The translations under genes and the position numbers were made by a program. 64,000 bases of DNA, from positions 124,001 to 188,000 of the forward strand of contig NZ_JABKDE010000001.1 of NCBI RefSeq assembly GCF_013623835.1. The letters run 5' to 3'. Shown piece by piece: positions 1-64,000 of the stretch (the stretch's first letter is position 1; the number at the start of each line of letters is the position of its first letter). The notes under the pieces were generated by a model. The model did no database searches, was not told the origin of the DNA, and was given only the letters and a program-made list of their open reading frames with translations. The DNA comes from Brevibacterium oceani (GTDB lineage Bacteria > Actinomycetota > Actinomycetes > Actinomycetales > Brevibacteriaceae).

Positions 1-1
1 G

Positions 2-283
2 TTCTCTGACGGACAGCGTCGCATCGACCGCGGCATCGGCTACGAGGAGATCCTCGCCGGCGTCGAGCTCCCCGCCGGCCCCGACGAGGTCGCCCGCGCG
101 ATCGACGAGATCCTCGCCGGGGCCTTCCGCGGCGACGTCGTCATCGCCCTGCTGCGCGCCGCCGCGTTCGTCGGCATCTGCGCCGAAGGCACCGACGACG
201 CGGACACGGGCACCCGACTGCGCCGACTCTCCCAGGACCTGACCGACGCCGCAGTCGCCCATCGCCGAGGCGGCCTCGACTGA
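2..283 (+). CDS. C-terminal part of an unrecognised protein (5' end outside window)
   Basis: An open frame enters from the left edge and ends at the TGA at 281-283, giving at least 93 residues. The composition is acidic and Ala/Gly-rich, as expected for a soluble protein, and third positions are strongly G/C like the neighbouring genes, which supports real coding. Near its end it carries the sequence GCCGAGGCGG, an oligomer that recurs through the window. I recognise no domain; residues about 11-50 look like alternating amphipathic helices. Without the N-terminus no function can be assigned. It lies upstream of a phosphate uptake pair, but a 348-bp gap with hairpins separates them, so they are probably not co-transcribed. 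Confidence 0.55.
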   Translation, partial: FSDGQRRIDRGIGYEEILAGVELPAGPDEVARAIDEILAGAFRGDVVIALLRAAAFVGICAEGTDDADTGTRLRRLSQDLTDAAVAHRRGGLD

Positions 284-462
284 CCGGTGACCCCCGGAAG
301 CAGTCTCGCCGAGGTGGCCCCGACCATCTCACACACGCTCGTTTCCGTCTCGCCGACCTCGGGATCGTATTCCTGCCCGGCCATCATCGGGACTGTGAGA
401 TTATCAACGCACGAAGGGCCGCCTCGGCGGTGGACTCATCAGTGTGAACGAGTATCGTAGGG

Positions 463-480
463 GGTGGCCTTCGGGCCACC
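463..480 (+). terminator. GC-rich hairpin with TTCG tetraloop
   Basis: A perfect 7-bp stem (GGTGGCC/GGCCACC) closes a TTCG tetraloop, an unusually stable fold. It follows the partial gene by about 180 bp. No T-run follows, so a terminator role is only possible; it could also be part of the structured element that begins at its 3' side. Confidence 0.4.
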
Positions 481-567
481 GGACGCTGGATCGCTGAAGC
501 CCCGGGCTCCAAATTCAGCCGCTTCGAGCGGCCTTCCGCCGAGAGGCGCTCTCGGTCCAGCGTTCGG
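479..567 (+). ncRNA. Candidate structured RNA or palindromic element, cloverleaf-like
   Basis: A 12-bp closing stem (479-490 with 556-567, one G-T pair) encloses three hairpins in a row: 493-498/514-519 (GCTGAA/TTCAGC), about 519-522/528-531 (CCGC, loop TTCGA, GCGG) and 539-545/549-555 (CCGAGAG/CTCTCGG). Two bases separate the closing stem from the first arm, and the last arm abuts its 3' strand, so the drawing resembles a tRNA cloverleaf. It is not a tRNA: the closing stem is too long and there is no T-loop or anticodon arm. It lies 65 bp upstream of the PhoU-like gene and could be a leader structure or a mobile palindrome. The rest of 284-631 holds no gene that I can support. Confidence 0.4.
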
Positions 568-631
568 CACATATCATTGAGGCATCATGCACATTCGTCC
601 GGCGCGACCGGGCCCCGGGCAGGAGGAGCGC

Positions 632-1252
632 ATGCGGCTCAAGCGAGTACCGCAGGACACTGTCTTTTATGAGCGGCTGTCCGATCTCGTCTCTCAGATG
701 AGGCAATGCAATCTGGTGCTCGCCGAACTCTCCGGCATCGATGTCGGCACCCGCCGTGACGTCGCCGACCGCCTCCGCGAGATCGGGGACAAGGCCGACG
801 AAGACATGGGCGCGATGCTGCGGGCACTGCGGGAGAACTACATCACCCCCTTCGACCGCAACGACCTGTACCTGCTCAGCCATCACATGCGCGACATCTG
901 CCACCGCCTGCACGGGGTCGGCTTCGTCCTCGCCTCCGAGGCGTTCGATCCTCTGCCCTCCGGTGTCCCGGAGACCCTCGCGGTGCTGTCGAACCAGACC
1001 GACCACACCTCCCGCCTGATCAGTCGGCTGCCGGGCAAGCTCGACCAGTGGGACTATGTCGATGCGATCAATCGGCTGACGTACCAGGTCGAGACCCTGC
1101 AGTGGCGAATGTCGGATGCGGTGCCGAACTCCAAACGAGGGCTGACCTACATGGCCGCGGTCTCCCAGCTCGGGCAGGCGTTCGTCCGGGCCGCCCACGG
1201 ATTCACCGAGCTCGGCAAGGTCGTCGCCGCCATCGCGATCAAGGAGTCGTAG
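632..1252 (+). CDS. PhoU-like protein of the DUF47 family
   Basis: This 206-residue helical protein resembles the DUF47/TIGR00153 PhoU-like proteins that accompany PiT phosphate permeases and are thought to gate or regulate them at the inner face of the membrane. There is no signal peptide or membrane segment, and the length fits the family. I chose the ATG at 632 over an in-frame ATG at 587 because GGAGG stands 5-7 bases upstream of 632 and the family homology begins there. The gene ends only 3 bp before the PiT permease, whose ribosome binding site (AAGGAG) lies inside this gene's end, so the two are translationally linked. Paralogue of the true phoU at 57.4 kb. Confidence 0.85.
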   Translation: MRLKRVPQDTVFYERLSDLVSQMRQCNLVLAELSGIDVGTRRDVADRLREIGDKADEDMGAMLRALRENYITPFDRNDLYLLSHHMRDICHRLHGVGFVLASEAFDPLPSGVPETLAVLSNQTDHTSRLISRLPGKLDQWDYVDAINRLTYQVETLQWRMSDAVPNSKRGLTYMAAVSQLGQAFVRAAHGFTELGKVVAAIAIKES

Positions 1253-1255
1253 TCC

Positions 1256-2266
1256 GTGGAGGTGCTGTTGGCCGGTGTCATCATCGCCGCGGTGATCTTC
1301 GCCGGCTCGAACGGCTTCCACGACGCTGCTCTGACCATCGGCAACGCCGTTGTCGGGCGTGCACTCAAACCGGGCTGGGCGCTCAGCCTGGCCGTGGTCT
1401 TCAACTTCATCGGGGCGCTGCTCGGCGAAGGCATCGCCCTCGTCGTGGCCAACCAGATCGTCTTGTTCACCGGCTCGGACTCCCTCATCCTCACCTGTCT
1501 GCTCATCGCCTTCGTCGCAGCGACGATCTGGAGTCTGTTCACCTATTTCCTCGCGCTTCCGGTGTCTTCGACGCACTGTCTGATCGGCGGTCTGCTCGGC
1601 GCCGGCGTGGTCTTCGGGTTCTCGGTCAACGGTGCCGAGGCGATGAACTCCGTGGTGTGGCCGCTGCTGCTCTCACCTATTCTCGGATTCGCTCTGGCCT
1701 GGGCGCTGACGCTGCTGGTGTCGAAGCTGCTGGCCTCGACACCAGCGAAACCGATGTTCAGAGGTGCTCGCATGGTCGACTCCGTGCTCACGGCCTCGCT
1801 GTCACTCGTCCACGGCGTCCAGGATGCACAGAAGGTCGCGGCCCTGGTCATGGTGGCCATCCTCGCGGCCGATTCCACCGCGCAGGATGGTCTCTCGGTC
1901 GTCGACATCTCATGGCCGGTGCGCATCCTCATCGCCGCCGCGCTGGCAGTGGGCACCGGGCTGAGCGGTTGGCGAGTGGTGCGGACCCTGTCGGTGCGGA
2001 TGGTCCGACTCGACCCGCTCAAATCGGCCGTGGCCGACGGGGCCGCCTCGGTGCTCATGTACATTGCGGCCCTGGTCATGCGCGTGCCGGTGTCGCTGAC
2101 CTTCGTGCTCGGGTCGTCGATCCTCGGCACCCAGTACGCGGGCCGGAAGGGCCACGCTCGGGCCCGCTACTTCGTGCCGATGTTCGGTGTGTGGCTGCTG
2201 ACGATCCCGGCCGCGGCGCTGTTGGCCGTGATGATCGGCGGGATCGTCAGGGTCACGATCATGTGA
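1256..2266 (+). CDS. PiT family inorganic phosphate permease
   Basis: An integral membrane protein of 336 residues with about ten hydrophobic segments. The signature NGFHDAA near residue 20 is the first PiT repeat motif (usually NGxHDxAN), and a second, weaker copy (LSLVHGVQDAQK) lies in the middle, as expected for a protein built from two inverted repeats. PiT proteins carry metal-phosphate with protons at low affinity and work when phosphate is plentiful, complementing the Pst importer at 5-9 kb. The start is GTG with AAGGAG 10 bases upstream inside the preceding PhoU-like gene. Only 336 residues long, it belongs to the short PiT class. Confidence 0.9.
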   Translation: MEVLLAGVIIAAVIFAGSNGFHDAALTIGNAVVGRALKPGWALSLAVVFNFIGALLGEGIALVVANQIVLFTGSDSLILTCLLIAFVAATIWSLFTYFLALPVSSTHCLIGGLLGAGVVFGFSVNGAEAMNSVVWPLLLSPILGFALAWALTLLVSKLLASTPAKPMFRGARMVDSVLTASLSLVHGVQDAQKVAALVMVAILAADSTAQDGLSVVDISWPVRILIAAALAVGTGLSGWRVVRTLSVRMVRLDPLKSAVADGAASVLMYIAALVMRVPVSLTFVLGSSILGTQYAGRKGHARARYFVPMFGVWLLTIPAAALLAVMIGGIVRVTIM

Positions 2267-2286
2267 CTGCTGTTTGTGTCTGCCGC

Positions 2287-2319
2287 CCGAGACAACGGCG
2301 CCGCGCCGAGACAACGGCG
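2287..2319. repeat. Two-unit, 19-bp-period repeat
   Basis: CCGAGACAACGGCG occurs at 2287-2300 and again at 2306-2319, a 19-bp period. Related units with the same period occur at 3496-3530 and, inverted, at 3545-3576. It lies just after the PiT gene. Confidence 0.6.
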
Positions 2320-2327
2320 CACACCCT

Positions 2328-2361
2328 CTGTGTCAGGCTGTAGTGAGACAGCCTGACACAG
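2328..2361. repeat. Perfect 14-bp inverted repeat upstream of a transposase remnant
   Basis: CTGTGTCAGGCTGT (2328-2341) is the exact reverse complement of 2348-2361, with a 6-base loop. No T-run follows. It sits 24 bp upstream of the transposase remnant, so it may be the promoter or end region of the lost insertion sequence, or serve as terminator for the PiT operon. Confidence 0.6.
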
Positions 2362-2384
2362 CAGGTGGGGAATAGGTGAAAGTC

Positions 2385-2465
2385 ATGGCCAAGCAACACC
2401 GCCCACGTTTAACCATCAATGAGAAACTCGCTTTCCTCGACGAATACGAACGCGTTCCGCACGGG
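2385..2465 (+). pseudogene. Transposase N-terminal remnant (IS3-type OrfA-like)
   Basis: From the ATG at 2385 the frame reads MAKQHRPRLTINEKLAFLDE and continues to about VPHG. This is the start of the helix-turn-helix transposase subunits that usually read RPR(L/Y)T..EKL..L.EYE..PHG, followed by KGALLRREG. Here the similarity stops after about 27 codons and the frame runs into unrelated GC-rich sequence ending at 2597. A usable ribosome binding site (AATAGGTG) is retained. The segment is less GC-rich than its surroundings, as expected for acquired DNA. I read it as the 5' stump of a decayed insertion sequence; no 3' portion was seen nearby. Confidence 0.5.
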
Positions 2466-2585
2466 CTCGTACCGATGGCCGGGCCGCCACTGCGCGGGGC
2501 CGGCCCCAGTGCGGTGCCGGCCCTGGCGGACCCAGCCCCAGCGCGGTGCCAGCCTCGGGCACGGCACGGGTTCGGCCTCGGGGTA

Positions 2586-3068
2586 TCAGCCTCGTGACTT
2601 GCGGCCGAAGACGAACCCCGTCGTGATCATCGCGGCTGCGAGGACGAAGTGCAGCCAGTTGTCGGCGGTGTTGAGCGGGACGAAGTTGCCCATCGACTCC
2701 ATCGGCACGACGAGTCCATAGATCCACAGCACCGCGTAGACGATGCCGCCGACGATGAGGTAGCTCTTCGCCAGCCCGCGTGAGCGCAGGCCCAGCAGGC
2801 CGACGATACCGAAGAGCAGGTGGACGACGTTGTGGAGCACGGAGACCTGGAAGATGCCCAGCAGAGCCGCCTCCGAATGGTGCCCGGCGAACATGATGGT
2901 CCCGAGATTTGCGGTGATCCCCGGAATGAAGCCGAGGATGCCGACAAGCAGGAACACGGCGCCGAAGATGCCGGCGACGACCTGCACTGGGGTGCGCCCT
3001 CCTTGCCTGAGGGTGGCGGTGCGCGATGACTGGGAGTCGGACGGTGAAGCGGAACGCGGCGTGGTCAT
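2586..3068 (-). CDS. DUF4383 domain membrane protein
   Basis: A 160-residue protein with four hydrophobic segments and the run TANLGTIMFAG...VLHNVVHLLFGIVGL typical of DUF4383. This actinobacterial family of small four-helix membrane proteins has no established function. I start it at the ATG at 3068, which has GAAAGGACC just upstream; the frame is open for another 165 codons but that extension is not family-like. The gene begins 18 bp from a divergently read small membrane protein, so they share a promoter region. Confidence 0.85.
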   Translation of the reverse strand: MTTPRSASPSDSQSSRTATLRQGGRTPVQVVAGIFGAVFLLVGILGFIPGITANLGTIMFAGHHSEAALLGIFQVSVLHNVVHLLFGIVGLLGLRSRGLAKSYLIVGGIVYAVLWIYGLVVPMESMGNFVPLNTADNWLHFVLAAAMITTGFVFGRKSRG

Positions 3069-3086
3069 GACGGTCCTTTCGACGGA

Positions 3087-3452
3087 ATGGTCATTGTCAC
3101 CGGTGATTCGGAGCCCTCCCGACCGCGGATGGATGTCGTAACGAGGAATTCTCCGCAGCGGGCACCACCCCTGACCTGCCGCGAGCGCCTGCCGGCATGG
3201 CTGGGTCCCTTGGGCGGCAGGCGCCTGCCGATCACGCTGGCGACGATCCCCGCGACGATCGTGCCCCTGGCACTCTTCACCGGCGGCATCGGCCTGATGC
3301 GCACCGTCTTCGCCGGGCCGGCCGAGGTCTTCGCCGACAGCTGGTGGGCGACGATCGGTCCGACGCTGCTGTTCCCGGTCTGGGCCGTGGCCCTCGGCTG
3401 GGCAACCTTCGCCTACCCGCAACGCCGCCAGGCGGCCGAGTCCCGCGGCTGA
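3087..3452 (+). CDS. Small membrane protein of unknown function
   Basis: A frame of up to 121 residues with two clear hydrophobic segments (roughly residues 48-67 and 88-108) separated by an aromatic loop (FADSWWATIGP) and ending in a basic tail. The start could be 3087 or the ATG at 3129; neither has a strong ribosome binding site, and the first 30 residues look non-conserved. I recognise no family. It is read divergently from the DUF4383 gene and convergently to the DHFR-like gene, with an inverted repeat cluster after its stop. Confidence 0.55.
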   Translation: MVIVTGDSEPSRPRMDVVTRNSPQRAPPLTCRERLPAWLGPLGGRRLPITLATIPATIVPLALFTGGIGLMRTVFAGPAEVFADSWWATIGPTLLFPVWAVALGWATFAYPQRRQAAESRG

Positions 3453-3495
3453 GGACGCCGAGGCTCCCGAAGCGACCTCATCGCCGCAGGTCGGA

Positions 3496-3576
3496 GGCTG
3501 AGCACCGAGACAGCGGCTGAGCGCCGAGACCACTGTGCACACAGCGTTGCCTCGGCGTTCCACCGTTGCCTCGGCG
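3496..3576. repeat. Inverted cluster of 19-bp-period repeats between convergent genes
   Basis: GGCTGAGCRCCGAGAC occurs at 3496-3511 and 3515-3530; CGTTGCCTCGGCG occurs at 3545-3557 and 3564-3576, both pairs with a 19-bp period. The two pairs point towards each other, so CGCCGAG near 3522 can pair with CTCGGCG near 3551. The position between two converging genes suits a bidirectional terminator. The same unit occurs at 2287-2319. Confidence 0.6.
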
Positions 3577-3584
3577 CGATTACG

Positions 3585-4145
3585 TCATGTGCGCCGGGGG
3601 CCGTACGTGGTGAGCAGGTTGCCTTTGCTCGTCCGCTGCACATCGCGCAGCTCCAGCCGAGTCGTCGCTCCGCCTTCGAAGAGTGAACGTCCGCTGCCCG
3701 CAACGACGGGATGGATCGCCAGAGTCAGCTCATCGACGAGCCCCGCCTCGACGAGCTGACGGACCACCGACATGGAACCTTCCACGGCGATCTTCCCACC
3801 GTCGGCCGCCTTGAGACCACGCACGAACTCGACGAGGTCACCGTCGATGAGGCTCGAATTCTCCCACCTGAGATCTTCGGACCGCAGAGTCGTCGAAGCG
3901 ATGTGCTTGGGCGTCGCGTTGATGAAGTCGGCGAACGGCGAGTCTTCGCCCTCGGTGTGACTCGGCCAGTAGTTCTCCCACTCCTGATAGGTGACCCGGC
4001 CGAGGAGGCAGTCATCGACTCCTCCGATGGCTGTGGTCATCCATTCGCCCATCTCTTGGTCGAAGGAATCGAATTGGAAGTTGAACGGGTCCGATGCGAC
4101 GCCGTCGAGTGACTGGAACAGGGCGGCGATGACTGTGCGGCTCAT
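3585..4145 (-). CDS. Dihydrofolate reductase family protein (RibD C-terminal-like)
   Basis: A 186-residue protein starting MSRTVIAALFQSLDGV, with the pattern of RibD C-terminal/DHFR-like reductases: an N-terminal strand then SLDG, a middle TYQEWENYWP, the GGKIAVEGSMSVVRQLVEAGL helix region that binds NADPH, and a C-terminal FEGG. True folate reductases differ, so the substrate is unknown; paralogues reduce various pterin- or flavin-like compounds. The start at 4145 has GAGGAG seven bases upstream. It is divergent from an HxlR-type regulator across a region holding an inverted repeat, so that regulator probably controls it. Confidence 0.85.
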   Translation of the reverse strand: MSRTVIAALFQSLDGVASDPFNFQFDSFDQEMGEWMTTAIGGVDDCLLGRVTYQEWENYWPSHTEGEDSPFADFINATPKHIASTTLRSEDLRWENSSLIDGDLVEFVRGLKAADGGKIAVEGSMSVVRQLVEAGLVDELTLAIHPVVAGSGRSLFEGGATTRLELRDVQRTSKGNLLTTYGPRRT

Positions 4146-4208
4146 GATGTACTCCTCGTTGAGTGTGTGTGGCTCAGTGCAGTGATGCTCGAACAGCAAT
4201 TCTTGAAT

Positions 4209-4244
4209 GGTTCATAAACTGAACTACTATTTCAATAATGAACC
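4209..4244. promoter_or_regulatory. Inverted repeat operator candidate between DHFR-like and HxlR-type genes
   Basis: GGTTCAT (4209-4215) and ATGAACC (4238-4244) are perfect arms; an inner pair TGAA/TTCA (4220-4223, 4231-4234) is centred on nearly the same point. The stretch is AT-rich against a GC-rich background, sits 22 bp before the regulator start, and is where a dimeric winged-helix repressor would bind. Confidence 0.5.
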
Positions 4245-4265
4245 GATGTGGTTACACTGTCAATC

Positions 4266-4904
4266 ATGAAATCGTATGGACAGTACTGCGGCCTCGCTCG
4301 GGCAGCCGAGGTGCTGGGGGAGAGGTGGTCGCTCATCATCCTCCGTGACCTCCTCATCGGGCCGAAACGCTTCAACGAGCTGCGTCAGGGCATCCCCGGA
4401 ATCCCGTCGAACCTCTTGACCACCCGGCTGCGAGAACTCGAATCCAGCGAGATCGTCGAACGCAGCCTCGAAGGGCGCCACGTCGTCTACCGGCTCAGCG
4501 ACTACGGCAATGACCTCGGGCCGGTGCTCATCGGACTCGGACGATGGGGCTCTCGCCGCCTCGGTGCCCCGCGAGAGGGAGAGGCGCCGACGAACAGCTC
4601 CCTGGCCGCCGCACTGATGACGTCCCGCACGGGGGACGCAGTCGAGCCATTCACCGTCGAGGTGACCGCGGGCCCGGCCATCGCGCACGCCGCCGTGTCC
4701 GCGACCGGTGTCGACCTGGCCGAAGGCGCCGATCCGCACGCGCAGCTCTTCGTCGGCGGATCCGGACTGTGGGATCTCCTCGCCGATGGCGATGCACAGG
4801 CGGCGCTTGCGGCCGGAACCGTGACAGTGGGCGGCGACCAGCGCCTGCTGGCCGAGTTCGTTCGGGCCTTCCGCGCCCCGCTCGACGAGGCAGTCGGCAG
4901 CTAG
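4266..4904 (+). CDS. HxlR-type winged-helix regulator with C-terminal SCP2-like domain
   Basis: Residues 1-95 are an HxlR-type DNA-binding domain: YCGLARAAEVLGERWSLIIL followed by RDLLIGPKRFNELR and LLTTRLRELE, the classic pattern of one-component winged-helix repressors. A C-terminal half of about 110 residues (ending in QRLLAEFVRAF) resembles the SCP2-like domain attached to some regulators of this class, probably a ligand pocket. I start at the ATG at 4266; a GTG at 4248 is possible. It is divergent from the DHFR-like enzyme with a palindrome between them, so it probably controls that gene and itself. The inducer is unknown. Confidence 0.8.
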   Translation: MKSYGQYCGLARAAEVLGERWSLIILRDLLIGPKRFNELRQGIPGIPSNLLTTRLRELESSEIVERSLEGRHVVYRLSDYGNDLGPVLIGLGRWGSRRLGAPREGEAPTNSSLAAALMTSRTGDAVEPFTVEVTAGPAIAHAAVSATGVDLAEGADPHAQLFVGGSGLWDLLADGDAQAALAAGTVTVGGDQRLLAEFVRAFRAPLDEAVGS

Positions 4905-4955
4905 CCGGCAGGGTGCGCCCGCCGGCAGAGTGAGCCGGACGCGGCGAAAAACAGA

Positions 4956-5015
4956 ATTGTTTGGTCGATCCACCGTGTTTCTGACGAGCAGAACGCGCCG
5001 GATCGACCAAACACT
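4956..5015. repeat. 60-bp palindromic element, copy 1 (intergenic)
   Basis: A 20-bp left arm (ATTGTTTGGTCGATCCACCG), a 20-bp spacer and a 20-bp right arm that is its approximate reverse complement (17 of 20). A second copy with the same 20-20-20 build lies at 62651-62710 inside ispD. It lies downstream of the converging HxlR-type gene and pstB. This is a REP-like dispersed palindrome. Confidence 0.75.
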
Positions 5016-5037
5016 GACGTGTTGCCAGTGCATTCGG

Positions 5038-5118
5038 CCCGAAACGACGAACCGTGCACCCAAAAGACTGACCGTGTGCCCAAAAGACTGACCGGACGCC
5101 CGCAACGACGAGCCGTCG
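5038..5118. repeat. Four-unit degenerate 20-bp tandem repeat downstream of pstB
   Basis: Four units of 20-21 bp, each beginning CCC: units two and three share CCCAAAAGACTGACCG, while the outer units read CCCGAAACGACGAACCG and CCCGCAACGACGAGCCG. The array starts 22 bp after the palindromic element and ends 16 bp before the pstB stop codon. No coding sense was found. Confidence 0.65.
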
Positions 5119-5134
5119 CGGCCGCGGCCTCACA

Positions 5135-5914
5135 TCACCCGAAGCGGCCGGAGATGTAGTTCTCGGTCTCTTCCTTGTCCGGGTTGGAGAAGATCGACGA
5201 AGTCTCGTTGAACTCGATGAGCTTGCCCGGCTTGCCGGTGCCGGCGATGTTGAAGAACGCGGTCTTGTCGGACACGCGTGCGGCCTGCTGCATGTTGTGC
5301 GTGACGATGACGACCGTGTACTTGTCCTTGAGGTCGTTGATGAGGTCCTCGATCGCCAGCGTCGAGATCGGATCGAGGGCCGAGCACGGTTCGTCCATGA
5401 GCAGGACCTCGGGTTCGACGGCGATTGCGCGGGCGATGCACAGTCGCTGCTGCTGACCGCCGGAGAGTCCGGAGCCGGGCAGGTTGAGGCGGTCCTTGAC
5501 CTCGTTCCAGAGGTTCGCTCCGCGCAGGGCACGCTCGGTGAGGTCGTCGGCTTCGGACTTCGACAGGCGCCTGTTGTTCAGGCGCACCCCGGCGAGCACG
5601 TTCTCCTTGATGCTCATGGTCGGAAACGGGTTCGCACGCTGGAAGACCATGCCGACCTCGCGGCGGACGTTGACGGGGTCGACGCCGGCGCCGTAGATGT
5701 TGTTGCCGTCCATGAGGACCTCGCCGGAGACGCTGGCTCCCGGGATGACTTCGTGCATGCGGTTGAGCGTGCGCAGCACGGTGGACTTGCCGCAGCCGGA
5801 GGGGCCGATGAAGGCGGTCACGGAGCGGGGTTTGATCTGCATCTGCACACCGTCGACGGCGCGGAAGTCGCCGTAGAAGATGTCGAGATCCTTGATGTCG
5901 ATCTGCTTGGACAT
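5135..5914 (-). CDS. pstB: Phosphate ABC transporter ATP-binding protein PstB
   Basis: The ATPase of the high-affinity phosphate importer, 259 residues, the usual PstB length. Walker A is GPSGCGKST at residues 37-45, the signature LSGGQ is at 150-154, Walker B LLMDEP at 171-176 and the switch histidine at 206. The run [16 protein letters not shown] is specific to PstB. It works as a dimer on the cytoplasmic face of PstC-PstA. It is the last gene of the minus-strand order pstS-pstC-pstA-pstB, 52 bp after pstA. phoU, often next in line, is instead at 57.4 kb beside senX3-regX3. Confidence 0.97.
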
Positions 5915-5966
5915 TGTGTTTCCTATCCGTGGATATTGATGAGTCTAGAGAATCGAAAGCTGCCCA

Positions 5967-7103
5967 TCAGCGTCCGGCCTTCGGGGCGAGGACCTTCGCG
6001 ATGATGCGGGCGAGCAGGTTGAGGACCATGACCAGCACGACGAGCACCAGGGCGGCGGCCCAGGCGCGCTCGGAGCTGGCCAGAGCGGCTGCGCCGGGGG
6101 AGACCGGGCGCAGCTGCGAGTCGTAGATGAAGGTCGGCAGCGTCGACATCCAGCCGGAGAACAGGTTCCAGTTCAGCGTCTTCGCGAAGCCGGCGGTGAC
6201 CATGATCGGAGCGGTCTCGCCGATGACGCGTGCGATGGCGATGGTGACGCCCGAGAGGATCCCCGACACCGAGGTGGGCAGCACGATCTTCACGATCGTC
6301 TTCCACTTCGGCACGCCCAGGGCGTAGGAGGCCTCCCGCAGATCCATCGGCACCAGACGGAGGATCTCCTCCGTGTTGCGCACGACGATCGGGATCATCA
6401 GCACCGACAGGGCCACGGCCGCGGTGAAGCCGGTCTTCGCGATTCCCGCCGAGGCCGGCATGATGAGGTTCGCGACCGTCGAGAACAGCGCGAAGGCGAA
6501 GAGACCGGCGACGATCGAGGGGATGCCGGTCATCACGTCGACGAGGAAGGTGATGGCCTTCCCCAGACGGTTCTTGTTCGCGTACTCGACGAGGTAGATG
6601 GCGGTGAGGACGCCGACCGGGATCGAGATGATGCATGCTGCCACGGTGATGAGTACGGTGCCGACGATCGCATGGTAGAAGCCGCCGGCCAGGGTGGCCT
6701 CGCCGGCGACATACTGCTGATCGAGCACGCCCTTCATGCCGAGCATGGTCCGGGTCAGCAGGTCGCCGCTGATCGCGGCCCCGCCCTTGGATACGGTCAG
6801 CCACAGGAGCGAGACGAGGGGAACGCACGCGAGGATGAACGTCGACGTGACGATCGTGGTCGCGACCCGGTCGACGGCCTTGCGGCGGCCTTCGTAGGAG
6901 GCGGAGAGCACGAACACGGCGATGAGGTTGATGAGGCCGGCGAGGACGGCGGCGACGGGGATGTTGAAGCCGCCGAAGGCGATGAAGCTGATGACGATCG
7001 CCGCGATGATCGAGGCTGCTGCGACGACCCACGGGGTCGCTTTGGGCAGCTGTTTCGAGGTCAGCTTCGCGGGCTTGGAGACGACGGTATCTGCAGTGGT
7101 CAT
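5967..7103 (-). CDS. pstA: Phosphate ABC transporter permease PstA
   Basis: A 378-residue permease. The last 290 residues carry the binding-protein-dependent transport inner membrane domain; the stretch LRLVPMDLREASYALGVPKWKTI holds the EAA loop (EASYALG) that contacts PstB. The N-terminal 80 residues add extra hydrophobic segments beyond the usual length of about 290, as in many actinobacterial PstA proteins. The start ATG at 7103 lies 5 bp after the pstC stop with GAGAAG upstream, so translation is coupled to pstC. Confidence 0.95.
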   Translation of the reverse strand: MTTADTVVSKPAKLTSKQLPKATPWVVAAASIIAAIVISFIAFGGFNIPVAAVLAGLINLIAVFVLSASYEGRRKAVDRVATTIVTSTFILACVPLVSLLWLTVSKGGAAISGDLLTRTMLGMKGVLDQQYVAGEATLAGGFYHAIVGTVLITVAACIISIPVGVLTAIYLVEYANKNRLGKAITFLVDVMTGIPSIVAGLFAFALFSTVANLIMPASAGIAKTGFTAAVALSVLMIPIVVRNTEEILRLVPMDLREASYALGVPKWKTIVKIVLPTSVSGILSGVTIAIARVIGETAPIMVTAGFAKTLNWNLFSGWMSTLPTFIYDSQLRPVSPGAAALASSERAWAAALVLVVLVMVLNLLARIIAKVLAPKAGR

Positions 7104-7108
7104 TCTTC

Positions 7109-8131
7109 TCAGCTTCCCTTCACCGAAGTACGGGCGACGATGGCGCGGGCTCCCATGTTCACCAGCAGGGTGATGACGAAGAGGACGAGTCCGACCGTGA
7201 TGAGCTCGGACAGGCGCAGGCCGGCGGCCTCCGGGAAGTTCTGCGCGATCTCAGAGGCGATCGTCTGGTTGCCGCTGACGACCAGTGAGGCGGTGAGGAC
7301 GCCGGGTGAGAGGATCATGGCCACGGCCATGGTCTCACCGAGTGCGCGACCGAGGCCGAGCATGGTCGCCGAGACGATGCCGGACTTGCCGAACGGCAGC
7401 ACGGCCATCCGGATCATCTCCCAGCGGGTGGCGCCGAGGGCCAGGGCCGCCTCCTCCTGCAGACGCGGGGTCTGGAGGAAGATCTCACGCGTGAGCGAGG
7501 TGATGATCGGCAGGATCATGATCGACAGGACGAGGGACGCGGTGAGGAGGGTGCGGCCCGTCTGCGACACCGAGCCGTCGGCGGCCGGCGCGAAGATCGG
7601 AATCCAGCCGAACCACTGTGACAGCCACAGGTAGAAGCCGGTGAGGTTGCCGGCCAGCGCGATGCCCCACAGGCCGTAGACGACCGAGGGGATGGCGGCG
7701 AGGAGGTCGATGACGTATCCGAGCACCGGGGCGAGCTTGCGCGGCGCCATGTGCGTGGTGAACAGCGCGATGCCCAAAGCGAAGGGAGTCGCCACGACGA
7801 GCGCGATCGCCGCGGAGATGAGCGTGCCGATGACCAGCGGCCAGACGTAGGAGAAGAACCCCTTGCCGCCGGTGATCTGCGAGGGATCGGTCAGCTGCGC
7901 TTCGATCGTGTCCTTCGACTGGGCGAGCAGGAACAGGGCCACACCGGCGAGGATGACCAGGATCAGGATGCCGGCGATGAGTGTGGCGGCCGAGAAGATC
8001 CGGTCGCCGGGACGGACGACGGCCTTGGGTGCGCGCCCGTCGGGCTTCGAGGACGGCATCTGCTGCCCGGCCTCGGGTTCGGAGCTCGGCCCGGTGGGGC
8101 CTGACTCGGTGGTCTGTGTGCTGGTCGGCAC
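7109..8131 (-). CDS. pstC: Phosphate ABC transporter permease PstC
   Basis: A 340-residue permease with six main membrane segments and the coupling loop QEEAALALGATRWEMI near the C-terminal third. The first 40 residues are a hydrophilic Ser/Pro/Gly-rich cytoplasmic extension, which PstC in many bacteria lacks. The start codon is GTG at 8131 with GAGGAG five bases upstream. It forms the channel with PstA. It is separated from pstS by 134 bp containing a strong hairpin, which suggests that pstS and pstCAB mRNA levels differ. Confidence 0.95.
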   Translation of the reverse strand: MPTSTQTTESGPTGPSSEPEAGQQMPSSKPDGRAPKAVVRPGDRIFSAATLIAGILILVILAGVALFLLAQSKDTIEAQLTDPSQITGGKGFFSYVWPLVIGTLISAAIALVVATPFALGIALFTTHMAPRKLAPVLGYVIDLLAAIPSVVYGLWGIALAGNLTGFYLWLSQWFGWIPIFAPAADGSVSQTGRTLLTASLVLSIMILPIITSLTREIFLQTPRLQEEAALALGATRWEMIRMAVLPFGKSGIVSATMLGLGRALGETMAVAMILSPGVLTASLVVSGNQTIASEIAQNFPEAAGLRLSELITVGLVLFVITLLVNMGARAIVARTSVKGS

Positions 8132-8185
8132 AAGTACTCCTCACGTGACTTGTGGTGGAACCCGGGTGGTCCCACAGGCACCGAA

Positions 8186-8212
8186 GAGCGGCGCAGGGCC
8201 TCTGCGCCGCTC
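8186..8212 (-). promoter_or_regulatory. Intercistronic stem-loop between pstS and pstC
   Basis: A perfect 11-bp stem (GAGCGGCGCAG with its complement) and a 5-base loop lie between the pstS stop and the pstC start. In pst operons such hairpins act as partial terminators or shield the abundant pstS message from decay. No T-run is present, so stabilisation or attenuation fits better than full termination. Confidence 0.6.
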
Positions 8213-8265
8213 CCAGTTGGTTATTCTTCGAGGTCAGAGACCACGATCATGGAATTCGGACAGGC

Positions 8266-9381
8266 TCACTCTGCGACCTTGATCGAGTCGATGACCTTCT
8301 CGATCTGCGAGCGCAGGTCGTCCGACAGCGGGGCGGAGCCGGCCGAATCGGCGGCCGACTTCTGTCCCTCCTCCGAGATGACGAACTTCTCCCAGGCCTT
8401 GACCATGTCCACGGTCTCCTGGTCCTTGTAGGAGGAGCAGACGAGGTGGTAGGAGACGAGCACGATCGGGTAGGCACCCGACTCGGTGGTGTCGCGGGCC
8501 AGGTCGAAGGCGAGGTCGCCTTCGCCGCGTCCCTCGACCTTCTCGGAGGCGTCGACGACCTTGGTCGCGGCCTCGGGGGAGAGCTCGACGAATTCGTCGC
8601 CGACCTTGACTTTGGCGGTCTTCAGCTCACCGACGGCCGAGGCATCCGCGTAGCCGATGGCTCCGTCGGTGTCGGAGACGGTCTGGATGATGCCGTCGGT
8701 GCCCTGAGCGGCCTCGCCGCCGTACTCCTTCGGGAAGTTTCCGTCGACCTCGGCGTCCCAGTCCTTCTCGGCGGTGGCCTTGAGATACTCGGCGAAGTTC
8801 TCGGTGGTGCCCGAGTCGTCGGCACGGTGGACGGCGGTGATCTTCGTATCGGGCAGATCGGCGTCCGGGTTGTCCTTCTTGATCGCCTCGTCGTTCCACT
8901 TCGTGATGTCGCCCTTGAAGATCTTCGCGATGGTCTCGGGGGACAGGTTGAGCTCGTCGACGCCTTCGACGTTGAACGTCACGGCGATCGGGGAGATGTA
9001 GACCGGGAACTCGTAGGCTCCGTCGGCGCCGCAGGCTTCCTTGCCGGCCTCGACCTCATCGTCATCGAGGTGAGCGTCGGATCCGGCGAACTGGGCGTTG
9101 CCTGCCAGGAACTGCTCACGACCGGCACCCGAGCCGTCGGGGGAGTAGTTGACGGTCACGCCGGAGTTCTCCGAGGTGAAGTCGGCGGTCCAAGCATCCA
9201 TGGCAGCCTTCTGCGAAGAGGCGCCGATGCCGGTGAGGGTGCCCTGCAGGTCACTGTCGCCGCCGCTGGCTTCCTCTCCGGTTGCCGAGGCTCCGCCGCA
9301 GGCTGAGAGGGTGAGAGCGCCGACCGCGAGAATCGCTGCGGAGGGGGCGAGATGCTTCATCTTCACGAAGATGCCTTTCAT
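8266..9381 (-). CDS. pstS: Phosphate-binding lipoprotein PstS
   Basis: The substrate-binding component of the Pst importer, about 371 residues. A lipoprotein signal is clear: a hydrophobic run then LTLSACGGAS, with cysteine as the lipid-modified residue. GTLTGIGASSQKAAMDAW and later FVAG-type segments (AVHRADDSGTTENFAEYLK) match the PstS phosphate-binding loops. Three starts are close: ATG 9381, GTG 9366 and ATG 9360. AAAGG sits seven bases before the GTG, so 9366 may be the true start; the signal peptide is intact in every case. It is preceded by a PHO-box array and is first in the operon. Confidence 0.95.
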   Translation of the reverse strand: MKGIFVKMKHLAPSAAILAVGALTLSACGGASATGEEASGGDSDLQGTLTGIGASSQKAAMDAWTADFTSENSGVTVNYSPDGSGAGREQFLAGNAQFAGSDAHLDDDEVEAGKEACGADGAYEFPVYISPIAVTFNVEGVDELNLSPETIAKIFKGDITKWNDEAIKKDNPDADLPDTKITAVHRADDSGTTENFAEYLKATAEKDWDAEVDGNFPKEYGGEAAQGTDGIIQTVSDTDGAIGYADASAVGELKTAKVKVGDEFVELSPEAATKVVDASEKVEGRGEGDLAFDLARDTTESGAYPIVLVSYHLVCSSYKDQETVDMVKAWEKFVISEEGQKSAADSAGSAPLSDDLRSQIEKVIDSIKVAE

Positions 9382-9438
9382 GTTGTGGAGACAGCTCGAG
9401 AGTTCTCGATTGTTCGCTGTCCACGCTAAGGATCACGC

Positions 9439-9493
9439 GTGAAGTGCAAGGAGGCGAAACGTGAATGGGAGGTGAATGACGGTTGAAGGATCC
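9439..9493 (-). promoter_or_regulatory. PHO-box array upstream of pstS
   Basis: Five consecutive 11-bp units, read on the plus strand, begin GTGAAGTG, GGAGGCGA, GTGAATGG, GTGAATGA and TTGAAGGA; four carry (G/T)TGAA. On the pstS strand this reads as ATTCACC-type direct repeats every 11 bp, the layout bound by PhoP/RegX3-class OmpR regulators in actinobacteria. The array is about 58-112 bp upstream of pstS, the right place for phosphate-starvation activation by RegX3 (59.7 kb). Confidence 0.75.
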
Positions 9494-9548
9494 GCGCACT
9501 TCTGAGTGCCCGATCACAACCCCGGCCGCATTCGTGAAAGGATCGTTG

Positions 9549-10526
9549 TCAGCCGTCGATGGGGCGGACGCGTTCGATCTCGACGATGCGCGGCACCGGA
9601 CCCGGACGCACGTAGGCGATGAGGACCTCACCGGGTTTGAGGTACGGGTCCTCCTTCGGCAGCTTCTCGACGACCCGCTGCGGGGCGTGCGTACGGTAGA
9701 CCTCGAAGATCGTGGGCAGCACCGGACGGTGGGTGCAGTAGATGACGGGCTTGCCCTTCTCGAGGATCTTCTCGATCCACCGTGCGGTCTTCGCCGGGTT
9801 CGCCGCCGTGGCCTTCTCGGACAGCGTCGTCACCTTCTTGATCGACCTGCCCGTCGCCGCCGACAGCGGAGCCAGGGTCGCCATGCACCTCTTCCATGGG
9901 CTGGAGATGAGCTTCTTCGTCTCCCACGCCCCGAGCAGCCCGGTCAGCGCCATCGCCTGCCTGGTGCCGAGCTTGAGCAGGGGGCGGACATGCTCGGTCT
10001 CGTACCACTTCGACCGCGGGAACGCCTTGCCGTGGCGGACGAGGATGAGAGGCCACGCGGACAGCGCCTCCGTCGAATCGTACTTCTCCAGGGCATCGAG
10101 CTGATCGCGGTCGGCATAGGAGGTCAGCTTCGTCCGCGCCTGCTCGACCGGCAGCCACTGTGCCCGGTCGACCTCGCGTTCGTTCATCGGCGCGAACGGG
10201 GGATCGCCCTTGACCTCGGTGGACCAGTAGAAGACCTTCTTGAGCTTCTTCCCTCCGACCATGTATTCGGCGGTGGGCAGGGGGATGCCCAGGTGGATGT
10301 CGAATCCCGTCTCTTCCCTGACCTCACGCACGGCCGCCTCGGGCAGCGTCTCACCAGGCTCGACCTTGCCCTTGGGCCAGGACCAGTCGTTGTACTTCGG
10401 ACGGTGGATGAGGGCGACTTCGAGGCCATCGGCCCCATGACGCCAGCACACGGCACCGGCTGCCAGCACATCGGCGTCGACACGCGACGACGCCTGCGCG
10501 GTTTCGACCGGTGAAGGGCCGCTCAC
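9549..10526 (-). CDS. NUDIX hydrolase fused to histidine phosphatase (MutT1-type)
   Basis: A two-domain protein of 325 residues. The N-terminal NUDIX domain has a complete box, [20 protein letters not shown] followed by TGF, and [16 protein letters not shown] before it. The C-terminal half is a histidine phosphatase domain beginning LILVRHGKA. This build matches mycobacterial MutT1, which hydrolyses 8-oxo-dGTP and diadenosine polyphosphates and sits beside ppk. The start is a GTG at 10526 that overlaps the ppk stop (GTGA), so translation is coupled. The same order ppk-mutT1 in Mycobacterium supports the call. It likely cleans the nucleotide pool. Confidence 0.9.
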
Positions 10527-12667
10527 GCCTCGTCCCCGATCCGCCGACGACTGCGGTGACGGCGGATGAGCTCCGTCTGATAGTCGATGAGGATGGTGCC
10601 GTCGGCATCGTGGGTGCGCCGGGTCCACTTGCCGTCTGCGGCGAGTTCGAACGCCGAGGTGGTCTCCGTGAAGGCGAGATCGAACAGATCGATGATCTCC
10701 TCCCGGTGGTTGTCCTGGACGATCTGCACGAGGGTCTCGACCCGCCGGTCGAGGTTGCGGTGCATCATGTCCGCCGAACCGATGTAGACGATCGGGTCCC
10801 CGCCGTTGCCGAAGACGAAGGCGCGGGAGTGTTCGAGGAATCGACCGAGCACGGAGCGGACCGTGATGTTCTCGCTCAGCCCTTCGATGCCCGGACGCAG
10901 GGCGCAGATGCCGCGGACGAACACCTCGACGCTCACCCCGGCCCGGGAAGCCCGGTAGAGGGCGTCGATGATGGCTTCGTCGACGATGGAGTTGACCTTG
11001 ATCCTCACCTGCCCGGCACCGCCGGCCTCGGCGATGGCGATCTCTGATTCGATGAGGTCGACGAGCCCGGTGCGCACCTGGGTCGGAGCGACGAGGAGGC
11101 GTGAGTACTCCGAGCGCGGGGCGTAGCCGGAGAGCTGGTTGAACAGCTTCGTCAGATCGTCGGCGACGGCGGTGTCTCTGGTCAGCAGACCGAAGTCCTC
11201 GTAGCCGCGTGCGGTCTTCGGGTGGTAGTTGCCGGTGCCGACGTGGCAGTAGCGGGCCAGTCCCTCGGCCTCCTGGCGGACGACGAGGGAGAGCTTCGCA
11301 TGCGTCTTGAGACCGACGATGCCGTAGACGACGTGGACGCCGGCGCGCTCGAGCTTGCGCGCCCACGTGATGTTGGCCTCCTCGTCGAAGCGGGCCTTGA
11401 TCTCGACGACGGCGAGGACCTGAATTCCGGCCTGCGCGGCGTCGACGAGGGCGTCGATGATCGGCGAATCGCCGGAGGTGCGGTAGAGCGTCTGCTTGAT
11501 CGCGAGCACGTTCTTATCCGCGGCGGCCTGTTCCAGGAAGGCCTGCACACTCGTGGAGAACGAGTCGTAGGGGTGGTGGAGGAGGATGTCACGGCTGGAC
11601 ACCGCCGAGAACACGTCGACCTGATCGCTGGATTCGCGCAGGGACAGGTCCTTGTTCATCTGCGGAACCATCTTCGGATAGTGCAGATCATCGCGGGGCA
11701 CATCGGCGATGTCGGACATGCCGGAGAGGTCGAGCGGCGTCGGCAGATGGTAGATCTCGGATTCGTGGATGCCCAGTTCGTCCTTGAGCATCTCGAGCAC
11801 CCGGGGGTGGATGTTCTCCGTGATCTCCATCCGCACGGCCGGTCCGAAGCGGCGGCGCAGCAGCTCTTTCTCCAGGGCCTTGAGCAGGTTCTCCGCATCG
11901 TCCTCTTCGACCTCGAGGTCTTCGTTGCGGGTGACGCGGAAGGTCGAGTGGTGGATGACCTCCATGCCTTCGAACAGCGTGCCGAGGTGTTCGGCGATGA
12001 TGTCCTCGAGGGCGACGAAGCGGGCTGGGACGTCGCGTCCGGCGGGTCGGTCGGTCGCCTCGGCGACGTTGAAGAACCGGGGCAGGCGCGGGGGCACCTT
12101 GACCCGGGCGAAGAGCTCCTTGCCGGATTCCGGATAGCGCAGGAGCACGCCGAGGTTGAGCGAGAGGCCCGAGATGTAGGGGAACGGGTGCGCGGGATCG
12201 ACGGCCAGGGGCGTGAGGACGGGGAAGACGTGACCGAAGAAGAATTCGTCGACGCGGGCGCGCTCGTCCTCGGTGAGATCATCGACCTGGACCTTCGTGA
12301 TCGACTCCGCGTCGAGGCGGGGGCCGATGTCGTCCTTGAGCAGGGCGGCGTGCCGACTCATCAGTTCGTAGGCGCGCACGCCGATGTCGTGCATGACCTG
12401 CGCGGGCATCCGGCCGGTGACGCTCGGCACGGCCAGACCGGTGTTGATGCGGCGTTTGAGGCCGGCGACGCGGACCATGAAGAACTCGTCGAGGTTGGTC
12501 GCGAAGATCGAGAGGAACCGGACCCGCTCGAGCAGCGGGATCTCCGGGTCGGAGGCGAGGTCGAGGACGCGTTCGTTGAACGCGAGCCAGCTGAGTTCGC
12601 GGTCGAGGAATCGGTCGGCCGGGTCGGGCAGATTCAGCTCCTGCCCGGCTGCTGCGATGTCGTACAA
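10523..12667 (-). CDS. ppk: Polyphosphate kinase 1
   Basis: Makes polyphosphate from ATP reversibly. The 714-residue frame starts near [16 protein letters not shown], the standard PPK1 N-terminus, and contains [19 protein letters not shown] and the catalytic-histidine region [17 protein letters not shown] (the autophosphorylated histidine). I chose the TTG at 12667 as start: GGAG lies six to seven bases upstream, it is four bases past the mshD stop, and it leads straight into the conserved region. An ATG at 12697 would overlap mshD by 26 bp with no ribosome binding site. Polyphosphate storage fits the phosphate theme of the window. Confidence 0.95.
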
Positions 12668-12671
12668 CGCT

Positions 12672-13655
12672 CTACTCCTTCTCGCCTGCGGGTGCATAGG
12701 CCACGTGCGCGATCGCGACGTGGAAGCCCAACCGCTCGTACAAGCCTAGCGCCGGAGCATTGTCCGATTCGACGTAGAGTTCGATGACCCCGGCCCCGTC
12801 GGCGACCATCCGTCGCAGGCCCTCGACCGTGAGCGCCTTGCCCACCCCCTTGGCGTGGATGTGCGGGTCGACCCCGACGACATAGACCTCGCCGAGGCGG
12901 CCTTCAGTCTCCGTGTCCGTGATCTTCGTCTGGTGGAAGCCGATGACCTCTCCGTCGCGGACGGCGAGGATGACCGTATCCGGGTCGAAGTCGTCGGCGG
13001 TGACGATGGCATCGATGTCGGCACGGGTCTGCGAACCCTGTTCGGGGTGCCAGTCGAAGGCGGCATTATTCACGGCCAGCCAGCCGTCTTCGTCGCCGGG
13101 GGCGAACGAGCGGATCTCGACGCCGTCGGGGGCATCGGTCTCGGGCAGGTCGGTCAGGCTCAGACCTTCTTCGGTGCGCATCTGGTAGAGGACGCGGTCG
13201 CGGCCGAGTCCGTACTTCTTCGCCAGATGGGCAGCGGCGGGGTGGTCGCCGTGGGACCAGCACCAGGCCTCGGGCTGCTCGTCGAGGATCGTTCTGAGCA
13301 GCTTCTCGCCGAGTCCGGTGCCGCGGTGTTCGGGGGCGATGAGGAATTCGGCGGCGTGCCGCTCTCCCTGCAGGGCGCGGATGCCGAAGCCGATGAGCTC
13401 GGCGCCTCCGCCGGCAGTCGCGACCTCCGCGTCGGCGGCAGATGCGGCACTGCCGCCGTCTGCGTACACACGCCACACGCTCGAGGCGGTCTGCGCCTCG
13501 TGGGAGGTGTCCTCACCGGTGGCGATGGCGATGAGCACGCCGGAGATCTCGGCAGCGCCGTCGGCGAGAGCCACGCGGTCGAGGAATGCCTGCTCCGCCT
13601 CGGTGAGGGTGTCGATGGGGGTGCCCGTGACCGCTCCGCTGGCCGTAATCGTCAT
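12672..13655 (-). CDS. mshD: Mycothiol synthase MshD
   Basis: The last step of mycothiol synthesis: acetylation of Cys-GlcN-Ins by acetyl-CoA. The 327-residue protein has two GNAT folds. The first holds [17 protein letters not shown], the second [20 protein letters not shown], both acetyl-CoA loops. The MshD-specific substrate motif [13 protein letters not shown] is present near the middle. Its ATG overlaps the stop of the upstream regulator gene (ATGA), and its stop provides the Shine-Dalgarno region of ppk. The neighbour order regulator-mshD matches glnR-mshD in Mycobacterium. mshA lies at 52.4 kb in the same window. Confidence 0.93.
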
Positions 13656-14692
13656 ACCTTCACGTCCTCCGTGCTCGTCGTCTCTCCCGAGTCGGGATGC
13701 TCGTCTTCGGGGTGCCCGCTGCCCGCGGAAGTCGAGGACTCCTTCCCTGATTCCGCGGAGTCGGGCGCGTCGTTCTCCTCGCCCTCATCCTCGTCCTCGG
13801 TGACGCTGTCGGCGCTGAATCGGTAACCGACATTGCGCACCGTGTGGATGGCGTTCTCGAGGTCTTTGCCGAGTTTCGCACGGAGGCGTCGGACATGCAC
13901 GTCGACGGTGCGGGTGCCGCCGAAGTAGTCGTCACCCCACACGGCCAGCAGAATCTCGTCGCGGGTGAAGACGCGTTCGGGGTGCATTGCGAAGAACTTC
14001 AGCAGCGCGAACTCGCGATAGGTCAGGTCGAGGCTGCGACCGCCGAGCTCGGCGGTGAATGCGGTTTCGTCGATGCGCAGAGTGCCGGTGACGACGATCA
14101 TCGGCTCACCGTCGGCATTCCACGGACCGCCCTCGACCCCCTCGCCGAAGTACCCCTGCGCACCGGCCTCCCGGGAGGTGGCGACCGGGCCGCGCCCGGA
14201 ATCGAGGGGACCGCGTCCGGTGCGGATCGGCCCCCGACCGATGCCGCTGACCGTCGCCCCCATGCCGCCGGCGCCGGCAAGATACGGGCCGCCGAGGCGC
14301 GCCCCGCCTGAGTAGGGGCCGGAGGCCGCAGCCTGACGCTGACGATCACGGGCCACGCGCAGCCGCGCCTCCACCTCGGCGGGGCCGGCAGTCGTGAGGA
14401 TGAAATCTGACACGTTCCACTTCGCCGAGGCGGTCGCCAGTCCGCCCTCTCCGAGCACGACGATGACCGGCGCGGTGACGCTGCGGTGGGTGAGCACCTC
14501 GGCGATCCGCGGGGCCAGGGACAGGTCGAGGCAGGCGTCGGCAATGACGACGTCGGCGTCGAGCGACTCACGGTCGGCGGTGGTCAGGGCATCGGCGCCG
14601 AGGCGGCTGACCTGGTGACCGAGGTACTGCAGCGATTCGGGGGCGATGGGGGATTCGACGCGAGCCGTGGGGCAGATGTGCAGGATCCGCAT
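13652..14692 (-). CDS. Orphan OmpR-family response regulator, GlnR-like, with long linker
   Basis: A receiver-like domain (residues 1-120) with a possible acceptor Asp52 in DVVIADACLDL, then a Gly/Arg-rich linker of about 80 residues, then a winged-helix domain (LDLTYREFALLKFFAMHPE ... RTVDVHVRRLRAKLG ... TVRNVGYRF). No histidine kinase is adjacent. Position next to mshD matches GlnR (Rv0818) in Mycobacterium, the nitrogen regulator, so I infer a GlnR-like protein. Typical GlnR is about 255 residues; this one is 346, the excess being the linker and an acidic Ser/Glu-rich tail. The ATG is preceded by GGAGG ten bases upstream. It heads the operon with mshD, ppk and the NUDIX gene. Confidence 0.75.
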   Translation of the reverse strand: MRILHICPTARVESPIAPESLQYLGHQVSRLGADALTTADRESLDADVVIADACLDLSLAPRIAEVLTHRSVTAPVIVVLGEGGLATASAKWNVSDFILTTAGPAEVEARLRVARDRQRQAAASGPYSGGARLGGPYLAGAGGMGATVSGIGRGPIRTGRGPLDSGRGPVATSREAGAQGYFGEGVEGGPWNADGEPMIVVTGTLRIDETAFTAELGGRSLDLTYREFALLKFFAMHPERVFTRDEILLAVWGDDYFGGTRTVDVHVRRLRAKLGKDLENAIHTVRNVGYRFSADSVTEDEDEGEENDAPDSAESGKESSTSAGSGHPEDEHPDSGETTSTEDVKV

Positions 14693-14786
14693 GTGCTGCC
14701 TCCACCTCCTCGGTGTGTGTCGTCTGAGTAGAAGTATAGCGAGTGCGAAATCGCGAAGCCGTGACCGGATGAGGCACGATAGTGCT

Positions 14787-15590
14787 GTGATCAGATGGAT
14801 TCGAGTAGCCGTCGCACTGGTGCTGGTGCTGGCCCTGAGTGCCTCCGTGTACTGGGGCTACACGCTGTTCCTGTTTGCGACCGGGCTCATCGTCTTCGGC
14901 GTGGCCTACGGTTGGCCGCGCCTGACGGACTCCCCGCAGCCGCGGGCGACGTCGATCATGCTCGCCCTCTTCGGGGTGGCCGGTCTCTTCGCCGCATGGA
15001 ACGACGACTCCGCACCATACCTCGACTGGCTGCCGGTGCTCGCGGGCCTGGGCCTGCTATGGACGTTCGTGCAGAACCTCACCCGCGGAATCGGCGCCTC
15101 GGACGCGGTGGCGAACGTCTCCGCGCAGGTCTCCGGCCTCGTCATCGTCCTGTCCGCGAGCACCTGGGTCGCGGCGATCACGGTGCCCGGTGACAAGGAA
15201 GCCATCGTCGTCGGCCTCTTCGCTCTGCTGATGGCCCAGTGCATGACCGCGCTGCCGTGGCCGGCGATCTACACCTCGCCCCTGGCTATCGTCATGGCCA
15301 CCGCCGTCGCCGGAATCCTCTCCGTGCTCGTGTTCGAACATGCGATCTCATGGCCGACCGCGCTCGTGCTGGGAATCGTTATGGGTCTGCTCGTCGCCGC
15401 GGTCGATCGGATGCTCGGACTCGTCGCGTTCGCGAAGTTCCAGGCGGCGAGCCTCGAGGCCTCACAGAACATCGAACTGAAGAAGAACGTGGAGAAGGCG
15501 CGCAGCTTCGCCGTCCAGCTCGCCCTGGGTGCTGCCCCGATCGCCCTCGGCGGCGTCGTCGTCTACGCCCTCGAACGCATCGCACTCTGA
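14787..15590 (+). CDS. Multi-pass membrane protein of unknown function
   Basis: A 267-residue protein with about eight hydrophobic segments, and a cytoplasmic helix near residues 215-240 (FAKFQAASLEASQNIELKKN) before a last membrane helix. I recognise no named family. I chose the GTG at 14787: CACGAT, a -10-like hexamer, stands six bases upstream, the leaderless layout seen at several genes here, and an in-frame ATG at 14769 lacks a ribosome binding site. It is divergent from the GlnR-like operon and followed by a 38-residue membrane protein and a nitrobindin-like gene. Confidence 0.7.
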   Translation: MIRWIRVAVALVLVLALSASVYWGYTLFLFATGLIVFGVAYGWPRLTDSPQPRATSIMLALFGVAGLFAAWNDDSAPYLDWLPVLAGLGLLWTFVQNLTRGIGASDAVANVSAQVSGLVIVLSASTWVAAITVPGDKEAIVVGLFALLMAQCMTALPWPAIYTSPLAIVMATAVAGILSVLVFEHAISWPTALVLGIVMGLLVAAVDRMLGLVAFAKFQAASLEASQNIELKKNVEKARSFAVQLALGAAPIALGGVVVYALERIAL

Positions 15591-15675
15591 GCACCTCCCC
15601 ATCCGGGTCTGCAGCGGACTTCTGTGCCAGCGAACCGGATGCACAACGAGTTGCCGGGAACTGTAGACTGAGGGC

Positions 15676-15792
15676 ATGGAAAATCTCGTTGCTCTCGAAA
15701 TCGTCTTCTCCAGCCTCGTCGGCATCGCCGCACTCGGTGCCCTGGGCGTGGGAGTCAAGGTCGTCACCGCGCTGTTCAAAGACAACCGCTGA
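15676..15792 (+). CDS. Very small membrane protein (38 residues)
   Basis: ATG at 15676 opens a 38-residue frame MENLVALEIVFSSLVGIAAL and on to KDNR, one hydrophobic helix with a basic end. TAGACT, a good -10 hexamer, ends six bases before the ATG, so the message is probably leaderless. It stops 5 bp before the nitrobindin-like gene, suggesting one transcript. Codon third positions are G/C-rich. I know no function; single-helix proteins of this size often attach to larger membrane complexes. Confidence 0.6.
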   Translation: MENLVALEIVFSSLVGIAALGALGVGVKVVTALFKDNR

Positions 15793-15797
15793 GACCG

Positions 15798-16397
15798 ATG
15801 ATCGAACTTGACGCCTCGGTCCATCCGGAGCTCGTCCCCCTGTCCTGGCTGATCGGGTCGTGGGAAGGCGTCGGAGTCGTCGGCTACGCGGATACGCCTG
15901 AGAAGCAGTTCGGCCAGCGCGTCGACTTCGTCGCCCACGAGGGCACCCCGTACCTGCAGTACACCGCGCATGCGTGGCTGCTGACCGAGGGCGGGGAGCT
16001 CGAATCGACCCTGACGCTCGAGACCGGCATCTGGCAGCTCGTGCGTCAGCGCGATGAAGGCGACGTCGGACCGGGCATGATGGTGCCCACCGCCGACCAG
16101 AGCTTCACCTCCGCCGCGGCCGTCGAAACACTGCGCACGAATGACGACGCGTTCGAGATCGAAGCCGAGATCGTTCACCCGCACGGAGTCATGGAACTCT
16201 ACGCGGGCACCGTCAAGGGCCCGCGCATCGACCTCGCCACCGATGTCGTCGCCCGCACGAAGACCTCGAAGGAGTACACCGCCTCGACGCGGATGTACGG
16301 ACTCGTCGGAGGCGAACTGATGTGGGCCTGGGATATGGCGGCCATGGGTCACGAACTCGCCTCCCACTCCTCCGCCAGATTGAAGAAGCTGTCTTAA
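15798..16397 (+). CDS. Nitrobindin-like FABP family heme-binding beta-barrel protein
   Basis: A 199-residue protein with the family signature LIGSWEGVGVVGYA near residues 19-32 (usually GxWxGxGxGxYP), a run of beta strands rich in aromatics, and EIVHPHGVMELYAGTV, whose histidine region lies near the heme in related proteins. Related proteins (THAP4 C-terminal domain, Rv2717c, Rv0813c) bind ferric heme and may handle nitric oxide. It follows a 38-residue membrane protein by 5 bp and is 1 bp from YgfZ. The pairing with YgfZ near a GlnR-mshD block recalls the Rv0811-Rv0819 region of Mycobacterium. Confidence 0.88.
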   Translation: MIELDASVHPELVPLSWLIGSWEGVGVVGYADTPEKQFGQRVDFVAHEGTPYLQYTAHAWLLTEGGELESTLTLETGIWQLVRQRDEGDVGPGMMVPTADQSFTSAAAVETLRTNDDAFEIEAEIVHPHGVMELYAGTVKGPRIDLATDVVARTKTSKEYTASTRMYGLVGGELMWAWDMAAMGHELASHSSARLKKLS

Positions 16398-16398
16398 G

Positions 16399-17664
16399 AT
16401 GACCGATCCCGTGTCGCCGAACTCTGACGTCTCCGATTCGTCGTCGCCGGAGACTCCCGACACCCCCGCCGAGGCTCCGGCCGGCACACCTGAGGCCGTC
16501 GAGACCTCGACGGATGCCCTCGCCGAGGCGGCGCGTCGTTCCTCGCTCGCCCGGGGTCTGAGCTCGACCGCGGTGCTCGGAGCGGGAGAGCTGGCGCAGA
16601 CGCCCATCCACTACGGGGCATCCCTGCGCGAACAGCGCGTCCTTCAAGAGAAGGACGGCCTCGTCGACCTCGCCCATCTGCGGGTGCTGCGCTTGAGCGG
16701 CCCTGACCGTCTGACGTGGCTGAACTCGATCACCACGCAGAAGATCGATGCCCTGGCACCCGGTGTGTCCACCGAAACCCTCGTCCTCGACCCCAACGGC
16801 CGCATCGAAGGCTGGCTGAAGATCGTCGACGACGGCGAGGCGCTGTGGGCCATCAGCGACCTCAACACCGATGAGACCCTCGACTTCCTCCGCAGGATGG
16901 TCTTCATGATGCGCGTCGAAATCGAGGATCTCAGCGACGACTACCAGTGCTTCGGCGCCGTCACCGCCCTGCCGGAGAAGCTGCCGGTGACGAAGCTGTG
17001 GTCCGATCCGTGGCCGCACATCGGCGCCGGTTCGGCGTCCTACGCCCAGGTCGACCTCGGCCTCGAGGTCGCCGGCACCGACCATCCCGGACTCGAGACT
17101 CCGTTCGTCATCGGCATCGTCAGACGCACCGACTTGGCCGGGCTGTCCGCGAACGATTTCGCCATGGCCGGGTTCGACGCGTGGGAGGCGCTGCGGATCG
17201 CCGCCTGGCGACCGGGACGCAATGAGATCGATCACAAATCCCTCGTCGGCGAACTCGACCTGCTCCGCACGGCCGTCCACCTGGCCAAGGGATGCTACCG
17301 CGGTCAGGAGGCAGTGGCACGGGTCCACAACCTCGGTCAGCCGCCTCGGCGGATGGTCTTCGTCCACCTCGACGGGTCCGGGCACATCGCCCCCGACCCC
17401 GGCACCGAGGTGCTCGCGGAGGTCCGCGGATCCGAACGATCCGTGGGGACGCTGACCTCGGTGACCGTGCACTGGGAGCTCGGCCCGATCGGCCTCGCCG
17501 TGGTCAAACGCAATCTCTCGCCCGAAGCGAGACTGAGCTTCGAAATGAGTGACGGCGACCGTGTCGTCGGCGCCCAGGAGACCATCGTGGTCCCCGTGCG
17601 CGAACACGAACGCGAACTGCCGGGCCGCAATCGCGACGTCGACGCACGCGGTCGCAACCGCTGA
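16399..17664 (+). CDS. ygfZ: Folate-binding protein YgfZ (GcvT-like)
   Basis: A 421-residue GcvT-fold protein with the YgfZ hallmark KGCYRGQE at residues 297-304, whose cysteine is needed for function. YgfZ uses tetrahydrofolate to help maintain iron-sulphur enzymes such as MiaB. The first 55 residues are a Pro/Ser/Thr/Glu-rich extension not usual in the family; the domain itself begins at about HYGASLREQ. The ATG follows the nitrobindin-like stop by one base. The C-terminus ends in a charged Arg-rich tail. Confidence 0.9.
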   Translation: MTDPVSPNSDVSDSSSPETPDTPAEAPAGTPEAVETSTDALAEAARRSSLARGLSSTAVLGAGELAQTPIHYGASLREQRVLQEKDGLVDLAHLRVLRLSGPDRLTWLNSITTQKIDALAPGVSTETLVLDPNGRIEGWLKIVDDGEALWAISDLNTDETLDFLRRMVFMMRVEIEDLSDDYQCFGAVTALPEKLPVTKLWSDPWPHIGAGSASYAQVDLGLEVAGTDHPGLETPFVIGIVRRTDLAGLSANDFAMAGFDAWEALRIAAWRPGRNEIDHKSLVGELDLLRTAVHLAKGCYRGQEAVARVHNLGQPPRRMVFVHLDGSGHIAPDPGTEVLAEVRGSERSVGTLTSVTVHWELGPIGLAVVKRNLSPEARLSFEMSDGDRVVGAQETIVVPVREHERELPGRNRDVDARGRNR

Positions 17665-17812
17665 TTCCTGCCATCGATTCGGCAGGTCTCCTGCCACTGA
17701 TCCGCCCGATCGTCGCTTGCCGGACCAGCTGATCTCCGGCACCCGAATCGCAACGGATTCCGCACCTGTCAACGAGCGGATCGTGATGTTCTGCTCATCC
17801 CGCGGACGGCAA

Positions 17813-17842
17813 GTGACAAGAACCGTCGCGAACCCCTATTCT
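17813..17842 (+). promoter_or_regulatory. gabT promoter, probably leaderless
   Basis: GTGACA (17813-17818) and TATTCT (17837-17842) with 18 bases between resemble -35 and -10 boxes. The ATG of gabT is seven bases past the -10, so transcription would start at or next to the start codon. No Shine-Dalgarno sequence is present. The rest of 17665-17849 has no gene. Confidence 0.6.
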
Positions 17843-17849
17843 TCCCTTT

Positions 17850-19217
17850 ATGACAGCTTTGGAAATTGGCGGCGAAGCTCTGCCGCAGGAACGTCAACTC
17901 GTCACCGAGATCCCCGGACCGAAGTCCCGTGAACTCGAGGCGCGTCGCAAGTCAGCCGTGGCGACCGGTGTCGGTTCGAGCCTTCCCGCCTATGTGGTGG
18001 CCGCCGGAGGTGCGATCCTCAAGGACGTCGACGGCAACCAGCTCATCGACCTCGGGTCGGGCATCGCCGTGACCACCGCCGGCAACTCGAACGCCCGCGT
18101 GGTCGAGAACGCGAAGGCCCAGATCGAGGCCTTCACCCACACCTGCTTCATGGTCAACCCGTACGAGAGCTACGTCGAGGTCGCCGAAGCCCTCAACCGC
18201 CTCACCCCGGGCGACCACGAGAAGCGCACCGTGCTGCTCAACTCCGGCGCCGAGGCTGTCGAGAATGCCGTGAAGATCGCTCGCGCCCACACCGGCCGCG
18301 ACGCCGTCGTCGTCTTCGACCACGCCTACCATGGCCGCACCAACCTGACCATGGCGATGACTGCGAAGGCCGCTCCCTACAAGGCCGGCTTCGGTCCCTT
18401 CGCCGGTGAGGTCTACCGGGCACCGATGTCCTACCCGTTCCGCGACAACGACGCGGCCGGCACGAAGATCAGCGGTGAGGATGCGGCCAAGCGCGTCATC
18501 ACGATGATCGAGAAGCAGATCGGCTCCGAATACGTCGCCGCGATCGTCATCGAACCCATCCAGGGTGAGGGCGGCTTCATCGTCCCGGCCGAGGGCTTCC
18601 TGCCCACGCTGGTCGAGTACGCCCGCGAGAAGGGCATCGTCTTCGTCGCCGACGAGGTGCAGGCCGGCTTCGCTCGCACCGGCAAGATGTTCGCCTCCGA
18701 ATGGGAGGGCATCGTCCCCGACCTCATCACCACGGCCAAGGGCATCGCCGGCGGTCTGCCGCTCTCGGCCGTGACCGGTCGTGCGGACATCATGGACTCG
18801 GTCGGACCGGGCCGCCTCGGCGGAACCTACGGAGGCAACCCCACCGCATGTGCCGCTGCCCTCGGCGCGATCGCCGCGTATGAGGAGGACGGGCTGGCCG
18901 ATCGGGCCGGACACATCGGCGAGATCATCGTCGACCGTCTGACCAAGCTGCAGTCGAAGTACCCCGAGGTCGGCGACATCCGCGGCCGCGGAGCCATGAT
19001 CGCCGCCGAGTTCGTCGAGCACGACTCGATCGAGCCGAATGCGGACCTGGTGAAGAAGATCGCGGACTACTGCGCGAAGAACGGCGTCCTCGTGCTCACC
19101 ACGGGAACCTTCAGCAACATCCTGCGCTTCCTGCCGCCGCTGACGATCTCCGACGAGCTGCTCCACGACGCCTTCGACGTCATCGAGGCCGGTCTCGCCG
19201 AACTCCTCCCCGCCTAA
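17850..19217 (+). CDS. gabT: 4-aminobutyrate aminotransferase
   Basis: A class-III PLP aminotransferase of 455 residues. The PLP pocket is complete: NSGAEAVENAVKIAR, the VVVFDHAYHGRTNLTM region, FVADEVQAGFARTG with the cofactor-binding Asp, and the Schiff-base lysine K297 in TTAKGIAGGLPLSA. Converts GABA and 2-oxoglutarate to succinate semialdehyde and glutamate; the usual partner gabD is not in this window. The gene seems to be transcribed from a leaderless promoter and is closed by a very strong hairpin. A PucR-type regulator 2.4 kb downstream may control it, as GabR-like regulators do elsewhere. Confidence 0.92.
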   Translation: MTALEIGGEALPQERQLVTEIPGPKSRELEARRKSAVATGVGSSLPAYVVAAGGAILKDVDGNQLIDLGSGIAVTTAGNSNARVVENAKAQIEAFTHTCFMVNPYESYVEVAEALNRLTPGDHEKRTVLLNSGAEAVENAVKIARAHTGRDAVVVFDHAYHGRTNLTMAMTAKAAPYKAGFGPFAGEVYRAPMSYPFRDNDAAGTKISGEDAAKRVITMIEKQIGSEYVAAIVIEPIQGEGGFIVPAEGFLPTLVEYAREKGIVFVADEVQAGFARTGKMFASEWEGIVPDLITTAKGIAGGLPLSAVTGRADIMDSVGPGRLGGTYGGNPTACAAALGAIAAYEEDGLADRAGHIGEIIVDRLTKLQSKYPEVGDIRGRGAMIAAEFVEHDSIEPNADLVKKIADYCAKNGVLVLTTGTFSNILRFLPPLTISDELLHDAFDVIEAGLAELLPA

Positions 19218-19228
19218 CCCCTCCAATT

Positions 19229-19286
19229 ACTACCTGACGGCGGCCCAGCAACCTCGCGCAAGGTTGCTGGGCCGCCGTCAGGTAGT
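19229..19286 (+). terminator. 26-bp perfect hairpin after gabT
   Basis: 19229-19254 and 19261-19286 are exact reverse complements around a 6-base loop (CGCGCA). The stem starts ACTACCTGACGGCGG. There is no T-run. The strength suits termination, but 26 perfect base pairs is far more than a terminator needs, so a dispersed palindrome is an alternative. Confidence 0.75.
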
Positions 19287-19318
19287 TCGGGGGAGGGGGA
19301 TGTAGCACAATAGAGGCC

Positions 19319-20974
19319 ATGACTTCAGCGATCGACGGCTCGAGCATGAGCGTTCCGGCCCGTGTGTGGCAGTTCCTCAGGGGGCCGCGCTTCATCGACC
19401 TGCCGATCCGCCTGCTGGCGCTCATCATGGGCCTGACCATCCTCGTGCCCGGGTCGTTCGAGATCGCCGAACCCCGCTATGCCGCGTTCCTCATCCTCGC
19501 CTACGGCCTCATCGTCCTCGCCGCATTCCTGCCGTTGACCATCATCATCGCGACGACCGGACTGGGCATGGTCTTCTCCCAGCTCTACCCGAGCCTCGAG
19601 AACATGTACCCCGAGGCACTCATCCTCGCCACGGCGGTCCTCATCAGCCGTCGCCGGTGGATCGGGTTCGCCCTCGGCACCGTGGGCCTGGCCGCCTACC
19701 TCATCGTCGCGACTCGGCTGGGCGCCTATGACGCCGGATTCGAGGGGCTGACCGACCTCGGCTACGGTTGGCTGACCTACGCGCTGCTCGGTCTGTCGGC
19801 GAGCTTCGTCGAGGTCCGGATCCGCCGCGAGATCGACCGGCGGGAACGTGCCGCTGTCGAACACCAGAAGACCCTCGATGCGATGCGCGCACGGTTCACC
19901 AGCGATATGCACGACACCATCTCGCACTCCCTGACCACCGAGTCCGCGATCATCCGCACGCTGGCGAGGGAGACCGACTCGGAGAACGCCGCGCGACTGC
20001 TGGCCGAGCTCTCGCTCGTCAACGCCGAAGCGACCAAGCGGCTGCGCCAGCTGGTGACGAGTCTGAGCACGTGGGAGGCCGAGAGCTGCACCGGGGACCG
20101 GCGCAGTTCCCGCATCCGCTTCCGCACCGAGGCCGAGCAGCTGACGACCGCGATCGAAGACGGATGCACGGCCGGTTCCGTGCCGCTGACGACCAGTCTG
20201 TCGCCGCTGCCGGCGTATTCCTCGAGCACGCTGGGCCACCATTTCCGCGCAGTCATGCTCGAACTGGCCACGAACGTCATCCGCCATTCCACCCCGGCGA
20301 CTCCCGCGTCGATCGAGGTCGAGATCCGCGGTGAGCACGGAGACCGGGCCGAGCTGATCTGCCGCAGCACCAATGAAACCCCCGCTGAACTCACCCAGGT
20401 GCCGCGATCGCTGGCCCGACGCGCGACCGCAGTGGGCGGGGCCTGCCGAGTCGAGACCGATGAACAGAAGAGAGCCGTCGTCGAGGTGGCCCTGCCCGTC
20501 CGCTTCCTCTCACCGTCCGCAGGCGCCCCGTCCGCACGTCCGACCGCAGGATCGCAGTCCGCGGGTTCGCCGTCCGCGACGGCGGTCGCGAACCGCGGGG
20601 CCGCGGGAACCGACGCCGACATGATCGATGTCATCGGCGACGACGTGCTGTCCGCGTCATGGGACGGAGGCGGCTCGCCCGCCTCGACGACGATTGGAGA
20701 CGGGTCGGAGTCGGCATCGGACGGAGGCGGATCGAAGTCGTCGTCGACCGATGTCGGCTCGGCCTCCTCGGCGACGGCCGAAGGCGAGCCGACCACGTCG
20801 GCGACAGGCGAAGGCGACCGTGAGTCGAGGACTCCGGAGCCGAACGAGGTTCCCGCCGCCAGCGGTGAGAACCACGCGAACGAGACGGCCCGCTCCGGCG
20901 GACCGAACAGCCCTGGCGGCGACCGTCCCACTCGCGATGACTCCGCCGGTCATCGGAACAAGGTCGACGCGTGA
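19319..20974 (+). CDS. NarL-type sensor histidine kinase with degenerate ATPase and long tail
   Basis: Five hydrophobic segments (residues about 25-160) precede a HisKA_3-type dimerisation domain with the phospho-accepting H198 in DMHDTISHSLTTESAIIRTL. An N-box-like LELATNVIRHS follows. The usual DxGxG and G2 motifs are not visible, so ATP binding may be weak or atypical. The last 170 residues are Ser/Gly/Ala/Glu-rich and probably disordered. CACAAT seven bases before the ATG suggests a leaderless message. Its stop overlaps the response regulator start (GTGA), so the pair is co-translated. The signal is unknown. Confidence 0.8.
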   Translation: MTSAIDGSSMSVPARVWQFLRGPRFIDLPIRLLALIMGLTILVPGSFEIAEPRYAAFLILAYGLIVLAAFLPLTIIIATTGLGMVFSQLYPSLENMYPEALILATAVLISRRRWIGFALGTVGLAAYLIVATRLGAYDAGFEGLTDLGYGWLTYALLGLSASFVEVRIRREIDRRERAAVEHQKTLDAMRARFTSDMHDTISHSLTTESAIIRTLARETDSENAARLLAELSLVNAEATKRLRQLVTSLSTWEAESCTGDRRSSRIRFRTEAEQLTTAIEDGCTAGSVPLTTSLSPLPAYSSSTLGHHFRAVMLELATNVIRHSTPATPASIEVEIRGEHGDRAELICRSTNETPAELTQVPRSLARRATAVGGACRVETDEQKRAVVEVALPVRFLSPSAGAPSARPTAGSQSAGSPSATAVANRGAAGTDADMIDVIGDDVLSASWDGGGSPASTTIGDGSESASDGGGSKSSSTDVGSASSATAEGEPTTSATGEGDRESRTPEPNEVPAASGENHANETARSGGPNSPGGDRPTRDDSAGHRNKVDA

Positions 20975-21618
20975 CATCGGTCCTCGTCGTCGACGATGAT
21001 TCCTGGACGACCCGCGCGGTCACGGCGGCGCTGCGGGACAACGGCGACTTCGAGGTCCTCGACCCGGTCCACTCCGGCGAAGAGGCTGTCGAGTCCTTCA
21101 CCGCGCACCGTCCTGACCTCGTGCTCATGGACGTCAACATGCCGCCGGGAATGAGCGGCGTCGACGCGACGGCTGCGATCCTCGAGCACGACCCCGACTC
21201 CCGCGTGGTGCTGCTGACCACCGTGGCACCGGGGCCGGGAATCGCCCGCGGACTCGAGGCCGGTGCGCTCGCCGTGGTGAATAAGACAGCGGGCGAGGAG
21301 GAGCTCGTCTCGGTGGTGCGGGCCGCCTCGGCAGGGGAGTCGCCCGAACTGCTCAAAGGCCTGGCCGAGGACATCAGCATCAGCGGCGATGAGCTGCCCG
21401 AGGCGCCGACCTCCGCGCCTCAGCTGACCGATAGGGAACTCGAGCTGCTCATCCTCCTCTGCCAGGGCCACGGCTACGACGAGATCGCCGAAGCGCAGTT
21501 CGTCACGATGAGCACGATGAAGACACATGCGAAGAACCTGCGCATCAAACTGGGCGCGAAGAACCTCGCCCAGCTCGTCGTCCGCGCCCTCCAGTTCAAG
21601 TACTACTCACCGGAGTAG
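20971..21618 (+). CDS. NarL/FixJ-family response regulator
   Basis: A 215-residue two-domain regulator. The receiver has acidic residues DDD at 8-10, the acceptor D54 in LVLMDVNMP and a conserved Lys near 104. The C-terminal LuxR-type helix-turn-helix reads LTDRELELLILLCQGHGYDE then STMKTHAKNLRIKLG. It is the cognate partner of the overlapping sensor kinase. The GTG start overlaps the kinase stop. Targets are unknown; the flanking gabT and PucR-type genes are possible. Confidence 0.9.
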   Translation: MTSVLVVDDDSWTTRAVTAALRDNGDFEVLDPVHSGEEAVESFTAHRPDLVLMDVNMPPGMSGVDATAAILEHDPDSRVVLLTTVAPGPGIARGLEAGALAVVNKTAGEEELVSVVRAASAGESPELLKGLAEDISISGDELPEAPTSAPQLTDRELELLILLCQGHGYDEIAEAQFVTMSTMKTHAKNLRIKLGAKNLAQLVVRALQFKYYSPE

Positions 21619-21660
21619 GGATCCCTCGAGGCCACCTGCCCGCCTACTACAGTGGGAACC

Positions 21661-23343
21661 ATGACCGATGCCGTGAGCCCCCGCCTGTCCCACCTGATCC
21701 GGGACACCGAGGGCTTCCTCCTGCCGCTCACCGAGGTGGCCGACGACATCCTGGTCACCCGGGTCGAATTCGACTTCGACCTGCCCGCCGATACACAGGC
21801 GCTGACCGGCACGGTCGTCCTCATCGCCGAGGCGGTCGGCAGCTCCGACCGACTCGATGCGCTGATCGAGACCCACCGTGGAGCGGCGGCCCTGATCCTC
21901 TCGCCCGGAGCCCACGACCACCTCACCGACACCCCTGCTTACGGCGAGGGAGGAACCGCACCGGCCCTTCTCGAACGGTCCGCAGCCGTGACATGGTCCG
22001 AAGTGCTCGTCCACCTCCGCCAGCTGCGAGAGGGCGCCGCGAGCGCCCTGGCCTGGCCCGATGTCGACGACCTCAGCGCGCTGGCCGCGGTAATCGCGGA
22101 GTCGACGGGCGCATCGATCACCATCGAGGACCCGGCCTCCCGCGTCCTCGCCCACGCCAACCTCGGCGATGAGCTCGATGAGATCCGCCGCGAGACCATC
22201 CTCTCCGGTGCGATCCCGGGCTGGCGCATCGCCGAACTCGAGGAGTCCGGATTCCTCGACACCGTGCGCCGCTCGACCGACGTCGTCGAACGTCCCGCCG
22301 ACGGTGCGACCCCGGCGCGTTCGGTGATCGCACTGCGCAGCGAAGGCGAACTCATCGGCACGATCTGGGCCGCCTACCCGGAAACCGTGCCCGCGGAATC
22401 TCTGCGCCAGGTGCTGCGCGAAGCGGCCCGCGCAGCACTCCCGGTGATGCTGCGCACCCTGCGGCGCTCACCGTTCGAGAAGCGCATCCGCCGCGAAGCT
22501 CTCGGGTCGATCCTCCTCGGCGCCGCAGATCTGGGTCCGGCCGCGACGCTTCTCGCGCTGCCCTTCTCCGGGCATTACTCGGCCCTCGCCTTCGCCGAGG
22601 TGGCCCCCGAACGGGAACCGGCGCTGCGGTTCCACCTGCGTGCGGCCTTCGCCGACGCCGTCCTCGCCCACGACGACCGCACCGGTCGGCTCGCGGTGCT
22701 CCTCCACATCGACGGGGACCTCACCGCGACCGAGATCAAGCTCCGCGTGGTCACGGCACTCAAACGATCGCTGCCCTCGTCCGAGATGCTCCTCTTCGGG
22801 GTGGGTTCCACCGTCGAGAGGCTCGATCATGTGCAGCGGGCCTGGAGGGAGGCGGTCGACATCGTCGATGCGCTGCTCAGCCGCAGTGCGCCGACCGATG
22901 ATACGTCGCCGTCTCACAACGCGCAGGCGATCGGAGCCACCGCCGATGACGTCGCCGCCGATCTCATCGGGCTCATGACGGCTGATGCCCTCCGCGCCGC
23001 GGGATCGCAGGTCTCGATGCGCAGTGCGGGCCCGCAGTCCGGGGCACCTGCCGCGGGCCCGCAGATCTCGGCGCCGGCGCGGGCGCTCGCCGCCCACGAT
23101 GCGGAGCACCACGGACAGCTGCTCGAGACGCTGCGGGTCTACTTCGCCACCGTCGGCAACTCCGCCGAGGCCTCCCGCCGGCTGCACGTCCACACGAACT
23201 CGCTGCGCCACCGGCTCGGCCGGATCGAGGAGATCACAGGGCTGTCGACCTCCGAACGCGCCGAGAGACTGTGGCTGGAACTCTCGGTGCTCGTCGTCGA
23301 CAGGGAGACCGCCATCGGCAGCAATCGAAGCGGCAGCCGCTGA
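21661..23343 (+). CDS. PucR-type transcriptional regulator
   Basis: A 560-residue activator-type protein. The N-terminal part has a PucR-like ligand region, the middle a GGDEF-like CdaR segment, and the C-terminus the PucR helix-turn-helix (LETLRVYFATVGNSAEASRR followed by LHVHTNSLRHRLGRIEEITG). Proteins of this class regulate purine, GABA or amino-acid degradation. gabT lies 2.4 kb upstream on the same strand, so a GabR-like role is a fair guess. TACAGT seven bases before the ATG suggests a leaderless start. A low-complexity insert with repeated AGPQ elements precedes the DNA-binding domain. Confidence 0.88.
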   Translation: MTDAVSPRLSHLIRDTEGFLLPLTEVADDILVTRVEFDFDLPADTQALTGTVVLIAEAVGSSDRLDALIETHRGAAALILSPGAHDHLTDTPAYGEGGTAPALLERSAAVTWSEVLVHLRQLREGAASALAWPDVDDLSALAAVIAESTGASITIEDPASRVLAHANLGDELDEIRRETILSGAIPGWRIAELEESGFLDTVRRSTDVVERPADGATPARSVIALRSEGELIGTIWAAYPETVPAESLRQVLREAARAALPVMLRTLRRSPFEKRIRREALGSILLGAADLGPAATLLALPFSGHYSALAFAEVAPEREPALRFHLRAAFADAVLAHDDRTGRLAVLLHIDGDLTATEIKLRVVTALKRSLPSSEMLLFGVGSTVERLDHVQRAWREAVDIVDALLSRSAPTDDTSPSHNAQAIGATADDVAADLIGLMTADALRAAGSQVSMRSAGPQSGAPAAGPQISAPARALAAHDAEHHGQLLETLRVYFATVGNSAEASRRLHVHTNSLRHRLGRIEEITGLSTSERAERLWLELSVLVVDRETAIGSNRSGSR

Positions 23344-23433
23344 GCCTGATTGTCGGTTCATCACAACGAGACCGCGTGAACTTTGGCGCAATAGTGTCCG
23401 AACCTCATAGCGCCAGCGTTCTAGAGTGCATTC

Positions 23434-25086
23434 ATGCCGCTGACGAAGGACATGATGCACACCAGACACGACACTTCCTCGACCCCTGCCCGGCGGTCGT
23501 GCGCGATCTCCGCCGTCGCCGACAACTCTGACCACACTGACGCACCCACTCTCAGTGACGATCCGACACGCGGCGACGCTCCCGCCCTCAGTGACGCACA
23601 TCCCGTCATCGGCCTCATCGACCTCGACCACATCGACGAGGCCTTTGCTCAGCTGAGCTCGGCCTTCGCCTCCGACCACGACGTCCTCCACGCGGTGGCC
23701 TGCAAGGCAGTGCCGCTCCGCCCGCTGCTGCGCCTCTACGCCAAGGCGGGAGCCGGCTGCGAGGTCGCCAGCCCCGGTGAACTCGAACTCGCGCTCGCCG
23801 CAGGGTTCACCCCCGACCGCATCGTCTTCGACTCTCCCGCGAAGACCTGGACCGAGCTGCGCCGGGCCGTCGAACTCGGAGTGTCGATGAACATCGACAG
23901 CCTCGAGGAGCTCGCCCGACTCGACACCCTGTTCGACGAACGACACCCCACCCCAGCCTCGGCGAGGGTCGGGATCCGCATCAACCCGCAGTCGGGCACG
24001 GGCACGATCGGCGCGCTCAGCACCGCCACCCGGACCTCGAAGTTCGGCGTCGGCCTCACCGACGAAGGAGCTCGTGAGGCTGTCATCGGGGCCTACCTCG
24101 CCCGGCCCTGGCTGACCCAGATCCACGTCCACTCGGGTTCGCAGGGAATCGGCCTCGACCAGGCTGCCGAGGGCATCGCCGTGGCCGTCGAGCTCGCCGC
24201 AGAGATCAACACCCGCGTCAACCGCCGGCAGGTCACGCGCATCGACATCGGCGGGGGACTTCCCGTGAACTTCGACGGCGAAGAGGTCACTCCGACCTTC
24301 GCCGACTACCGCGCGGCCCTCGAAGCCCGGATCCCCGAGATCTTCGACTTCGAGATCGTCACCGAATTCGGGCGCGCCCTGCTCGCCAAGGCCGGCACGA
24401 TCCTCACCCGCGTCGAATACACGAAGACCACCGGCGGCCGCCGCATCGCGATGACTCACGCGGGCGTCCAGGTCGCCACCCGCACCGCCTACGCCCCCGC
24501 CGACTGGCCACTGCGCATCCTGCCCTTCGACCCGCAGGGCAGACCCAAGATCGCCGAGGCGGTCCCCACCGACGTCGCAGGCCCCGCCTGCTTCGCCGGG
24601 GACCTGCTCGCTCGCGATCGGATGCTGCCCCGGCTCGACGCCGGAGACCTCGTCGCCGTCCCCGACACCGGCGCGTACTACTTCTCGAACCCCTTCTCCT
24701 ACAATCTCCTCCCGCGCGTTCCCGTCTACGGCTACCGCATCCCCGGTGGTACAGATGCCCGATCTGACCAGGCCGGACCCGACCAAACTGAACCCGGCCC
24801 AGCCGACGCAGGGGCCTCCGCCGCCGAGCCGACCGACACTGTCCCGACCGGACCATCCCCATCCCCGGATGAACGCGGCACCGGGGGGCACCTCGGCGAA
24901 GGGGCGCCGCAGTTCTTCCTCATCCGGGCCGGGCAGACGATCGACGATGTCCTCGCCGAGGCAGGGGAGCTGGACCTCACTGCACCGCCCGCGGGCGGGC
25001 CCTCCCGCGCAACAGGGCCCTCCCGCACCGCAGGGAAGGACGGTGAGCGCGACGCAGACAAACAGGGCGCGTTTATCCGAAGTTGA
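23434..25086 (+). CDS. PLP-dependent decarboxylase of the DAP/ornithine fold III family (LysA-like)
   Basis: An alanine-racemase-fold decarboxylase. The PLP lysine is K91 in AVACKAVPL; HVHSGSQG, IDIGGGLPV and EFGRALLAKAG build the cofactor site; C386 in PACFAGDLL is the catalytic cysteine from the partner subunit. DTGAYYFSNPFSYN replaces the usual LysA motif DAGAYGASMSSNYN, so the substrate is probably not meso-diaminopimelate. The frame is 550 residues against about 420 for LysA; the extra lies in a 55-residue N-terminal extension and a Pro/Ala/Thr-rich insert before the last 60 residues. TAGAGT six bases before the ATG indicates a leaderless message. Confidence 0.85.
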   Translation: MPLTKDMMHTRHDTSSTPARRSCAISAVADNSDHTDAPTLSDDPTRGDAPALSDAHPVIGLIDLDHIDEAFAQLSSAFASDHDVLHAVACKAVPLRPLLRLYAKAGAGCEVASPGELELALAAGFTPDRIVFDSPAKTWTELRRAVELGVSMNIDSLEELARLDTLFDERHPTPASARVGIRINPQSGTGTIGALSTATRTSKFGVGLTDEGAREAVIGAYLARPWLTQIHVHSGSQGIGLDQAAEGIAVAVELAAEINTRVNRRQVTRIDIGGGLPVNFDGEEVTPTFADYRAALEARIPEIFDFEIVTEFGRALLAKAGTILTRVEYTKTTGGRRIAMTHAGVQVATRTAYAPADWPLRILPFDPQGRPKIAEAVPTDVAGPACFAGDLLARDRMLPRLDAGDLVAVPDTGAYYFSNPFSYNLLPRVPVYGYRIPGGTDARSDQAGPDQTEPGPADAGASAAEPTDTVPTGPSPSPDERGTGGHLGEGAPQFFLIRAGQTIDDVLAEAGELDLTAPPAGGPSRATGPSRTAGKDGERDADKQGAFIRS

Positions 25087-25172
25087 GGTCAGATCGACTT
25101 AGGATGAAGTGTGAGCAGGGTCTCACCTGCAGATATCTATAACCGAATCACGGAAATGACAGAAGGGCAAAG

Positions 25173-26996
25173 ATGTTCACCAACCCCACACTGCGCAGAG
25201 GGTGGCGCAGGTGCCTCGCCGGCGTCGCCGCACTGGCGCTGGCCGGATCGCTGGCCACCACGCCCGCTCAGGCGGCGACCTCCGAGGCCCCGGGCGACGA
25301 CAACGTGCTGCGGATCGCCACCGACGGCTTCATCGATTCATTCAACCCCTTCACCTCTTTCTACCTGCTGCCGACGAACACGTTCCGGTACATGTACGAG
25401 AACCTCGTGGCCAACGACGCCAAGGACGGCTCGGTCACCGAGGGTCTCGCCACCGAATGGAACACCGACGACGACGGCCTGGTCTGGACCTATAAGATGC
25501 GACCGGACATGAAGTGGTCCGACGGCGAACCGCTGACCTCGAAAGACGTCGCCTGGACGTACACCCAGATGATGGAGAAGGACGGGATGGCGGTCGCCAA
25601 CGGCAGCCTCGTCGAGAACTTCGCCAAGGTCGAGGCGCCGGACGACGACACCCTCGTCATCACCTTGAAGAAGCCGCAGGCGAACAATCCCGGCCAGGAG
25701 ATCCCCGTCGTCCCTGAACACGTGTGGTCGAAGATCGACAAGCCAGGGGATTTCAAGAACGACGAGAAGTCCGTCGGTTCGGGCCCGTACCAGCTCGAGA
25801 GCTATGAGGCGAACAAGTCCGTCACACTCAAGGCGAACCCGAACTTCTGGCGCGGCAAGCCGAAGCTCGACGAGATCCAGTACCGCTACTACACGAACTC
25901 CGACGCCCAGGTGCAGGCGATCCGCTCCGGCGAGGTCGACTTCATCACGGGCTTGAGCCCCGAACAGTTCTCCGCCCTCGACGGAGCCGAGAACGTCGAA
26001 CTCAACGACGGCCACGGCCGCCGCTTCAACGGCATCTCGATCAACCCGGGAGTCGCCGATGCCAAGGGCAAGGAATTCGGCACGGGGGCGAAGGCGCTCA
26101 AGGACAAGAAGGTCCGGCAGGCGATCCGCGCCGGCATCGACGTCGAGACGCTGCGCAAGCAGGTCATGCAGGACTACGCGCAGCCGGCGACGAGCTTCAT
26201 CCCCGCCGTCTACCCGAACTGGGCACTCAAGTCCGACAACCCGGTCATCAGCGGCTTCGACGTGAAGAAGGCGAAGAAGCTGCTCGACGACGCCGGCTGG
26301 AAGGAAGGCTCCGACGGCATCCGCGAGAAGGACGGGAAGAAGCTCACACTGCGCTTCCTCACCGACGCCGACGCTCCGATCGAGCAGAGCACCGCGAAGT
26401 TCCTGGCTCCGTGGATGAAGGAGATCGGCATCGACCTGAAGAACGAATCGACCGACGTCGACACCGTGTCCGAACGCACGACCAAGGGCGACTACGACAT
26501 GTACTTCTCCGGCTGGTCGATCAACCCGGATCCGGACTACCAGCTGAGCATCAACACCTGTGGCCAGCGCCCCGACGCCGAGGGCAACGGCGGCACCAGC
26601 CAGGACGGCTGGTGCAACAAGGAGTTCGACAAGCTGTATAAGGCACAGCATGTCGAACTCGACCAGGCCAAGCGCCAGGATCTCGTGCAGAAGGCCCTGG
26701 CCATCCACTACGAGGAGACCCCCTCGGTGACGCTGTGGTACCCGAACCAGCTCGAGGCCTACCGCTCCGACCGGTTCGACAACTTCACCAAGCAGCCCAC
26801 CGACGGCGGAGCGATTGCCAACCAGGTCGGCTACTGGGGCTACGCCTCGGTCGAACCGGTGAGCGAAGAGGACGCCGCTGGCGGCGGCGGAATCGGCACC
26901 GGCGGATGGATCGGCATCGGCGCCGCTGTCATCGTCGTCCTCGGCGGAGGCGGCTGGCTGCTCAGCCGTCGGAAGAAGTCCGACGACCGCGAATAG
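25173..26996 (+). CDS. Oligopeptide ABC transporter substrate-binding protein with C-terminal membrane anchor
   Basis: A family-5 (DppA/OppA-type) binding protein of 607 residues. A Sec signal peptide (LAGVAALALAGSLATTPAQA) ends at an AQA cleavage site without a lipobox cysteine. The body shows the SBP5 pattern including GSGPYQLESY and KKVRQAIRAGID. At the C-terminus a Gly-rich linker leads to a single membrane helix (WIGIGAAVIVVLGGGGWLL) and RRKK. So it is tethered by a C-terminal helix rather than by a lipid, which is uncommon for this family. It heads the cluster of dppBC-like permeases and a fused ATPase; AGAAGGG lies before the ATG. Confidence 0.92.
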   Translation: MFTNPTLRRGWRRCLAGVAALALAGSLATTPAQAATSEAPGDDNVLRIATDGFIDSFNPFTSFYLLPTNTFRYMYENLVANDAKDGSVTEGLATEWNTDDDGLVWTYKMRPDMKWSDGEPLTSKDVAWTYTQMMEKDGMAVANGSLVENFAKVEAPDDDTLVITLKKPQANNPGQEIPVVPEHVWSKIDKPGDFKNDEKSVGSGPYQLESYEANKSVTLKANPNFWRGKPKLDEIQYRYYTNSDAQVQAIRSGEVDFITGLSPEQFSALDGAENVELNDGHGRRFNGISINPGVADAKGKEFGTGAKALKDKKVRQAIRAGIDVETLRKQVMQDYAQPATSFIPAVYPNWALKSDNPVISGFDVKKAKKLLDDAGWKEGSDGIREKDGKKLTLRFLTDADAPIEQSTAKFLAPWMKEIGIDLKNESTDVDTVSERTTKGDYDMYFSGWSINPDPDYQLSINTCGQRPDAEGNGGTSQDGWCNKEFDKLYKAQHVELDQAKRQDLVQKALAIHYEETPSVTLWYPNQLEAYRSDRFDNFTKQPTDGGAIANQVGYWGYASVEPVSEEDAAGGGGIGTGGWIGIGAAVIVVLGGGGWLLSRRKKSDDRE

Positions 26997-27036
26997 CAGC
27001 GCGGCACCGTCGTCCCGGGCGTCGCACAAGCGGCGT

Positions 27037-27180
27037 CCGGGACGCAGCCCCACCGGGACGCAGCCCCACCGGGACGCAGCCCCACCGGGACGCAGCCCCA
27101 CCGGGACGCAGCCCCACCGGGACGCAGCCCCACCGGGACGCAGCCCCACCGGGACGCAGCCCCACTGGGACGCAGTCCCG
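27037..27180. repeat. Nine-unit, 16-bp tandem repeat between binding protein and permease genes
   Basis: The unit CCGGGACGCAGCCCCA repeats exactly eight times from 27037 to 27164; a ninth unit at 27165-27180 differs at three positions. The array fills most of the gap between the binding protein stop (26996) and the permease ribosome binding site (27200). The 16-bp period is not a multiple of three and no frame contains a stop codon. Each unit can form GGG/CCC stems. Confidence 0.95.
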
Positions 27181-27211
27181 GCCCCTCCCCTTCAGCACCA
27201 GGAGCACCACA

Positions 27212-28408
27212 GTGAGCACACCCACCCACGACGATTCCCGTCCGGGGGACCCGAATCAGGGTCCCACCGGGTCGGGACCCGGCACCACCGGAGCGGGACC
27301 CGGTTCCGCGGGCAAGGGCACTGACCCTGCGAGCGGGGGAGCCGCCTCGGCGACGGGATCGGCCGCCTCGGCGTCCGGCTCCGGCGGGGCCGCCCTCACC
27401 GGCCCCGACCAGGACATGGACGAACCGCCGGCGGGCGGATCGTTCGCGCGGTACTTCCTGCGCAAGCTCGGCGGGGCGGCGACGTCGATGATCCTCGTCG
27501 TGCTCCTCGGCTTCTTCGCGTTCCGCCTGCTGCCCGGCGACCCGGTGCTCAAGATCGCCAAGGAACGGCCGATGAGTCCGGCCCAGATCGCCGAGCTGCG
27601 CAGTCAGTACGGGCTCGACAAACCCGTCATCGTCCAATTCTGGGACTACCTCGTCGGCATCGTCACCGGCGACCTCGGCGAGTCCTACGTGTACCGGAAG
27701 TCCGTCGCCTCGCTCATCGGCGAGTACCTCGGCCCGACCCTGCTGCTCACCGCCACCGCCGCGGTCATCGCGATCGCCTTGGGCCTGTGGCTCGGTCAGC
27801 TCTCGGCATGGCAACGCAATTCGCTCTTCGACAAGGTCGCCTCGTCGACCTCGCTGATCTTCTGGTCCGTGCCGACGTTCTGGCTCGGCCTCATCCTGCT
27901 CATGATCTTCGGCGGCACCCTGCAGTGGCTGCCCACCGGCGGCATGGTCACCCCGAGCCTCGAACCGTGGTCGGCAGCCGCGGTCATCGACGTCATCAAG
28001 CACCTCATCCTCCCGGTCATCACCCTCGTCGCCGTCGTCTACGCGCAGTTCCTCATGGTCATGCGCGCCTCCCTGCTCGAGGAGATGAGCGAGGACTACC
28101 TCACGACCGCCCGCGCGAAGGGGCTGACCGAGGACGAGGTCCGTCGCAAGCATGCCGTGCCCAATGCGCTGCTGCCGACGGTCACCGTCGTCTTCCTCCA
28201 CATCGGCGGGCTCATCGCCGGCGCCGTCACCGTCGAGGCCGTGTTCTCCTGGCCGGGGCTCGGCAAACTCACCTTCGAAGCGATCCGCGGCCCCGATCTG
28301 CCGCTGCTGCAGGGCACATTCGTCGTGTTCTCGGCGATCATCATCGTCATGAACCTCGCCGCCGACCTCGTCTACCGATTCCTCGATCCCCGCGTCAGGA
28401 GGGCATGA
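27212..28408 (+). CDS. Oligopeptide ABC transporter permease (DppB-type)
   Basis: A 398-residue permease. Residues 1-75 form a Gly/Ser/Pro-rich cytoplasmic extension; six membrane segments follow, with the DppB pattern FRLLPGDPVLKIAKERPMSP near the N-terminus and the coupling loop YLTTARAKGLTEDEVRRKHA. I start at the GTG at 27212 because AGGAG lies seven bases upstream; upstream codons in frame only translate the tandem repeat. Its last codons overlap the ribosome binding site of the next permease. Confidence 0.93.
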   Translation: MSTPTHDDSRPGDPNQGPTGSGPGTTGAGPGSAGKGTDPASGGAASATGSAASASGSGGAALTGPDQDMDEPPAGGSFARYFLRKLGGAATSMILVVLLGFFAFRLLPGDPVLKIAKERPMSPAQIAELRSQYGLDKPVIVQFWDYLVGIVTGDLGESYVYRKSVASLIGEYLGPTLLLTATAAVIAIALGLWLGQLSAWQRNSLFDKVASSTSLIFWSVPTFWLGLILLMIFGGTLQWLPTGGMVTPSLEPWSAAAVIDVIKHLILPVITLVAVVYAQFLMVMRASLLEEMSEDYLTTARAKGLTEDEVRRKHAVPNALLPTVTVVFLHIGGLIAGAVTVEAVFSWPGLGKLTFEAIRGPDLPLLQGTFVVFSAIIIVMNLAADLVYRFLDPRVRRA

Positions 28409-29409
28409 TGCCAGCGAATACCCCCGCCGAGGCGGCCCCGGGCAAGCCATCGGGCGCAGGCTCCCCGTCGAACGGCTCGGATCCGCGTGGCTCGGATCCG
28501 CGTGGATCCGCCCCCGTCGTCGACGGCGCAAAGCTCGTCCGCGAACGCCGGCTGAACAACGCGAAGAAGAACTGGGCGCTGTTCCGCTCCGACATCCCCG
28601 CGATGGTCGGGGCGGTCGTCCTCCTCTTCTTCATCGTCATCGCCGTCGTCGCCCCGCTCATCGCGCCCGAGTCGATGCTCGACGTGACCAAACAGCTCGA
28701 CGTGCCCCGCTACGCCCCGCCGAGCCTCGAACACCCCCTGGGCACCGACGACCTCGGCCGCGAGATGTGGGTGCGCATCCTCTGGGGTGCCCGCGTGTCC
28801 ATCCTCGTCGGCGTCGCCGCGACCGTGATGTCGATGGTCATCGGCACGATCATGGGCCTGGCCGCCGGTCACTTCACCGGACTCTTCGGCGGCATCATCA
28901 TGCGCATCGTCGACTTCTTCATCGTGCTGCCGTCCCTGCTGCTGGCGATCGTGCTGTCCTCCGTCCTCGAACGCGGAGTCTTCACGATCGTCGTCGCCAT
29001 CGGGCTGACCTCGTGGGCGTCGACCGCGCGCATCGTGCGCTCGCAGACGCTCAGCGTCGAGTCCCGGCTCTACATCGAAAGGGCGCGCATCCTCGGTGCC
29101 GGGCATCGGCATATCCTGTTCCGGCACCTGCTGCCGTCGGTGATGCCGCTCGTGCTCGCGAACACGACGCTGACCGTCGGTGGGGCGATCATCGCCGAAT
29201 CCACCCTGTCGTTCCTCGGCCTCGGGGACACGAGCAAGGAGTCGTGGGGCACGATCCTGAAGAACTCGATGGACGTCTCGGCCGCGACGTCGGGCTACTG
29301 GTGGTACGTGCTCACCCCCGGCATCGCCATCCTCCTCGTGGTGCTGGCCTTCACCATGGTCGGCCGCGCGCTCGAGGCCATCATCAACCCCGCCCTGAGG
29401 AGCCGCTGA
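28408..29409 (+). CDS. Oligopeptide ABC transporter permease (DppC-type)
   Basis: A 333-residue permease with an N-terminal hydrophilic stretch that includes a small duplicated SDPRG unit, then six membrane segments. HPLGTDDLGREMWVRILWGA is the DppC signature and YIERARILGAGHRHILFRHL the coupling loop. The ATG at 28408 has AGGAGG five bases upstream; the adjacent in-frame ATG at 28405 is too close to it. The start overlaps the dppB-type stop by one base. With the DppB-type protein it forms the membrane channel. Confidence 0.93.
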   Translation: MPANTPAEAAPGKPSGAGSPSNGSDPRGSDPRGSAPVVDGAKLVRERRLNNAKKNWALFRSDIPAMVGAVVLLFFIVIAVVAPLIAPESMLDVTKQLDVPRYAPPSLEHPLGTDDLGREMWVRILWGARVSILVGVAATVMSMVIGTIMGLAAGHFTGLFGGIIMRIVDFFIVLPSLLLAIVLSSVLERGVFTIVVAIGLTSWASTARIVRSQTLSVESRLYIERARILGAGHRHILFRHLLPSVMPLVLANTTLTVGGAIIAESTLSFLGLGDTSKESWGTILKNSMDVSAATSGYWWYVLTPGIAILLVVLAFTMVGRALEAIINPALRSR

Positions 29410-31064
29410 TGACTGACTTGAGCTTCGAGAACGTCTCGATCACGTACCGTTCGTCCTCCGACCGCGGCGACGTCGTGGCCGTGAAGGATGTCAGCCTCGA
29501 CCTGCCCGCGGGAGCCACGCTGGGCATCGCCGGGGAATCCGGGTCGGGGAAGTCGACGCTGATCATGTCGGCCCTGCGGCTGCTGCCCAAGTCGGCCCGG
29601 CTGGACGGGCGGGTCCTCCTCGGCGGGAAGGACCTGCAGGACCTCAACTTCGGGCAGATCCGCGCGGTCAGGTGGGCGCAGGCCTCGATCGTGTTCCAGG
29701 GTGCCCTGCATTCGCTCAACCCCGTCCGCGAAGTCGGGGGCCAGATCATCGAGGCGCTGACACACCATGCGAAGGATACGTGGACGACCCCGGAGAAGCG
29801 TCGGGATCGGATGTTCGAACTCTTAAGCGAGGTCGACCTCGACCGGTCGAAGGCCATCGCCTACCCGCACGAGCTCTCCGGCGGACAGAAGCAGCGGATC
29901 ATGATCGCCATGGCGCTCGCGTGCGAACCGGACATCATCATCGCCGACGAACCGACCACCGCCCTCGACGTCATCGTGCAGAAGCAGATCCTGTCCGGGC
30001 TCGCCGCCCTCGTCGCCGAGCGCGGGATCTCGCTGCTGATGATCAGCCACGACCTGGCCGTGCTCTCGGCGGTGTGCGCGAATCTCGCGATCATGCGGCA
30101 CGGGAAGCTCGTCGAATACGGCCCCAGCGACGAGGTGTGTCTGCGCCCGCAGGAGGAGTACACGAAGCAGCTCGCCGGTGCGTTCCCGCAGATCGGAGAC
30201 CCCGAATCCCGGCTGAATCCCAGGACCCTCAAGCCCGCCGAGGTGACCCGGGCGCAGCCGTACACCATGGGTGACGAGGTGGTGCTCGAGGCGAAGGACC
30301 TCAGCGTCTCCTTCGACACCCGGCATGGTCGGGAGAGAGCCGTGCGCGGCGTGGACCTGGCGCTGCACAAGGCAGAGATCCTCGCCGTCGTCGGCCAGTC
30401 CGGTTCGGGGAAGACGACCCTGGCGCGGTCGCTGCTGGGGCTGCAGGAGGTGGAGCCGGACTCGCAGCTGTCGTTCGCGGGCAAGCCGCTGCCGAAGAAG
30501 GCGAAGGCGCTGCGGACCTTCCGCCGACAGGTGCAGATGATCCTCCAGGACCCGTCGGGGTCCCTCAACCCCAAACGCAGCGTCTACGAGGCGGTGGTCG
30601 AAGGGCTGCGCGTGCAGGGGATCAGGGACCGCGAGTACGAAAGGGTCGTCGGGGCCCTCGAAGCCGCCGAGCTCACGCCGGCCGCGGACTATCTCGAGTC
30701 GATCCCGCAGGAGCTCTCCGGCGGACAGCGGCAGAGGGTCGTCATCGCCGGGGCGCTCGCCCTGGACCCGCAGGTGCTCATCGCCGACGAGCCGGTGGCG
30801 TCCCTGGACGCCTCGGTGCGCGGGGAGATCCTGTCGCTGTTCCTCGCGCTGAAGAAGAACCTCGGCATGAGCGCACTCATCATCACCCACGACCTGGGCC
30901 TGGCCTGGAACATCGCGGATACAGTGGCAGTGATGAAGAAAGGCGAGATTGTGGAATACGGTGATGTCGACACGGTCCTGAAGGACCCGCAGCACGCCTA
31001 CACGCAGGAACTGCTCGCCGCGGTTCCGCGACTGGGAAGTCAGAGTCTGGTGAGGAATGAGTAG
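29409..31064 (+). CDS. Fused dual ATPase of oligopeptide ABC transporter (DppD-DppF-type)
   Basis: One 551-residue chain carries both ATPase domains that are usually separate. First domain: Walker A GESGSGKST at 42-50 and signature LSGGQKQR near 155. Second: Walker A GQSGSGKTT near 327 and signature LSGGQRQR near 435. Each has its own Walker B (IIIADEPTTALD, VLIADEPVASLD) and switch His (SHDLAVLS, THDLGLAW), so both sites look active. The C-terminal OppD-type extension after domain one is short. The ATG overlaps the dppC-type stop by one base. Confidence 0.95.
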   Translation: MTDLSFENVSITYRSSSDRGDVVAVKDVSLDLPAGATLGIAGESGSGKSTLIMSALRLLPKSARLDGRVLLGGKDLQDLNFGQIRAVRWAQASIVFQGALHSLNPVREVGGQIIEALTHHAKDTWTTPEKRRDRMFELLSEVDLDRSKAIAYPHELSGGQKQRIMIAMALACEPDIIIADEPTTALDVIVQKQILSGLAALVAERGISLLMISHDLAVLSAVCANLAIMRHGKLVEYGPSDEVCLRPQEEYTKQLAGAFPQIGDPESRLNPRTLKPAEVTRAQPYTMGDEVVLEAKDLSVSFDTRHGRERAVRGVDLALHKAEILAVVGQSGSGKTTLARSLLGLQEVEPDSQLSFAGKPLPKKAKALRTFRRQVQMILQDPSGSLNPKRSVYEAVVEGLRVQGIRDREYERVVGALEAAELTPAADYLESIPQELSGGQRQRVVIAGALALDPQVLIADEPVASLDASVRGEILSLFLALKKNLGMSALIITHDLGLAWNIADTVAVMKKGEIVEYGDVDTVLKDPQHAYTQELLAAVPRLGSQSLVRNE

Positions 31065-32346
31065 CCCGTACCTCGACACCGCGCCCCTGCAGCCCGGTGA
31101 CACGGTCCGCCTCGTCGCGCCGTCCGGGCCCACCGACGAGGAGTCGCTGCTACGCGCCATCGCCCAGCTCGAATCCTGGGGGCTTCGCGTCGTGCCTGGT
31201 GAGAACGTCCGCGCCCGGCATCCGCGGGTGACGTATCTCGCCGGCACCGATGAGCAGCGCCGCAGCGACCTCGTCGACGCCTGGTGCGATCCGGACACCG
31301 ACGCCGTCATCGCCCTGCGCGGCGGATACGGCGCCATGCGGCTGCTCGACGGCATCGACTTCGACCTCATGCGCCGGCACCTGCGACGCCGAGACGGCCG
31401 ACCCAAGCTGCTCACCGGATCCTCGGACATCACCGCCCTCCACCAGGCATGGGAGCACCACCTGGGCGTGGCGACACTGTTCTGCCCGATGGTCGGCAAC
31501 GACCCGTTCAAGAGCTCGACAGTGGTCCCCGCCGAGGTGGCCTCCTGGCTGTTCCACCCTTGGGGCGGCCGCGAACTCGGTTTCCCGGCCGGTGTCGGCT
31601 CCCCTGCCGGTATCGGCGGCGCGGATGCGGGCGTCGTTGCCGGTTCGGAAGCGGACCCTGCTGCTGGCGCTGGCGTGGATTCCTCCGCCGAGCCGTCGCT
31701 TAGGTGGGCGAAACGGTCGGACGAATCCGCTGGGCAGCCGACCATTTCGCTCACCCAAGAAGGTGCCGCGGCAGATCTGCAGGGAACTGGTGCGCTGGAG
31801 ACCACTGGGCAGGGGACTGGTGCGCGAGAAGCCGCTGGGCAGGGGACTGGTGCGCTGGAGACCACCCGGCAGGGAACTGCCGTGGCGTCTCGCCCGCTCA
31901 GCCGGGCGCGGACGTTGGTTCCGGGTGAGGCGAAGGGCCGCCTCGGCGGGGGAAACCTCAGTCTTGTCGCGGCAGGGATCGGCAGTCCGGAACTGCTCGG
32001 TGCGAGCCGGTGGCGCGAGACGAACGGGCCGACGATCCTCATGCTCGAAGACGTCGACGAGGAGCTGTATCGGCTCGACAACCTCATGGTTCAGCTCGAC
32101 CGCGGCGGGTGGTTCGCCTCTGCCGATGCGGTGGTGCTCGGATCGTGGGAGGACTGCGCGCCGGTCGACGATGTCGAGGCGCTGATCATGGACTATCTCG
32201 GCGATGCGGGCATCCCGATCGTCAGCGAGATGGGGTTCGGACACGACCCGGATGCCCCGAGTGTGCCGCTCGGTGTCGCTGTCACGCTCGAAGCGCCGGC
32301 GGATGGTCGGCCGCGGATGTGGGTGCACCCGGCGGAGGACACATGA
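31057..32346 (+). CDS. LD-carboxypeptidase family S66 (LdcA/MccF-like) with repeat-bearing insert
   Basis: S66 serine peptidases cut amide bonds of L,D-peptides such as murein tetrapeptides; MccF members remove microcin C. The nucleophile is S123 in LLTGSSDITALH; ILMLEDVDEELYRLDNLM gives the Glu and MGFGHDPDAPSVPLG the His. The frame is 429 residues, about 120 above the family norm, because of an insert at about residues 173-293 rich in Gly, Ala and Thr and containing three copies of a 10-residue unit (TGALETTGQG). The insert falls before the conserved GRLGGGNLSL. The gene overlaps the ATPase by 8 bp, so it is part of the transporter operon. Confidence 0.9.
   Translation: MSSPYLDTAPLQPGDTVRLVAPSGPTDEESLLRAIAQLESWGLRVVPGENVRARHPRVTYLAGTDEQRRSDLVDAWCDPDTDAVIALRGGYGAMRLLDGIDFDLMRRHLRRRDGRPKLLTGSSDITALHQAWEHHLGVATLFCPMVGNDPFKSSTVVPAEVASWLFHPWGGRELGFPAGVGSPAGIGGADAGVVAGSEADPAAGAGVDSSAEPSLRWAKRSDESAGQPTISLTQEGAAADLQGTGALETTGQGTGAREAAGQGTGALETTRQGTAVASRPLSRARTLVPGEAKGRLGGGNLSLVAAGIGSPELLGASRWRETNGPTILMLEDVDEELYRLDNLMVQLDRGGWFASADAVVLGSWEDCAPVDDVEALIMDYLGDAGIPIVSEMGFGHDPDAPSVPLGVAVTLEAPADGRPRMWVHPAEDT
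31783..31872 (+). repeat. Three-unit, 30-bp in-frame repeat inside the S66 gene
   Basis: Three direct copies of a 30-bp unit (31783-31812, 31813-31842, 31843-31872) beginning GG(A/G)ACTGGTGCGC; the outer two are nearly identical. They keep the reading frame and lie in the non-conserved insert. Confidence 0.85.
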
Positions 32347-32471
32347 GGTCGTTGTGGAGGTGGCAATCCGCACCAGCCGGGTGCACCGAAGCAGAAGGGC
32401 CACACGGCAGCGGGTGACGAGATGACGAATACGACGACCACGACGACCACGAAACTGACAGGAGCGCGATC

Positions 32472-33272
32472 ATGAGCGAACTGAACTTCGACGGACTGCC
32501 GGGGGTGCGCTTCAGTGCATTGGCCTTCGACGTCGACAGCGGGGAGAGGGTGTTCGCCCATCACGAGAACGATGAACTCGACACTGCGAGCATGGGCAAG
32601 GTGTTCCTGCTGCACACGGCGCTGCAGATGTACAAGGACGGCACGCTCGACCTCGAGGAGCGCCTGCACCGCCGGCCGTCCGAGCGGGTCGACGAGTCCG
32701 GGATCTGGTACCTCATGGAGCAGGACGATCTGAGCATCTTCGACGTAGCGCTGCTCATCGGCGCCTTCAGCGACAACTTCGCGACGAACGTCCTCATCCG
32801 GCGGGTCGGACTCGAGAACGTTGCGGCGCAGGTGAAGACGCTCGGGTACTCGAACTCGGGCCTGCACGACTTCCTGCGCTGGCCGCGACCGGCGAAGGCG
32901 CCGCGGACCCTGTCGACGGGCACGGCCGCGGAGATCAGCGACTTCATGGCCCGACATGCGAAGGACGAGTTCTGGGACGAGTCGACGAACGAGGTCTTCC
33001 GCCGCTGGCTGGGCGCCGGCGCGGACACGTCGATGGTCGCTTCGGCGTTCGATCTCGATCCGCTCGCCCACTACAACTACCAGCGCGACGTGTGGGTGTG
33101 GAACAAGACCGGCACGAACGGGACGATCCGCGCCGACGCCGGAATCGTCATGACCCCGCAGCGTCGCGTCGCCTATGCGGTGTTCGCGAACTGGGAGCCG
33201 GGCACCGACCGCGTCGTCGACGTCATGCCGATCATGCGCGAGGCCGGCGACGCGATCCACCGGTTCCTCTAG
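32472..33272 (+). CDS. Class A beta-lactamase-like serine hydrolase, cytoplasmic
   Basis: All three penicillin-recognising motifs are present: SxxK as S40-M-G-K43, SDN at residues 99-101, and KTG in VWNKTGTNG. The length (266) fits class A beta-lactamases, but no signal peptide is present, so the enzyme probably works in the cytosol as an esterase, peptidase or amidase and not as a secreted resistance factor. The ATG has AGGAG ten bases upstream. It follows the S66 gene by 126 bp and precedes the M19 dipeptidase, suggesting action on imported peptides. Confidence 0.88.
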   Translation: MSELNFDGLPGVRFSALAFDVDSGERVFAHHENDELDTASMGKVFLLHTALQMYKDGTLDLEERLHRRPSERVDESGIWYLMEQDDLSIFDVALLIGAFSDNFATNVLIRRVGLENVAAQVKTLGYSNSGLHDFLRWPRPAKAPRTLSTGTAAEISDFMARHAKDEFWDESTNEVFRRWLGAGADTSMVASAFDLDPLAHYNYQRDVWVWNKTGTNGTIRADAGIVMTPQRRVAYAVFANWEPGTDRVVDVMPIMREAGDAIHRFL

Positions 33273-33403
33273 GCCGCCGGGTCGGGGCGGCGACACGTTC
33301 ACTTATCGCTGCGGTCGAAGAACACGTCCCCGGCGACGCGAGTTTCGACCGAACCGATCAGTGACAGACCGGACCACGCCTGGCACTCGGACCACCCCGC
33401 CAG

Positions 33404-33466
33404 CACCCAGCGGGCAGGCCACCAGCACCCTGCCAGCGCCCCACCAACACCCAGCGGGCAGGCCAC
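33404..33466. repeat. 19-bp direct repeat in the gap before the dipeptidase gene
   Basis: CACCCAGCGGGCAGGCCAC occurs at 33404-33422 and 33448-33466. The 242-bp gap 33273-33514 is otherwise C-rich, with no gene; the ribosome binding site AAGGAG for the next gene lies at its end. Confidence 0.8.
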
Positions 33467-33514
33467 GACCGCCCAGCCCGCACCCCACCGTCACCCCACG
33501 ACAAGGAGAAGCAC

Positions 33515-34678
33515 ATGAGCATCGACGTCTTCGACGGACACAACGACCTCGCCTGGTTCCTGCGCGAAGAGCGCGACTACAGCGTCGAGGGTCTCAATGA
33601 CCCGGCCGTCTCGCCGTTCACCACGATGGATCAGCTGGCGGCCGGGCACGTCGCCGCGCAGTACTGGTCCGTCTACGTCCACTCCTCGATCACCGGGGCC
33701 GATGCCGTCAAGGCGACGTGGGAGCAGATCGACGCCGTCCGTCGCGTGGTCAGCGCTTACCCCGAACGCCTCGCCTTCGCCCGCACCGCCGCCGACGTCC
33801 GCTCCGCCCGCGCCGCCGGGAAGGTCGCCTCGCTCATGGGTGTCGAGGGCGGCCAGCAGATCGACGAGTCGCTTGCTCTGCTGCGTTCCTACGCCCGCGC
33901 CGGCGCCCGGTACATGACGCTGACGTGGTCGACGACGCATTCGTGGGCCGACTCGGCCACGGACGATCCGCAGCATGGTGGCCTGAGCGACTTCGGCCGT
34001 GAGGTCGTGGCCGAGATGAACCGGATCGGCATGATCGTCGACCTCTCCCACGTCGCACCGTCCGTGATGCACCAGTCGCTGGATCTGAGCACCCTGCCGG
34101 TGATCTTCAGCCACTCGTGCGCGTACGGCCTCAACCCGCACCCGCGCAACATCCCCGACGACGTCCTCGATCGCGTGCCCGACAACGGGGGAGTGGCGAT
34201 GATGACGTTCGTGCCCTCGTTCGTCTCGAACGAACGTCGCGAATGGGTCGAGGCCGGGGAGAACGGCACCGCCCCCGAGGTGACCGTGGCCCAGGTCGCC
34301 GACCACTGCGATTACGTACGCGAGAGGATCGGCATCGACCACATCGGCCTCGGTGGCGACATCTGCGGAGTCGATGAGCTGCCGACCGGGCTCGGCGATG
34401 CGGGTCAGTATCCGAATCTCTTCGCCGAGCTCGCCTCCCGCGGCTGGTCGCAGGCCGATCTGCGCAAGCTCGGCTTCGACAATGCGATGCGCGTCCTCGA
34501 CGCGCACGAGGACGCGTACACCGCCTTCCTCGGGACGAGCGACAGTGCAGCCGGATCCGACGACACAGCGGCACCCACCGGCACGACCGCCTCGGTGCCG
34601 GCTGAGACCGGCACGGCCGGACCCACCGGCAAGGCCGCTCCTAACGGCACAGCCGCCTCGGCGGGGTCGGAATCATGA
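33515..34678 (+). CDS. Membrane dipeptidase family M19
   Basis: A zinc dipeptidase of 387 residues, a family that hydrolyses dipeptides with D- or L-residues at the C-terminus. Metal ligands are visible: DGHND near the start, SLMGVEGG (bridging Glu), IVDLSHVAPS and FSHSCAYGLNPHPRN (His), and IGLGGDICG (Asp). There is no signal peptide, so it is cytosolic. The last 45 residues are a Thr/Ala/Gly-rich tail with repeated AP(T/N)GT units outside the fold. AAGGAG lies eight bases before the ATG. Its stop overlaps the amidotransferase start (ATGA). Confidence 0.9.
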   Translation: MSIDVFDGHNDLAWFLREERDYSVEGLNDPAVSPFTTMDQLAAGHVAAQYWSVYVHSSITGADAVKATWEQIDAVRRVVSAYPERLAFARTAADVRSARAAGKVASLMGVEGGQQIDESLALLRSYARAGARYMTLTWSTTHSWADSATDDPQHGGLSDFGREVVAEMNRIGMIVDLSHVAPSVMHQSLDLSTLPVIFSHSCAYGLNPHPRNIPDDVLDRVPDNGGVAMMTFVPSFVSNERREWVEAGENGTAPEVTVAQVADHCDYVRERIGIDHIGLGGDICGVDELPTGLGDAGQYPNLFAELASRGWSQADLRKLGFDNAMRVLDAHEDAYTAFLGTSDSAAGSDDTAAPTGTTASVPAETGTAGPTGKAAPNGTAASAGSES

Positions 34679-35376
34679 CCCGCCTGCTCGTCATCGTCAA
34701 TGACATCGAGTCTCAGCCGGGGCAGCTGACGCGGTGGATGATCAGCGAGAACGTCGAATTCGACCTGCGCATCGGGGGTATCTCGCCGCTGCCGGGGCCC
34801 GACGCGCTCAGCGCATATGACGGGCTGGTCATGCTCGGCGGCGGATACATGCCCGATGAGACGGACCGGGCACCGTGGCTGGCCGATGAGGCCGCGCTCG
34901 TAAGGCGTGGGCTGGAAGCGGACCTGCCGCAGTTCGGCATCTGCCTCGGAGCGCAGCTCATCGCGCACGTGACCGGCAGCGATGTGCGCGCACAGACCGG
35001 GGCCCCGGAGAAGGGGTACACGAGGATCGACACCACCGCCGAGGCGGCCGACGACCCCGTGTTCTCCGCGATCCGGACGCAGACGTCGTTCGTCGAAAGC
35101 CATGTCGACCGCATCGTCTCCCTGCCGGGGGAGGCGACGCTGCTGGCCCGCAGCGAGGCCTGCGAGTTCCAGGCGTTCCGAGTCGGCCGGGCCTGGGGGA
35201 CGCAGTTCCACCCGGAATCGACGCGGGAGAACATTCTGCGGTGGGACGGGCAGAAACTGCGGACACTCGGGTTCGATAAAGCTACGCTGTTGGATGAAGC
35301 GACGGAGCTCGGGCCTGAGAGCGAACGTGATGCGAAGGCACTGTTCACTGCGTTTCTCGATGTTGTGCGGAGCTGA
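34675..35376 (+). CDS. Class I glutamine amidotransferase-like protein
   Basis: A single-domain 233-residue GATase. The nucleophile Cys sits in FGICLGAQLIA and the catalytic His-Glu in GTQFHPEST. No synthase domain is attached, so it is like the GMP-synthase-type GATases that act alone or on gamma-glutamyl compounds. Its ATG overlaps the dipeptidase stop, which ties it to the peptide cluster. The natural substrate is not predictable; a gamma-glutamyl peptide hydrolase role would suit the context. Confidence 0.85.
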   Translation: MTRLLVIVNDIESQPGQLTRWMISENVEFDLRIGGISPLPGPDALSAYDGLVMLGGGYMPDETDRAPWLADEAALVRRGLEADLPQFGICLGAQLIAHVTGSDVRAQTGAPEKGYTRIDTTAEAADDPVFSAIRTQTSFVESHVDRIVSLPGEATLLARSEACEFQAFRVGRAWGTQFHPESTRENILRWDGQKLRTLGFDKATLLDEATELGPESERDAKALFTAFLDVVRS

Positions 35377-35441
35377 GGCATACTGGGTCAGGCTCTGACC
35401 ACCGTCGGAGTTGCCAGGACTGCCAGGACTGCGGTGAACCA

Positions 35442-35483
35442 GCCGCGGCGAACCGGCTGCGGCGAACCGGCCGCGGCGAACCG
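35442..35483. repeat. Three-unit, 14-bp repeat ending in a ribosome binding site
   Basis: The unit GCYGCGGCGAACCG repeats three times (35442-35455, 35456-35469, 35470-35483). The last unit leads directly into GGAGG, the ribosome binding site of the APC permease. Confidence 0.85.
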
Positions 35484-35491
35484 GAGGAATC

Positions 35492-36922
35492 ATGAGCGAC
35501 AAGGGACCGACGACCACGGTCGAATCAGGTGACGGGCAGCAGCCCGAGACCCTCAAGCGGGTCATGGGGCCGAAGCTTCTGCTCCTGTTCATCGTCGGCG
35601 ACATCCTCGGAACGGGCGTCTACGCGCTCACCGGCCAGGTGGCGGGGCAGGTCGGCGGTGCCGGCTGGGCACCGGTCATCCTCGCCTTCGCAATCGCCCT
35701 GATCACGGCCTTCTCCTACATGGAGCTCGTCACGAAGTACCCGGAGGCCGCGGGCGCCGCCCTGTATACGCACAAGGCGTTCGGGATCCACTTCGTCACC
35801 TTCCTCGTCGCATTCGCCGTCCTCAGCTCGGGCATCACCTCGGCGTCGACGGCCTCGAACGTGTTCGCGGCGAATATGGTCGCCGGCTTCGGCTGGGACA
35901 TCTCGGGCACCGGCGTGATGTGGATTGCACTCGGATTCCTCACCCTCGTCGCTGCGATCAACCTCCGCGGGGTCGGCGAGAGCGTCTGGTTCAACGTCGT
36001 CCTCACACTCATCGAACTGACCGGTCTGCTGCTCGTCATCGTCGTCGGATTCTTCGCCCTGGGGTCCGGCAGCGCCGACTTCTCGCGGGTGATGATCTTC
36101 GAGACCGCCGATGACAAGAGCGTCTTCCTCGCGATCACAGGTGCTACGGCGCTCGCCTTCTTCTCGATGGTCGGGTTCGAGGATTCGGTGAATATGGTCG
36201 AGGAGACGAAGGACCCGCGGATCTTCCCGAAGATCATGCTCTCGGGACTCTCCATCACCGGTGTGATCTATGTGCTCGTGTCCATCGTCGCGGTCGCGGC
36301 GGTTCCGATCGGTCAGCTCTCCGAAAGCGACACCCCGCTCCTCGACGTCGTCCGGGCCGGTGCGCCCGGGATTCCGATCGACGCGATCTTCCCGTTCATG
36401 ACGATGTTCGCCGTCGCGAACTCCGCGCTCATCAACATGCTCATGGCCAGCCGCCTGCTCTATGGAATGGCGAAGCAGAACGTGCTCCCGCCGGTGTTCG
36501 CGAAGGTGCTGGCCGGCCGCCGATCGCCGTGGGTGTCGATCATCTTCACGACGCTCATCGCCTACGCGCTCATCATCTCGGTGACCACGATCCTGCCCGA
36601 ATCGGTGACCGCATCGCTGGGCGGCACCACCTCGCTGCTGCTGCTCGCGGTCTTCGCCGTCGTCAACGTCGCCGTGCTCATCCTGCGCAGGCAGCCGGCG
36701 AAACACGAGCACTTCAAAGCACCGACGTTCCTGCCGTGGATCGGCGTTTTCAGTTGCGCATTCCTCGTCGGCCCGTGGGCCCGCCTCGACGACCTCATCC
36801 AGTATCAGATCGCCGTCGCGCTCGTCGGAATCGGCGTCGTCCTGTGGGCCATCACCTGGCTGTGGAACCGTTCGACGAAGGGCACGAGCACCCGCTTCCG
36901 CAATCCCGAGGAGCTGACGTGA
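35492..36922 (+). CDS. APC family amino acid permease
   Basis: A 476-residue transporter with about 12 hydrophobic segments. VGDILGTGVYALTGQVAGQV is the helix-1 substrate site of APC transporters, and FFSMVGFEDSVNMVEETKDP the conserved helix-6/loop. The substrate is probably an amino acid or amine; nothing here fixes which. The universal stress protein gene follows by 135 bp, and permease-Usp pairs are common in actinobacteria. GGAGG precedes the ATG by four bases after a 14-bp repeat array. Confidence 0.92.
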   Translation: MSDKGPTTTVESGDGQQPETLKRVMGPKLLLLFIVGDILGTGVYALTGQVAGQVGGAGWAPVILAFAIALITAFSYMELVTKYPEAAGAALYTHKAFGIHFVTFLVAFAVLSSGITSASTASNVFAANMVAGFGWDISGTGVMWIALGFLTLVAAINLRGVGESVWFNVVLTLIELTGLLLVIVVGFFALGSGSADFSRVMIFETADDKSVFLAITGATALAFFSMVGFEDSVNMVEETKDPRIFPKIMLSGLSITGVIYVLVSIVAVAAVPIGQLSESDTPLLDVVRAGAPGIPIDAIFPFMTMFAVANSALINMLMASRLLYGMAKQNVLPPVFAKVLAGRRSPWVSIIFTTLIAYALIISVTTILPESVTASLGGTTSLLLLAVFAVVNVAVLILRRQPAKHEHFKAPTFLPWIGVFSCAFLVGPWARLDDLIQYQIAVALVGIGVVLWAITWLWNRSTKGTSTRFRNPEELT

Positions 36923-37057
36923 GGAACCCCCGCCGAGGTGGGGCACCGTTATCCTGGGAAGCAGGGCCACCGCGAGGTGGGGCCACCGTCCCGCCCGCTC
37001 AGTTCTGTTTCGTTTCAGCCAGCTACTATCAGCGCTCAGATCAGCGAAGGTGAATAA

Positions 37058-37453
37058 ATGAGCATTCTCGTCGGTTACGTCAACAATCCTGCCGGTCATG
37101 CCGCACTCGACTCCGGAATCGCGCAGGCGAAGAAGGACGGCAAGGAGCTCGTCGTCGTCAACGCCTCCCGGTCGGCTCAGCGCAACGATTCGTACCGCCT
37201 CGGCGAGGGTGAGCTGAAGTCCGTGAAGGACTATCTGTCACGGTCAGAGGTCGAATACCGAGTGCTGACCATGGGCAGCGAATACGATCCGGCCGAGCAG
37301 ATCCTCGACACCGCCGCCGAGGTGGGGGCCGAGCTCATCGTGCTCGGCACCCGGAAGCGCACCCCGGTCGGGAAGTTCCTCCTCGGTTCGACGATCCAGA
37401 AGGTCATCCTCGACGCCGAAGTTCCGGTGCTGTGCGTGAAGGCCACGCACTGA
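37058..37453 (+). CDS. Universal stress protein family protein
   Basis: A single-domain UspA-like protein of 131 residues. The ATP-binding motif G-2x-G-9x-G(S/T) reads GTRKRTPVGKFLLGSTIQKV near the C-terminus, so it is likely the nucleotide-binding type. GAAGGTG lies seven bases before the ATG. Downstream it converges with the flavoprotein gene across 65 bp. The placement behind the APC permease suggests that it may bind or regulate that transporter; this is inference. Confidence 0.9.
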   Translation: MSILVGYVNNPAGHAALDSGIAQAKKDGKELVVVNASRSAQRNDSYRLGEGELKSVKDYLSRSEVEYRVLTMGSEYDPAEQILDTAAEVGAELIVLGTRKRTPVGKFLLGSTIQKVILDAEVPVLCVKATH

Positions 37454-37518
37454 GGCTGATTGTGCGCTGACGGGGACCGTGCCCGATGCCTCGCGCACTG
37501 AGGCCATCGTCCGGCTGA

Positions 37519-38556
37519 TCAGCCGACCGAGCTCATGATGAGATCGGCGTTGACGTGTGCACCGGCGAGGACGCCGCTCGCGGCGCTCGCCACGACCATG
37601 GCCGACATGTCGGCGCTGTTTCCGATCGCCCACACGCCCGGCACCGCGGTCTGGCCGGCCATCTGCGTGGGTATGTAGGTTCCCATTCCGCTCGGGTGCT
37701 CGTCGACTTCGCCGCCGAGCTGGCCGAACAGCTCGGAGTTCGCGCGTGCGTAGCCGCCGACGGCGAGGGCATCGAAGGTGAGGGTTTCGACGACAGCCAC
37801 GGCATCCACTGTCCGTCGCTTCAGCGATAGGACGGTGCCGGCGTCGGTGCGGTCCACCTCGGGGATGTGGGCATCGATGTACTCGATGCCGAGCGAATCG
37901 AGCATCCTGACCTGGTCGTCATCGGGCTCGGGAGCGTTGTGTCGGATGAGGGTGACGTCGTTGCTGAGCTGGGAGAACAGCATCGCCTGATGGTAGGACA
38001 TCGCGGTGGTCCCGATGATGCCGAGGCGCTGCCCGCGGACCTCGTATCCGTGGCAGTACGGACAGTGCAGGACGGTCTCGCCCCAGCCCTCGGCGAGGCC
38101 GGGGACGTCCGGCAGTTCGTCGGTCAGTCCGGTGGCGATGATGATCCGCTGGGCGCGGACGACGATCCCCACCGAGGTGGTCAGTTCGAACCGATGCCCC
38201 GGGCCCGCCTCGGGGGAGTGGGTTGTGCGGGCTTCCGTGACAGTTGCGTCGAGGAAGGCCACTCCGTAGTCCTCCGCTTCGGCACGGCCTTTCGCGACGA
38301 GTTCGAGAGGATTGATGCCCTCGTTGCCGAGGACGTTGTGCGCATGCGCGCTCGGCGCATTGCGGGGCTGACCAGCGTCGATGACGACGACCGAGCGCAA
38401 GGATCGGGCGAGTGCCACCGAGGCTGCCAAGCCGGCAACACCGCCGCCGACGATGGCCACCTCGACGGTCTGAGTGTCGTGCGCGGACGTGTGGGCGTCG
38501 GTGGGTGATCCGGGGGCGGTCGGTGTTGTGGGATTTGCGGGCGTTGTGGTGGCCAT
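37519..38556 (-). CDS. Thioredoxin reductase-like FAD/NAD(P) oxidoreductase
   Basis: A 345-residue flavoprotein. FAD binding: VEVAIVGGGVAGLAASVALA near residues 31-50; the redox pair is in LHCPYCHGYEVRG, a CPYC active site with histidine; a final ADMSAMVVASAASGVLAG motif binds FAD. The sequence LPDVPGLAEGWGETV upstream of the CPYC is typical of this reductase-like group, distinct from canonical TrxB (CATCDG). No thioredoxin gene is adjacent. The first 28 residues are a Thr/Pro-rich extension. The ATG at 38556 has GGAG upstream. Confidence 0.9.
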   Translation of the reverse strand: MATTTPANPTTPTAPGSPTDAHTSAHDTQTVEVAIVGGGVAGLAASVALARSLRSVVVIDAGQPRNAPSAHAHNVLGNEGINPLELVAKGRAEAEDYGVAFLDATVTEARTTHSPEAGPGHRFELTTSVGIVVRAQRIIIATGLTDELPDVPGLAEGWGETVLHCPYCHGYEVRGQRLGIIGTTAMSYHQAMLFSQLSNDVTLIRHNAPEPDDDQVRMLDSLGIEYIDAHIPEVDRTDAGTVLSLKRRTVDAVAVVETLTFDALAVGGYARANSELFGQLGGEVDEHPSGMGTYIPTQMAGQTAVPGVWAIGNSADMSAMVVASAASGVLAGAHVNADLIMSSVG

Positions 38557-39141
38557 AGTTCTCCTCAGGTGTCATTCGTGGCTGCCGTGGATCGGTTGGT
38601 GCGATGAATTCGTGGCTGCCGTGGATCGGTATATGGACAGTCTGTGGTGCGAACCTGCGAATCTGCAATACTATTTGCAGAAATAGCAAAACCTTCTCTG
38701 CTGCCGGTATGGTCCGCTGGTGTGGACCGGCTTCCTGTGCGCCGCTCACTGCTGCTTCCTGTAAGACCCCGAAGTGGTGTCAGTGCCGAAATGTAGTCTG
38801 AATGCAGGCATTGGAGACCATGCCTCCTCGGTTCTTCTCTTCCGGGATTCGCTGCGACTTCCCTCTTCTTCCGCCCGGCTGGGAAGCCTTCTTCTGCCCG
38901 GCAGGGAAGCGCGATGCATGACGGCTTTATCGGCATTGCGGTCCGGCACTTCGAGGATTGTCTGAGGACGATCCACTCCTTGCCGGGCCTCAGTCTCATA
39001 ATGACGTCAAGGAATAGAAGAATTTCGAAGAGGGAAAAGAGAAAGGAATACAAATAGTACAGAACTATAGACAGTGTTCTAATCCTGATTTAGAATATAG
39101 GTAGCCGAAGACATCAACGATGATGAACGGACACAGAGAAC
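38557..39141. other. 585-bp gene-free, relatively AT-rich region
   Basis: No convincing gene. The right half (about 38980-39130) is clearly AT-rich (for example AGAAGAATTTCGAAGAGG), unlike the rest of the window. It holds a 23-bp direct repeat (38574-38630), the palindrome CTGCAA...TTGCAG (38663-38680), and TTCTAA...TTAGAA (39077-39095). The drop in GC before the HNH gene hints at acquired DNA. Confidence 0.6.
38574..38630. repeat. 23-bp direct repeat upstream of the flavoprotein gene
   Basis: ATTCGTGGCTGCCGTGGATC plus GGT occurs at 38574-38596 and again at 38608-38630, perfectly, with a 34-bp period. It lies 18 bp upstream of the flavoprotein start, so it may be a pair of regulator binding sites or a duplication. 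Confidence 0.85.
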
Positions 39142-41400
39142 ATGGCTCTCATCCCCGACCGTAGGCACGACAAACAGAACGACGAATCCGACTCGGCTTC
39201 GTCGACCCCGCTTCGACCCGACACCCCGATGCCGACCCCTTCCGAAGGGCCGGAGACCGCCGCGCCGTCCTATCGGGAGCTTCTCGAACGGGCCGGCCTC
39301 GATCTCACCGGTCATCCCCTGGCTGACCGCTTCGACGGTATCGCCGACGACGCGACCGACGACGAAGACTTCGCTGTCACCCCGTCGACTCTGCAGGGAA
39401 GCGACCTGCGAGACGCAGAAGGGCTGTGGTCGCGCAAGCCCGTTCAGCCAAGCACCGAAGACGATGTCAAGGCGTATATCGCGGAGGCCGAAGCGCGCCA
39501 GGCTGCGTGGGTGAAGAAGAAGCGCGAAGAGAGCGAGACACCGGAACAGCGCGAAGAGCGTAAGGCGCGTGAAGCGCGCGACGAACGCGAAGCGCAGCAG
39601 TTCCGTGAGGACTGCGAACGCGAAAGCGCCGAACTGGACGCACGGTTCGACCAGTACGAAGAGGAGAAGCAGAAGGCGCAGGAGGCGGCACGCGAGGCCG
39701 AGCTCGAGCGCGCCGAGCGCCATAGAGTCGTGGCCGAGAACGCCACGCCGACGGCGGGTGGTCACCCCCTGCTCGACGAGTATCGCTGGTCAGACCTCGA
39801 GCACATCGCGCCGGAGGTCACCGACAGCGTCGAACAGCTCCAGCGCCTGCTGGGCGAACTCCGCGACTTCGCGCGGCCCATGGGGCCTGATGACGCCGTG
39901 ACGGTGCTCGACGGGCTCGAAACGCTCGACCGACTGACCGAGTCGTTGTCAGTCGTCACCCTTTCGGTCTTCGACCGGGTCGGAACGCCACGCGACTACG
40001 GGGCGAAGACGACTAAAGCGCTGGTTCAGAATCGTTTGAACCTGTCTTCTCAGGAGGCCTACCGCAGGACGCAGCTCGCCGAGCATCTGGGCAAGCGAAC
40101 CGCTATGAGCGGGGAATCGATCGAACCGCAGTTCGCGACACTGTCGGCAGCCCTGCGCGACGGCATCCTGTCGTCGAACCAGGCGTCGACCATCATCAAG
40201 TGCCTGAAGAGTCTTCCGCCGACGGTCTCCGACGACGACAAGCTCATGGCCGAACGGCTGCTCGTCGACAAGGCGCCAGCCGTTCGCGTGCGAGACATTC
40301 ACGCCCTCTTCGAGGAGATCTGCGGCTGGATCGACCCGGACGGGCGGGAGCCGAAAGAAGCGGCCGATCGCGATGACTTCAACGTCAACTTGCGCCAGCT
40401 CAAGGACGGCACCTGGACCCTCAAGGGCCGACTCGACGCAGAGACGGGAGGAGTCCTCAACGGACTGCTCACCTCCCGGATCAAGGCCGACAACGCATCG
40501 GACGAGGAAGCCGACGCGCCGTGTGCGGAAGGCAGCGCCGACGATACTGCCAGTGCCGGCACGGAAGGCGCTGCGGGTTCCGAGTCCCAAGCCGGGACGC
40601 TCGCCGACAGCGCTGCTGAGGCCGCCTCCGGCGCCGCGGAGGCAGACAGCGATCAGGCCATCGTCGACACCTTCACCGAAGTTCTGCGCGGGGATCGCTC
40701 CGACTGCCTCGACCCCTCACTCGACTTCTCACAGCCGCAGGTCGGCGACAACGGCGAGATCCCGCAGGGCGCGGGCGTCAGGGAAGACGGCACTCTGGTC
40801 GCGATGGCTGCACAGCAGCCGAGCGTTCGCCGCCGGATCTACGAACGGTTCTCCAGCCTCGTCGGTGGTATCGAGATGAACCGCATCAAGGCGGGCGCCG
40901 CCTACGCCCTGGTCGTCACGGCCAAGGCCGAGGACCTCGCGACGCAGGCCGGCAAAGCCGCCACCGAGGTCGAGGCACCATTCCCGATCACCTCGGCCGC
41001 TCTGGAAGGACTCAACGGATCGGTGTTCTTCCACCTGATGGGCAAGAAGACCAAGTCGTTGGCGCTCGCGACCGAACGGCGACTGGCGACCGAGAAGCAG
41101 CTGGCGATCCTCGCCAGCCGCGACCAGGGATGCTCATTCCCCGGTTGTGACACCCCTCCCGGATGGTGCGAAGCACACCACATCGTCGCTTGGGCAGAAG
41201 AAGGCGAGACCGACGTCAACAACTTGACGTTGGCATGTTCGGCCCACCACCACCTGATCGACAAGTCCGATTGGTACTGCATCATGCTCAAGGACGGTCG
41301 CCCGGCATGGGTGCCTCCGACATCGGTCGACGCGGCTCGGACACCGATCCTGCATGCGCGGTTCATCGCGCGGGAGATCGGAGAGACCCTCTTCGGCTGA
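39142..41400 (+). CDS. DUF222 domain HNH endonuclease (13E12-type)
   Basis: A 752-residue protein. Residues about 110-200 form a strongly charged coiled coil (KKKREESETPEQREERKARE). A DUF222 domain follows, then an acidic Ala-rich insert (about 450-500), then a C-terminal HNH nuclease: CSFPGCDTPPGWCEAHHIVA, with the metal-binding LTLACSAHHHLID. These proteins are numerous in actinobacteria (13E12 repeat family of Mycobacterium) and often sit in variable regions; their role is not established. Upstream DNA is AT-rich and the ribosome binding site weak (GACACAGAG), consistent with transfer. Confidence 0.9.
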   Translation: MALIPDRRHDKQNDESDSASSTPLRPDTPMPTPSEGPETAAPSYRELLERAGLDLTGHPLADRFDGIADDATDDEDFAVTPSTLQGSDLRDAEGLWSRKPVQPSTEDDVKAYIAEAEARQAAWVKKKREESETPEQREERKAREARDEREAQQFREDCERESAELDARFDQYEEEKQKAQEAAREAELERAERHRVVAENATPTAGGHPLLDEYRWSDLEHIAPEVTDSVEQLQRLLGELRDFARPMGPDDAVTVLDGLETLDRLTESLSVVTLSVFDRVGTPRDYGAKTTKALVQNRLNLSSQEAYRRTQLAEHLGKRTAMSGESIEPQFATLSAALRDGILSSNQASTIIKCLKSLPPTVSDDDKLMAERLLVDKAPAVRVRDIHALFEEICGWIDPDGREPKEAADRDDFNVNLRQLKDGTWTLKGRLDAETGGVLNGLLTSRIKADNASDEEADAPCAEGSADDTASAGTEGAAGSESQAGTLADSAAEAASGAAEADSDQAIVDTFTEVLRGDRSDCLDPSLDFSQPQVGDNGEIPQGAGVREDGTLVAMAAQQPSVRRRIYERFSSLVGGIEMNRIKAGAAYALVVTAKAEDLATQAGKAATEVEAPFPITSAALEGLNGSVFFHLMGKKTKSLALATERRLATEKQLAILASRDQGCSFPGCDTPPGWCEAHHIVAWAEEGETDVNNLTLACSAHHHLIDKSDWYCIMLKDGRPAWVPPTSVDAARTPILHARFIAREIGETLFG

Positions 41401-41408
41401 CCGACCTC

Positions 41409-41432
41409 GGGACTGCGGACGACCGCAGCCCC
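41409..41432 (+). terminator. Hairpin after the HNH gene
   Basis: CTGCGG (41413-41418) pairs with CCGCAG (41423-41428), extended by GGG/CCC after one mismatch; loop ACGA. It lies 9 bp past the stop codon. No T-run is visible. Confidence 0.5.
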
Positions 41433-41535
41433 GACACCGGATCGAGGCTCAACCCAGTGCCCGCATTGGCACCGGGCTGACAGTCGACCCGCCGGCCGAA
41501 CCTACAACCGACCGTGCCAACCGGCTCGGCTGTAC

Positions 41536-41553
41536 TTCCGGCCACAACCGGAA
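41536..41553. promoter_or_regulatory. Palindrome upstream of the LLM oxidoreductase
   Basis: TTCCGG (41536-41541) and CCGGAA (41548-41553) around a 6-base spacer, about 30 bp before the ATG. It could be an operator or a small hairpin. The gap 41401-41583 has no gene. Confidence 0.35.
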
Positions 41554-41583
41554 TGATCCCGTCGCGCGCACTGTTGCTCGGAT

Positions 41584-42660
41584 ATGAAGCTTTCCATTCT
41601 CGACCTCGTCCCCGTCCGGGCGGGACAGACCACGTCAGACTCGTTCGCTGCGTCCAAGCAGATCATCGACACCGCCGACAGGCTCGGGTTCACTCGCTAC
41701 TGGGTGGCCGAACACCACAACATGCCCTCGATCGCCTCGACGATGCCAGGGCCGGAACTCATGCACCTCGGTCAGGGAACCGAACGCATTCGGCTCGGCT
41801 CCGGCGGTGTCATGCTTCCCAACCACGCGCCCTTGGCCGTTGCCGAACTCTTCGCGCTGCTCACCGCTGTCTACGGCGATCGCATCGACCTGGGCATCGG
41901 ACGTGCTCCCGGTACGGACCCGATCACCTCTGCGGCTATGAGGGGCCACCTCGGCGAAGGTCGGATGGTCGATCGCGAAGGTCAGACCATCGACCCAGTC
42001 GAACAGTTCCCGCAGCATGTGATCGATACCCTCAGCCTGATGCGGCCGGAGGGTCTGCGCGTGCCTTTGCACGGTGGCCGCGAGCACGTACTCAAGGCGA
42101 CACCGGACCCGATGCCGGGCACTCAACCGCTGCCATGGCTGCTCGGGTCCTCCGGCTACTCTGCTCGATTGGCCGCAGAATTGGGCATGCCCTACGTCTT
42201 CGCGAACCACTTCGCGGCAGGGGCCACGACCGGAATGAAGATCTATCGCGACAATTTCACCCCCGGAGCCTACGGCGACAAGCCACAGACCTTCGTCACG
42301 GCCAACGTCGTCGTCGCGCCCACCGCCGAGGAAGCGCAGCTGCGGTCAGAACCCTTCATGCTGCAGATGTCTCGACTGCGCACGGGTGGTCCGATGGAGA
42401 AGCTGCGCCTCACCGGTGATGACGTCCGATCCGTCATGACCGATCAGCAGCGCATGGTCGGCGAAGAACTGTCGGCCAACTGGATCGTCGGTGATACGGA
42501 ATCCGCTGCCTCGCAGCTGGAAGAGCTCGCGGCACGATTCGACGTCGACGAGATCATGATCCAGCCGGTCGCAGGTGCGATGGAAGGTGAAGATCTGCGT
42601 GAGGATCCCGGGCGGATTCAGACGCTCGAACTGCTCGCCGGAGAATTCCTCAAGGGCTGA
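41584..42660 (+). CDS. LLM class flavin-dependent oxidoreductase
   Basis: A luciferase-like (bacterial luciferase fold) monooxygenase of 358 residues. FTRYWVAEHHNMPSIASTMP and RLGSGGVMLPNHAPLAVAEL are the characteristic strands lining the FMN site, followed by DLGIGRAPG. Such enzymes use FMN or F420 to oxidise diverse small molecules; the closest named subgroup is the MsnO8/YhbW-like one. No ribosome binding site is evident before the ATG. Its function cannot be narrowed from the neighbours. Confidence 0.88.
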   Translation: MKLSILDLVPVRAGQTTSDSFAASKQIIDTADRLGFTRYWVAEHHNMPSIASTMPGPELMHLGQGTERIRLGSGGVMLPNHAPLAVAELFALLTAVYGDRIDLGIGRAPGTDPITSAAMRGHLGEGRMVDREGQTIDPVEQFPQHVIDTLSLMRPEGLRVPLHGGREHVLKATPDPMPGTQPLPWLLGSSGYSARLAAELGMPYVFANHFAAGATTGMKIYRDNFTPGAYGDKPQTFVTANVVVAPTAEEAQLRSEPFMLQMSRLRTGGPMEKLRLTGDDVRSVMTDQQRMVGEELSANWIVGDTESAASQLEELAARFDVDEIMIQPVAGAMEGEDLREDPGRIQTLELLAGEFLKG

Positions 42661-42826
42661 CGACCTGGCGTTCGCTGACAGCACGGTGAATCAATACTCT
42701 GCGGCTGATTCCACCGGTCCACAGTCACGGTCGGGAGGTCTGACGACTGTTCAATAGGTTCCCTGCTGAGGTCTCAGCTCAGCATCGAATCGGGCAAGTG
42801 GACTTCAAACCTTCGACAGAGCACGC

Positions 42827-43022
42827 TATCCTGTCACAGTGTCATGAATGCTGCCAGTCGTTCGACAGCCAGCATGATCGACACCGTGCACCGTCTCGGC
42901 ACCAACGAGGTTCCCCATCAGGGAATCCCTGTCGGTGACGAGGCAAGTACGCCGAATGCGTTCGCGCATCTTCGGAGACTTCCCCCACGCGGGCCTGCCG
43001 CCCGCAGACCGAAAGAGAAATA
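42827..43022 (+). ncRNA. Promoter and structured 5' leader of the NlpC/P60 gene
   Basis: TATCCT at 42827-42832 is a plausible -10 box, giving a leader of about 180 bases. Predicted folds: GTGTC/GACAC closing ATGCTG/CAGCAT; GGTTCCC with GGGAATCC (one bulge); and CCGAATGCG with CGCATCTTCGG around TTCG. c-di-AMP riboswitches precede NlpC/P60 and Rpf genes in actinobacteria, but their conserved bases are not found here, so this is only a structured leader. 42661-42826 has no gene. Confidence 0.4.
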
Positions 43023-44111
43023 ATGCGTACCAAAATTGCTGTTTCGGCAGCACTTGGGGTCGGATTGGTTTTCGGCTCCGGTGCTCCCGCACTCGCGAGC
43101 AGTCTGACCTCGACCGATGCCGCAAAGTCAGCCGAGATCTCAGCCGATGTCGTCCCCGGTCAGGAACTCGAACGAATCAGTGACGGAAAGATCGAAAAAG
43201 GCGAAACCGCCTACGTCGACGTCACCGTGGCCACCCTGTGGACCGACACAGACGCACCACGCAAGGCCGACAAACCTGCCCTCGGACACCCTGTCGACCT
43301 CGCCAAGTGGAACAAGAACCTCAAGAGCACCGATGTGCGGCGCGGTCTGACCGGCAAGACCGAAACACAAGCCACCTACGGTTCGGAAGTCACCGTCCTC
43401 GACACCAAGGGCAAATGGTCCTACGTCAGCGTCAAGGACCAGAAGACCCCGAAGAACAAGAAGGGCTACCCCGGCTGGCTGCCGACGAAGCAGCTCGTCG
43501 AGAACGACCGCTTCACCAAGCTCCGTGACGAGCAGCCCCGCGCCGTCGTGACGAAGCCCAAGAGCGAACTCGAAGGCATCGAGTTCACCAAGGACACCGG
43601 AGCCGACGTCAGCTTCAACGTCGATCTGCCCCTCATCGCCCAGGACGTCGATGATGTTCGCGTCGCGCTCCCCGGCGGCGGTGCCGCTTGGATCGATGCC
43701 GACGACGTCGACGTCTACGACGTCGGCGAGAAGCCGGCGAAGCCCAGCGGCAAGGACCTCGTGAAGACCGCGAAGCAGTTCGACGGACTGCGCTACCTGT
43801 GGGCCGGCGTCTCCGCATACGGATTCGACTGCTCCGGCTTCACCTACAGCATCTACCGAGCACATGGCATCGACCTTCCGCGTGACTCGGGGGAGCAGGC
43901 GAAGGTCGGCAAGGCCGTGTCCTCGAAGAGCCTCAAGGCCGGCGATCTGCTGTTCTTCTCCACCAGCTCAGGAACCGTGCACCACGTCGGCATGTATATC
44001 GGAGACGGGAAGATGATCCACTCGCCGAACGCGTCGAAGGACGTCTACGTCACCGATTGGAAGAAGTGGGATACGGGCAACGAGTTCTCTGGAGCCCGCC
44101 GCATTCTCTGA
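43023..44111 (+). CDS. Secreted NlpC/P60 peptidoglycan endopeptidase
   Basis: A 362-residue secreted hydrolase. The Sec signal (LGVGLVFGSGAPALA) ends near residue 25. A middle region with SH3-like strands (TYGSEVTVLDTKGKWSYVSV, GYPGWLPTKQL) may bind wall. The C-terminal NlpC/P60 domain has the catalytic Cys near 269 in YGFDCSGFTYSIY and His in TVHHVGMYIG, with a third polar residue in IHSPN. It cleaves D-Glu-mDAP type bonds in stem peptides, as RipA-class proteins do. The long structured leader suggests post-transcriptional control. Confidence 0.92.
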   Translation: MRTKIAVSAALGVGLVFGSGAPALASSLTSTDAAKSAEISADVVPGQELERISDGKIEKGETAYVDVTVATLWTDTDAPRKADKPALGHPVDLAKWNKNLKSTDVRRGLTGKTETQATYGSEVTVLDTKGKWSYVSVKDQKTPKNKKGYPGWLPTKQLVENDRFTKLRDEQPRAVVTKPKSELEGIEFTKDTGADVSFNVDLPLIAQDVDDVRVALPGGGAAWIDADDVDVYDVGEKPAKPSGKDLVKTAKQFDGLRYLWAGVSAYGFDCSGFTYSIYRAHGIDLPRDSGEQAKVGKAVSSKSLKAGDLLFFSTSSGTVHHVGMYIGDGKMIHSPNASKDVYVTDWKKWDTGNEFSGARRIL

Positions 44112-44131
44112 TCACGCAGCGCGCGAATTCG

Positions 44132-44165
44132 AAGGCCGGCACCCGACGTACGGATGCCGGCCTTT
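44132..44165 (+). terminator. Terminator between nlpC/P60 and pepN
   Basis: AAGGCCGGCA (44132-44141) pairs with TGCCGGCCTT (44155-44164), 10 bp, followed by a short T-run. It lies 20 bp past the NlpC/P60 stop, in the convergent gap before pepN. Confidence 0.75.
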
Positions 44166-44240
44166 GGCGTACGCGGGCTATAGGCCAAAATGCGGACGAG
44201 CGGCGGTCACGGTGGCCGCCGGCCGCTGCGCCGACAATCT

Positions 44241-44300
44241 TCGGGCACGTGTCAGGTGGGCAGGCGGCGGTCGGGCACGTGTCAGGTGGGCAGGTAGCGG
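44241..44300. repeat. Two-unit, 30-bp tandem repeat downstream of pepN
   Basis: Two adjacent 30-bp units beginning TCGGGCACGTGTCAGGTGGG (44241-44270, 44271-44300), with two differences; a third begins and decays at 44301. It is 22 bp from the pepN stop codon. Confidence 0.85.
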
Positions 44301-44322
44301 TCGGGCGATGCCCAGCGCGATA

Positions 44323-47300
44323 TCAGTGGCGCGAGCTCTGTGTCGACTTGAGGAAGATCGCGCGGGCCAGATCGTCCCGACGCTCGATGACCAACCGACG
44401 CAGAGCCGCTGGAGCCTCAGCATTGGCAGCCAGCCAGGCATCGGTCTTCTCGACGACCGCATCCTCATCGACCGACCACCGCGGGTAGAGACCAAGCACC
44501 AGACGGCGAGCGATCTCGATCGAATTGCTCGTCCAGAACCCCAGCAGCCCGTCGAAGTACTCGTCGACATAGTCCTCGATGAGCGGAAGCGCACTCGGTG
44601 CGATGAACCCGGAGATGATCGCCGAGAGCACATCATTGCTCAGCGCGCTGGCCTCGCGGATGGCCTCCCACGCCCGAATCTTGACGATGGGCAACGGCAG
44701 GGCGGCACTCGCCGTCTCTGCATGGAGCCGACCCGACGAACTCGGATCCGACTGATTCTCCCGCGCGATGTCCGTCTGGTCCGCCCAACCGAGGCACACA
44801 AGTGCCGTCAGCGCGTTCCACCGCAGCGCATGATCATTGACGAGACCGCGGAAGGGAAGCGCCGCCGCCGAATGCTCGGCACGACCGACACCGGCTGTCC
44901 CGCTCACATCGGCAACACCGCCTGAGTCCGAACCTTCGCCGAGGACCTCCGGATACATCCGGTCGATCTCCTCACCGACCGGCACCGCGAGGATCTGAGT
45001 AGCAAAGCTGCGGCCCATCGCCACTGCCGAGCTCCCGGCCGCACACCGCGCCGTCCGCGACGTCAGCGCAAGCACGAGATTCGCCAGATTCAGCTGTGCA
45101 TCGGAGCCGGACTTCGCCGCTGCCAGAGCATCGAGCGCCGCACCGAGCAGACCACTGATCGCAGCATCGAAATTCCGATCCGCCACCCACTGATCGATAC
45201 AGGTCAGCGCGGTCTGGCTGAGACCGGCCATGATTCCCGCATGGCTCTCCTTGCCGAGGCTGCGCGCATACGCCGTGAGGTACTTCTGCACAGGCATGAG
45301 GCCATCGCGAACCGCGTTGTCCAGCGCCGACCACACCAGCGCCCGCGACAGCGGGTCGGTGATCCGAGACGCCGAGGTGACCGCCGCCTCGATCGAGGCA
45401 GGATCGAGCCGCACCCGCGCATAGTCCAGATCGTTGTAGTTGAGCAGCGTGATGACCCCGGCGCTGCGCCCGACGAGCTGCTGCACCTCGGCGGATTCGG
45501 TCGCGAAATCGAACCGGAACGTGTCCAAGGGGACGATCGCGCGACCGGACCTGCCGAGCGTGGCGATCTCGATGGTGTGCGGACGCAACAGGGCGGCACC
45601 TTCGGCCGAATCGGCCTGCGTGATGGTCGCACGCATGATCGATTCGGACCCCGTCCGTCGCCGAGGTGGCTGAACCTGAGCGCCGGCATCGGCACTCGAG
45701 GCGAAGTTCGACCCACTGCCCGAGTCGGAAGGCCGGCCCGCCACCGAGCCCGCGACCGAAGCCACACCACCGCCACCGCCGCCGTCGGCAGTGGCTCGCA
45801 GCCGTGCACCCGCGCTCGAAGAGATGCGAACCCCGTTCCCGGTCCCGTACGAAGTGACACCTGTTCCGGCAGCGGTACCCGACGCGGTGCTTGTGACCGC
45901 GGCCGTCCCGGACGCGCGACCTGCGCCAGCAGCGCCACCTGCCCCCGCCGCCGACGCGTCAGCGTCGGTCGTCAGATCCAAGGTCAGCTCGGATACGCCC
46001 GAGGTGCCCAGCCATGCGCCCGCCCAGTTCGCGATGTCACGGTCGGGAGCCGCCTCGGCGAGGCATTCGAGGAAGTCCGCGAGTTCGGTATTGCCGTACT
46101 CGAAGCGCTTGAAGTACAGCCGGGACCCGGCGAAGAACGCCTCCCGGCCGACGAACGCGACGAGCTGCTTGAGCACGGACGCACCCTTGGCATACGTGAT
46201 GCCGTCGAAGTTGAGCTTCGCGGCCTCGACATCGGGGATGTCGGCGACGATCGGATGCGTCGTCGGATACAGATCCTGCGTGTACGCCCACGCCTTGCGC
46301 CGCAGTGCGAACGTCACCCAGCCGTCGGTGAACCGGGTCGCCTCGGCCAGCGCGAGCCCACCCATATAGTCAGCGAAGGACTCCTTGAGCCACAGGTCAT
46401 CCCACCACTTCATCGTCACGAGATCGCCGAACCACATGTGCGCCATCTCGTGGAGGATGACATTCGCGCGCGACTCGTACTGCGCATCCGTGACCTTGTC
46501 ACGGAAGATGAGCGAATCCGTGAACGTCACCAGCCCCGGATTCTCCATCGCGCCGAGGTTGTACTCCGGAACGAAGATCTGATCGTACTTGCCCCACGGG
46601 TAGGGGTGGTCGAACTCCGCGGTGAAGAAATCGAGTCCGGCCTTCGTGACGCTGAAGATGTCATCCGCATCGAGATGATCGACGAGGCTGGCCCGCGTCC
46701 ACGCGCCCAACCGGACGACCTCGCCGGTGTTCGGATCCGTCCACGTCTCCGTCGCCCCCTCGTAGGGCCCGGCGGTGATGCAGGTGATGTAGCTCGACTG
46801 CTTGAGCGTCGGAGCGAAATGGTGGGTGACGGCGGCGGCACCAGCCGCAGACGATGCACCAGCACCGTGCGCCGCCGGATCCGCGGTGGCGACTGCCGGC
46901 TCCTGACCCGTCTCCTCCCGGTTCGACAGCACCTGGAAGTGCGCGGGAGCCGTGACGGAGAAGACGAACTTGGCCTTGAGGTCGGGCTGATCGAAGTTCG
47001 CGAACACTCGCCTGGCATCGGTGGGCTCGTACTGCGTATAGAGGTAGACCTTGCCGTCGGCCGGATCGGCGAATCGGTGCAGGCCCTCACCCGAAGTCGA
47101 ATAGCGGGCGCGAGCCTCGATCGTGAGGGTGTTCTTCCCATCACGGACGGCGAAACTGACACGGGCACCGTCGAACACCTCGGCGGGGTTGAGGCTCTCA
47201 CCATTGATCTCAACCAGGCTGACGGAATCCGCAATGAGGTCGATGAACGTCGAACCTGCCGAACGAGCCTTGAAATCGACGACAGTGCGGGAGAAGTAGG

Positions 47301-47409
47301 TCTCGTCCTCGGTCTCGGCGTTGCTGACGTCGATATGGACGGTGTAGGTCTTCACCTTGAGCAGCTGTGTGCGACTCTGCGCTTCGTTCCGGGTGAGATT
47401 CGTTGTCAT
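44323..47409 (-). CDS. pepN: Aminopeptidase N (family M1), with low-complexity insert
   Basis: A 1028-residue zinc aminopeptidase. LGAMENPG binds the free N-terminus; the zinc site is HEMAH at 320-324 with E343 eighteen residues on (WLKESFADY). It trims N-terminal residues from peptides in the cytosol. The chain is about 150 longer than usual PepN; the extra is an Ala/Gly/Ser/Thr-rich insert at about residues 480-600 between the catalytic and C-terminal ERAP1-like domains. GAGGAGG lies seven bases before the ATG at 47409. It is divergent from the FUSC-like exporter. Confidence 0.93.
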   Translation of the reverse strand: MTTNLTRNEAQSRTQLLKVKTYTVHIDVSNAETEDETYFSRTVVDFKARSAGSTFIDLIADSVSLVEINGESLNPAEVFDGARVSFAVRDGKNTLTIEARARYSTSGEGLHRFADPADGKVYLYTQYEPTDARRVFANFDQPDLKAKFVFSVTAPAHFQVLSNREETGQEPAVATADPAAHGAGASSAAGAAAVTHHFAPTLKQSSYITCITAGPYEGATETWTDPNTGEVVRLGAWTRASLVDHLDADDIFSVTKAGLDFFTAEFDHPYPWGKYDQIFVPEYNLGAMENPGLVTFTDSLIFRDKVTDAQYESRANVILHEMAHMWFGDLVTMKWWDDLWLKESFADYMGGLALAEATRFTDGWVTFALRRKAWAYTQDLYPTTHPIVADIPDVEAAKLNFDGITYAKGASVLKQLVAFVGREAFFAGSRLYFKRFEYGNTELADFLECLAEAAPDRDIANWAGAWLGTSGVSELTLDLTTDADASAAGAGGAAGAGRASGTAAVTSTASGTAAGTGVTSYGTGNGVRISSSAGARLRATADGGGGGGVASVAGSVAGRPSDSGSGSNFASSADAGAQVQPPRRRTGSESIMRATITQADSAEGAALLRPHTIEIATLGRSGRAIVPLDTFRFDFATESAEVQQLVGRSAGVITLLNYNDLDYARVRLDPASIEAAVTSASRITDPLSRALVWSALDNAVRDGLMPVQKYLTAYARSLGKESHAGIMAGLSQTALTCIDQWVADRNFDAAISGLLGAALDALAAAKSGSDAQLNLANLVLALTSRTARCAAGSSAVAMGRSFATQILAVPVGEEIDRMYPEVLGEGSDSGGVADVSGTAGVGRAEHSAAALPFRGLVNDHALRWNALTALVCLGWADQTDIARENQSDPSSSGRLHAETASAALPLPIVKIRAWEAIREASALSNDVLSAIISGFIAPSALPLIEDYVDEYFDGLLGFWTSNSIEIARRLVLGLYPRWSVDEDAVVEKTDAWLAANAEAPAALRRLVIERRDDLARAIFLKSTQSSRH

Positions 47410-47494
47410 TCAATAGCCTCCTCGGCGCACCGACTTTAGCATGCCACATTTCCGGTACTCTGAGTACAGCAACAGTGAGCGGCAGAGGGGACTG

Positions 47495-48643
47495 ATGGCG
47501 GAGAATCGAGTCGGCGAACTGCCACGGCGGGCGGTCCATGTCGCCGGTCACCGCCTCCGCCTCGGGCTCAAGCGACTCTGGGCGAACTCCGGCCAGCTGA
47601 TCCAGATCCCCATCGCCGCCACCGCCGCCTACGCGTTCTGCGTCTACGTCCTCGGCCATCCCTACCCGTTCCTCGCCGCCGTCGCCTCGGCGGTGGGAAT
47701 CGGCCCCGTCGCCGATCGCCGCCTCCGTCGGGCACTCGAGATCGGCATCGGCGCGACGTTCGGGGTGCTCGTCGGCGAGCTGCTCGTCAATGTCTACGGC
47801 TCCGGCATCTGGCAGCTCGCCGTCACCCTCATCATCGGTCTGATCATCGGCACGATCCTCAACTCCGGCGGCATCTTCATCACCCAGATCGCCGTCCAAT
47901 CCGTCTATGTCGTCGTGGTTCCGGCGACCGCGTCGAGCTCGCCGTTCCCACGCACCCTTGACGCCCTGGCCGGCTCCGTATGCGCGATCCTCCTGGCCTT
48001 CCTCATCCCGCGAGACGCCCGCAAAGCGCCCCGCCGGCTGGCCGCGGACATGCTCGAGGAGATCGATGTCGTCCTCAAGATGATGCGGCGGGCACTTCAG
48101 GATTCCGATTCCGCGCTGGCCACTCGTGCCCTCGAGCGCGCCCGCGAGACCCAGGACATCATCGACTCGTGGGGCTCATCGCTGCGGATCTCCCGGGAGG
48201 CGGCGAAGATCAACGCCCGGGCCCGTCGTCACGCCGCCGAGGTGACCCGGCTCTCCCGAGCCCACAAGTTCTCCGACCGGGCGATGCGCACCATCCGCGT
48301 GATCGCCCGCCGGGTCGTGGGCATCACCGAGCTCGACGTCGACAAGCCCGTCATCGCCGATTACGTCGGATCGTTGGCCGACGGTGCGAAGAAGCTCGAG
48401 ATCGCCCTGCGCAGAGGAACCGACCGATCCCTCGCCGAGGCGGCGCTGTCCGAGGCCGCGAGCACGCTGGATCCGCGGGCGAAGCCCGATTGGGACATCC
48501 ACGACGAATCCCTCGTCCTGCTGCTCCGCACCGTCGCCGTCGACCTCCTCCAGGCTGCGGGCCTGACGAGGGAAGAAGCCCAGTCACGGATGCCGCCGCT
48601 GGACGGCGGCGCAGGCAGCGGCGACGGGCCGGTCGCAGAATAG
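47495..48643 (+). CDS. FUSC-family aromatic acid exporter-like membrane protein
   Basis: A 382-residue protein: membrane segments within residues 25-165, an Arg-rich cytoplasmic region (RDARKAPRRLAADMLEEIDV) and a long helical C-terminal domain. This is the half-size FUSC architecture of AaeB/YccS-like exporters of aromatic acids or other stress compounds. I start at the ATG at 47495, where GAGGGG lies four bases upstream; an ATG at 47441 is less likely. It is divergent from pepN, with about 85 bp of shared promoter space. The substrate is unknown. Confidence 0.8.
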   Translation: MAENRVGELPRRAVHVAGHRLRLGLKRLWANSGQLIQIPIAATAAYAFCVYVLGHPYPFLAAVASAVGIGPVADRRLRRALEIGIGATFGVLVGELLVNVYGSGIWQLAVTLIIGLIIGTILNSGGIFITQIAVQSVYVVVVPATASSSPFPRTLDALAGSVCAILLAFLIPRDARKAPRRLAADMLEEIDVVLKMMRRALQDSDSALATRALERARETQDIIDSWGSSLRISREAAKINARARRHAAEVTRLSRAHKFSDRAMRTIRVIARRVVGITELDVDKPVIADYVGSLADGAKKLEIALRRGTDRSLAEAALSEAASTLDPRAKPDWDIHDESLVLLLRTVAVDLLQAAGLTREEAQSRMPPLDGGAGSGDGPVAE

Positions 48644-48679
48644 GGGCCCGGCTGCTCGGCTGCTTCGGGCGATTCGTGA

Positions 48680-48761
48680 GCTGCAGTCGACCACGCGGCG
48701 GCTCTCGACAGCGCGGCTGCATACGATGACGCGGCTGCAGTCGACGACGCGGCTGCTCTCG
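48680..48761. repeat. Degenerate direct repeat between the FUSC-like and XRE-cupin genes
   Basis: GCTGCAGTCGACSACGCGGC occurs starting near 48680 and again near 48734, each followed by GCTCTCG. The 126-bp gap between the converging genes consists largely of this repeat. Confidence 0.7.
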
Positions 48762-48769
48762 GCTGAGCC

Positions 48770-49459
48770 TCAGCTGCTTTCGACGACGAAGACGGCGTTC
48801 GTGCTCGGTTTCAGTGCCGTGAAGCGATGCGGCTGGTCGCCGGGATGCGTGAGGTAGTCGCCGACGCCGAGTTCGAAGGACTGCCCGAGGACGTCGATGC
48901 GCGCCGCCCCGCTGCCGAGGATGACGTGTTCGATCGTCCCCTGCGGATGCGGCTGCGACATCCGCGGCTCACCCGGTTCTGCCTGGATGAAGTAGATGTC
49001 ACGTCGGGCGTTCGTCGGCGAAGGCGAGAGCAGGGTGGCCACATAGTTCGCCGTCGTCGAGGGCAGGCTCGGCATGTCGCCGACATGCTGGAGGGCCACC
49101 TCGTGGGGCGGAGGGTCGAGCAGACGCGCCAGCGGGATGTCGAGAGCGGCGGCAAGCGCCCACATCGTCTCAAGGCTGGGATTGCCGCTACCCGTCTCGA
49201 GCCCGGACATCGTCGACTTGCCGATGCCTGCCCGTCGGGCGACCTCGGACAGGGACAGGCCCGCACGCAGCCGCTCGCGCTTGAGCGCTGCGGCGATCTG
49301 CTCGCTGGGGGACAGGGCAGAGCCGGATGTGGCGGCGGAGTCCGGATCGGAGCTGGAGTCCGGTTCGGCACTGGAGTCCGCGCTCGGATCTGCCTGGGTG
49401 TCGACCAGCGGATCGGCCTGTGAATCGGCCTGTGAATCGGGCTGAGGTTGAGAACTCAT
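48770..49459 (-). CDS. XRE-family regulator with C-terminal cupin domain
   Basis: A 229-residue regulator. The helix-turn-helix reads LSLSEVARRAGIGKSTMSGL then GNPSLETMWALAAALDIP; the C-terminal half is a cupin (HPQGTIEHVILGSGAARIDV and LTHPGDQPHRFTAL), a likely ligand pocket. The first 50 residues are Asp/Ser/Ala-rich and repetitive (DSQAD units). It is divergent from azlC with a palindrome between, so it probably controls the azlCD exporter genes, as XRE-cupin proteins do beside AzlCD elsewhere; amino acids are candidate ligands. Confidence 0.88.
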   Translation of the reverse strand: MSSQPQPDSQADSQADPLVDTQADPSADSSAEPDSSSDPDSAATSGSALSPSEQIAAALKRERLRAGLSLSEVARRAGIGKSTMSGLETGSGNPSLETMWALAAALDIPLARLLDPPPHEVALQHVGDMPSLPSTTANYVATLLSPSPTNARRDIYFIQAEPGEPRMSQPHPQGTIEHVILGSGAARIDVLGQSFELGVGDYLTHPGDQPHRFTALKPSTNAVFVVESS

Positions 49460-49480
49460 GTGTTCAGCATACCGGCAATG

Positions 49481-49500
49481 TCGTTCGGGTTGACGAACGA
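49481..49500. promoter_or_regulatory. Operator candidate between XRE-cupin and azlC
   Basis: TCGTTCG (49481-49487) and CGAACGA (49494-49500) form a perfect inverted repeat with a 6-base spacer, in the 66-bp divergent region. A dimeric XRE protein could bind here and control both directions. Confidence 0.55.
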
Positions 49501-49525
49501 TTACGCGAGGTGCAGTGTATAGAAC

Positions 49526-50509
49526 ATGAGTTCACTATTTCGCACGGTTGGGAATGTGCTGCCCGGTCGCCGGCGGTCGCAGGAGGGTAAGCGCCCGACC
49601 GAGCGCGTGCTTCCGGGATCGACCTACCGTGCCATCGCCATCGTGACCGTGACGATCATTGCGGTCGCGCTGTCCTATGGTGCGATCTCGGCGGTCTCGG
49701 GCTTCGCCTGGTGGCAGACGCTGCTGCTGGCGATGTTCGCCCTCGGCGGTGCCGCCGAGTTCACCTTCGTCGGCGTCATCGCCGCCGGCGGTGCTCCGAT
49801 CCTCGCGGTGCTCGCCGGGCTGCTCGTCAACTCCCGGAACTTCGCCTTCGGCGTCGCCGTCGGCCCCTTCTTCCCCCAGGACTGGCGAGCGCTCATCGCC
49901 GCCCACTGGATCAACGACGAATCCACCGCGCTCTCACGCACCGGGCACAACGACCGCGCGCGCTGGCACGCCTTCCTCCTCATGGGTGCGGCCATCGCCA
50001 TCATGTGGCCCAGCGGTTCCATGCTCGGCCAATGGCTGGGCAACGTCATCGACGCCGATCTCCTCGGCCTCGACGCCGCCTTCCCGATCATCCTCTTCTG
50101 CCTCATCCGAGGCGACCTGAAGAACCGTGCCACCCTGTCGCTGACCCTCGTCGGCGTCCTCATCGCAGTGCTCCTCACCCCTGTGCTGCCGCTGGGGCTG
50201 GGTGCGGTGACCTCGCTGTCCGTGTTCGTCTTCGTCGCGGCAGGCCGGGCGGTGCGCTCGCTGATCCGCCTGCGCCGAACCGCAGACCATCGCCGAGGCG
50301 GGGGTGCGGCCACAGCCGAGAGCGAAGGCGCCGACCCCGTCGCAAGCGGAGGCAGCGTCGAAAGCGGAGGCGGCGCCGAAAGCGGAGGTTCCGACCCCGC
50401 CGAGAGCGAAAGTGTCGACGTCTCGAGGGCTGGAACCTCACATCCACAGAAATCGGACCGTACACGGAACTCGGACCGACCCATCAACGCAGGAGAGGGG
50501 CGACGATGA
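49526..50509 (+). CDS. azlC: AzlC-family branched-chain amino acid exporter subunit
   Basis: A 327-residue protein with the AzlC pattern: LSYGAISAVSGFAWWQTLLL, then GGAAEFTFVGVIAAGGAP and LVNSRNFAFGVAVG, with about seven membrane segments in residues 35-245. AzlC with the small AzlD exports branched-chain amino acids. The last 75 residues (AESEG, VASGGSVESGG units) are hydrophilic and repetitive and extend beyond the family fold. The ATG follows a divergent operator region; it overlaps azlD at its stop (ATGA). Confidence 0.88.
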   Translation: MSSLFRTVGNVLPGRRRSQEGKRPTERVLPGSTYRAIAIVTVTIIAVALSYGAISAVSGFAWWQTLLLAMFALGGAAEFTFVGVIAAGGAPILAVLAGLLVNSRNFAFGVAVGPFFPQDWRALIAAHWINDESTALSRTGHNDRARWHAFLLMGAAIAIMWPSGSMLGQWLGNVIDADLLGLDAAFPIILFCLIRGDLKNRATLSLTLVGVLIAVLLTPVLPLGLGAVTSLSVFVFVAAGRAVRSLIRLRRTADHRRGGGAATAESEGADPVASGGSVESGGGAESGGSDPAESESVDVSRAGTSHPQKSDRTRNSDRPINAGEGRR

Positions 50510-51054
50510 GCGCCGGGAGCTTCCTCATCGCCCTCGTGGCGCTGAGCATCGGAACCTACCTCATGCGCTTCGCCGGAGTGAAGCTCGGCGGCGCCATCGC
50601 CACGAAGGGCCGGCGCCGTCAGCCGGTGACCAGCGGTTCCGCGGGTGCCACCTCGGCGGGAGCAGGCACTGTAGGCACCACCTCGGCGGGAGCCGGCGAT
50701 GCAGGCATCACCTCGCCGGTGGCGACCGAATCAGGCACCTCCCCGGCGGTGGCGACCGAATCAAGCGCCACCTCGGCGACCGACGGCTCCGCCGACGCCA
50801 CCTCGGCGGGGGAGGGCGATTCGGGTGCCTCGACCGAGCGCGTGACGATGTGGATGGATCGTGCGACGGTCGTGCTCATCGGCGCCGTGTTCGCCACGAC
50901 GGCGATCTTCGACGGCCAGGACCTCGCCGATCCGGCCCGCCTCATCGGCGTCGGGGTCGGCGTGCTCGCTGCGATCGTCCGTGTCCCGATGCTCCTCGCC
51001 GTGGTCATCGGCATGGGCGTGTGCGCGCTCATCCGCACGACCGGCATCCTCTGA
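50506..51054 (+). CDS. azlD: AzlD-family exporter subunit with a repeat-coded insert
   Basis: AzlD proteins have about 105 residues and four helices; this one has 182. Helix 1 (FLIALVALSIGTYLMRFAGV) and the last three helices (from RATVVLIGAVFATTAIFDGQ on) are standard. Between them lies an Ala/Gly/Ser/Thr insert of about 70 residues (roughly 38-108), coded by repeated DNA containing CACCTCGGCGG. AGGAGAGGGG precedes the ATG, which overlaps the azlC stop. The insert falls in the loop after helix 1, so the fold can still form. Confidence 0.85.
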   Translation: MSAGSFLIALVALSIGTYLMRFAGVKLGGAIATKGRRRQPVTSGSAGATSAGAGTVGTTSAGAGDAGITSPVATESGTSPAVATESSATSATDGSADATSAGEGDSGASTERVTMWMDRATVVLIGAVFATTAIFDGQDLADPARLIGVGVGVLAAIVRVPMLLAVVIGMGVCALIRTTGIL

Positions 51055-51152
51055 GGGACCGCACGACGGCGTCCGCTGAGTGCCACGACGGGCATCCTCT
51101 GAGAGCGCGGTGAGTCGAGGGTGGGCAAATGCCCAGGATCAGTCGTGCGAAC

Positions 51153-51181
51153 CTGACCGAGCGGTCGGTGCTTGCTAGGCT
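51153..51181 (+). promoter_or_regulatory. Leaderless promoter of the DUF2516 gene
   Basis: CTGACC (51153-51158) and TAGGCT (51176-51181) are spaced by 17 bases; the ATG is six bases past the -10. No ribosome binding site is present, so the message probably starts at or near the A of the ATG. Confidence 0.65.
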
Positions 51182-51187
51182 GGGGGA

Positions 51188-51499
51188 ATGGAATACATTG
51201 CGGGCTTTCAGAGTCTCGTCTTTCTCGCGCTGACGGTGGCCGCCTTCGTCGTGCAGCTGTGGGCGTTCATCGACTGTCTCCGCTTCAAAGACGAGAACTA
51301 CCGTGCCGTGGACAAGCAGAGCAAGAAGTTCTGGGTCATCCTCCTCGGCGTCGGACTCGCGCTCGCGCTCATCGCACTCCCGCCGATGGGAATGTGCATG
51401 ATCTTCCTCAACATCATCGCCCTCGTCGCCGGCATCGTCTACCTCACCGACGTCCGCCCGAAGGTCAGGGCCGTCGACCCGCGCTACCGCAACCGCTGA
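51188..51499 (+). CDS. DUF2516 family membrane protein
   Basis: A 103-residue protein with three hydrophobic segments (residues about 8-30, 49-64, 70-87) and a basic tail (VRPKVRAVDPRYRNR), matching DUF2516, a small membrane family found in actinobacteria. The function is unknown. It has its own leaderless promoter. The following alpha/beta hydrolase starts 67 bp later. Confidence 0.88.
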   Translation: MEYIAGFQSLVFLALTVAAFVVQLWAFIDCLRFKDENYRAVDKQSKKFWVILLGVGLALALIALPPMGMCMIFLNIIALVAGIVYLTDVRPKVRAVDPRYRNR

Positions 51500-51565
51500 G
51501 GCCCGTCACCTGATGAGCACACCCCGCACCATGTCCGCGCTGCACTCCAGGACCGCGCGCACCGC

Positions 51566-52375
51566 ATGAGCGACGACCTCAACCTTCCCGGTCCCGATAC
51601 CGGCTACATCGCGACCTTCGGCTCCGGCCGACCGCACACCCTCTTCAGCCACGGCTTCGCCGGCGCTGTCCGCGACACCCGCCCCTTCGGCACCGGCGTC
51701 TCCGGCGCCCGCCATTTCCTTCACCTGCCCGGCCACGGCGGCCGACCCTCACCCGGCCCCGGATGGACCTACCCGCAGATCGCCGAGGCGCTCGCCGAGG
51801 CCCTGCGCACCACCTCGGCGACGCGGGCCCTCGGGGTATCGATGTCCGCCGGCGGTCTGCTCCACCTGCTCAGCACAGCCCACCCGGCGATCGCGAATCT
51901 CGAGAAGCTCGCCCTCGTCCTCCCCGCCTCCTTCACCGGATTCCCCGCCGAGGTGACCGCCGCCAACCGCTCCTACCTCGAGCGACTGCGCCGACTGGTT
52001 GCCGATGAGGACGTCGACGGCATCGTCGATCTCATGCTCTCCCGCGAACCCGCCGAGGTGGCCGAGATGCTCCCAGCGCGAGCATGGACGAAGGCGAAGG
52101 CGGAGAACCTCGTCCACACGGACATGTCCGACGGGCTCGGCCTCGCCCTCGAGATCGCCGTCGACGACACAGCCGAAGCCGCAGAGAACCTGCGGACCTT
52201 CCCCGGCGAGGTCCTCATCCTCACCCACGAGGACGACCCGGCCCATCCCGTCCCCATCGCCGAGGCGATCCACCGAGCCATCCCGAACTCCCGCCTCGAG
52301 GTGCTCCCGGCCGGGTCGATCCTGTGGCGCGGACGCCACGAGGTGCGCCGCATCCTCGGCGAATTCTTCGCCTAG
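51566..52375 (+). CDS. Alpha/beta hydrolase
   Basis: A 269-residue alpha/beta hydrolase: HG(F) oxyanion motif in TLFSHGFAGAV, nucleophile Ser in LGVSMSAGGLL (GxSxSG), Asp in LILTHEDDPAHPV and a C-terminal candidate His in WRGRHEVRRIL. No signal peptide, so cytosolic. The substrate is unknown. In Mycobacterium an alpha/beta hydrolase gene also lies upstream of mshA, so a conserved neighbourhood is possible. The mshA promoter lies in the last bases of this gene and the short gap after it. Confidence 0.85.
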   Translation: MSDDLNLPGPDTGYIATFGSGRPHTLFSHGFAGAVRDTRPFGTGVSGARHFLHLPGHGGRPSPGPGWTYPQIAEALAEALRTTSATRALGVSMSAGGLLHLLSTAHPAIANLEKLALVLPASFTGFPAEVTAANRSYLERLRRLVADEDVDGIVDLMLSREPAEVAEMLPARAWTKAKAENLVHTDMSDGLGLALEIAVDDTAEAAENLRTFPGEVLILTHEDDPAHPVPIAEAIHRAIPNSRLEVLPAGSILWRGRHEVRRILGEFFA

Positions 52376-52395
52376 GCGTTGGCTAGACTGTCCCC

Positions 52396-53898
52396 GTGCG
52401 CATCTCCGTCCTCTCCCTCCATACGTCACCCGCCGCTCAACCCGGCCAGGGCGACGCCGGAGGAATGAACGTCTACGTCGATCAGTCGGTGCGCGCCCTC
52501 GCCGAGGCGGGGCACATGGTCGACGTCTTCACCGCCGATCCCGGCGGGCTGGATGGAACCGGGCATGCTGGGAGCAATGCGGGAACCGGGGACGATCACG
52601 GCACCGGAGGTCGCGACGGCTCCCGGATGGAGATCGCCGAGTCCATCACCCTCCACCACCTGCCGACCGCTGCAACGACGAAGGACGAACTCGCCGACGC
52701 CATCGACGAGCTCGCGCGCCTGCTCAACGACCACTCGGACTTCCGCGCCGCCGAGTTCATCTGGGCCCACTATTGGATCTCCGCCGAGGCGGCCCTGCGC
52801 GCCCGTGAGATCACCGGGGACACTCGCGGCACAGTTCCCAGTGCAGGCCCCGAATCCGCATCCGTCGCCGGGTTCACCTCCGGTTCCGAGATCGCATCTG
52901 CGTCCGGGGACGCACCCATCGCCGTGAGCATGCACACGATCGGCGCGGTGAAGAACCGCGACTCAGAGACCAGCCACGAACGACCCCAGCGCCTGCAGGC
53001 CGAGGAGCGGATCGCCGCAGAGGCCGACCTCCTCGTCGCCGGCACCCCGGTCGAGCGGCGAGACCTCATCAGCGAAGTCGGCGCCGAACCGGATTCGGTC
53101 GTCATCGCCCGACCCGGCGTCGACCACACCCTCTACCGGCCCGGTGAGAAGACCGCTGCCCGGGACCGACTCGGTTTCGACACCGACGAAGCGATCGTCC
53201 TCTACGTCGGGCGTATGCAGTTCATCAAGGGCACCGACGTCGCCGTCGACGCCCTGGCCGAACTGCGCGAGCGCGACCCGCACCTGGCCTCCCGAACCCG
53301 AGGAATCCTCCTCGGCGCAGCCTCCGGTGTCGACCCCAAAGCGACGGGCGGCGGTGACGTGCCCGCGACGGTCTCCTCGTCGTATCTGCGCGATCTCACC
53401 TCCGCCATCGCCGCAGAACCCAGCGTCGAGGTGCGGCTGCCCGTGCCAGCGCACGTCCTCGTCGACTACTACCGTGCCGCGGATGTGCTCATCGTGCCCT
53501 CCCGCAGCGAATCCTTCGGCCTCGTCGCCGCCGAAGCCGCAGCATCCGGACTGCCCGCGATCGCCTCGGCGGTGGGCGGACTGCCGGAGATCGTCGAGCA
53601 CGGCCATTCGGGACTGCTCATCGCCGACCACAATCCGCGCCACTGGGCGACGGCGATCGAGACTCTGGTGCGCGACGGCGAGCTGCGTCGCGAACTCGGC
53701 GTCCACGCCGTGGGCCGCGCCGAACGCTTCGACTGGGGACGCACCGTCGTCGCCGTCCTCGATGCCCTCCCGGACTCTGGCTCCGCGGCATCCGACTCTG
53801 CGGTTGCTGACTCGGCGGTTGCTGACTCGGCGGTTGCCGACGAAGCGCAAGCAGGTGCGGGAGTACGCTCGCGATCCGCGGCGCTCGGAGCGTGCTGA
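52396..53898 (+). CDS. mshA: D-inositol 3-phosphate glycosyltransferase MshA
   Basis: First enzyme of mycothiol synthesis: joins GlcNAc from UDP-GlcNAc to 1D-inositol 3-phosphate. The N-terminus ISVLSLHTSPAAQPGQGDAG and GMNVYVDQ are MshA hallmarks; the GT-B catalytic end SRSESFGLVAAEAAASGLP carries the nucleotide-sugar motif. Start: GTG at 52396, six bases after TAGACT, so probably leaderless. Three low-complexity insertions (about residues 55-75, 135-175 and a C-terminal tail with three 15-bp repeats at 53794-53838) enlarge it to 500 residues from about 430. The next gene is YbjN-like, as in Mycobacterium. Confidence 0.93.
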   Translation: MRISVLSLHTSPAAQPGQGDAGGMNVYVDQSVRALAEAGHMVDVFTADPGGLDGTGHAGSNAGTGDDHGTGGRDGSRMEIAESITLHHLPTAATTKDELADAIDELARLLNDHSDFRAAEFIWAHYWISAEAALRAREITGDTRGTVPSAGPESASVAGFTSGSEIASASGDAPIAVSMHTIGAVKNRDSETSHERPQRLQAEERIAAEADLLVAGTPVERRDLISEVGAEPDSVVIARPGVDHTLYRPGEKTAARDRLGFDTDEAIVLYVGRMQFIKGTDVAVDALAELRERDPHLASRTRGILLGAASGVDPKATGGGDVPATVSSSYLRDLTSAIAAEPSVEVRLPVPAHVLVDYYRAADVLIVPSRSESFGLVAAEAAASGLPAIASAVGGLPEIVEHGHSGLLIADHNPRHWATAIETLVRDGELRRELGVHAVGRAERFDWGRTVVAVLDALPDSGSAASDSAVADSAVADSAVADEAQAGAGVRSRSAALGAC

Positions 53899-53968
53899 AG
53901 GACTTCGCCGCCTGCTGAAGGACTAGAGTCGGCGGTGAGCACGAGAGTCGAACGAAAGGCGTGAGAGC

Positions 53969-54541
53969 ATGAGCACCGACACCGAGGCGATCCTCACCGG
54001 CGTGCGCACGTGGGCCGAGAGCAACGATGTGCCCGTCGACTCCGTCGAGGACTCCGAGATCGTCGTCACCCTGCCGGGCGAGAAGAAGCTGAAGACGAAC
54101 GTCGCCATCAGCGTCTTCGCCCGCACCGCCCACCTGCAGGCCTTCGTCATCCGCCACCCCGACGAGAATGCGGCCGAGTTCAATAGGTGGCTGCTGCAGA
54201 AGAATCTCAAGCCCGGGCCTGTCGCGTTCGCGATCGACAGCCTCGGCGACGTCTATCTGCGCGCCAGCGTGCCCAGGGAGCACCTGCTCGCCGAACTCGA
54301 CGGGCTGCTCGGAGCCATGCTCCAGGCTGCCGATTCCTCGTTCAACGAACTCCTCCTCATCGGATTCCTCACCGGAATGAAGCGGGAATGGGCCTGGCGC
54401 GTCAGCCGCGGAGAATCGACGCGCAACCTCGCCGCGTTCGAGAAGGAACTCAGCGGTGATGACAACGAATTCCTCGGCACCTTCACCGAAGGTGAGAAGG
54501 TCGGTGAGGGGAGCCCACCGCTCAGCCAAGAGGGAGTTTGA
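53969..54541 (+). CDS. YbjN domain protein
   Basis: A 190-residue protein with the YbjN/sensory-transduction-regulator domain fold (related to type III secretion chaperones): HLQAFVIRHPDENAAEFNRW and a helical second half. The order mshA-YbjN-gpm-senX3-regX3 is known from Mycobacterium (Rv0486-Rv0491), and here it is interrupted by a GNAT gene and a BASS transporter on the other strand. The function is not established. GAAAGG lies ten bases before the ATG. Its end overlaps the GNAT gene by 20 bp in converging orientation. Confidence 0.85.
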   Translation: MSTDTEAILTGVRTWAESNDVPVDSVEDSEIVVTLPGEKKLKTNVAISVFARTAHLQAFVIRHPDENAAEFNRWLLQKNLKPGPVAFAIDSLGDVYLRASVPREHLLAELDGLLGAMLQAADSSFNELLLIGFLTGMKREWAWRVSRGESTRNLAAFEKELSGDDNEFLGTFTEGEKVGEGSPPLSQEGV

Positions 54542-55175
54542 GACCCTCGTGGCTGGCGACATAGCCGAGGCGAGCGTAGAAGCGCTGCGCATCGGCGCGT
54601 GACTTGTCGGTCGTCAGCTGCGCGAGTCCGGCTCCCAAGCGACGACCGCAGTCATGCGCCCATTCGAAGACCGCGGTGCCGAGGCCGATCCCCTGTGCGG
54701 CGGCACCGATCCGCACCGCCTCGATCTGCAGGCGCAGAGTCCCGCGGCGCGACAGGCTCGGCACGAGGCTGAGCTGAAGGGTGCCGACGATACGGCCATC
54801 CGCATCGGGTGCGTCTGTGGTGTGCTCGTCGGCAGCACTGCCTTCGACGACGGAGACGAGCAGCTGATTCGGGTCGTCCGCGATGAGCGCGAACGCCTCG
54901 GCGTAGGCAGTCGAATCGTCAGCGACGGACGCGGCTGACGGATCGCCGGCTATGTTGCCGGCATCGGCGCTGCCCTCGCGAGTACCCGGGACGGCTTCGG
55001 CAACATCGGCGCTGCCCTCGCGGGCGGCACCGAGCACATCATCACGCAGCAGCGCGACGAGGGCGGGCAGATCGGATCCGACCGCGCGGCGGATCGTGAA
55101 GCGTCGTCGCTTCACTTCGATCGATTCGCCGGCGAAGGACTCGAATCCTCTGCCCGGAGCCGCCTCGGCGCTCAT
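54522..55175 (-). CDS. GNAT family N-acetyltransferase
   Basis: A GNAT enzyme of 217 residues. RLQIEAVRIGAAAQGIGLGT is the acetyl-CoA loop (Q-x-x-G-x-G/A pattern) and the C-terminal AQRFYARLGYVASHEG the last strand. An insert at about residues 50-90 has the duplicated REGSAD unit (a 20-bp DNA repeat). The substrate is unknown. A tandem 28-bp repeat lies directly upstream of the ATG, and its end overlaps the YbjN gene. On the minus strand, followed upstream by the BASS gene. Confidence 0.85.
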   Translation of the reverse strand: MSAEAAPGRGFESFAGESIEVKRRRFTIRRAVGSDLPALVALLRDDVLGAAREGSADVAEAVPGTREGSADAGNIAGDPSAASVADDSTAYAEAFALIADDPNQLLVSVVEGSAADEHTTDAPDADGRIVGTLQLSLVPSLSRRGTLRLQIEAVRIGAAAQGIGLGTAVFEWAHDCGRRLGAGLAQLTTDKSRADAQRFYARLGYVASHEGLKLPLG

Positions 55176-55231
55176 CGGCCTGTCATCATCGGTCGGCGCT
55201 CAACGGCCTGTGATGATCGGTCGGTGCCCAA
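55176..55231. repeat. Two-unit, 28-bp tandem repeat between the GNAT start and the BASS stop
   Basis: Two adjacent 28-bp units beginning CGGCCTGT (55176-55203 and 55204-55231), with four differences. The repeat begins directly at the base upstream of the GNAT start codon. Confidence 0.75.
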
Positions 55232-55241
55232 CGTTCGGTGC

Positions 55242-56279
55242 TCATCGGTCCGCACCGCCGTCAGCGGATGCGCCTACGGAGACGCGCTCGGGCGCATCGA
55301 CCGCAGGCTTGCCGTACGGGCGGCGAGCGAAGATCGAGGCGAGCAGCGCACCGGAGACGTTGTGCCACACACTGAAGACCGCACCCGGCAGAGCAGTCAG
55401 CGGCGAGAAGTACGTAGTCGCCAGGGTCGAAGCCAGCCCGGAGTTCTGGAGGCCGACCTCGAAGGACAGGGCCCTGCGCGTCGGAGTATCGAGGCGACAG
55501 GCCGTCGCCACTCCGTAGCCGACAGCCAGTCCGAGCACATTGTGAGTGACGACGGCCAGCAGCACGAGCACACCGGCCGTGGCGATGGACCCGGCCGAAC
55601 CGGCCACGACGATCGAGACGATGTAGGCGATGGCGATCGACGCCAGCCACGGCAGCACCGGGGCGATCGCATCGACGACCTTGGAGACGAAGACGCGGAC
55701 GAGGACTCCGACGATGACAGGCACGAGCACCGTCTGGCAGATCGAGACGAACATCGACCCGAACGGCACATCCATGTACGAACCGGCCAGCCACAGGGTC
55801 AGCAGCGGGGTGAGCACAGGAGCGAGCAGCGTCGACAGGGTGGTGATCGACACCGACAGTGCCGTGTCACCCTTGGCCAGATAGGTGACCACGTTCGACG
55901 CGGTGCCCCCGGGAGCACAGCCGACGAGGATGACGCCGACGGCGATCTCGGCGGGCAGGTCGTACACAGTGACGACGAGGAGGCCGAGCAGCGGCATCGC
56001 GACGAACTGGGTGACGACGCCGAGCACGGCGACCCAGGGGCGTTTGGCGATGCGTGCAAAGTCCGGAAGCGTCAGCGTCAGCCCCATGAAGAACATGACC
56101 ACACCGAGAGCCCATGTGATCGTCGGGGCCAGAGGGGTGAAGGCATCGGGCAGGAGGAACCCGAGCACGCCGGCGATGACGACGAGCACGGGCAGGGCCG
56201 TGACGGCGATGATCGAACTGCGGTCGGCAGTGGGAGCGTCTGCGCTCGCGGATCTTGGAGGCGTCGGTGTGTCTGACAT
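55242..56279 (-). CDS. Bile acid:sodium symporter family (BASS) transporter
   Basis: A 345-residue transporter with ten hydrophobic segments. The two discontinuous-helix motifs that bind sodium are clear: VGCAPGGTASNVVTYLA and FEVGLQNSGLASTLA. Bacterial members carry organic anions such as pyruvate, pantoate or taurine-like compounds rather than bile acids. It is divergent from gpmA across about 180 bp. No clue to the substrate; ispF's downstream neighbour at 63.7 kb resembles ketopantoate reductase but is far away. Confidence 0.9.
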   Translation of the reverse strand: MSDTPTPPRSASADAPTADRSSIIAVTALPVLVVIAGVLGFLLPDAFTPLAPTITWALGVVMFFMGLTLTLPDFARIAKRPWVAVLGVVTQFVAMPLLGLLVVTVYDLPAEIAVGVILVGCAPGGTASNVVTYLAKGDTALSVSITTLSTLLAPVLTPLLTLWLAGSYMDVPFGSMFVSICQTVLVPVIVGVLVRVFVSKVVDAIAPVLPWLASIAIAYIVSIVVAGSAGSIATAGVLVLLAVVTHNVLGLAVGYGVATACRLDTPTRRALSFEVGLQNSGLASTLATTYFSPLTALPGAVFSVWHNVSGALLASIFARRPYGKPAVDAPERVSVGASADGGADR

Positions 56280-56462
56280 GAGGTCAGACTACTCCGCTTG
56301 TATTGCGATGCGAGACATTCTGTCGAATATTGAGATTTCGAACGGTGGCGACCGAAGAGCGAATCTGGCGCCCCACTTGTCACCGGGCTGGACGACTGCT
56401 TCCGTCTCACTCAGATGGCGGTCGCGAGAGACCGCCCGGACCGGTCGTGCAAAAATGGTGCC

Positions 56463-57221
56463 ATGACGTATAACCTCATCCTGCTGCGCCACGGCGAGAG
56501 CGAATGGAACCAGAAGAATCTGTTCACCGGGTGGGTCGACGTGCCCCTCACCGACAAGGGCCGCGCCGAGGGCCAGCGCGCCGGAGAGCTGCTGCGCGAG
56601 AGGGACCTCATCCCCGACGTTGTGCACACCTCCCGTCTCAAGCGAGCGATCCTCACCGCGAACATCGCCCTCGAGGCCGCCGACCTCTCTTGGCTCGACG
56701 TCCACCGCAGCTGGCGGCTCAACGAGCGCCACTACGGCGCTCTGCAGGGCAAGAACAAGAAGGAGATCCGCGAGGAGTTCGGCGAAGAGCAGTTCATGAC
56801 CTGGCGCCGGTCCTTCGACACCCCGCCGCCTGCGTTGGCCGACAGCTCCGAGTTCTCGCAGGCCGGTGAGGCACGGTACGCCAACCTCGGCGATTCGCTG
56901 CCCCGCACCGAGTGCCTCGCCGACGTCATCGACCGCCTCCTGCCGTACTGGTATGACGTCCTCGTCCCCGAGCTCACCGTCGGCAAGACCGTGCTCGTCG
57001 CCGCCCACGGCAACTCGCTGCGTGCATTGGTCAAGCACCTCGACGGCATCTCCGATGCCGACATCACGGGACTGAACATCCCCACCGGCATCCCGCTGCA
57101 CTACGAGCTGACCGAGGACTTCACTCCGGTCCGGCCCGGAGGCACCTACCTCGACCCCGACGCCGCCGCCGACGCGATCGGCCAGGTCGCGAACCAGGGG
57201 CGCAGAGCCCGGCTGCAATAG
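56463..57221 (+). CDS. gpmA: 2,3-bisphosphoglycerate-dependent phosphoglycerate mutase
   Basis: Glycolytic mutase of 252 residues. The phospho-histidine motif [18 protein letters not shown] is at residues 7-24 (R9-H10-G11) and the second catalytic His lies in [15 protein letters not shown]. Interconverts 3- and 2-phosphoglycerate through a phosphohistidine. I start at the ATG at 56463; AAAAAT six bases before it fits a leaderless promoter, and upstream in-frame codons lack similarity. Location before phoU-senX3-regX3 matches gpm1 of Mycobacterium. It is closed by an 18-bp hairpin. Confidence 0.95.
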
Positions 57222-57239
57222 CAGCAGTTGCAGCGACAA

Positions 57240-57280
57240 CGACGATCGCCGAGGTGGGAGAACCACCTCGGCGATCGTCG
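57240..57280 (+). terminator. 18-bp hairpin between gpmA and phoU
   Basis: 57240-57257 pairs perfectly with 57263-57280 around GAGAA. The stem contains GCCGAGGTGG, the oligomer recurring across the window. It serves two converging genes. No T-run is present. Confidence 0.75.
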
Positions 57281-57358
57281 TCCGGGCGTCCTGCCGGCGC
57301 CTCAGTTCTGGAAGACTGCCGCACTTCTCAGAGTGTGCCTCGCTTCTGCGGGCCTGCC

Positions 57359-58021
57359 TCACTTCTTCGACAGGTACGGCTCCCAGTTGCCGGTGAGCAG
57401 GTATTCGACCTTCTGCGAGACCGAGACCGCGTGGTCGCCGAAGCGCTCGTAGTAGCGCGAGAGCAGGGTGACGTCGGCGATGTGGCGCGGGGCCAGCGAT
57501 CCTGCGGGAGCCTCGGCGAGCTTCGCGAAGACGCTGAGGTGGAGCTCATCGAGCTCCTCATCGATCGCGTTGATCGTGGGCACAGCGGACAGGCCGGGAT
57601 TCGACAGCAGCCGCTGCGTCGCCTCGGCGATCTTCTCTCCGGACTCACCCATGCGGGCGAAGGTCGTCTCGAAGGTCTCGGGAATCGCCGATTCGGGGTA
57701 GCGGATGCGCACCTGCTGGGCGATGTGTCGGGCGAGGTCGCCCATCCGCTCGAGAGAGGCGGACATCCGCAGCGAGCCGATCACGGCGCGCAGGTCGGCG
57801 GCGACGGGGGCCTGCAGGGCGAGCATCTCCGCGGCCTGCTGATCGAGGGTGAACTGCATGTTGTCGATCACGGCATCGGCCTCGATGACCTGTTCGGCCA
57901 GTTCGAGGTCATTGGACCGCAGCGCCTGATTCGCCAGCCGAATCGCTTCGAGCGCCTTGGTGGACATGCCGACCAGCTGGGTGGCCAGATCGTCCAGTTC
58001 GTTCTTGAAGACTTCGCGCAT
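57359..58021 (-). CDS. phoU: Phosphate signalling regulator PhoU
   Basis: Two three-helix-bundle repeats in 220 residues, each with an E/D-xxx-D metal motif (ERMGDLARHIAQQ and ERFGDHAVSVSQ). PhoU links the Pst importer to the SenX3-RegX3 kinase and keeps the latter off when phosphate is plentiful. I start at the ATG at 58021, the usual PhoU start (MREVFKNELD), with AAGGAAG upstream. The frame extends 28 codons further without family similarity. It is divergent from senX3, a common actinobacterial layout, while the pst operon lies 48 kb away. Confidence 0.95.
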   Translation of the reverse strand: MREVFKNELDDLATQLVGMSTKALEAIRLANQALRSNDLELAEQVIEADAVIDNMQFTLDQQAAEMLALQAPVAADLRAVIGSLRMSASLERMGDLARHIAQQVRIRYPESAIPETFETTFARMGESGEKIAEATQRLLSNPGLSAVPTINAIDEELDELHLSVFAKLAEAPAGSLAPRHIADVTLLSRYYERFGDHAVSVSQKVEYLLTGNWEPYLSKK

Positions 58022-58314
58022 TGACGGCTCTTCCTTACTCTCGATCGTGCGAGGGGGTTCATCGGGGTGACTGCTGGTGCGCGCATCCGGTCCTCGGTCT
58101 TTCATGAACCGGAAGTCCGTTCATGGACAGGCAATCCGGTCACGGACCGGTGAACCGGTCGGCGGCCGAGGGCGGGGGAGCGCAGGCACACAGACGTCAG
58201 CTTCGCACGGACGGATGAACGTCGCCTGTCGGGAAGGTGAATTCCTCGGCAAATGGGCCCATGCAAGGTGAATTCGGTGCGCCGGGACGGTGGAGTGCAC
58301 CTAAGCTTGAGGTT

Positions 58315-59733
58315 GTGGATCTCTTGGTAGTGGCGGTCCTGACCGGCGTCGTCGGCCTGGGCCTCGGCATAGCGGGCATTCTGGCGTTCCGATTCAGCGA
58401 ACGCTCCCGCGATGCTGCCGATCTGCATTCCGAGGACGACCTTCCCGAAGGCATCGCCGAGGTGCTCGCCGTCCTCTCGTCGGCCGCGATCGTCATCGAC
58501 GCCGGCGACGATGTCGTCAAAGCCTCCCCGGCCGCGTATACGTTCGGCCTGGTCAGAGGTCATTCGCTCGCCTCGCCCGAGATGCTGCGCGTCGTCGGCC
58601 GAGTGCGCGCCCGGGGCCTCATCGAGGAGATCGACCTCGAACAGAAGCGCGAGAACTCCGATTCCGTGCTCCGCTTCCTCCACTCCCGCGTCGCACCGCT
58701 GGGCACCTCCTTCGTCCTCGTCCTCTGCGACGACCAGACCGAATCCAAGCGCGTCGACGCCGTCCGCCGCGATTTCGTCGCCAACGTCTCGCACGAGCTC
58801 AAGACCCCCATCGGAGCGATGGCCCTCCTCGCCGAGGCGGTCACCGACTTCGCCGACGATCCCGCCGCGGTCGAACGCTTCGGCGGACGTATGCAGCGTG
58901 AGTCGAAGCGACTGACCCAGCTCGTCCAGGAGATCATCGACCTCTCCCGCGTCCAGGATCACGCCGCCCCCGCGACCACGGAGAAGATCTCCGCCGCCGA
59001 GGTGGTCGACGATGCCGCCGACCGTGCCCGCACGCGCGCCGAAGGCAAGAACATCCACATCGAGATCTCCCCGCCGTCGGATCTGCTCATCGAGGGCAAC
59101 TACGAGCTCCTCGTCAATGCGGTGCGCAATCTCATCGACAATGCCATCAACTACTCACCCGACGGCACCCGCGTCGGCGTCGGCGTCGATCTCGTCGACG
59201 AACGCGTCGAGATCGCCGTCACCGACCAGGGCATCGGCATGTCCGCCCAGGACACCGAGCGGGTCTTCGAACGCTTCTACCGCGTCGACCCGGCGCGGTC
59301 GAGGATCACCGGCGGCACAGGACTGGGCCTGAGCATCGTCAAGCACATCATCGCCACCCACGGCGGTGAGGTCCGCGTCTGGAGTCAGCTCGGCAAGGGA
59401 TCGACCTTCACGATCGTGCTGCCCCTGGCAGGCACTGCCCCCGACCACGCCGCCAGCGATTCGGCCCCCGACGGGGTGCTCATCGAGCACTCCGCAGACC
59501 CGGCACCGGCAGCGGTCGCGGCCGGGGAACCTGAGGAGGGCGCGGATTCGAACGGCGTTGCAGACTCGGCGGGCGCCGCCTCGGCGAGTGAGAACGACGT
59601 CGACGATGACGGTGCAGAGGACAACGCGCCTTCCGCCGGTGATAATGGAGACGGCGACGTCGCCCGGGCCGACCGTGACGGCTCGACTGATGAACTGACC
59701 GATGAAAGCGAACAAAGGAAGCTCACAACGTGA
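58315..59733 (+). CDS. senX3: Sensor histidine kinase SenX3
   Basis: Phosphate-responsive kinase of 472 residues. One membrane helix (residues 1-25), a PAS-like region, HisKA with the phospho-accepting His near 160 in FVANVSHELKTPIGAM, then HATPase with NLIDNAINYS, DQGIGM and GGTGLGLSIV. I choose the GTG at 58315: TAAGCT ends seven bases before it, the leaderless pattern seen elsewhere, and it puts the membrane helix at the very N-terminus as in known SenX3. An upstream ATG at 58237 is less likely. The last 90 residues are an acidic Ala/Asp tail. Stop overlaps regX3 (GTGA). Confidence 0.93.
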   Translation: MDLLVVAVLTGVVGLGLGIAGILAFRFSERSRDAADLHSEDDLPEGIAEVLAVLSSAAIVIDAGDDVVKASPAAYTFGLVRGHSLASPEMLRVVGRVRARGLIEEIDLEQKRENSDSVLRFLHSRVAPLGTSFVLVLCDDQTESKRVDAVRRDFVANVSHELKTPIGAMALLAEAVTDFADDPAAVERFGGRMQRESKRLTQLVQEIIDLSRVQDHAAPATTEKISAAEVVDDAADRARTRAEGKNIHIEISPPSDLLIEGNYELLVNAVRNLIDNAINYSPDGTRVGVGVDLVDERVEIAVTDQGIGMSAQDTERVFERFYRVDPARSRITGGTGLGLSIVKHIIATHGGEVRVWSQLGKGSTFTIVLPLAGTAPDHAASDSAPDGVLIEHSADPAPAAVAAGEPEEGADSNGVADSAGAASASENDVDDDGAEDNAPSAGDNGDGDVARADRDGSTDELTDESEQRKLTT

Positions 59734-60413
59734 CTCGTATTCTGCTTGTCGAGGATGAGGATTCGTTCTCGGACCCGCTGTCGTACCTGCTCGGGAAGGA
59801 AGGATACGAGGTGACGGTCGCCGATGACGGGCTGAAGGCTCTCGCGGAATTCGACCGCAGCGGCGCCGACCTGGTCCTCCTCGATCTCATGCTGCCCGGC
59901 GTCTCCGGCACCGAGGTGTGCCGTGAGCTGCGGGCGAAGTCGAACGTGCCGATCATCATGCTCACGGCAAAGGACTCGGAGATCGACAAGGTCGTGGGGC
60001 TCGAACTCGGCGCCGACGACTACGTGACGAAGCCCTACTCCTCACGTGAGCTGCTCGCCCGGGTGCGTGCGGTGCTGCGGCGCAACGTCGAATCCGACGG
60101 ATTCGAGGACGAGTCCGTGCTCGAGGCCGGGGGAGTGCGCATAGACGTCGAACGCCACGTCGTGTCCGTGCGCGGCGAAGAGCTGTCCATGCCGCTCAAG
60201 GAGTTCGAACTACTCGAGATTCTGGTGCGCAACTCCGGGCGTGTGATGACCCGCGGTCAGCTCATCGACCGCATCTGGGGCGAGGACTACGTGGGTGACA
60301 CGAAGACCCTCGACGTCCACGTCAAGCGCCTGCGCGCGAAGGTCGAGGAGAACCCTTCGGAGCCGCGACTGCTCACGACCGTCCGCGGGCTCGGATACAA
60401 GTTCGAAGCCTGA
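59730..60413 (+). CDS. regX3: Response regulator RegX3
   Basis: OmpR-family activator of the phosphate regulon, 227 residues. Receiver: D9/E8-D10 acidic pocket, acceptor D52 in VLLDLMLPG, and K101 in YVTKPYS. Winged helix: LKEFELLEILVRNSGRVMTR and TLDVHVKRLRAKVE. GTG start overlapping the senX3 stop. Expected to bind the 11-bp-period direct repeats upstream of pstS (9.4 kb) and probably those near 61.44 kb. A strong hairpin follows at 60571. Confidence 0.95.
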   Translation: MTRILLVEDEDSFSDPLSYLLGKEGYEVTVADDGLKALAEFDRSGADLVLLDLMLPGVSGTEVCRELRAKSNVPIIMLTAKDSEIDKVVGLELGADDYVTKPYSSRELLARVRAVLRRNVESDGFEDESVLEAGGVRIDVERHVVSVRGEELSMPLKEFELLEILVRNSGRVMTRGQLIDRIWGEDYVGDTKTLDVHVKRLRAKVEENPSEPRLLTTVRGLGYKFEA

Positions 60414-60445
60414 GGTCCTCTCCACTGCAGGAGGTGCGGGGTTCG

Positions 60446-60496
60446 GGGCCGGTCTGCAGGGCAGGAGGTTCGGGGTCCCGGGCCGGTCTGCAGGGC
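60446..60496. repeat. 17-bp direct repeat downstream of regX3
   Basis: GGGCCGGTCTGCAGGGC occurs at 60446-60462 and 60480-60496, a 34-bp period, within a G-rich 157-bp gap that has no gene. Confidence 0.75.
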
Positions 60497-60570
60497 GGAA
60501 CTCGCGGACCGGCCGCGGCTCGCGGGCGCGGTCTCACGGGTGCGGTCGGCCCGGAACGGCAGTGAATGCG

Positions 60571-60605
60571 AAAGGAGCCGCTCACATCATGTGAGCGGCT
60601 CCTTT
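60571..60605. terminator. Bidirectional terminator between regX3 and the lipoprotein gene
   Basis: AAAGGAGCCGCTCAC (60571-60585) pairs perfectly with 60591-60605 around ATCAT. The stem ends in TTT on the plus strand and, on the minus strand, AAA/TTT is symmetrical, so it can serve both converging genes. Confidence 0.85.
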
Positions 60606-60651
60606 CATCTGGTTCGCCTGAGTCGCCTGCTTCGGCAGGCGGTCGGGCAGA

Positions 60652-61254
60652 TCAGCCGTTGGCCGTTGCGCCTTCGGTCGCGGTGCCCTCATCGGAGGAC
60701 GTCGTCTCGTCGGATGACGCGGCACCTTCGGATGAGGTCGCATCGTCGCTGGGCACGCTCGACGGCGACTCGGTCGGCACGTACTCCTCGTAGTAGGGCA
60801 GGGAGTCCGAGAGCACCTGGGTGCGGATCGTCTTCTCTTCGCCGCCGACCGTGACGGTGATGTCGACGAGGTCGCCGGGCTGAGCGTCGAGCTTGTCGAC
60901 CGTGACGACGTCCTTGGACGTGGTCTCGGGACTCTTCGGATCCTGGACGAAGGTCTCGCCGGCCTTGACGGATTCGTCTACGGTGGTGCCCGAGGCCTCG
61001 ATCGTCACATCGGCAGTGGAGTCGCCTTTGTTGAGGAGGGTGAAGAACAGCTGCGCCGGGCCTTCGCCCTTCTCATCCATAATGAGCATCAGTCCGCGGA
61101 CCTCGACGTCACCGACCGTGCCAGAGGCGCCGTCGCCGCCGTTGTAGTGGTATTCCGCGGTCTGGTGGGGAGACAGCAGGCTTGCACATCCGCTGACGGG
61201 GATAACGAGAGCGAGTGCGGCAACGGCGAGGGCCGCGCGGTTGTGCCGTTTCAT
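60652..61254 (-). CDS. LpqE-like lipoprotein
   Basis: A 200-residue lipoprotein: a hydrophobic signal with lipobox VSGCAS, a beta-rich body (GDVEVRGLMLIMDEKGEGPA ... QLFFTLLNKGDSTADVTIEA) and a Ser/Thr/Glu-rich disordered tail. The body resembles the copper-chaperone-like PCuAC fold, but the metal-binding Met/His set is not evident. Divergent from carD, exactly as lpqE (Rv3584) is beside carD (Rv3583c) in Mycobacterium. Function unknown; the tethered tail would span the wall. GGAG lies before the ATG. Confidence 0.8.
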   Translation of the reverse strand: MKRHNRAALAVAALALVIPVSGCASLLSPHQTAEYHYNGGDGASGTVGDVEVRGLMLIMDEKGEGPAQLFFTLLNKGDSTADVTIEASGTTVDESVKAGETFVQDPKSPETTSKDVVTVDKLDAQPGDLVDITVTVGGEEKTIRTQVLSDSLPYYEEYVPTESPSSVPSDDATSSEGAASSDETTSSDEGTATEGATANG

Positions 61255-61438
61255 TATGCTCCTTGAAGTGGCAATACAAGATCAGTCTGTATACTACCCG
61301 GTTTTTGACCTGCTGTAGAACCGGGCCCGATCCGCAGGTGAAGTCCGCGACCGGTCGCCATGGGCGGGGCGTGGCCGGTGGCAGTCGGGAGGTTCGGGGT
61401 GTCGCTCGGGAGGTTCTGCAGGTTCGCGCGTGTCGTGA

Positions 61439-61455
61439 GTTCATACGAAGTTCAT
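61439..61455. promoter_or_regulatory. PHO-box-like pair of direct repeats upstream of carD
   Basis: GTTCATACGAA (61439-61449) is followed by GTTCATTCC, an exact 11-bp period with the GTTCA core, as in actinobacterial PhoP/RegX3 sites. It is about 170 bp upstream of the carD -10 box and 185 bp from the lipoprotein start. Only two units are seen, so confidence is low. The rest of the 407-bp gap 61255-61661 holds the divergent promoters and no gene. Confidence 0.3.
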
Positions 61456-61625
61456 TCCTCGTCGCAGACGGGGAATCGTCGGCGAATCCCGCAGGTGCGA
61501 CAGGACAACCGATGCCGACGTCCCCGCTGGCGAGGCGGTTGAGTGGCCCCCTCGGTCGAGGATGAGGGGCGGAGCCTAGCATGAAGAATCATTACCCTGA
61601 GCGATTTCTGTGGCGCGCCTCATGG

Positions 61626-61631
61626 TAAACT
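61626..61631 (+). promoter_or_regulatory. carD -10 box
   Basis: TAAACT stands 30 bp before the carD ATG. The -35 region (TTTCTG around 61605) is weak. AAGAG precedes the ATG as a modest ribosome binding site. Confidence 0.5.
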
Positions 61632-61661
61632 GGGATTCCGCGAAAGGGGTTTGAAGAGAAT

Positions 61662-62144
61662 ATGAGTTTCCAGGTCGGCGACACTGTTGTCTATCCACAT
61701 CACGGTGCAGCGACAATCCAAGAAATCAAGAAGCGATCCATCAAGGGTGAGGAGAAACTGTATCTCAAGCTCCAGGTTGCCCACGGCGACCTAGTGATCG
61801 AGGTGCCGGCCGAGAACTGCGACCTCGTCGGTGTGCGAGACGTCGTCGGTGAGGAAGGCGTGGAAAAGGTCTTCAACGTCCTCCGCGCGGAATTCGTCGA
61901 GGAGCCCGCCAACTGGTCCCGCCGCTACAAGGCGAATCTTGAGAAGCTGCAGTCCGGCGATGTCATCAAGGTCGCCGAGGTCGTTCGTGACCTCTGGCGT
62001 CGCGAGCAGGACCGCGGCCTGTCGACCGGCGAGAAGCGCATGCTCTCCAAGGCACGTCAGATCCTCGTCTCCGAACTCGCCCTGGCCGAGAAGAAGGAAG
62101 AGTCCGAGGCAGAGGCCCTGCTGGACGAAGTGCTCGCATCCTGA
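61662..62144 (+). CDS. carD: CarD-family RNA polymerase-binding regulator
   Basis: A 160-residue CarD protein. The N-terminal RNA polymerase interaction domain starts [17 protein letters not shown]; the C-terminal domain carries the conserved region [18 protein letters not shown], whose tryptophan wedges the promoter open complex at the -10. It stabilises open complexes at rRNA and other promoters. Immediately upstream of ispD-ispF as in Mycobacterium. Its stop codon overlaps the ispD start. Confidence 0.97.
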
Positions 62145-63160
62145 GCACCTGTGTCATCATCCCGGCCGCGGGGTCGGGCTCTCGTCTGGGCGGCGGAGAG
62201 CCGAAGGCCTTCGCCCATATCCACGGGCGGAGCCTTCTGGTTCGCAGCCTCGAGACGATCATCTCCTCGGGAGTCGCCACCACAGTCGTGGTGGCCGCTC
62301 CCGAGGATTTTCTTTTGCGTGCACGTGAGGAAATCGACTCGGTAACCGAGCGCATGAATACCTCTATTCCAATCACAGCCGTAGCAGGTGGAAAAGACCG
62401 CACTGATTCGGTGCAAATCGCCTTGAAACATGTCAGTAATGCTGAGGTCGTGCTCGTCCATGACGCGGCGAGGTGCCTGACCCCGCCCGATGTGTTCCGT
62501 CGCGTGCATGCCGCGGTGCTCTCCGGCGCCGAGGCTGTCGTCCCCGTTCTGCCCATGATCGATACCGTCCGGCGGGCAGTTGTTCACCCCGCGACGGGAT
62601 CGAGCACGACCGCCGGCGATGACACGGGTGTGGATCGCACTTCCGACGGCATTGTTCGGTCGATCCGCCGCGATTCTGTCGCCGAAACCACGGTGGATCG
62701 ACCAAACAATTCTGATCCGGCAGCGGTTGTGGGAACCGCCGGGCCCTACGCTGTGGTGCGCGGAGATCTCGATCGGGCACACCTGCGACGGGTCCAGACC
62801 CCGCAGGGATTCCGCGCTATGACTCTGCTGCGCGCCTACGAACATCATGGGACCGACGATGTTGTGACTGCCGAGGGCGAGGAATCGGGCGAGGACCTCG
62901 ACGCGGTGCGCGCGGCCGTCCCCACCGACGATGCCGGCCTCGTTGAGCGTCTGGGCATCGAGGTCGTCGCCGTCGCCGGTGACGAAGAGGCACTGAAGAT
63001 CACCTATCCGCTCGACCGCATCCTCGGCGAACACCTTGCACGATTGAGAGACGCGGGCACTGACTCTGGGCGTTCTGGAAGCTCTGGGAGTTCCGAAAGC
63101 ATTGGAAGCTCGAGGAACGGTGAGATCTCGGGGAGCGGGACAGAAGGAGACCCACGATGA
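62141..63160 (+). CDS. ispD: 2-C-methyl-D-erythritol 4-phosphate cytidylyltransferase with a palindrome-coded insert and CTG start
   Basis: Makes CDP-methylerythritol from CTP and MEP. Conserved parts: [20 protein letters not shown] (residues 4-23), [38 protein letters not shown] and a C-terminal [12 protein letters not shown]. No ATG, GTG or TTG occurs in frame between the stop at 61988-61990 and the GTG at 62288, which would lose the first motif, so I start at the CTG at 62141 (CTGA overlap with carD). Residues 171-190 are coded exactly by a 60-bp palindromic element also found at 4956-5015, within a longer insert (about 155-200). The chain is 339 residues against about 230 normally. Confidence 0.88.
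62651..62710. repeat. 60-bp palindromic element, copy 2 (inside ispD)
   Basis: Left arm ATTGTTCGGTCGATCCGCCG (62651-62670), 20-bp spacer, right arm CGGTGGATCGACCAAACAAT (62691-62710); the arms are complementary at 18 of 20 positions. It has the same size and build as 4956-5015. It is in frame and codes 20 residues ([20 protein letters not shown]). Confidence 0.85.
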
Positions 63161-63642
63161 GCACGATGATTCCGCGCACCGGCATCGGTGTCGATGTGCA
63201 CGCGTTCTCCGTCGATGCCGAGCGCGAGCTGTGGGTTGCGGGTCTGCTGTGGCCGGGAGAACGCGGACTCGAGGGGCATTCGGATTCCGACGTGGCGGCC
63301 CATGCCTGCTGCGATGCGCTGTTCTCCGCTGCCGGCCTCGGTGACCTCGGTGAGCACTTCGGGGTGGATCGTCCGGAGCTCGCCGGTGCCTCGGGTGCCG
63401 ACCTCCTCAGCGAGGCGGCCCGCATCGTCCGCGACCACGGCTTCGAGGTCGGCAGCATCGCGGTCCAAGTCATCGGCAACCGACCGAAGATCGGCTCCCG
63501 CCGCACAGAAGCCCAGCAGATCCTCTCCGCCTCCGCAGGCGCCCCGGTCTCGGTGTCGGGGACGACGACAGACGGACTCGGGCTGACCGGCCGAGGCGAG
63601 GGGATCGCTGCCATCGCCTCTGCACTTGTCTACGAGAACTGA
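63157..63642 (+). CDS. ispF: 2-C-methyl-D-erythritol 2,4-cyclodiphosphate synthase
   Basis: Cyclises CDP-ME 2-phosphate, 161 residues, the usual size. Zinc ligands in GIGVDVHAF (D13, H15); the second zinc His lies in the region [17 protein letters not shown] (usually GHSDGDV, with S in place of G); [13 protein letters not shown] contains the GDLGxHF motif; [14 protein letters not shown] binds the CMP. Works as a trimer. The ATG overlaps the ispD stop (ATGA). A 42-bp gap precedes the next gene. Confidence 0.95.
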
Positions 63643-63684
63643 GACACGAGCCTTGAGAGACCCGAACAGAGAGGCAGGCGCACG

Positions 63685-64000
63685 ATGAGAATCCTCTTCC
63701 AAGGAGCCGGAGCCATCGGCCTCGCCGGAGCCGCGCTGTTCACCGATGCCCACGAGGTTGCGGTCGTGTCTCGTAGGCCGGCCGCGCGGCCGCGAGCGGC
63801 CTATCCGCGCCGAGTGAGTGTCATCGATCCGAGCGGTGATCAGCGCCCGATCGGACCCGGCAACGGCAGTTCCGGCGACGGCGAGCCCGATGACAGTGAA
63901 CCCGGGGACGGCGAGCCCGGCAACGGCAGTTCAGGCGACGGCAGTTCAGGCGACGGCAGGCCCGTCAACGACAGGTCCGGTGCGCAGCCCCGTGCACATG
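63685..64000 (+). CDS. N-terminal part of a Rossmann-fold protein (ketopantoate reductase-like), truncated by window end
   Basis: The frame begins MRILFQGAGAIGLAGAALF, a dinucleotide-binding GxGxxG motif, with DAHEVAVVSRRP forming the second strand. This resembles ApbA/PanE-type 2-dehydropantoate reductases, though only the first strand-helix-strand is visible. A Gly/Asp/Ser-rich repetitive insert (GDGEPGNGSSGDGSS) begins at about residue 60, coded by repeated GGCGACGGCAGTTCA. It resembles the inserts in other enzymes here. The remainder is beyond the window. Confidence 0.6.
   Translation, partial: MRILFQGAGAIGLAGAALFTDAHEVAVVSRRPAARPRAAYPRRVSVIDPSGDQRPIGPGNGSSGDGEPDDSEPGDGEPGNGSSGDGSSGDGRPVNDRSGAQPRAH

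Follow-up and report, generated by a model that had tools for sequence, protein, structure and literature searches.

The 60-bp palindrome inside the ispD gene of Brevibacterium oceani is a copy of a dispersed palindrome family (family 1) that also brackets a gene, P0122, and the product of this gene probably binds the palindrome and spreads it. That such palindromes and nuclease-like genes belong together is well supported. The P0122 protein likely binds its own palindrome; from its predicted fold, the dispersed copies and the parallel with REPtron, we infer that it may also cut and spread it. The best reading is a hitherto unreported palindrome-nuclease partnership, REPtron-like with an unrelated enzyme.

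Two 60-bp copies had been noticed by a sequence-only reading of the window, i.e. the whole stretch of 64,000 nucleotides analysed, and their coordinates were verified (Table 1). Their description as a 20-bp arm, a 20-bp spacer and a 20-bp arm is fair as a simplification, but the unit that is actually shared comprises 7 outer bases (consensus ATTGTTY), GGTCGATCC, 28 bp, GGATCGACC and again 7 outer bases (7+9+28+9+7 = 60 bp). The inverted repeats are 84% complementary in the ispD copy (62651-62675/62686-62710) and 86% in the intergenic copy (4958-4979/4992-5013). Over 75 distinct copies from the fetched loci, complementarity was 0.79-0.99 through the 7th base outside the 46-bp core and <=0.40 from the 8th base onward. 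The family-1 ends are symmetric (ATTG...CAAT) and carry no GTAG or CGTC tag. The two copies, with 20/24 pairs, rank second and third in strength among the palindromes of the window; the best palindromes in three block-shuffled windows have 17, 17 and 19 of 24. No U-run follows the hairpin at either copy. The strongest palindrome of the window is perhaps a bidirectional terminator; its arms matched none of the palindromes kept from the flanks of 150 homologue loci. A short imperfect tandem repeat of the GGCAACGGCAGTTCAGGCGACGG type was observed at 63850-63975, close to the window end.

Table 1. Palindromes and their host or neighbouring genes in the window.
Feature	Position	Strand	Remarks
Family-1 palindrome, 60 bp	62651..62710	.	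In frame inside ispD, 20 codons
Left conserved arm GGTCGATCC	62658..62666	+	Invariant in 9/9 ispD copies
Right conserved arm GGATCGACC	62695..62703	+	Invariant in 9/9 ispD copies
ispD reading frame hosting the palindrome	62144..63161	+	Pfam IspD 149 bits; start codon tentative
Family-1 palindrome, 60 bp	4956..5015	.	Between convergent hxlR-like and pstB-like genes
hxlR-like gene	4248-4904	+	One side of palindrome 4956..5015
pstB-like ABC ATPase gene	5135-5914	-	Other side of palindrome 4956..5015
Solo palindrome of another family, TTAGGTGGGCGAAACGGT arm	31699..31758	.	In frame in LD-carboxypeptidase (Peptidase_S66) gene 31057-32346
Near-perfect 58-bp palindrome without loop	19228-19287		Just past a stop codon; strongest in the window

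Further copies in the genome of the window were searched with the pattern GGTCGATCC-N(20-36)-GGATCGACC. It matched 12 times per strand, with 0 matches in the reversed control, and the spacer was exactly N28 in 10 of the 12 cores; six more copies with altered arms were read by eye. An isolated palindrome, with a palindrome-free insert in all relatives, is not what was found. In a survey of 59 genomes (37 of Brevibacterium and 22 of the same order) an exact core was matched in 13. Cores in G003, G010 and G058 were not counted as family 1 since the outer ATTGTT arms are missing, the G003 site being a palindrome with other arms; matches in viral contigs (4 loci) were dropped for the same absence. 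The remaining ten genomes gave 129 matches (G000 12, G001 7, G007 17, G008 16, G011 15, G013 21, G020 2, G021 17, G032 18 and G034 4), with at least one atypical G013 match (42 bp) among the matches listed. Congeners differ in their number of exact cores, which ranges from 0 to 21. A crude gene caller placed 17 of 36 classified copies between convergent genes, in a classification that did not recognise the ispD copy as intragenic, left L060 unplaced and two copies at an edge, and included three G007 copies chosen non-randomly. Family-1 copies also occupy tandem and divergent intergenic places, and several are at orthologous places in several species. In a set clustered at 85% (n = 37 copies) the seven outer pairs covaried above shuffles (z 2.6 to 7.5), with no clear covariation at the palindrome centre; conservation of the 9-bp arms in this set is partly by construction (<=2 changes allowed). 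A first covariation count with 18 copies was weak, the five measures being reached by 20, 25, 102, 167 and 429 of 500 shuffles, and RNAalifold gave 10 pairs with a covariation term of almost nil.

The copy inside ispD occupies exactly 20 codons, as had been claimed: the element reads ATT GTT CGG ... AAC AAT in frame. That it codes for an insert absent from typical IspD was borne out by an alignment of relatives (34 sequences). In this alignment the insert peptide is present in the IspD of B. oceani (95% identical) and, in altered form, in B. sediminis, B. permense, B. iodinum and a 'Marine' strain; it is missing from IspD of B. linens P0014, B. spongiae and all remaining Brevibacterium and Rhodococcus rows. 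The ispD frame stays open through the palindrome; the region that hosts it is a variable linker, probably disordered. An ispD match was obtained in 56 of the 59 genomes and 30 loci were fetched, nine of which (G000, G034, G020, G013, G007, G032, G021, G008 and G011) have an intact palindrome at the same site. These nine were identified by their arms, with <=3 changes allowed, so that strongly decayed copies would be missed. All 18 arm columns are invariant over the nine genomes, with zero changes, while only 35 of 132 columns of the surrounding linker are invariant and pairwise difference there is 27-30%. Thus, the arm DNA is constrained though its peptide sits in a variable linker. Outer pairs change jointly (TTGTTT/AAACAA, TTGTTG/CAACAA, TGTCT/AGACA). 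With its arms invariant and its outer bases covarying, the ispD copy seems still to be under constraint by recognition. The arms are also intact in G011, G020 and G034, all of which are without a close P0122 orthologue, and the P0122 nuclease alone may therefore not explain arm conservation. In a separate observation, precomputed PF02542 matches indicate IspD-IspF fusions in P0013, P0016, P0017, P0023 and other Brevibacterium and metagenome proteins, in contrast to the window, where a separate reading frame comes after ispD.

P0122 (309 aa) is the sole gene recognised between two family-1 copies that lie 1296 bp apart in G000 and at about equal spacing in G007 and G008. The locus is bordered by a cytochrome b gene at one end and, at the other, by the genes for cytochrome oxidase subunits IV and I. 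Neither a transposase in the palindrome-bracketed interval, nor a toxin gene (AbiEii) between the palindromes beside P0122, nor an intron at the locus was recognised. The predicted fold of the protein is AbiEi-like plus Vsr/EDxHD homing-endonuclease-like; the prediction contains a Vsr-like catalytic fold, in which acidic and histidine residues that are conserved form a putative active site. The match of the N-terminal part to AbiEi has an rmsd of 5.3, and Foldseek alone gave no match at E <= 0.001. PF18741 (MTES_1575 REase) scored 22.4 bits on P0122, under the cut-off of 38.2. Among 87 aligned homologues it matched all 87 at E <= 0.01, and DUF559 matched 51. PADLOC and NCBIfam returned no firm name. 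Orthologues with at least 72% identity are present in G021, G013, G032, G008 and G007. P0122 or an orthologue is thus found in six of the seven genomes with at least 12 copies, G000 included, and in none of the other 52 of the 59 genomes (best 55%). G011, with 15 family-1 copies, gave zero P0122 homologue matches; recent loss, an assembly gap or another palindrome-keeping factor may account for copies without the gene. In G001 (7 copies) P0122 is represented by a 36% paralogue only.

The association of palindrome and gene was followed at loci of P0122 homologues, of which there are 97 matches in 36 of the 37 Brevibacterium genomes. Seventy of these loci were used, taken by falling score except for two near contig ends. 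Other genera (Agromyces, Microbacterium, Curtobacterium, Leifsonia, Rathayibacter, Cryobacterium, Arthrobacter and others, with some unclassified MAGs) contributed 80 named loci, the best 80 of 280 confirmed, found by a pattern similar to the motif given below. Brevibacterium and Curtobacterium both belong to the order Micrococcales. The best palindrome in each 1.5-kb flank was chosen independently, and left and right arms were scored against each other over 18 positions. Arms agreed at >=12/18 in 51 of 70 Brevibacterium loci versus 1 of 58 controls (20 random stretches, 19 ispD loci and 19 pstB loci), and this sole control (L099) is one palindrome picked twice. For the null, the left flank of a locus was paired with the right flank of a different locus at a threshold of 14/18. 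At this threshold 52 of 70 Brevibacterium loci were paired (null 2.8% within the set and 0.2% across sets), the count being 53 before L170, a short locus with overlapping flank windows, was excluded as a self-pair. In the other genera 51 of 80 were paired (null 2.1% within the set and 0.13% across sets). A matching palindrome pair was therefore present at 103 of 150 homologue loci and the test was failed by 18 of 70 and 29 of 80 respectively; counts over loci are not independent because homologue loci are related. A lax 8x8 pairing (61/80) was superseded by the null-controlled count.

Of the 104 loci scored as paired at that stage, 95 entered the study of arm families and specificity. The nine dropped were Brevibacterium loci without a readable protein carrying E-[YF]-[ED]-G-x-[HP]-H; this motif was used for selection and is therefore a filter, not a result. 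About 40 arm families were obtained, 14 with Brevibacterium and 27 with other members. The median palindrome extent was 63 bp, and complementarity was lost at half-length 30-31 (153 of 190 palindromes, centred anew on the inner bases alone for the length profile). Median distances are 190 bp from the 5′ palindrome to the start of the match and 88 bp from the end of the match to the 3′ palindrome. Arm identity correlated with N-terminal identity (r 0.55) and with C-terminal identity (0.41); the partial correlations were 0.40 and -0.01 respectively. The N-terminal value was reached by 0 of 999 permutations in a Mantel test without tree correction. Locus pairs with N-terminal identity <0.4 almost never shared arms, and those with >0.8 shared them in 27 of 27. 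Arm sequences thus vary with the protein subfamily and follow the N-terminal domain.

Dispersed copies were found in all four families searched, with up to 50 of one pattern per genome. The CTGCGGGTGGATCC family has 23 copies in 7 of 59 genomes, all N28 though N26-34 was allowed; the genomes with at least four copies each (G007, G008, G023 and G033) have a homologue flanked by CTGCGGGTGGATCC palindromes. Of the AACGGTTGGTA family there are 30 copies, spread over 6 of 59 genomes; 29 copies are 60 bp long, and the flanked gene is present in four of the six genomes. The GAGCAGAA family has 198 copies in 11 of 11 Curtobacterium genomes, all but one of the copies listed having 47 bp between pattern ends, with 0 matches in five genomes of other genera and 0 in the reversed control. 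The palindrome in the LD-carboxypeptidase gene of the window sits between two Pfam domains. Its arm is 17/18 identical to the palindrome flanking the P0122 homologue locus L204 in G021; its strength, 19/24, does not exceed the maximum of the shuffled windows.

The gap downstream of pstB holds family 1 in G000, G008, G013, G032 and G021 and in degenerate form in G007, the CTGCGGGTGGATCC family in G033, and the AACGGTTGGTA family in G006, G012, G019, G022, G028 and G036. In L112-L134, the loci of this gap in many Brevibacterium genomes, one intergenic place carries different palindrome families by species; a further long palindrome of the AAGTGGTCGTTCTGGTCACG...CGTGACCAGAACGACCACTT type lies beside pstB in L115-L117 and L119-L122, and L113 (G024) has yet another family (CTGTTCGGCCACTCCACAGCAGAT...ATCTGCTGTGGAGTGGCCGAACA). 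A second shared place is occupied by family 1 in six genomes and by another family in G000; in G021 it has no palindrome. Such places may reflect either preferred targeting of gene ends or a useful palindrome whose family is replaced.

The sequence-only reading had proposed a mobile dispersed element. The dispersed family was confirmed, but recent movement was unsupported, with copies orthologous in several species. Target duplications were looked for, and no direct repeat was present at the element edge in 75 copies. In these copies direct similarity is slightly raised at 9-11 bases beyond the core (0.34 versus 0.28, z 3.5-3.9), and duplications may have decayed with age. A search around two G007 copies yielded no clean empty site. 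At the first site six genomes have the element, G000 has another family and G021 has none but shows ragged edges; at the other, the missing stretch is larger than the element, 240 bp in G011 and 160 bp in G020. Neither site allows a target to be defined.

The partnership proposed here could operate as follows. A dimer would grip the palindrome, which could be double-stranded, a cruciform or a hairpin, with an AbiEi-like module on each arm. Nicking or cutting by the nuclease part may follow, and repair would then copy the palindrome, or the whole palindrome-gene-palindrome cassette, elsewhere, often near gene 3′ ends. On this view the palindrome would have inserted into ispD long ago in this Brevibacterium clade; it was tolerated, we propose, since its 60 bp lengthen a variable and probably disordered linker by just 20 codons. 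A bolder version, somewhat less likely than not, is a new class of Micrococcales mobile element in which each gene cuts and copies its own palindrome by an AbiEi-like/EDxHD nuclease, the 60-bp target being the vehicle and the cassette travelling. Solo palindromes would then be empty or abandoned sites, the choice of palindrome by the AbiEi-like module would give dozens of private families, families would replace each other at the same chromosomal places, and palindromes would occasionally write 20 new codons into host proteins.

The palindromes could instead serve the host as binding or RNA sites, e.g. hairpins at mRNA 3′ ends acting in both directions or chromosome-organising sites, with P0122 homologues as regulators and nothing mobile now. 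The frequent position between convergent genes (17/36), the persistence of orthologous copies with invariant arms across species and the different families at one intergenic place, as if a palindrome were needed there, agree with this, and AbiEi-type proteins are described as autoregulatory DNA binders in PMC7319586. We consider it unlikely all the same: the nuclease-like domain of the partner is conserved, congeners differ in exact cores (0 to 21), arm sequences change wholesale between subfamilies, copies occur in tandem and divergent gaps and inside ispD, with an other-family palindrome inside the LD-carboxypeptidase gene, and the two window copies are without a U-run.

Dispersal, fixed length and inverted repeats are also properties of MITEs, which an ordinary DDE insertion sequence could have moved, the P0122 gene landing between two by chance. 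However, matching pairs at 103 of 150 loci with about 40 arm sequences are too many for accident, no clear target duplication was seen in the 75 copies and no transposase was recognised in the flanked interval of the P0122 locus, so that this origin is very improbable. Equally hard to credit is replication template switching alone, without selection, as the maker of covariation and near-perfect arms. Template switching can yield covarying outer pairs like those observed, but leaves unexplained the fixed length, the match to gene flanks and the invariant GGTCGATCC arms of nine ispD genes, which are not evolving at the linker rate. Finally, REPs can outlive their RAYT in some lineages, and the palindromes might be REPs whose RAYT was lost; with no Y1_Tnp in the own genome, a different nuclease-like gene flanked by the palindromes and no GTAG or CGTC end tag, this is extremely unlikely.

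In the palindrome-nuclease partnership that we favour, the REP/RAYT-like character suggested earlier is retained for the dispersed palindromes and the nuclease-like gene flanked by them, but not for RAYT itself: PF01797 (Y1_Tnp) gave 0 matches in the own genome, which is 99.99% complete, and matched in 5 of 14 controls. To our knowledge, REPtron is the only comparable system, and we know of one partner enzyme type of REP sequences so far, RAYT (Y1/HUH). The likeness lies in dispersed palindromes that mostly lie close to the 3′ ends of genes, a nuclease gene flanked by its own palindrome and several families, each with its matched gene, as described for REP/RAYT in PMC3733652. The paper also reports that CGTC-type REPs apparently have no dedicated transposase. 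The enzyme here, predicted to be AbiEi-like plus Vsr/EDxHD-like, differs from the Y1/HUH enzyme of REPtron, and the palindromes are about 60 bp, symmetric and without a GTAG or CGTC tag. REPs usually exceed 100 copies per genome according to PMC2817692, whereas here one pattern reaches up to 50. Sorted by layout alone, the system would be a REPtron variant; it is set apart as new in kind because the superfamily of the partner enzyme differs.

Rickettsia palindromic elements (RPEs) resemble the ispD copy in being in-frame palindromes in a protein gene, absent from relatives; the LD-carboxypeptidase palindrome shares the in-frame part only. Passages of PMC10969869 describe RPEs as in-frame palindromes of about 150 bp that add a peptide to a tolerant protein region, and mention no cognate enzyme. 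Compared by length and description, the elements here differ in being 60 bp, mostly intergenic and with a flanked nuclease-like gene. Unlike the EDxHD homing endonuclease I-Bth0305I, P0122 is flanked by full palindromes without a recognised intron, has many dispersed sites per genome and includes an AbiEi-like DNA-binding part. It differs from the AbiEi antitoxin / Rv2827c in being fused to a nuclease-like domain, with no adjacent toxin gene recognised. The likeness to MTES_1575/DUF559 Vsr-like REases consists of Pfam matches across the P0122 homologues. The main-text portions of PMC3710099 on MTES_1575 REase describe a Vsr REase fused to HEPN and other domains and do not mention palindromes. 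Our literature searches, which left subscription journals and preprints mostly uncovered, found nothing linking DUF559, MTES_1575 or AbiEi-nuclease proteins to flanking palindromes, and no report of binding, cutting or movement for these palindromes or proteins.

A second, chemically unrelated partner would, if true, mean that palindrome-nuclease partnerships arose more than once. It may also provide a function for the mostly unnamed actinobacterial proteins of the DUF559/MTES_1575 type. About 40 arm families paired with DNA-binding domains form a natural catalogue, and specificity is therefore directly testable; if long palindromes are recognised as predicted, these would be long-site nucleases with readable specificity. 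Protein-coding palindromes are also shown outside Rickettsia.
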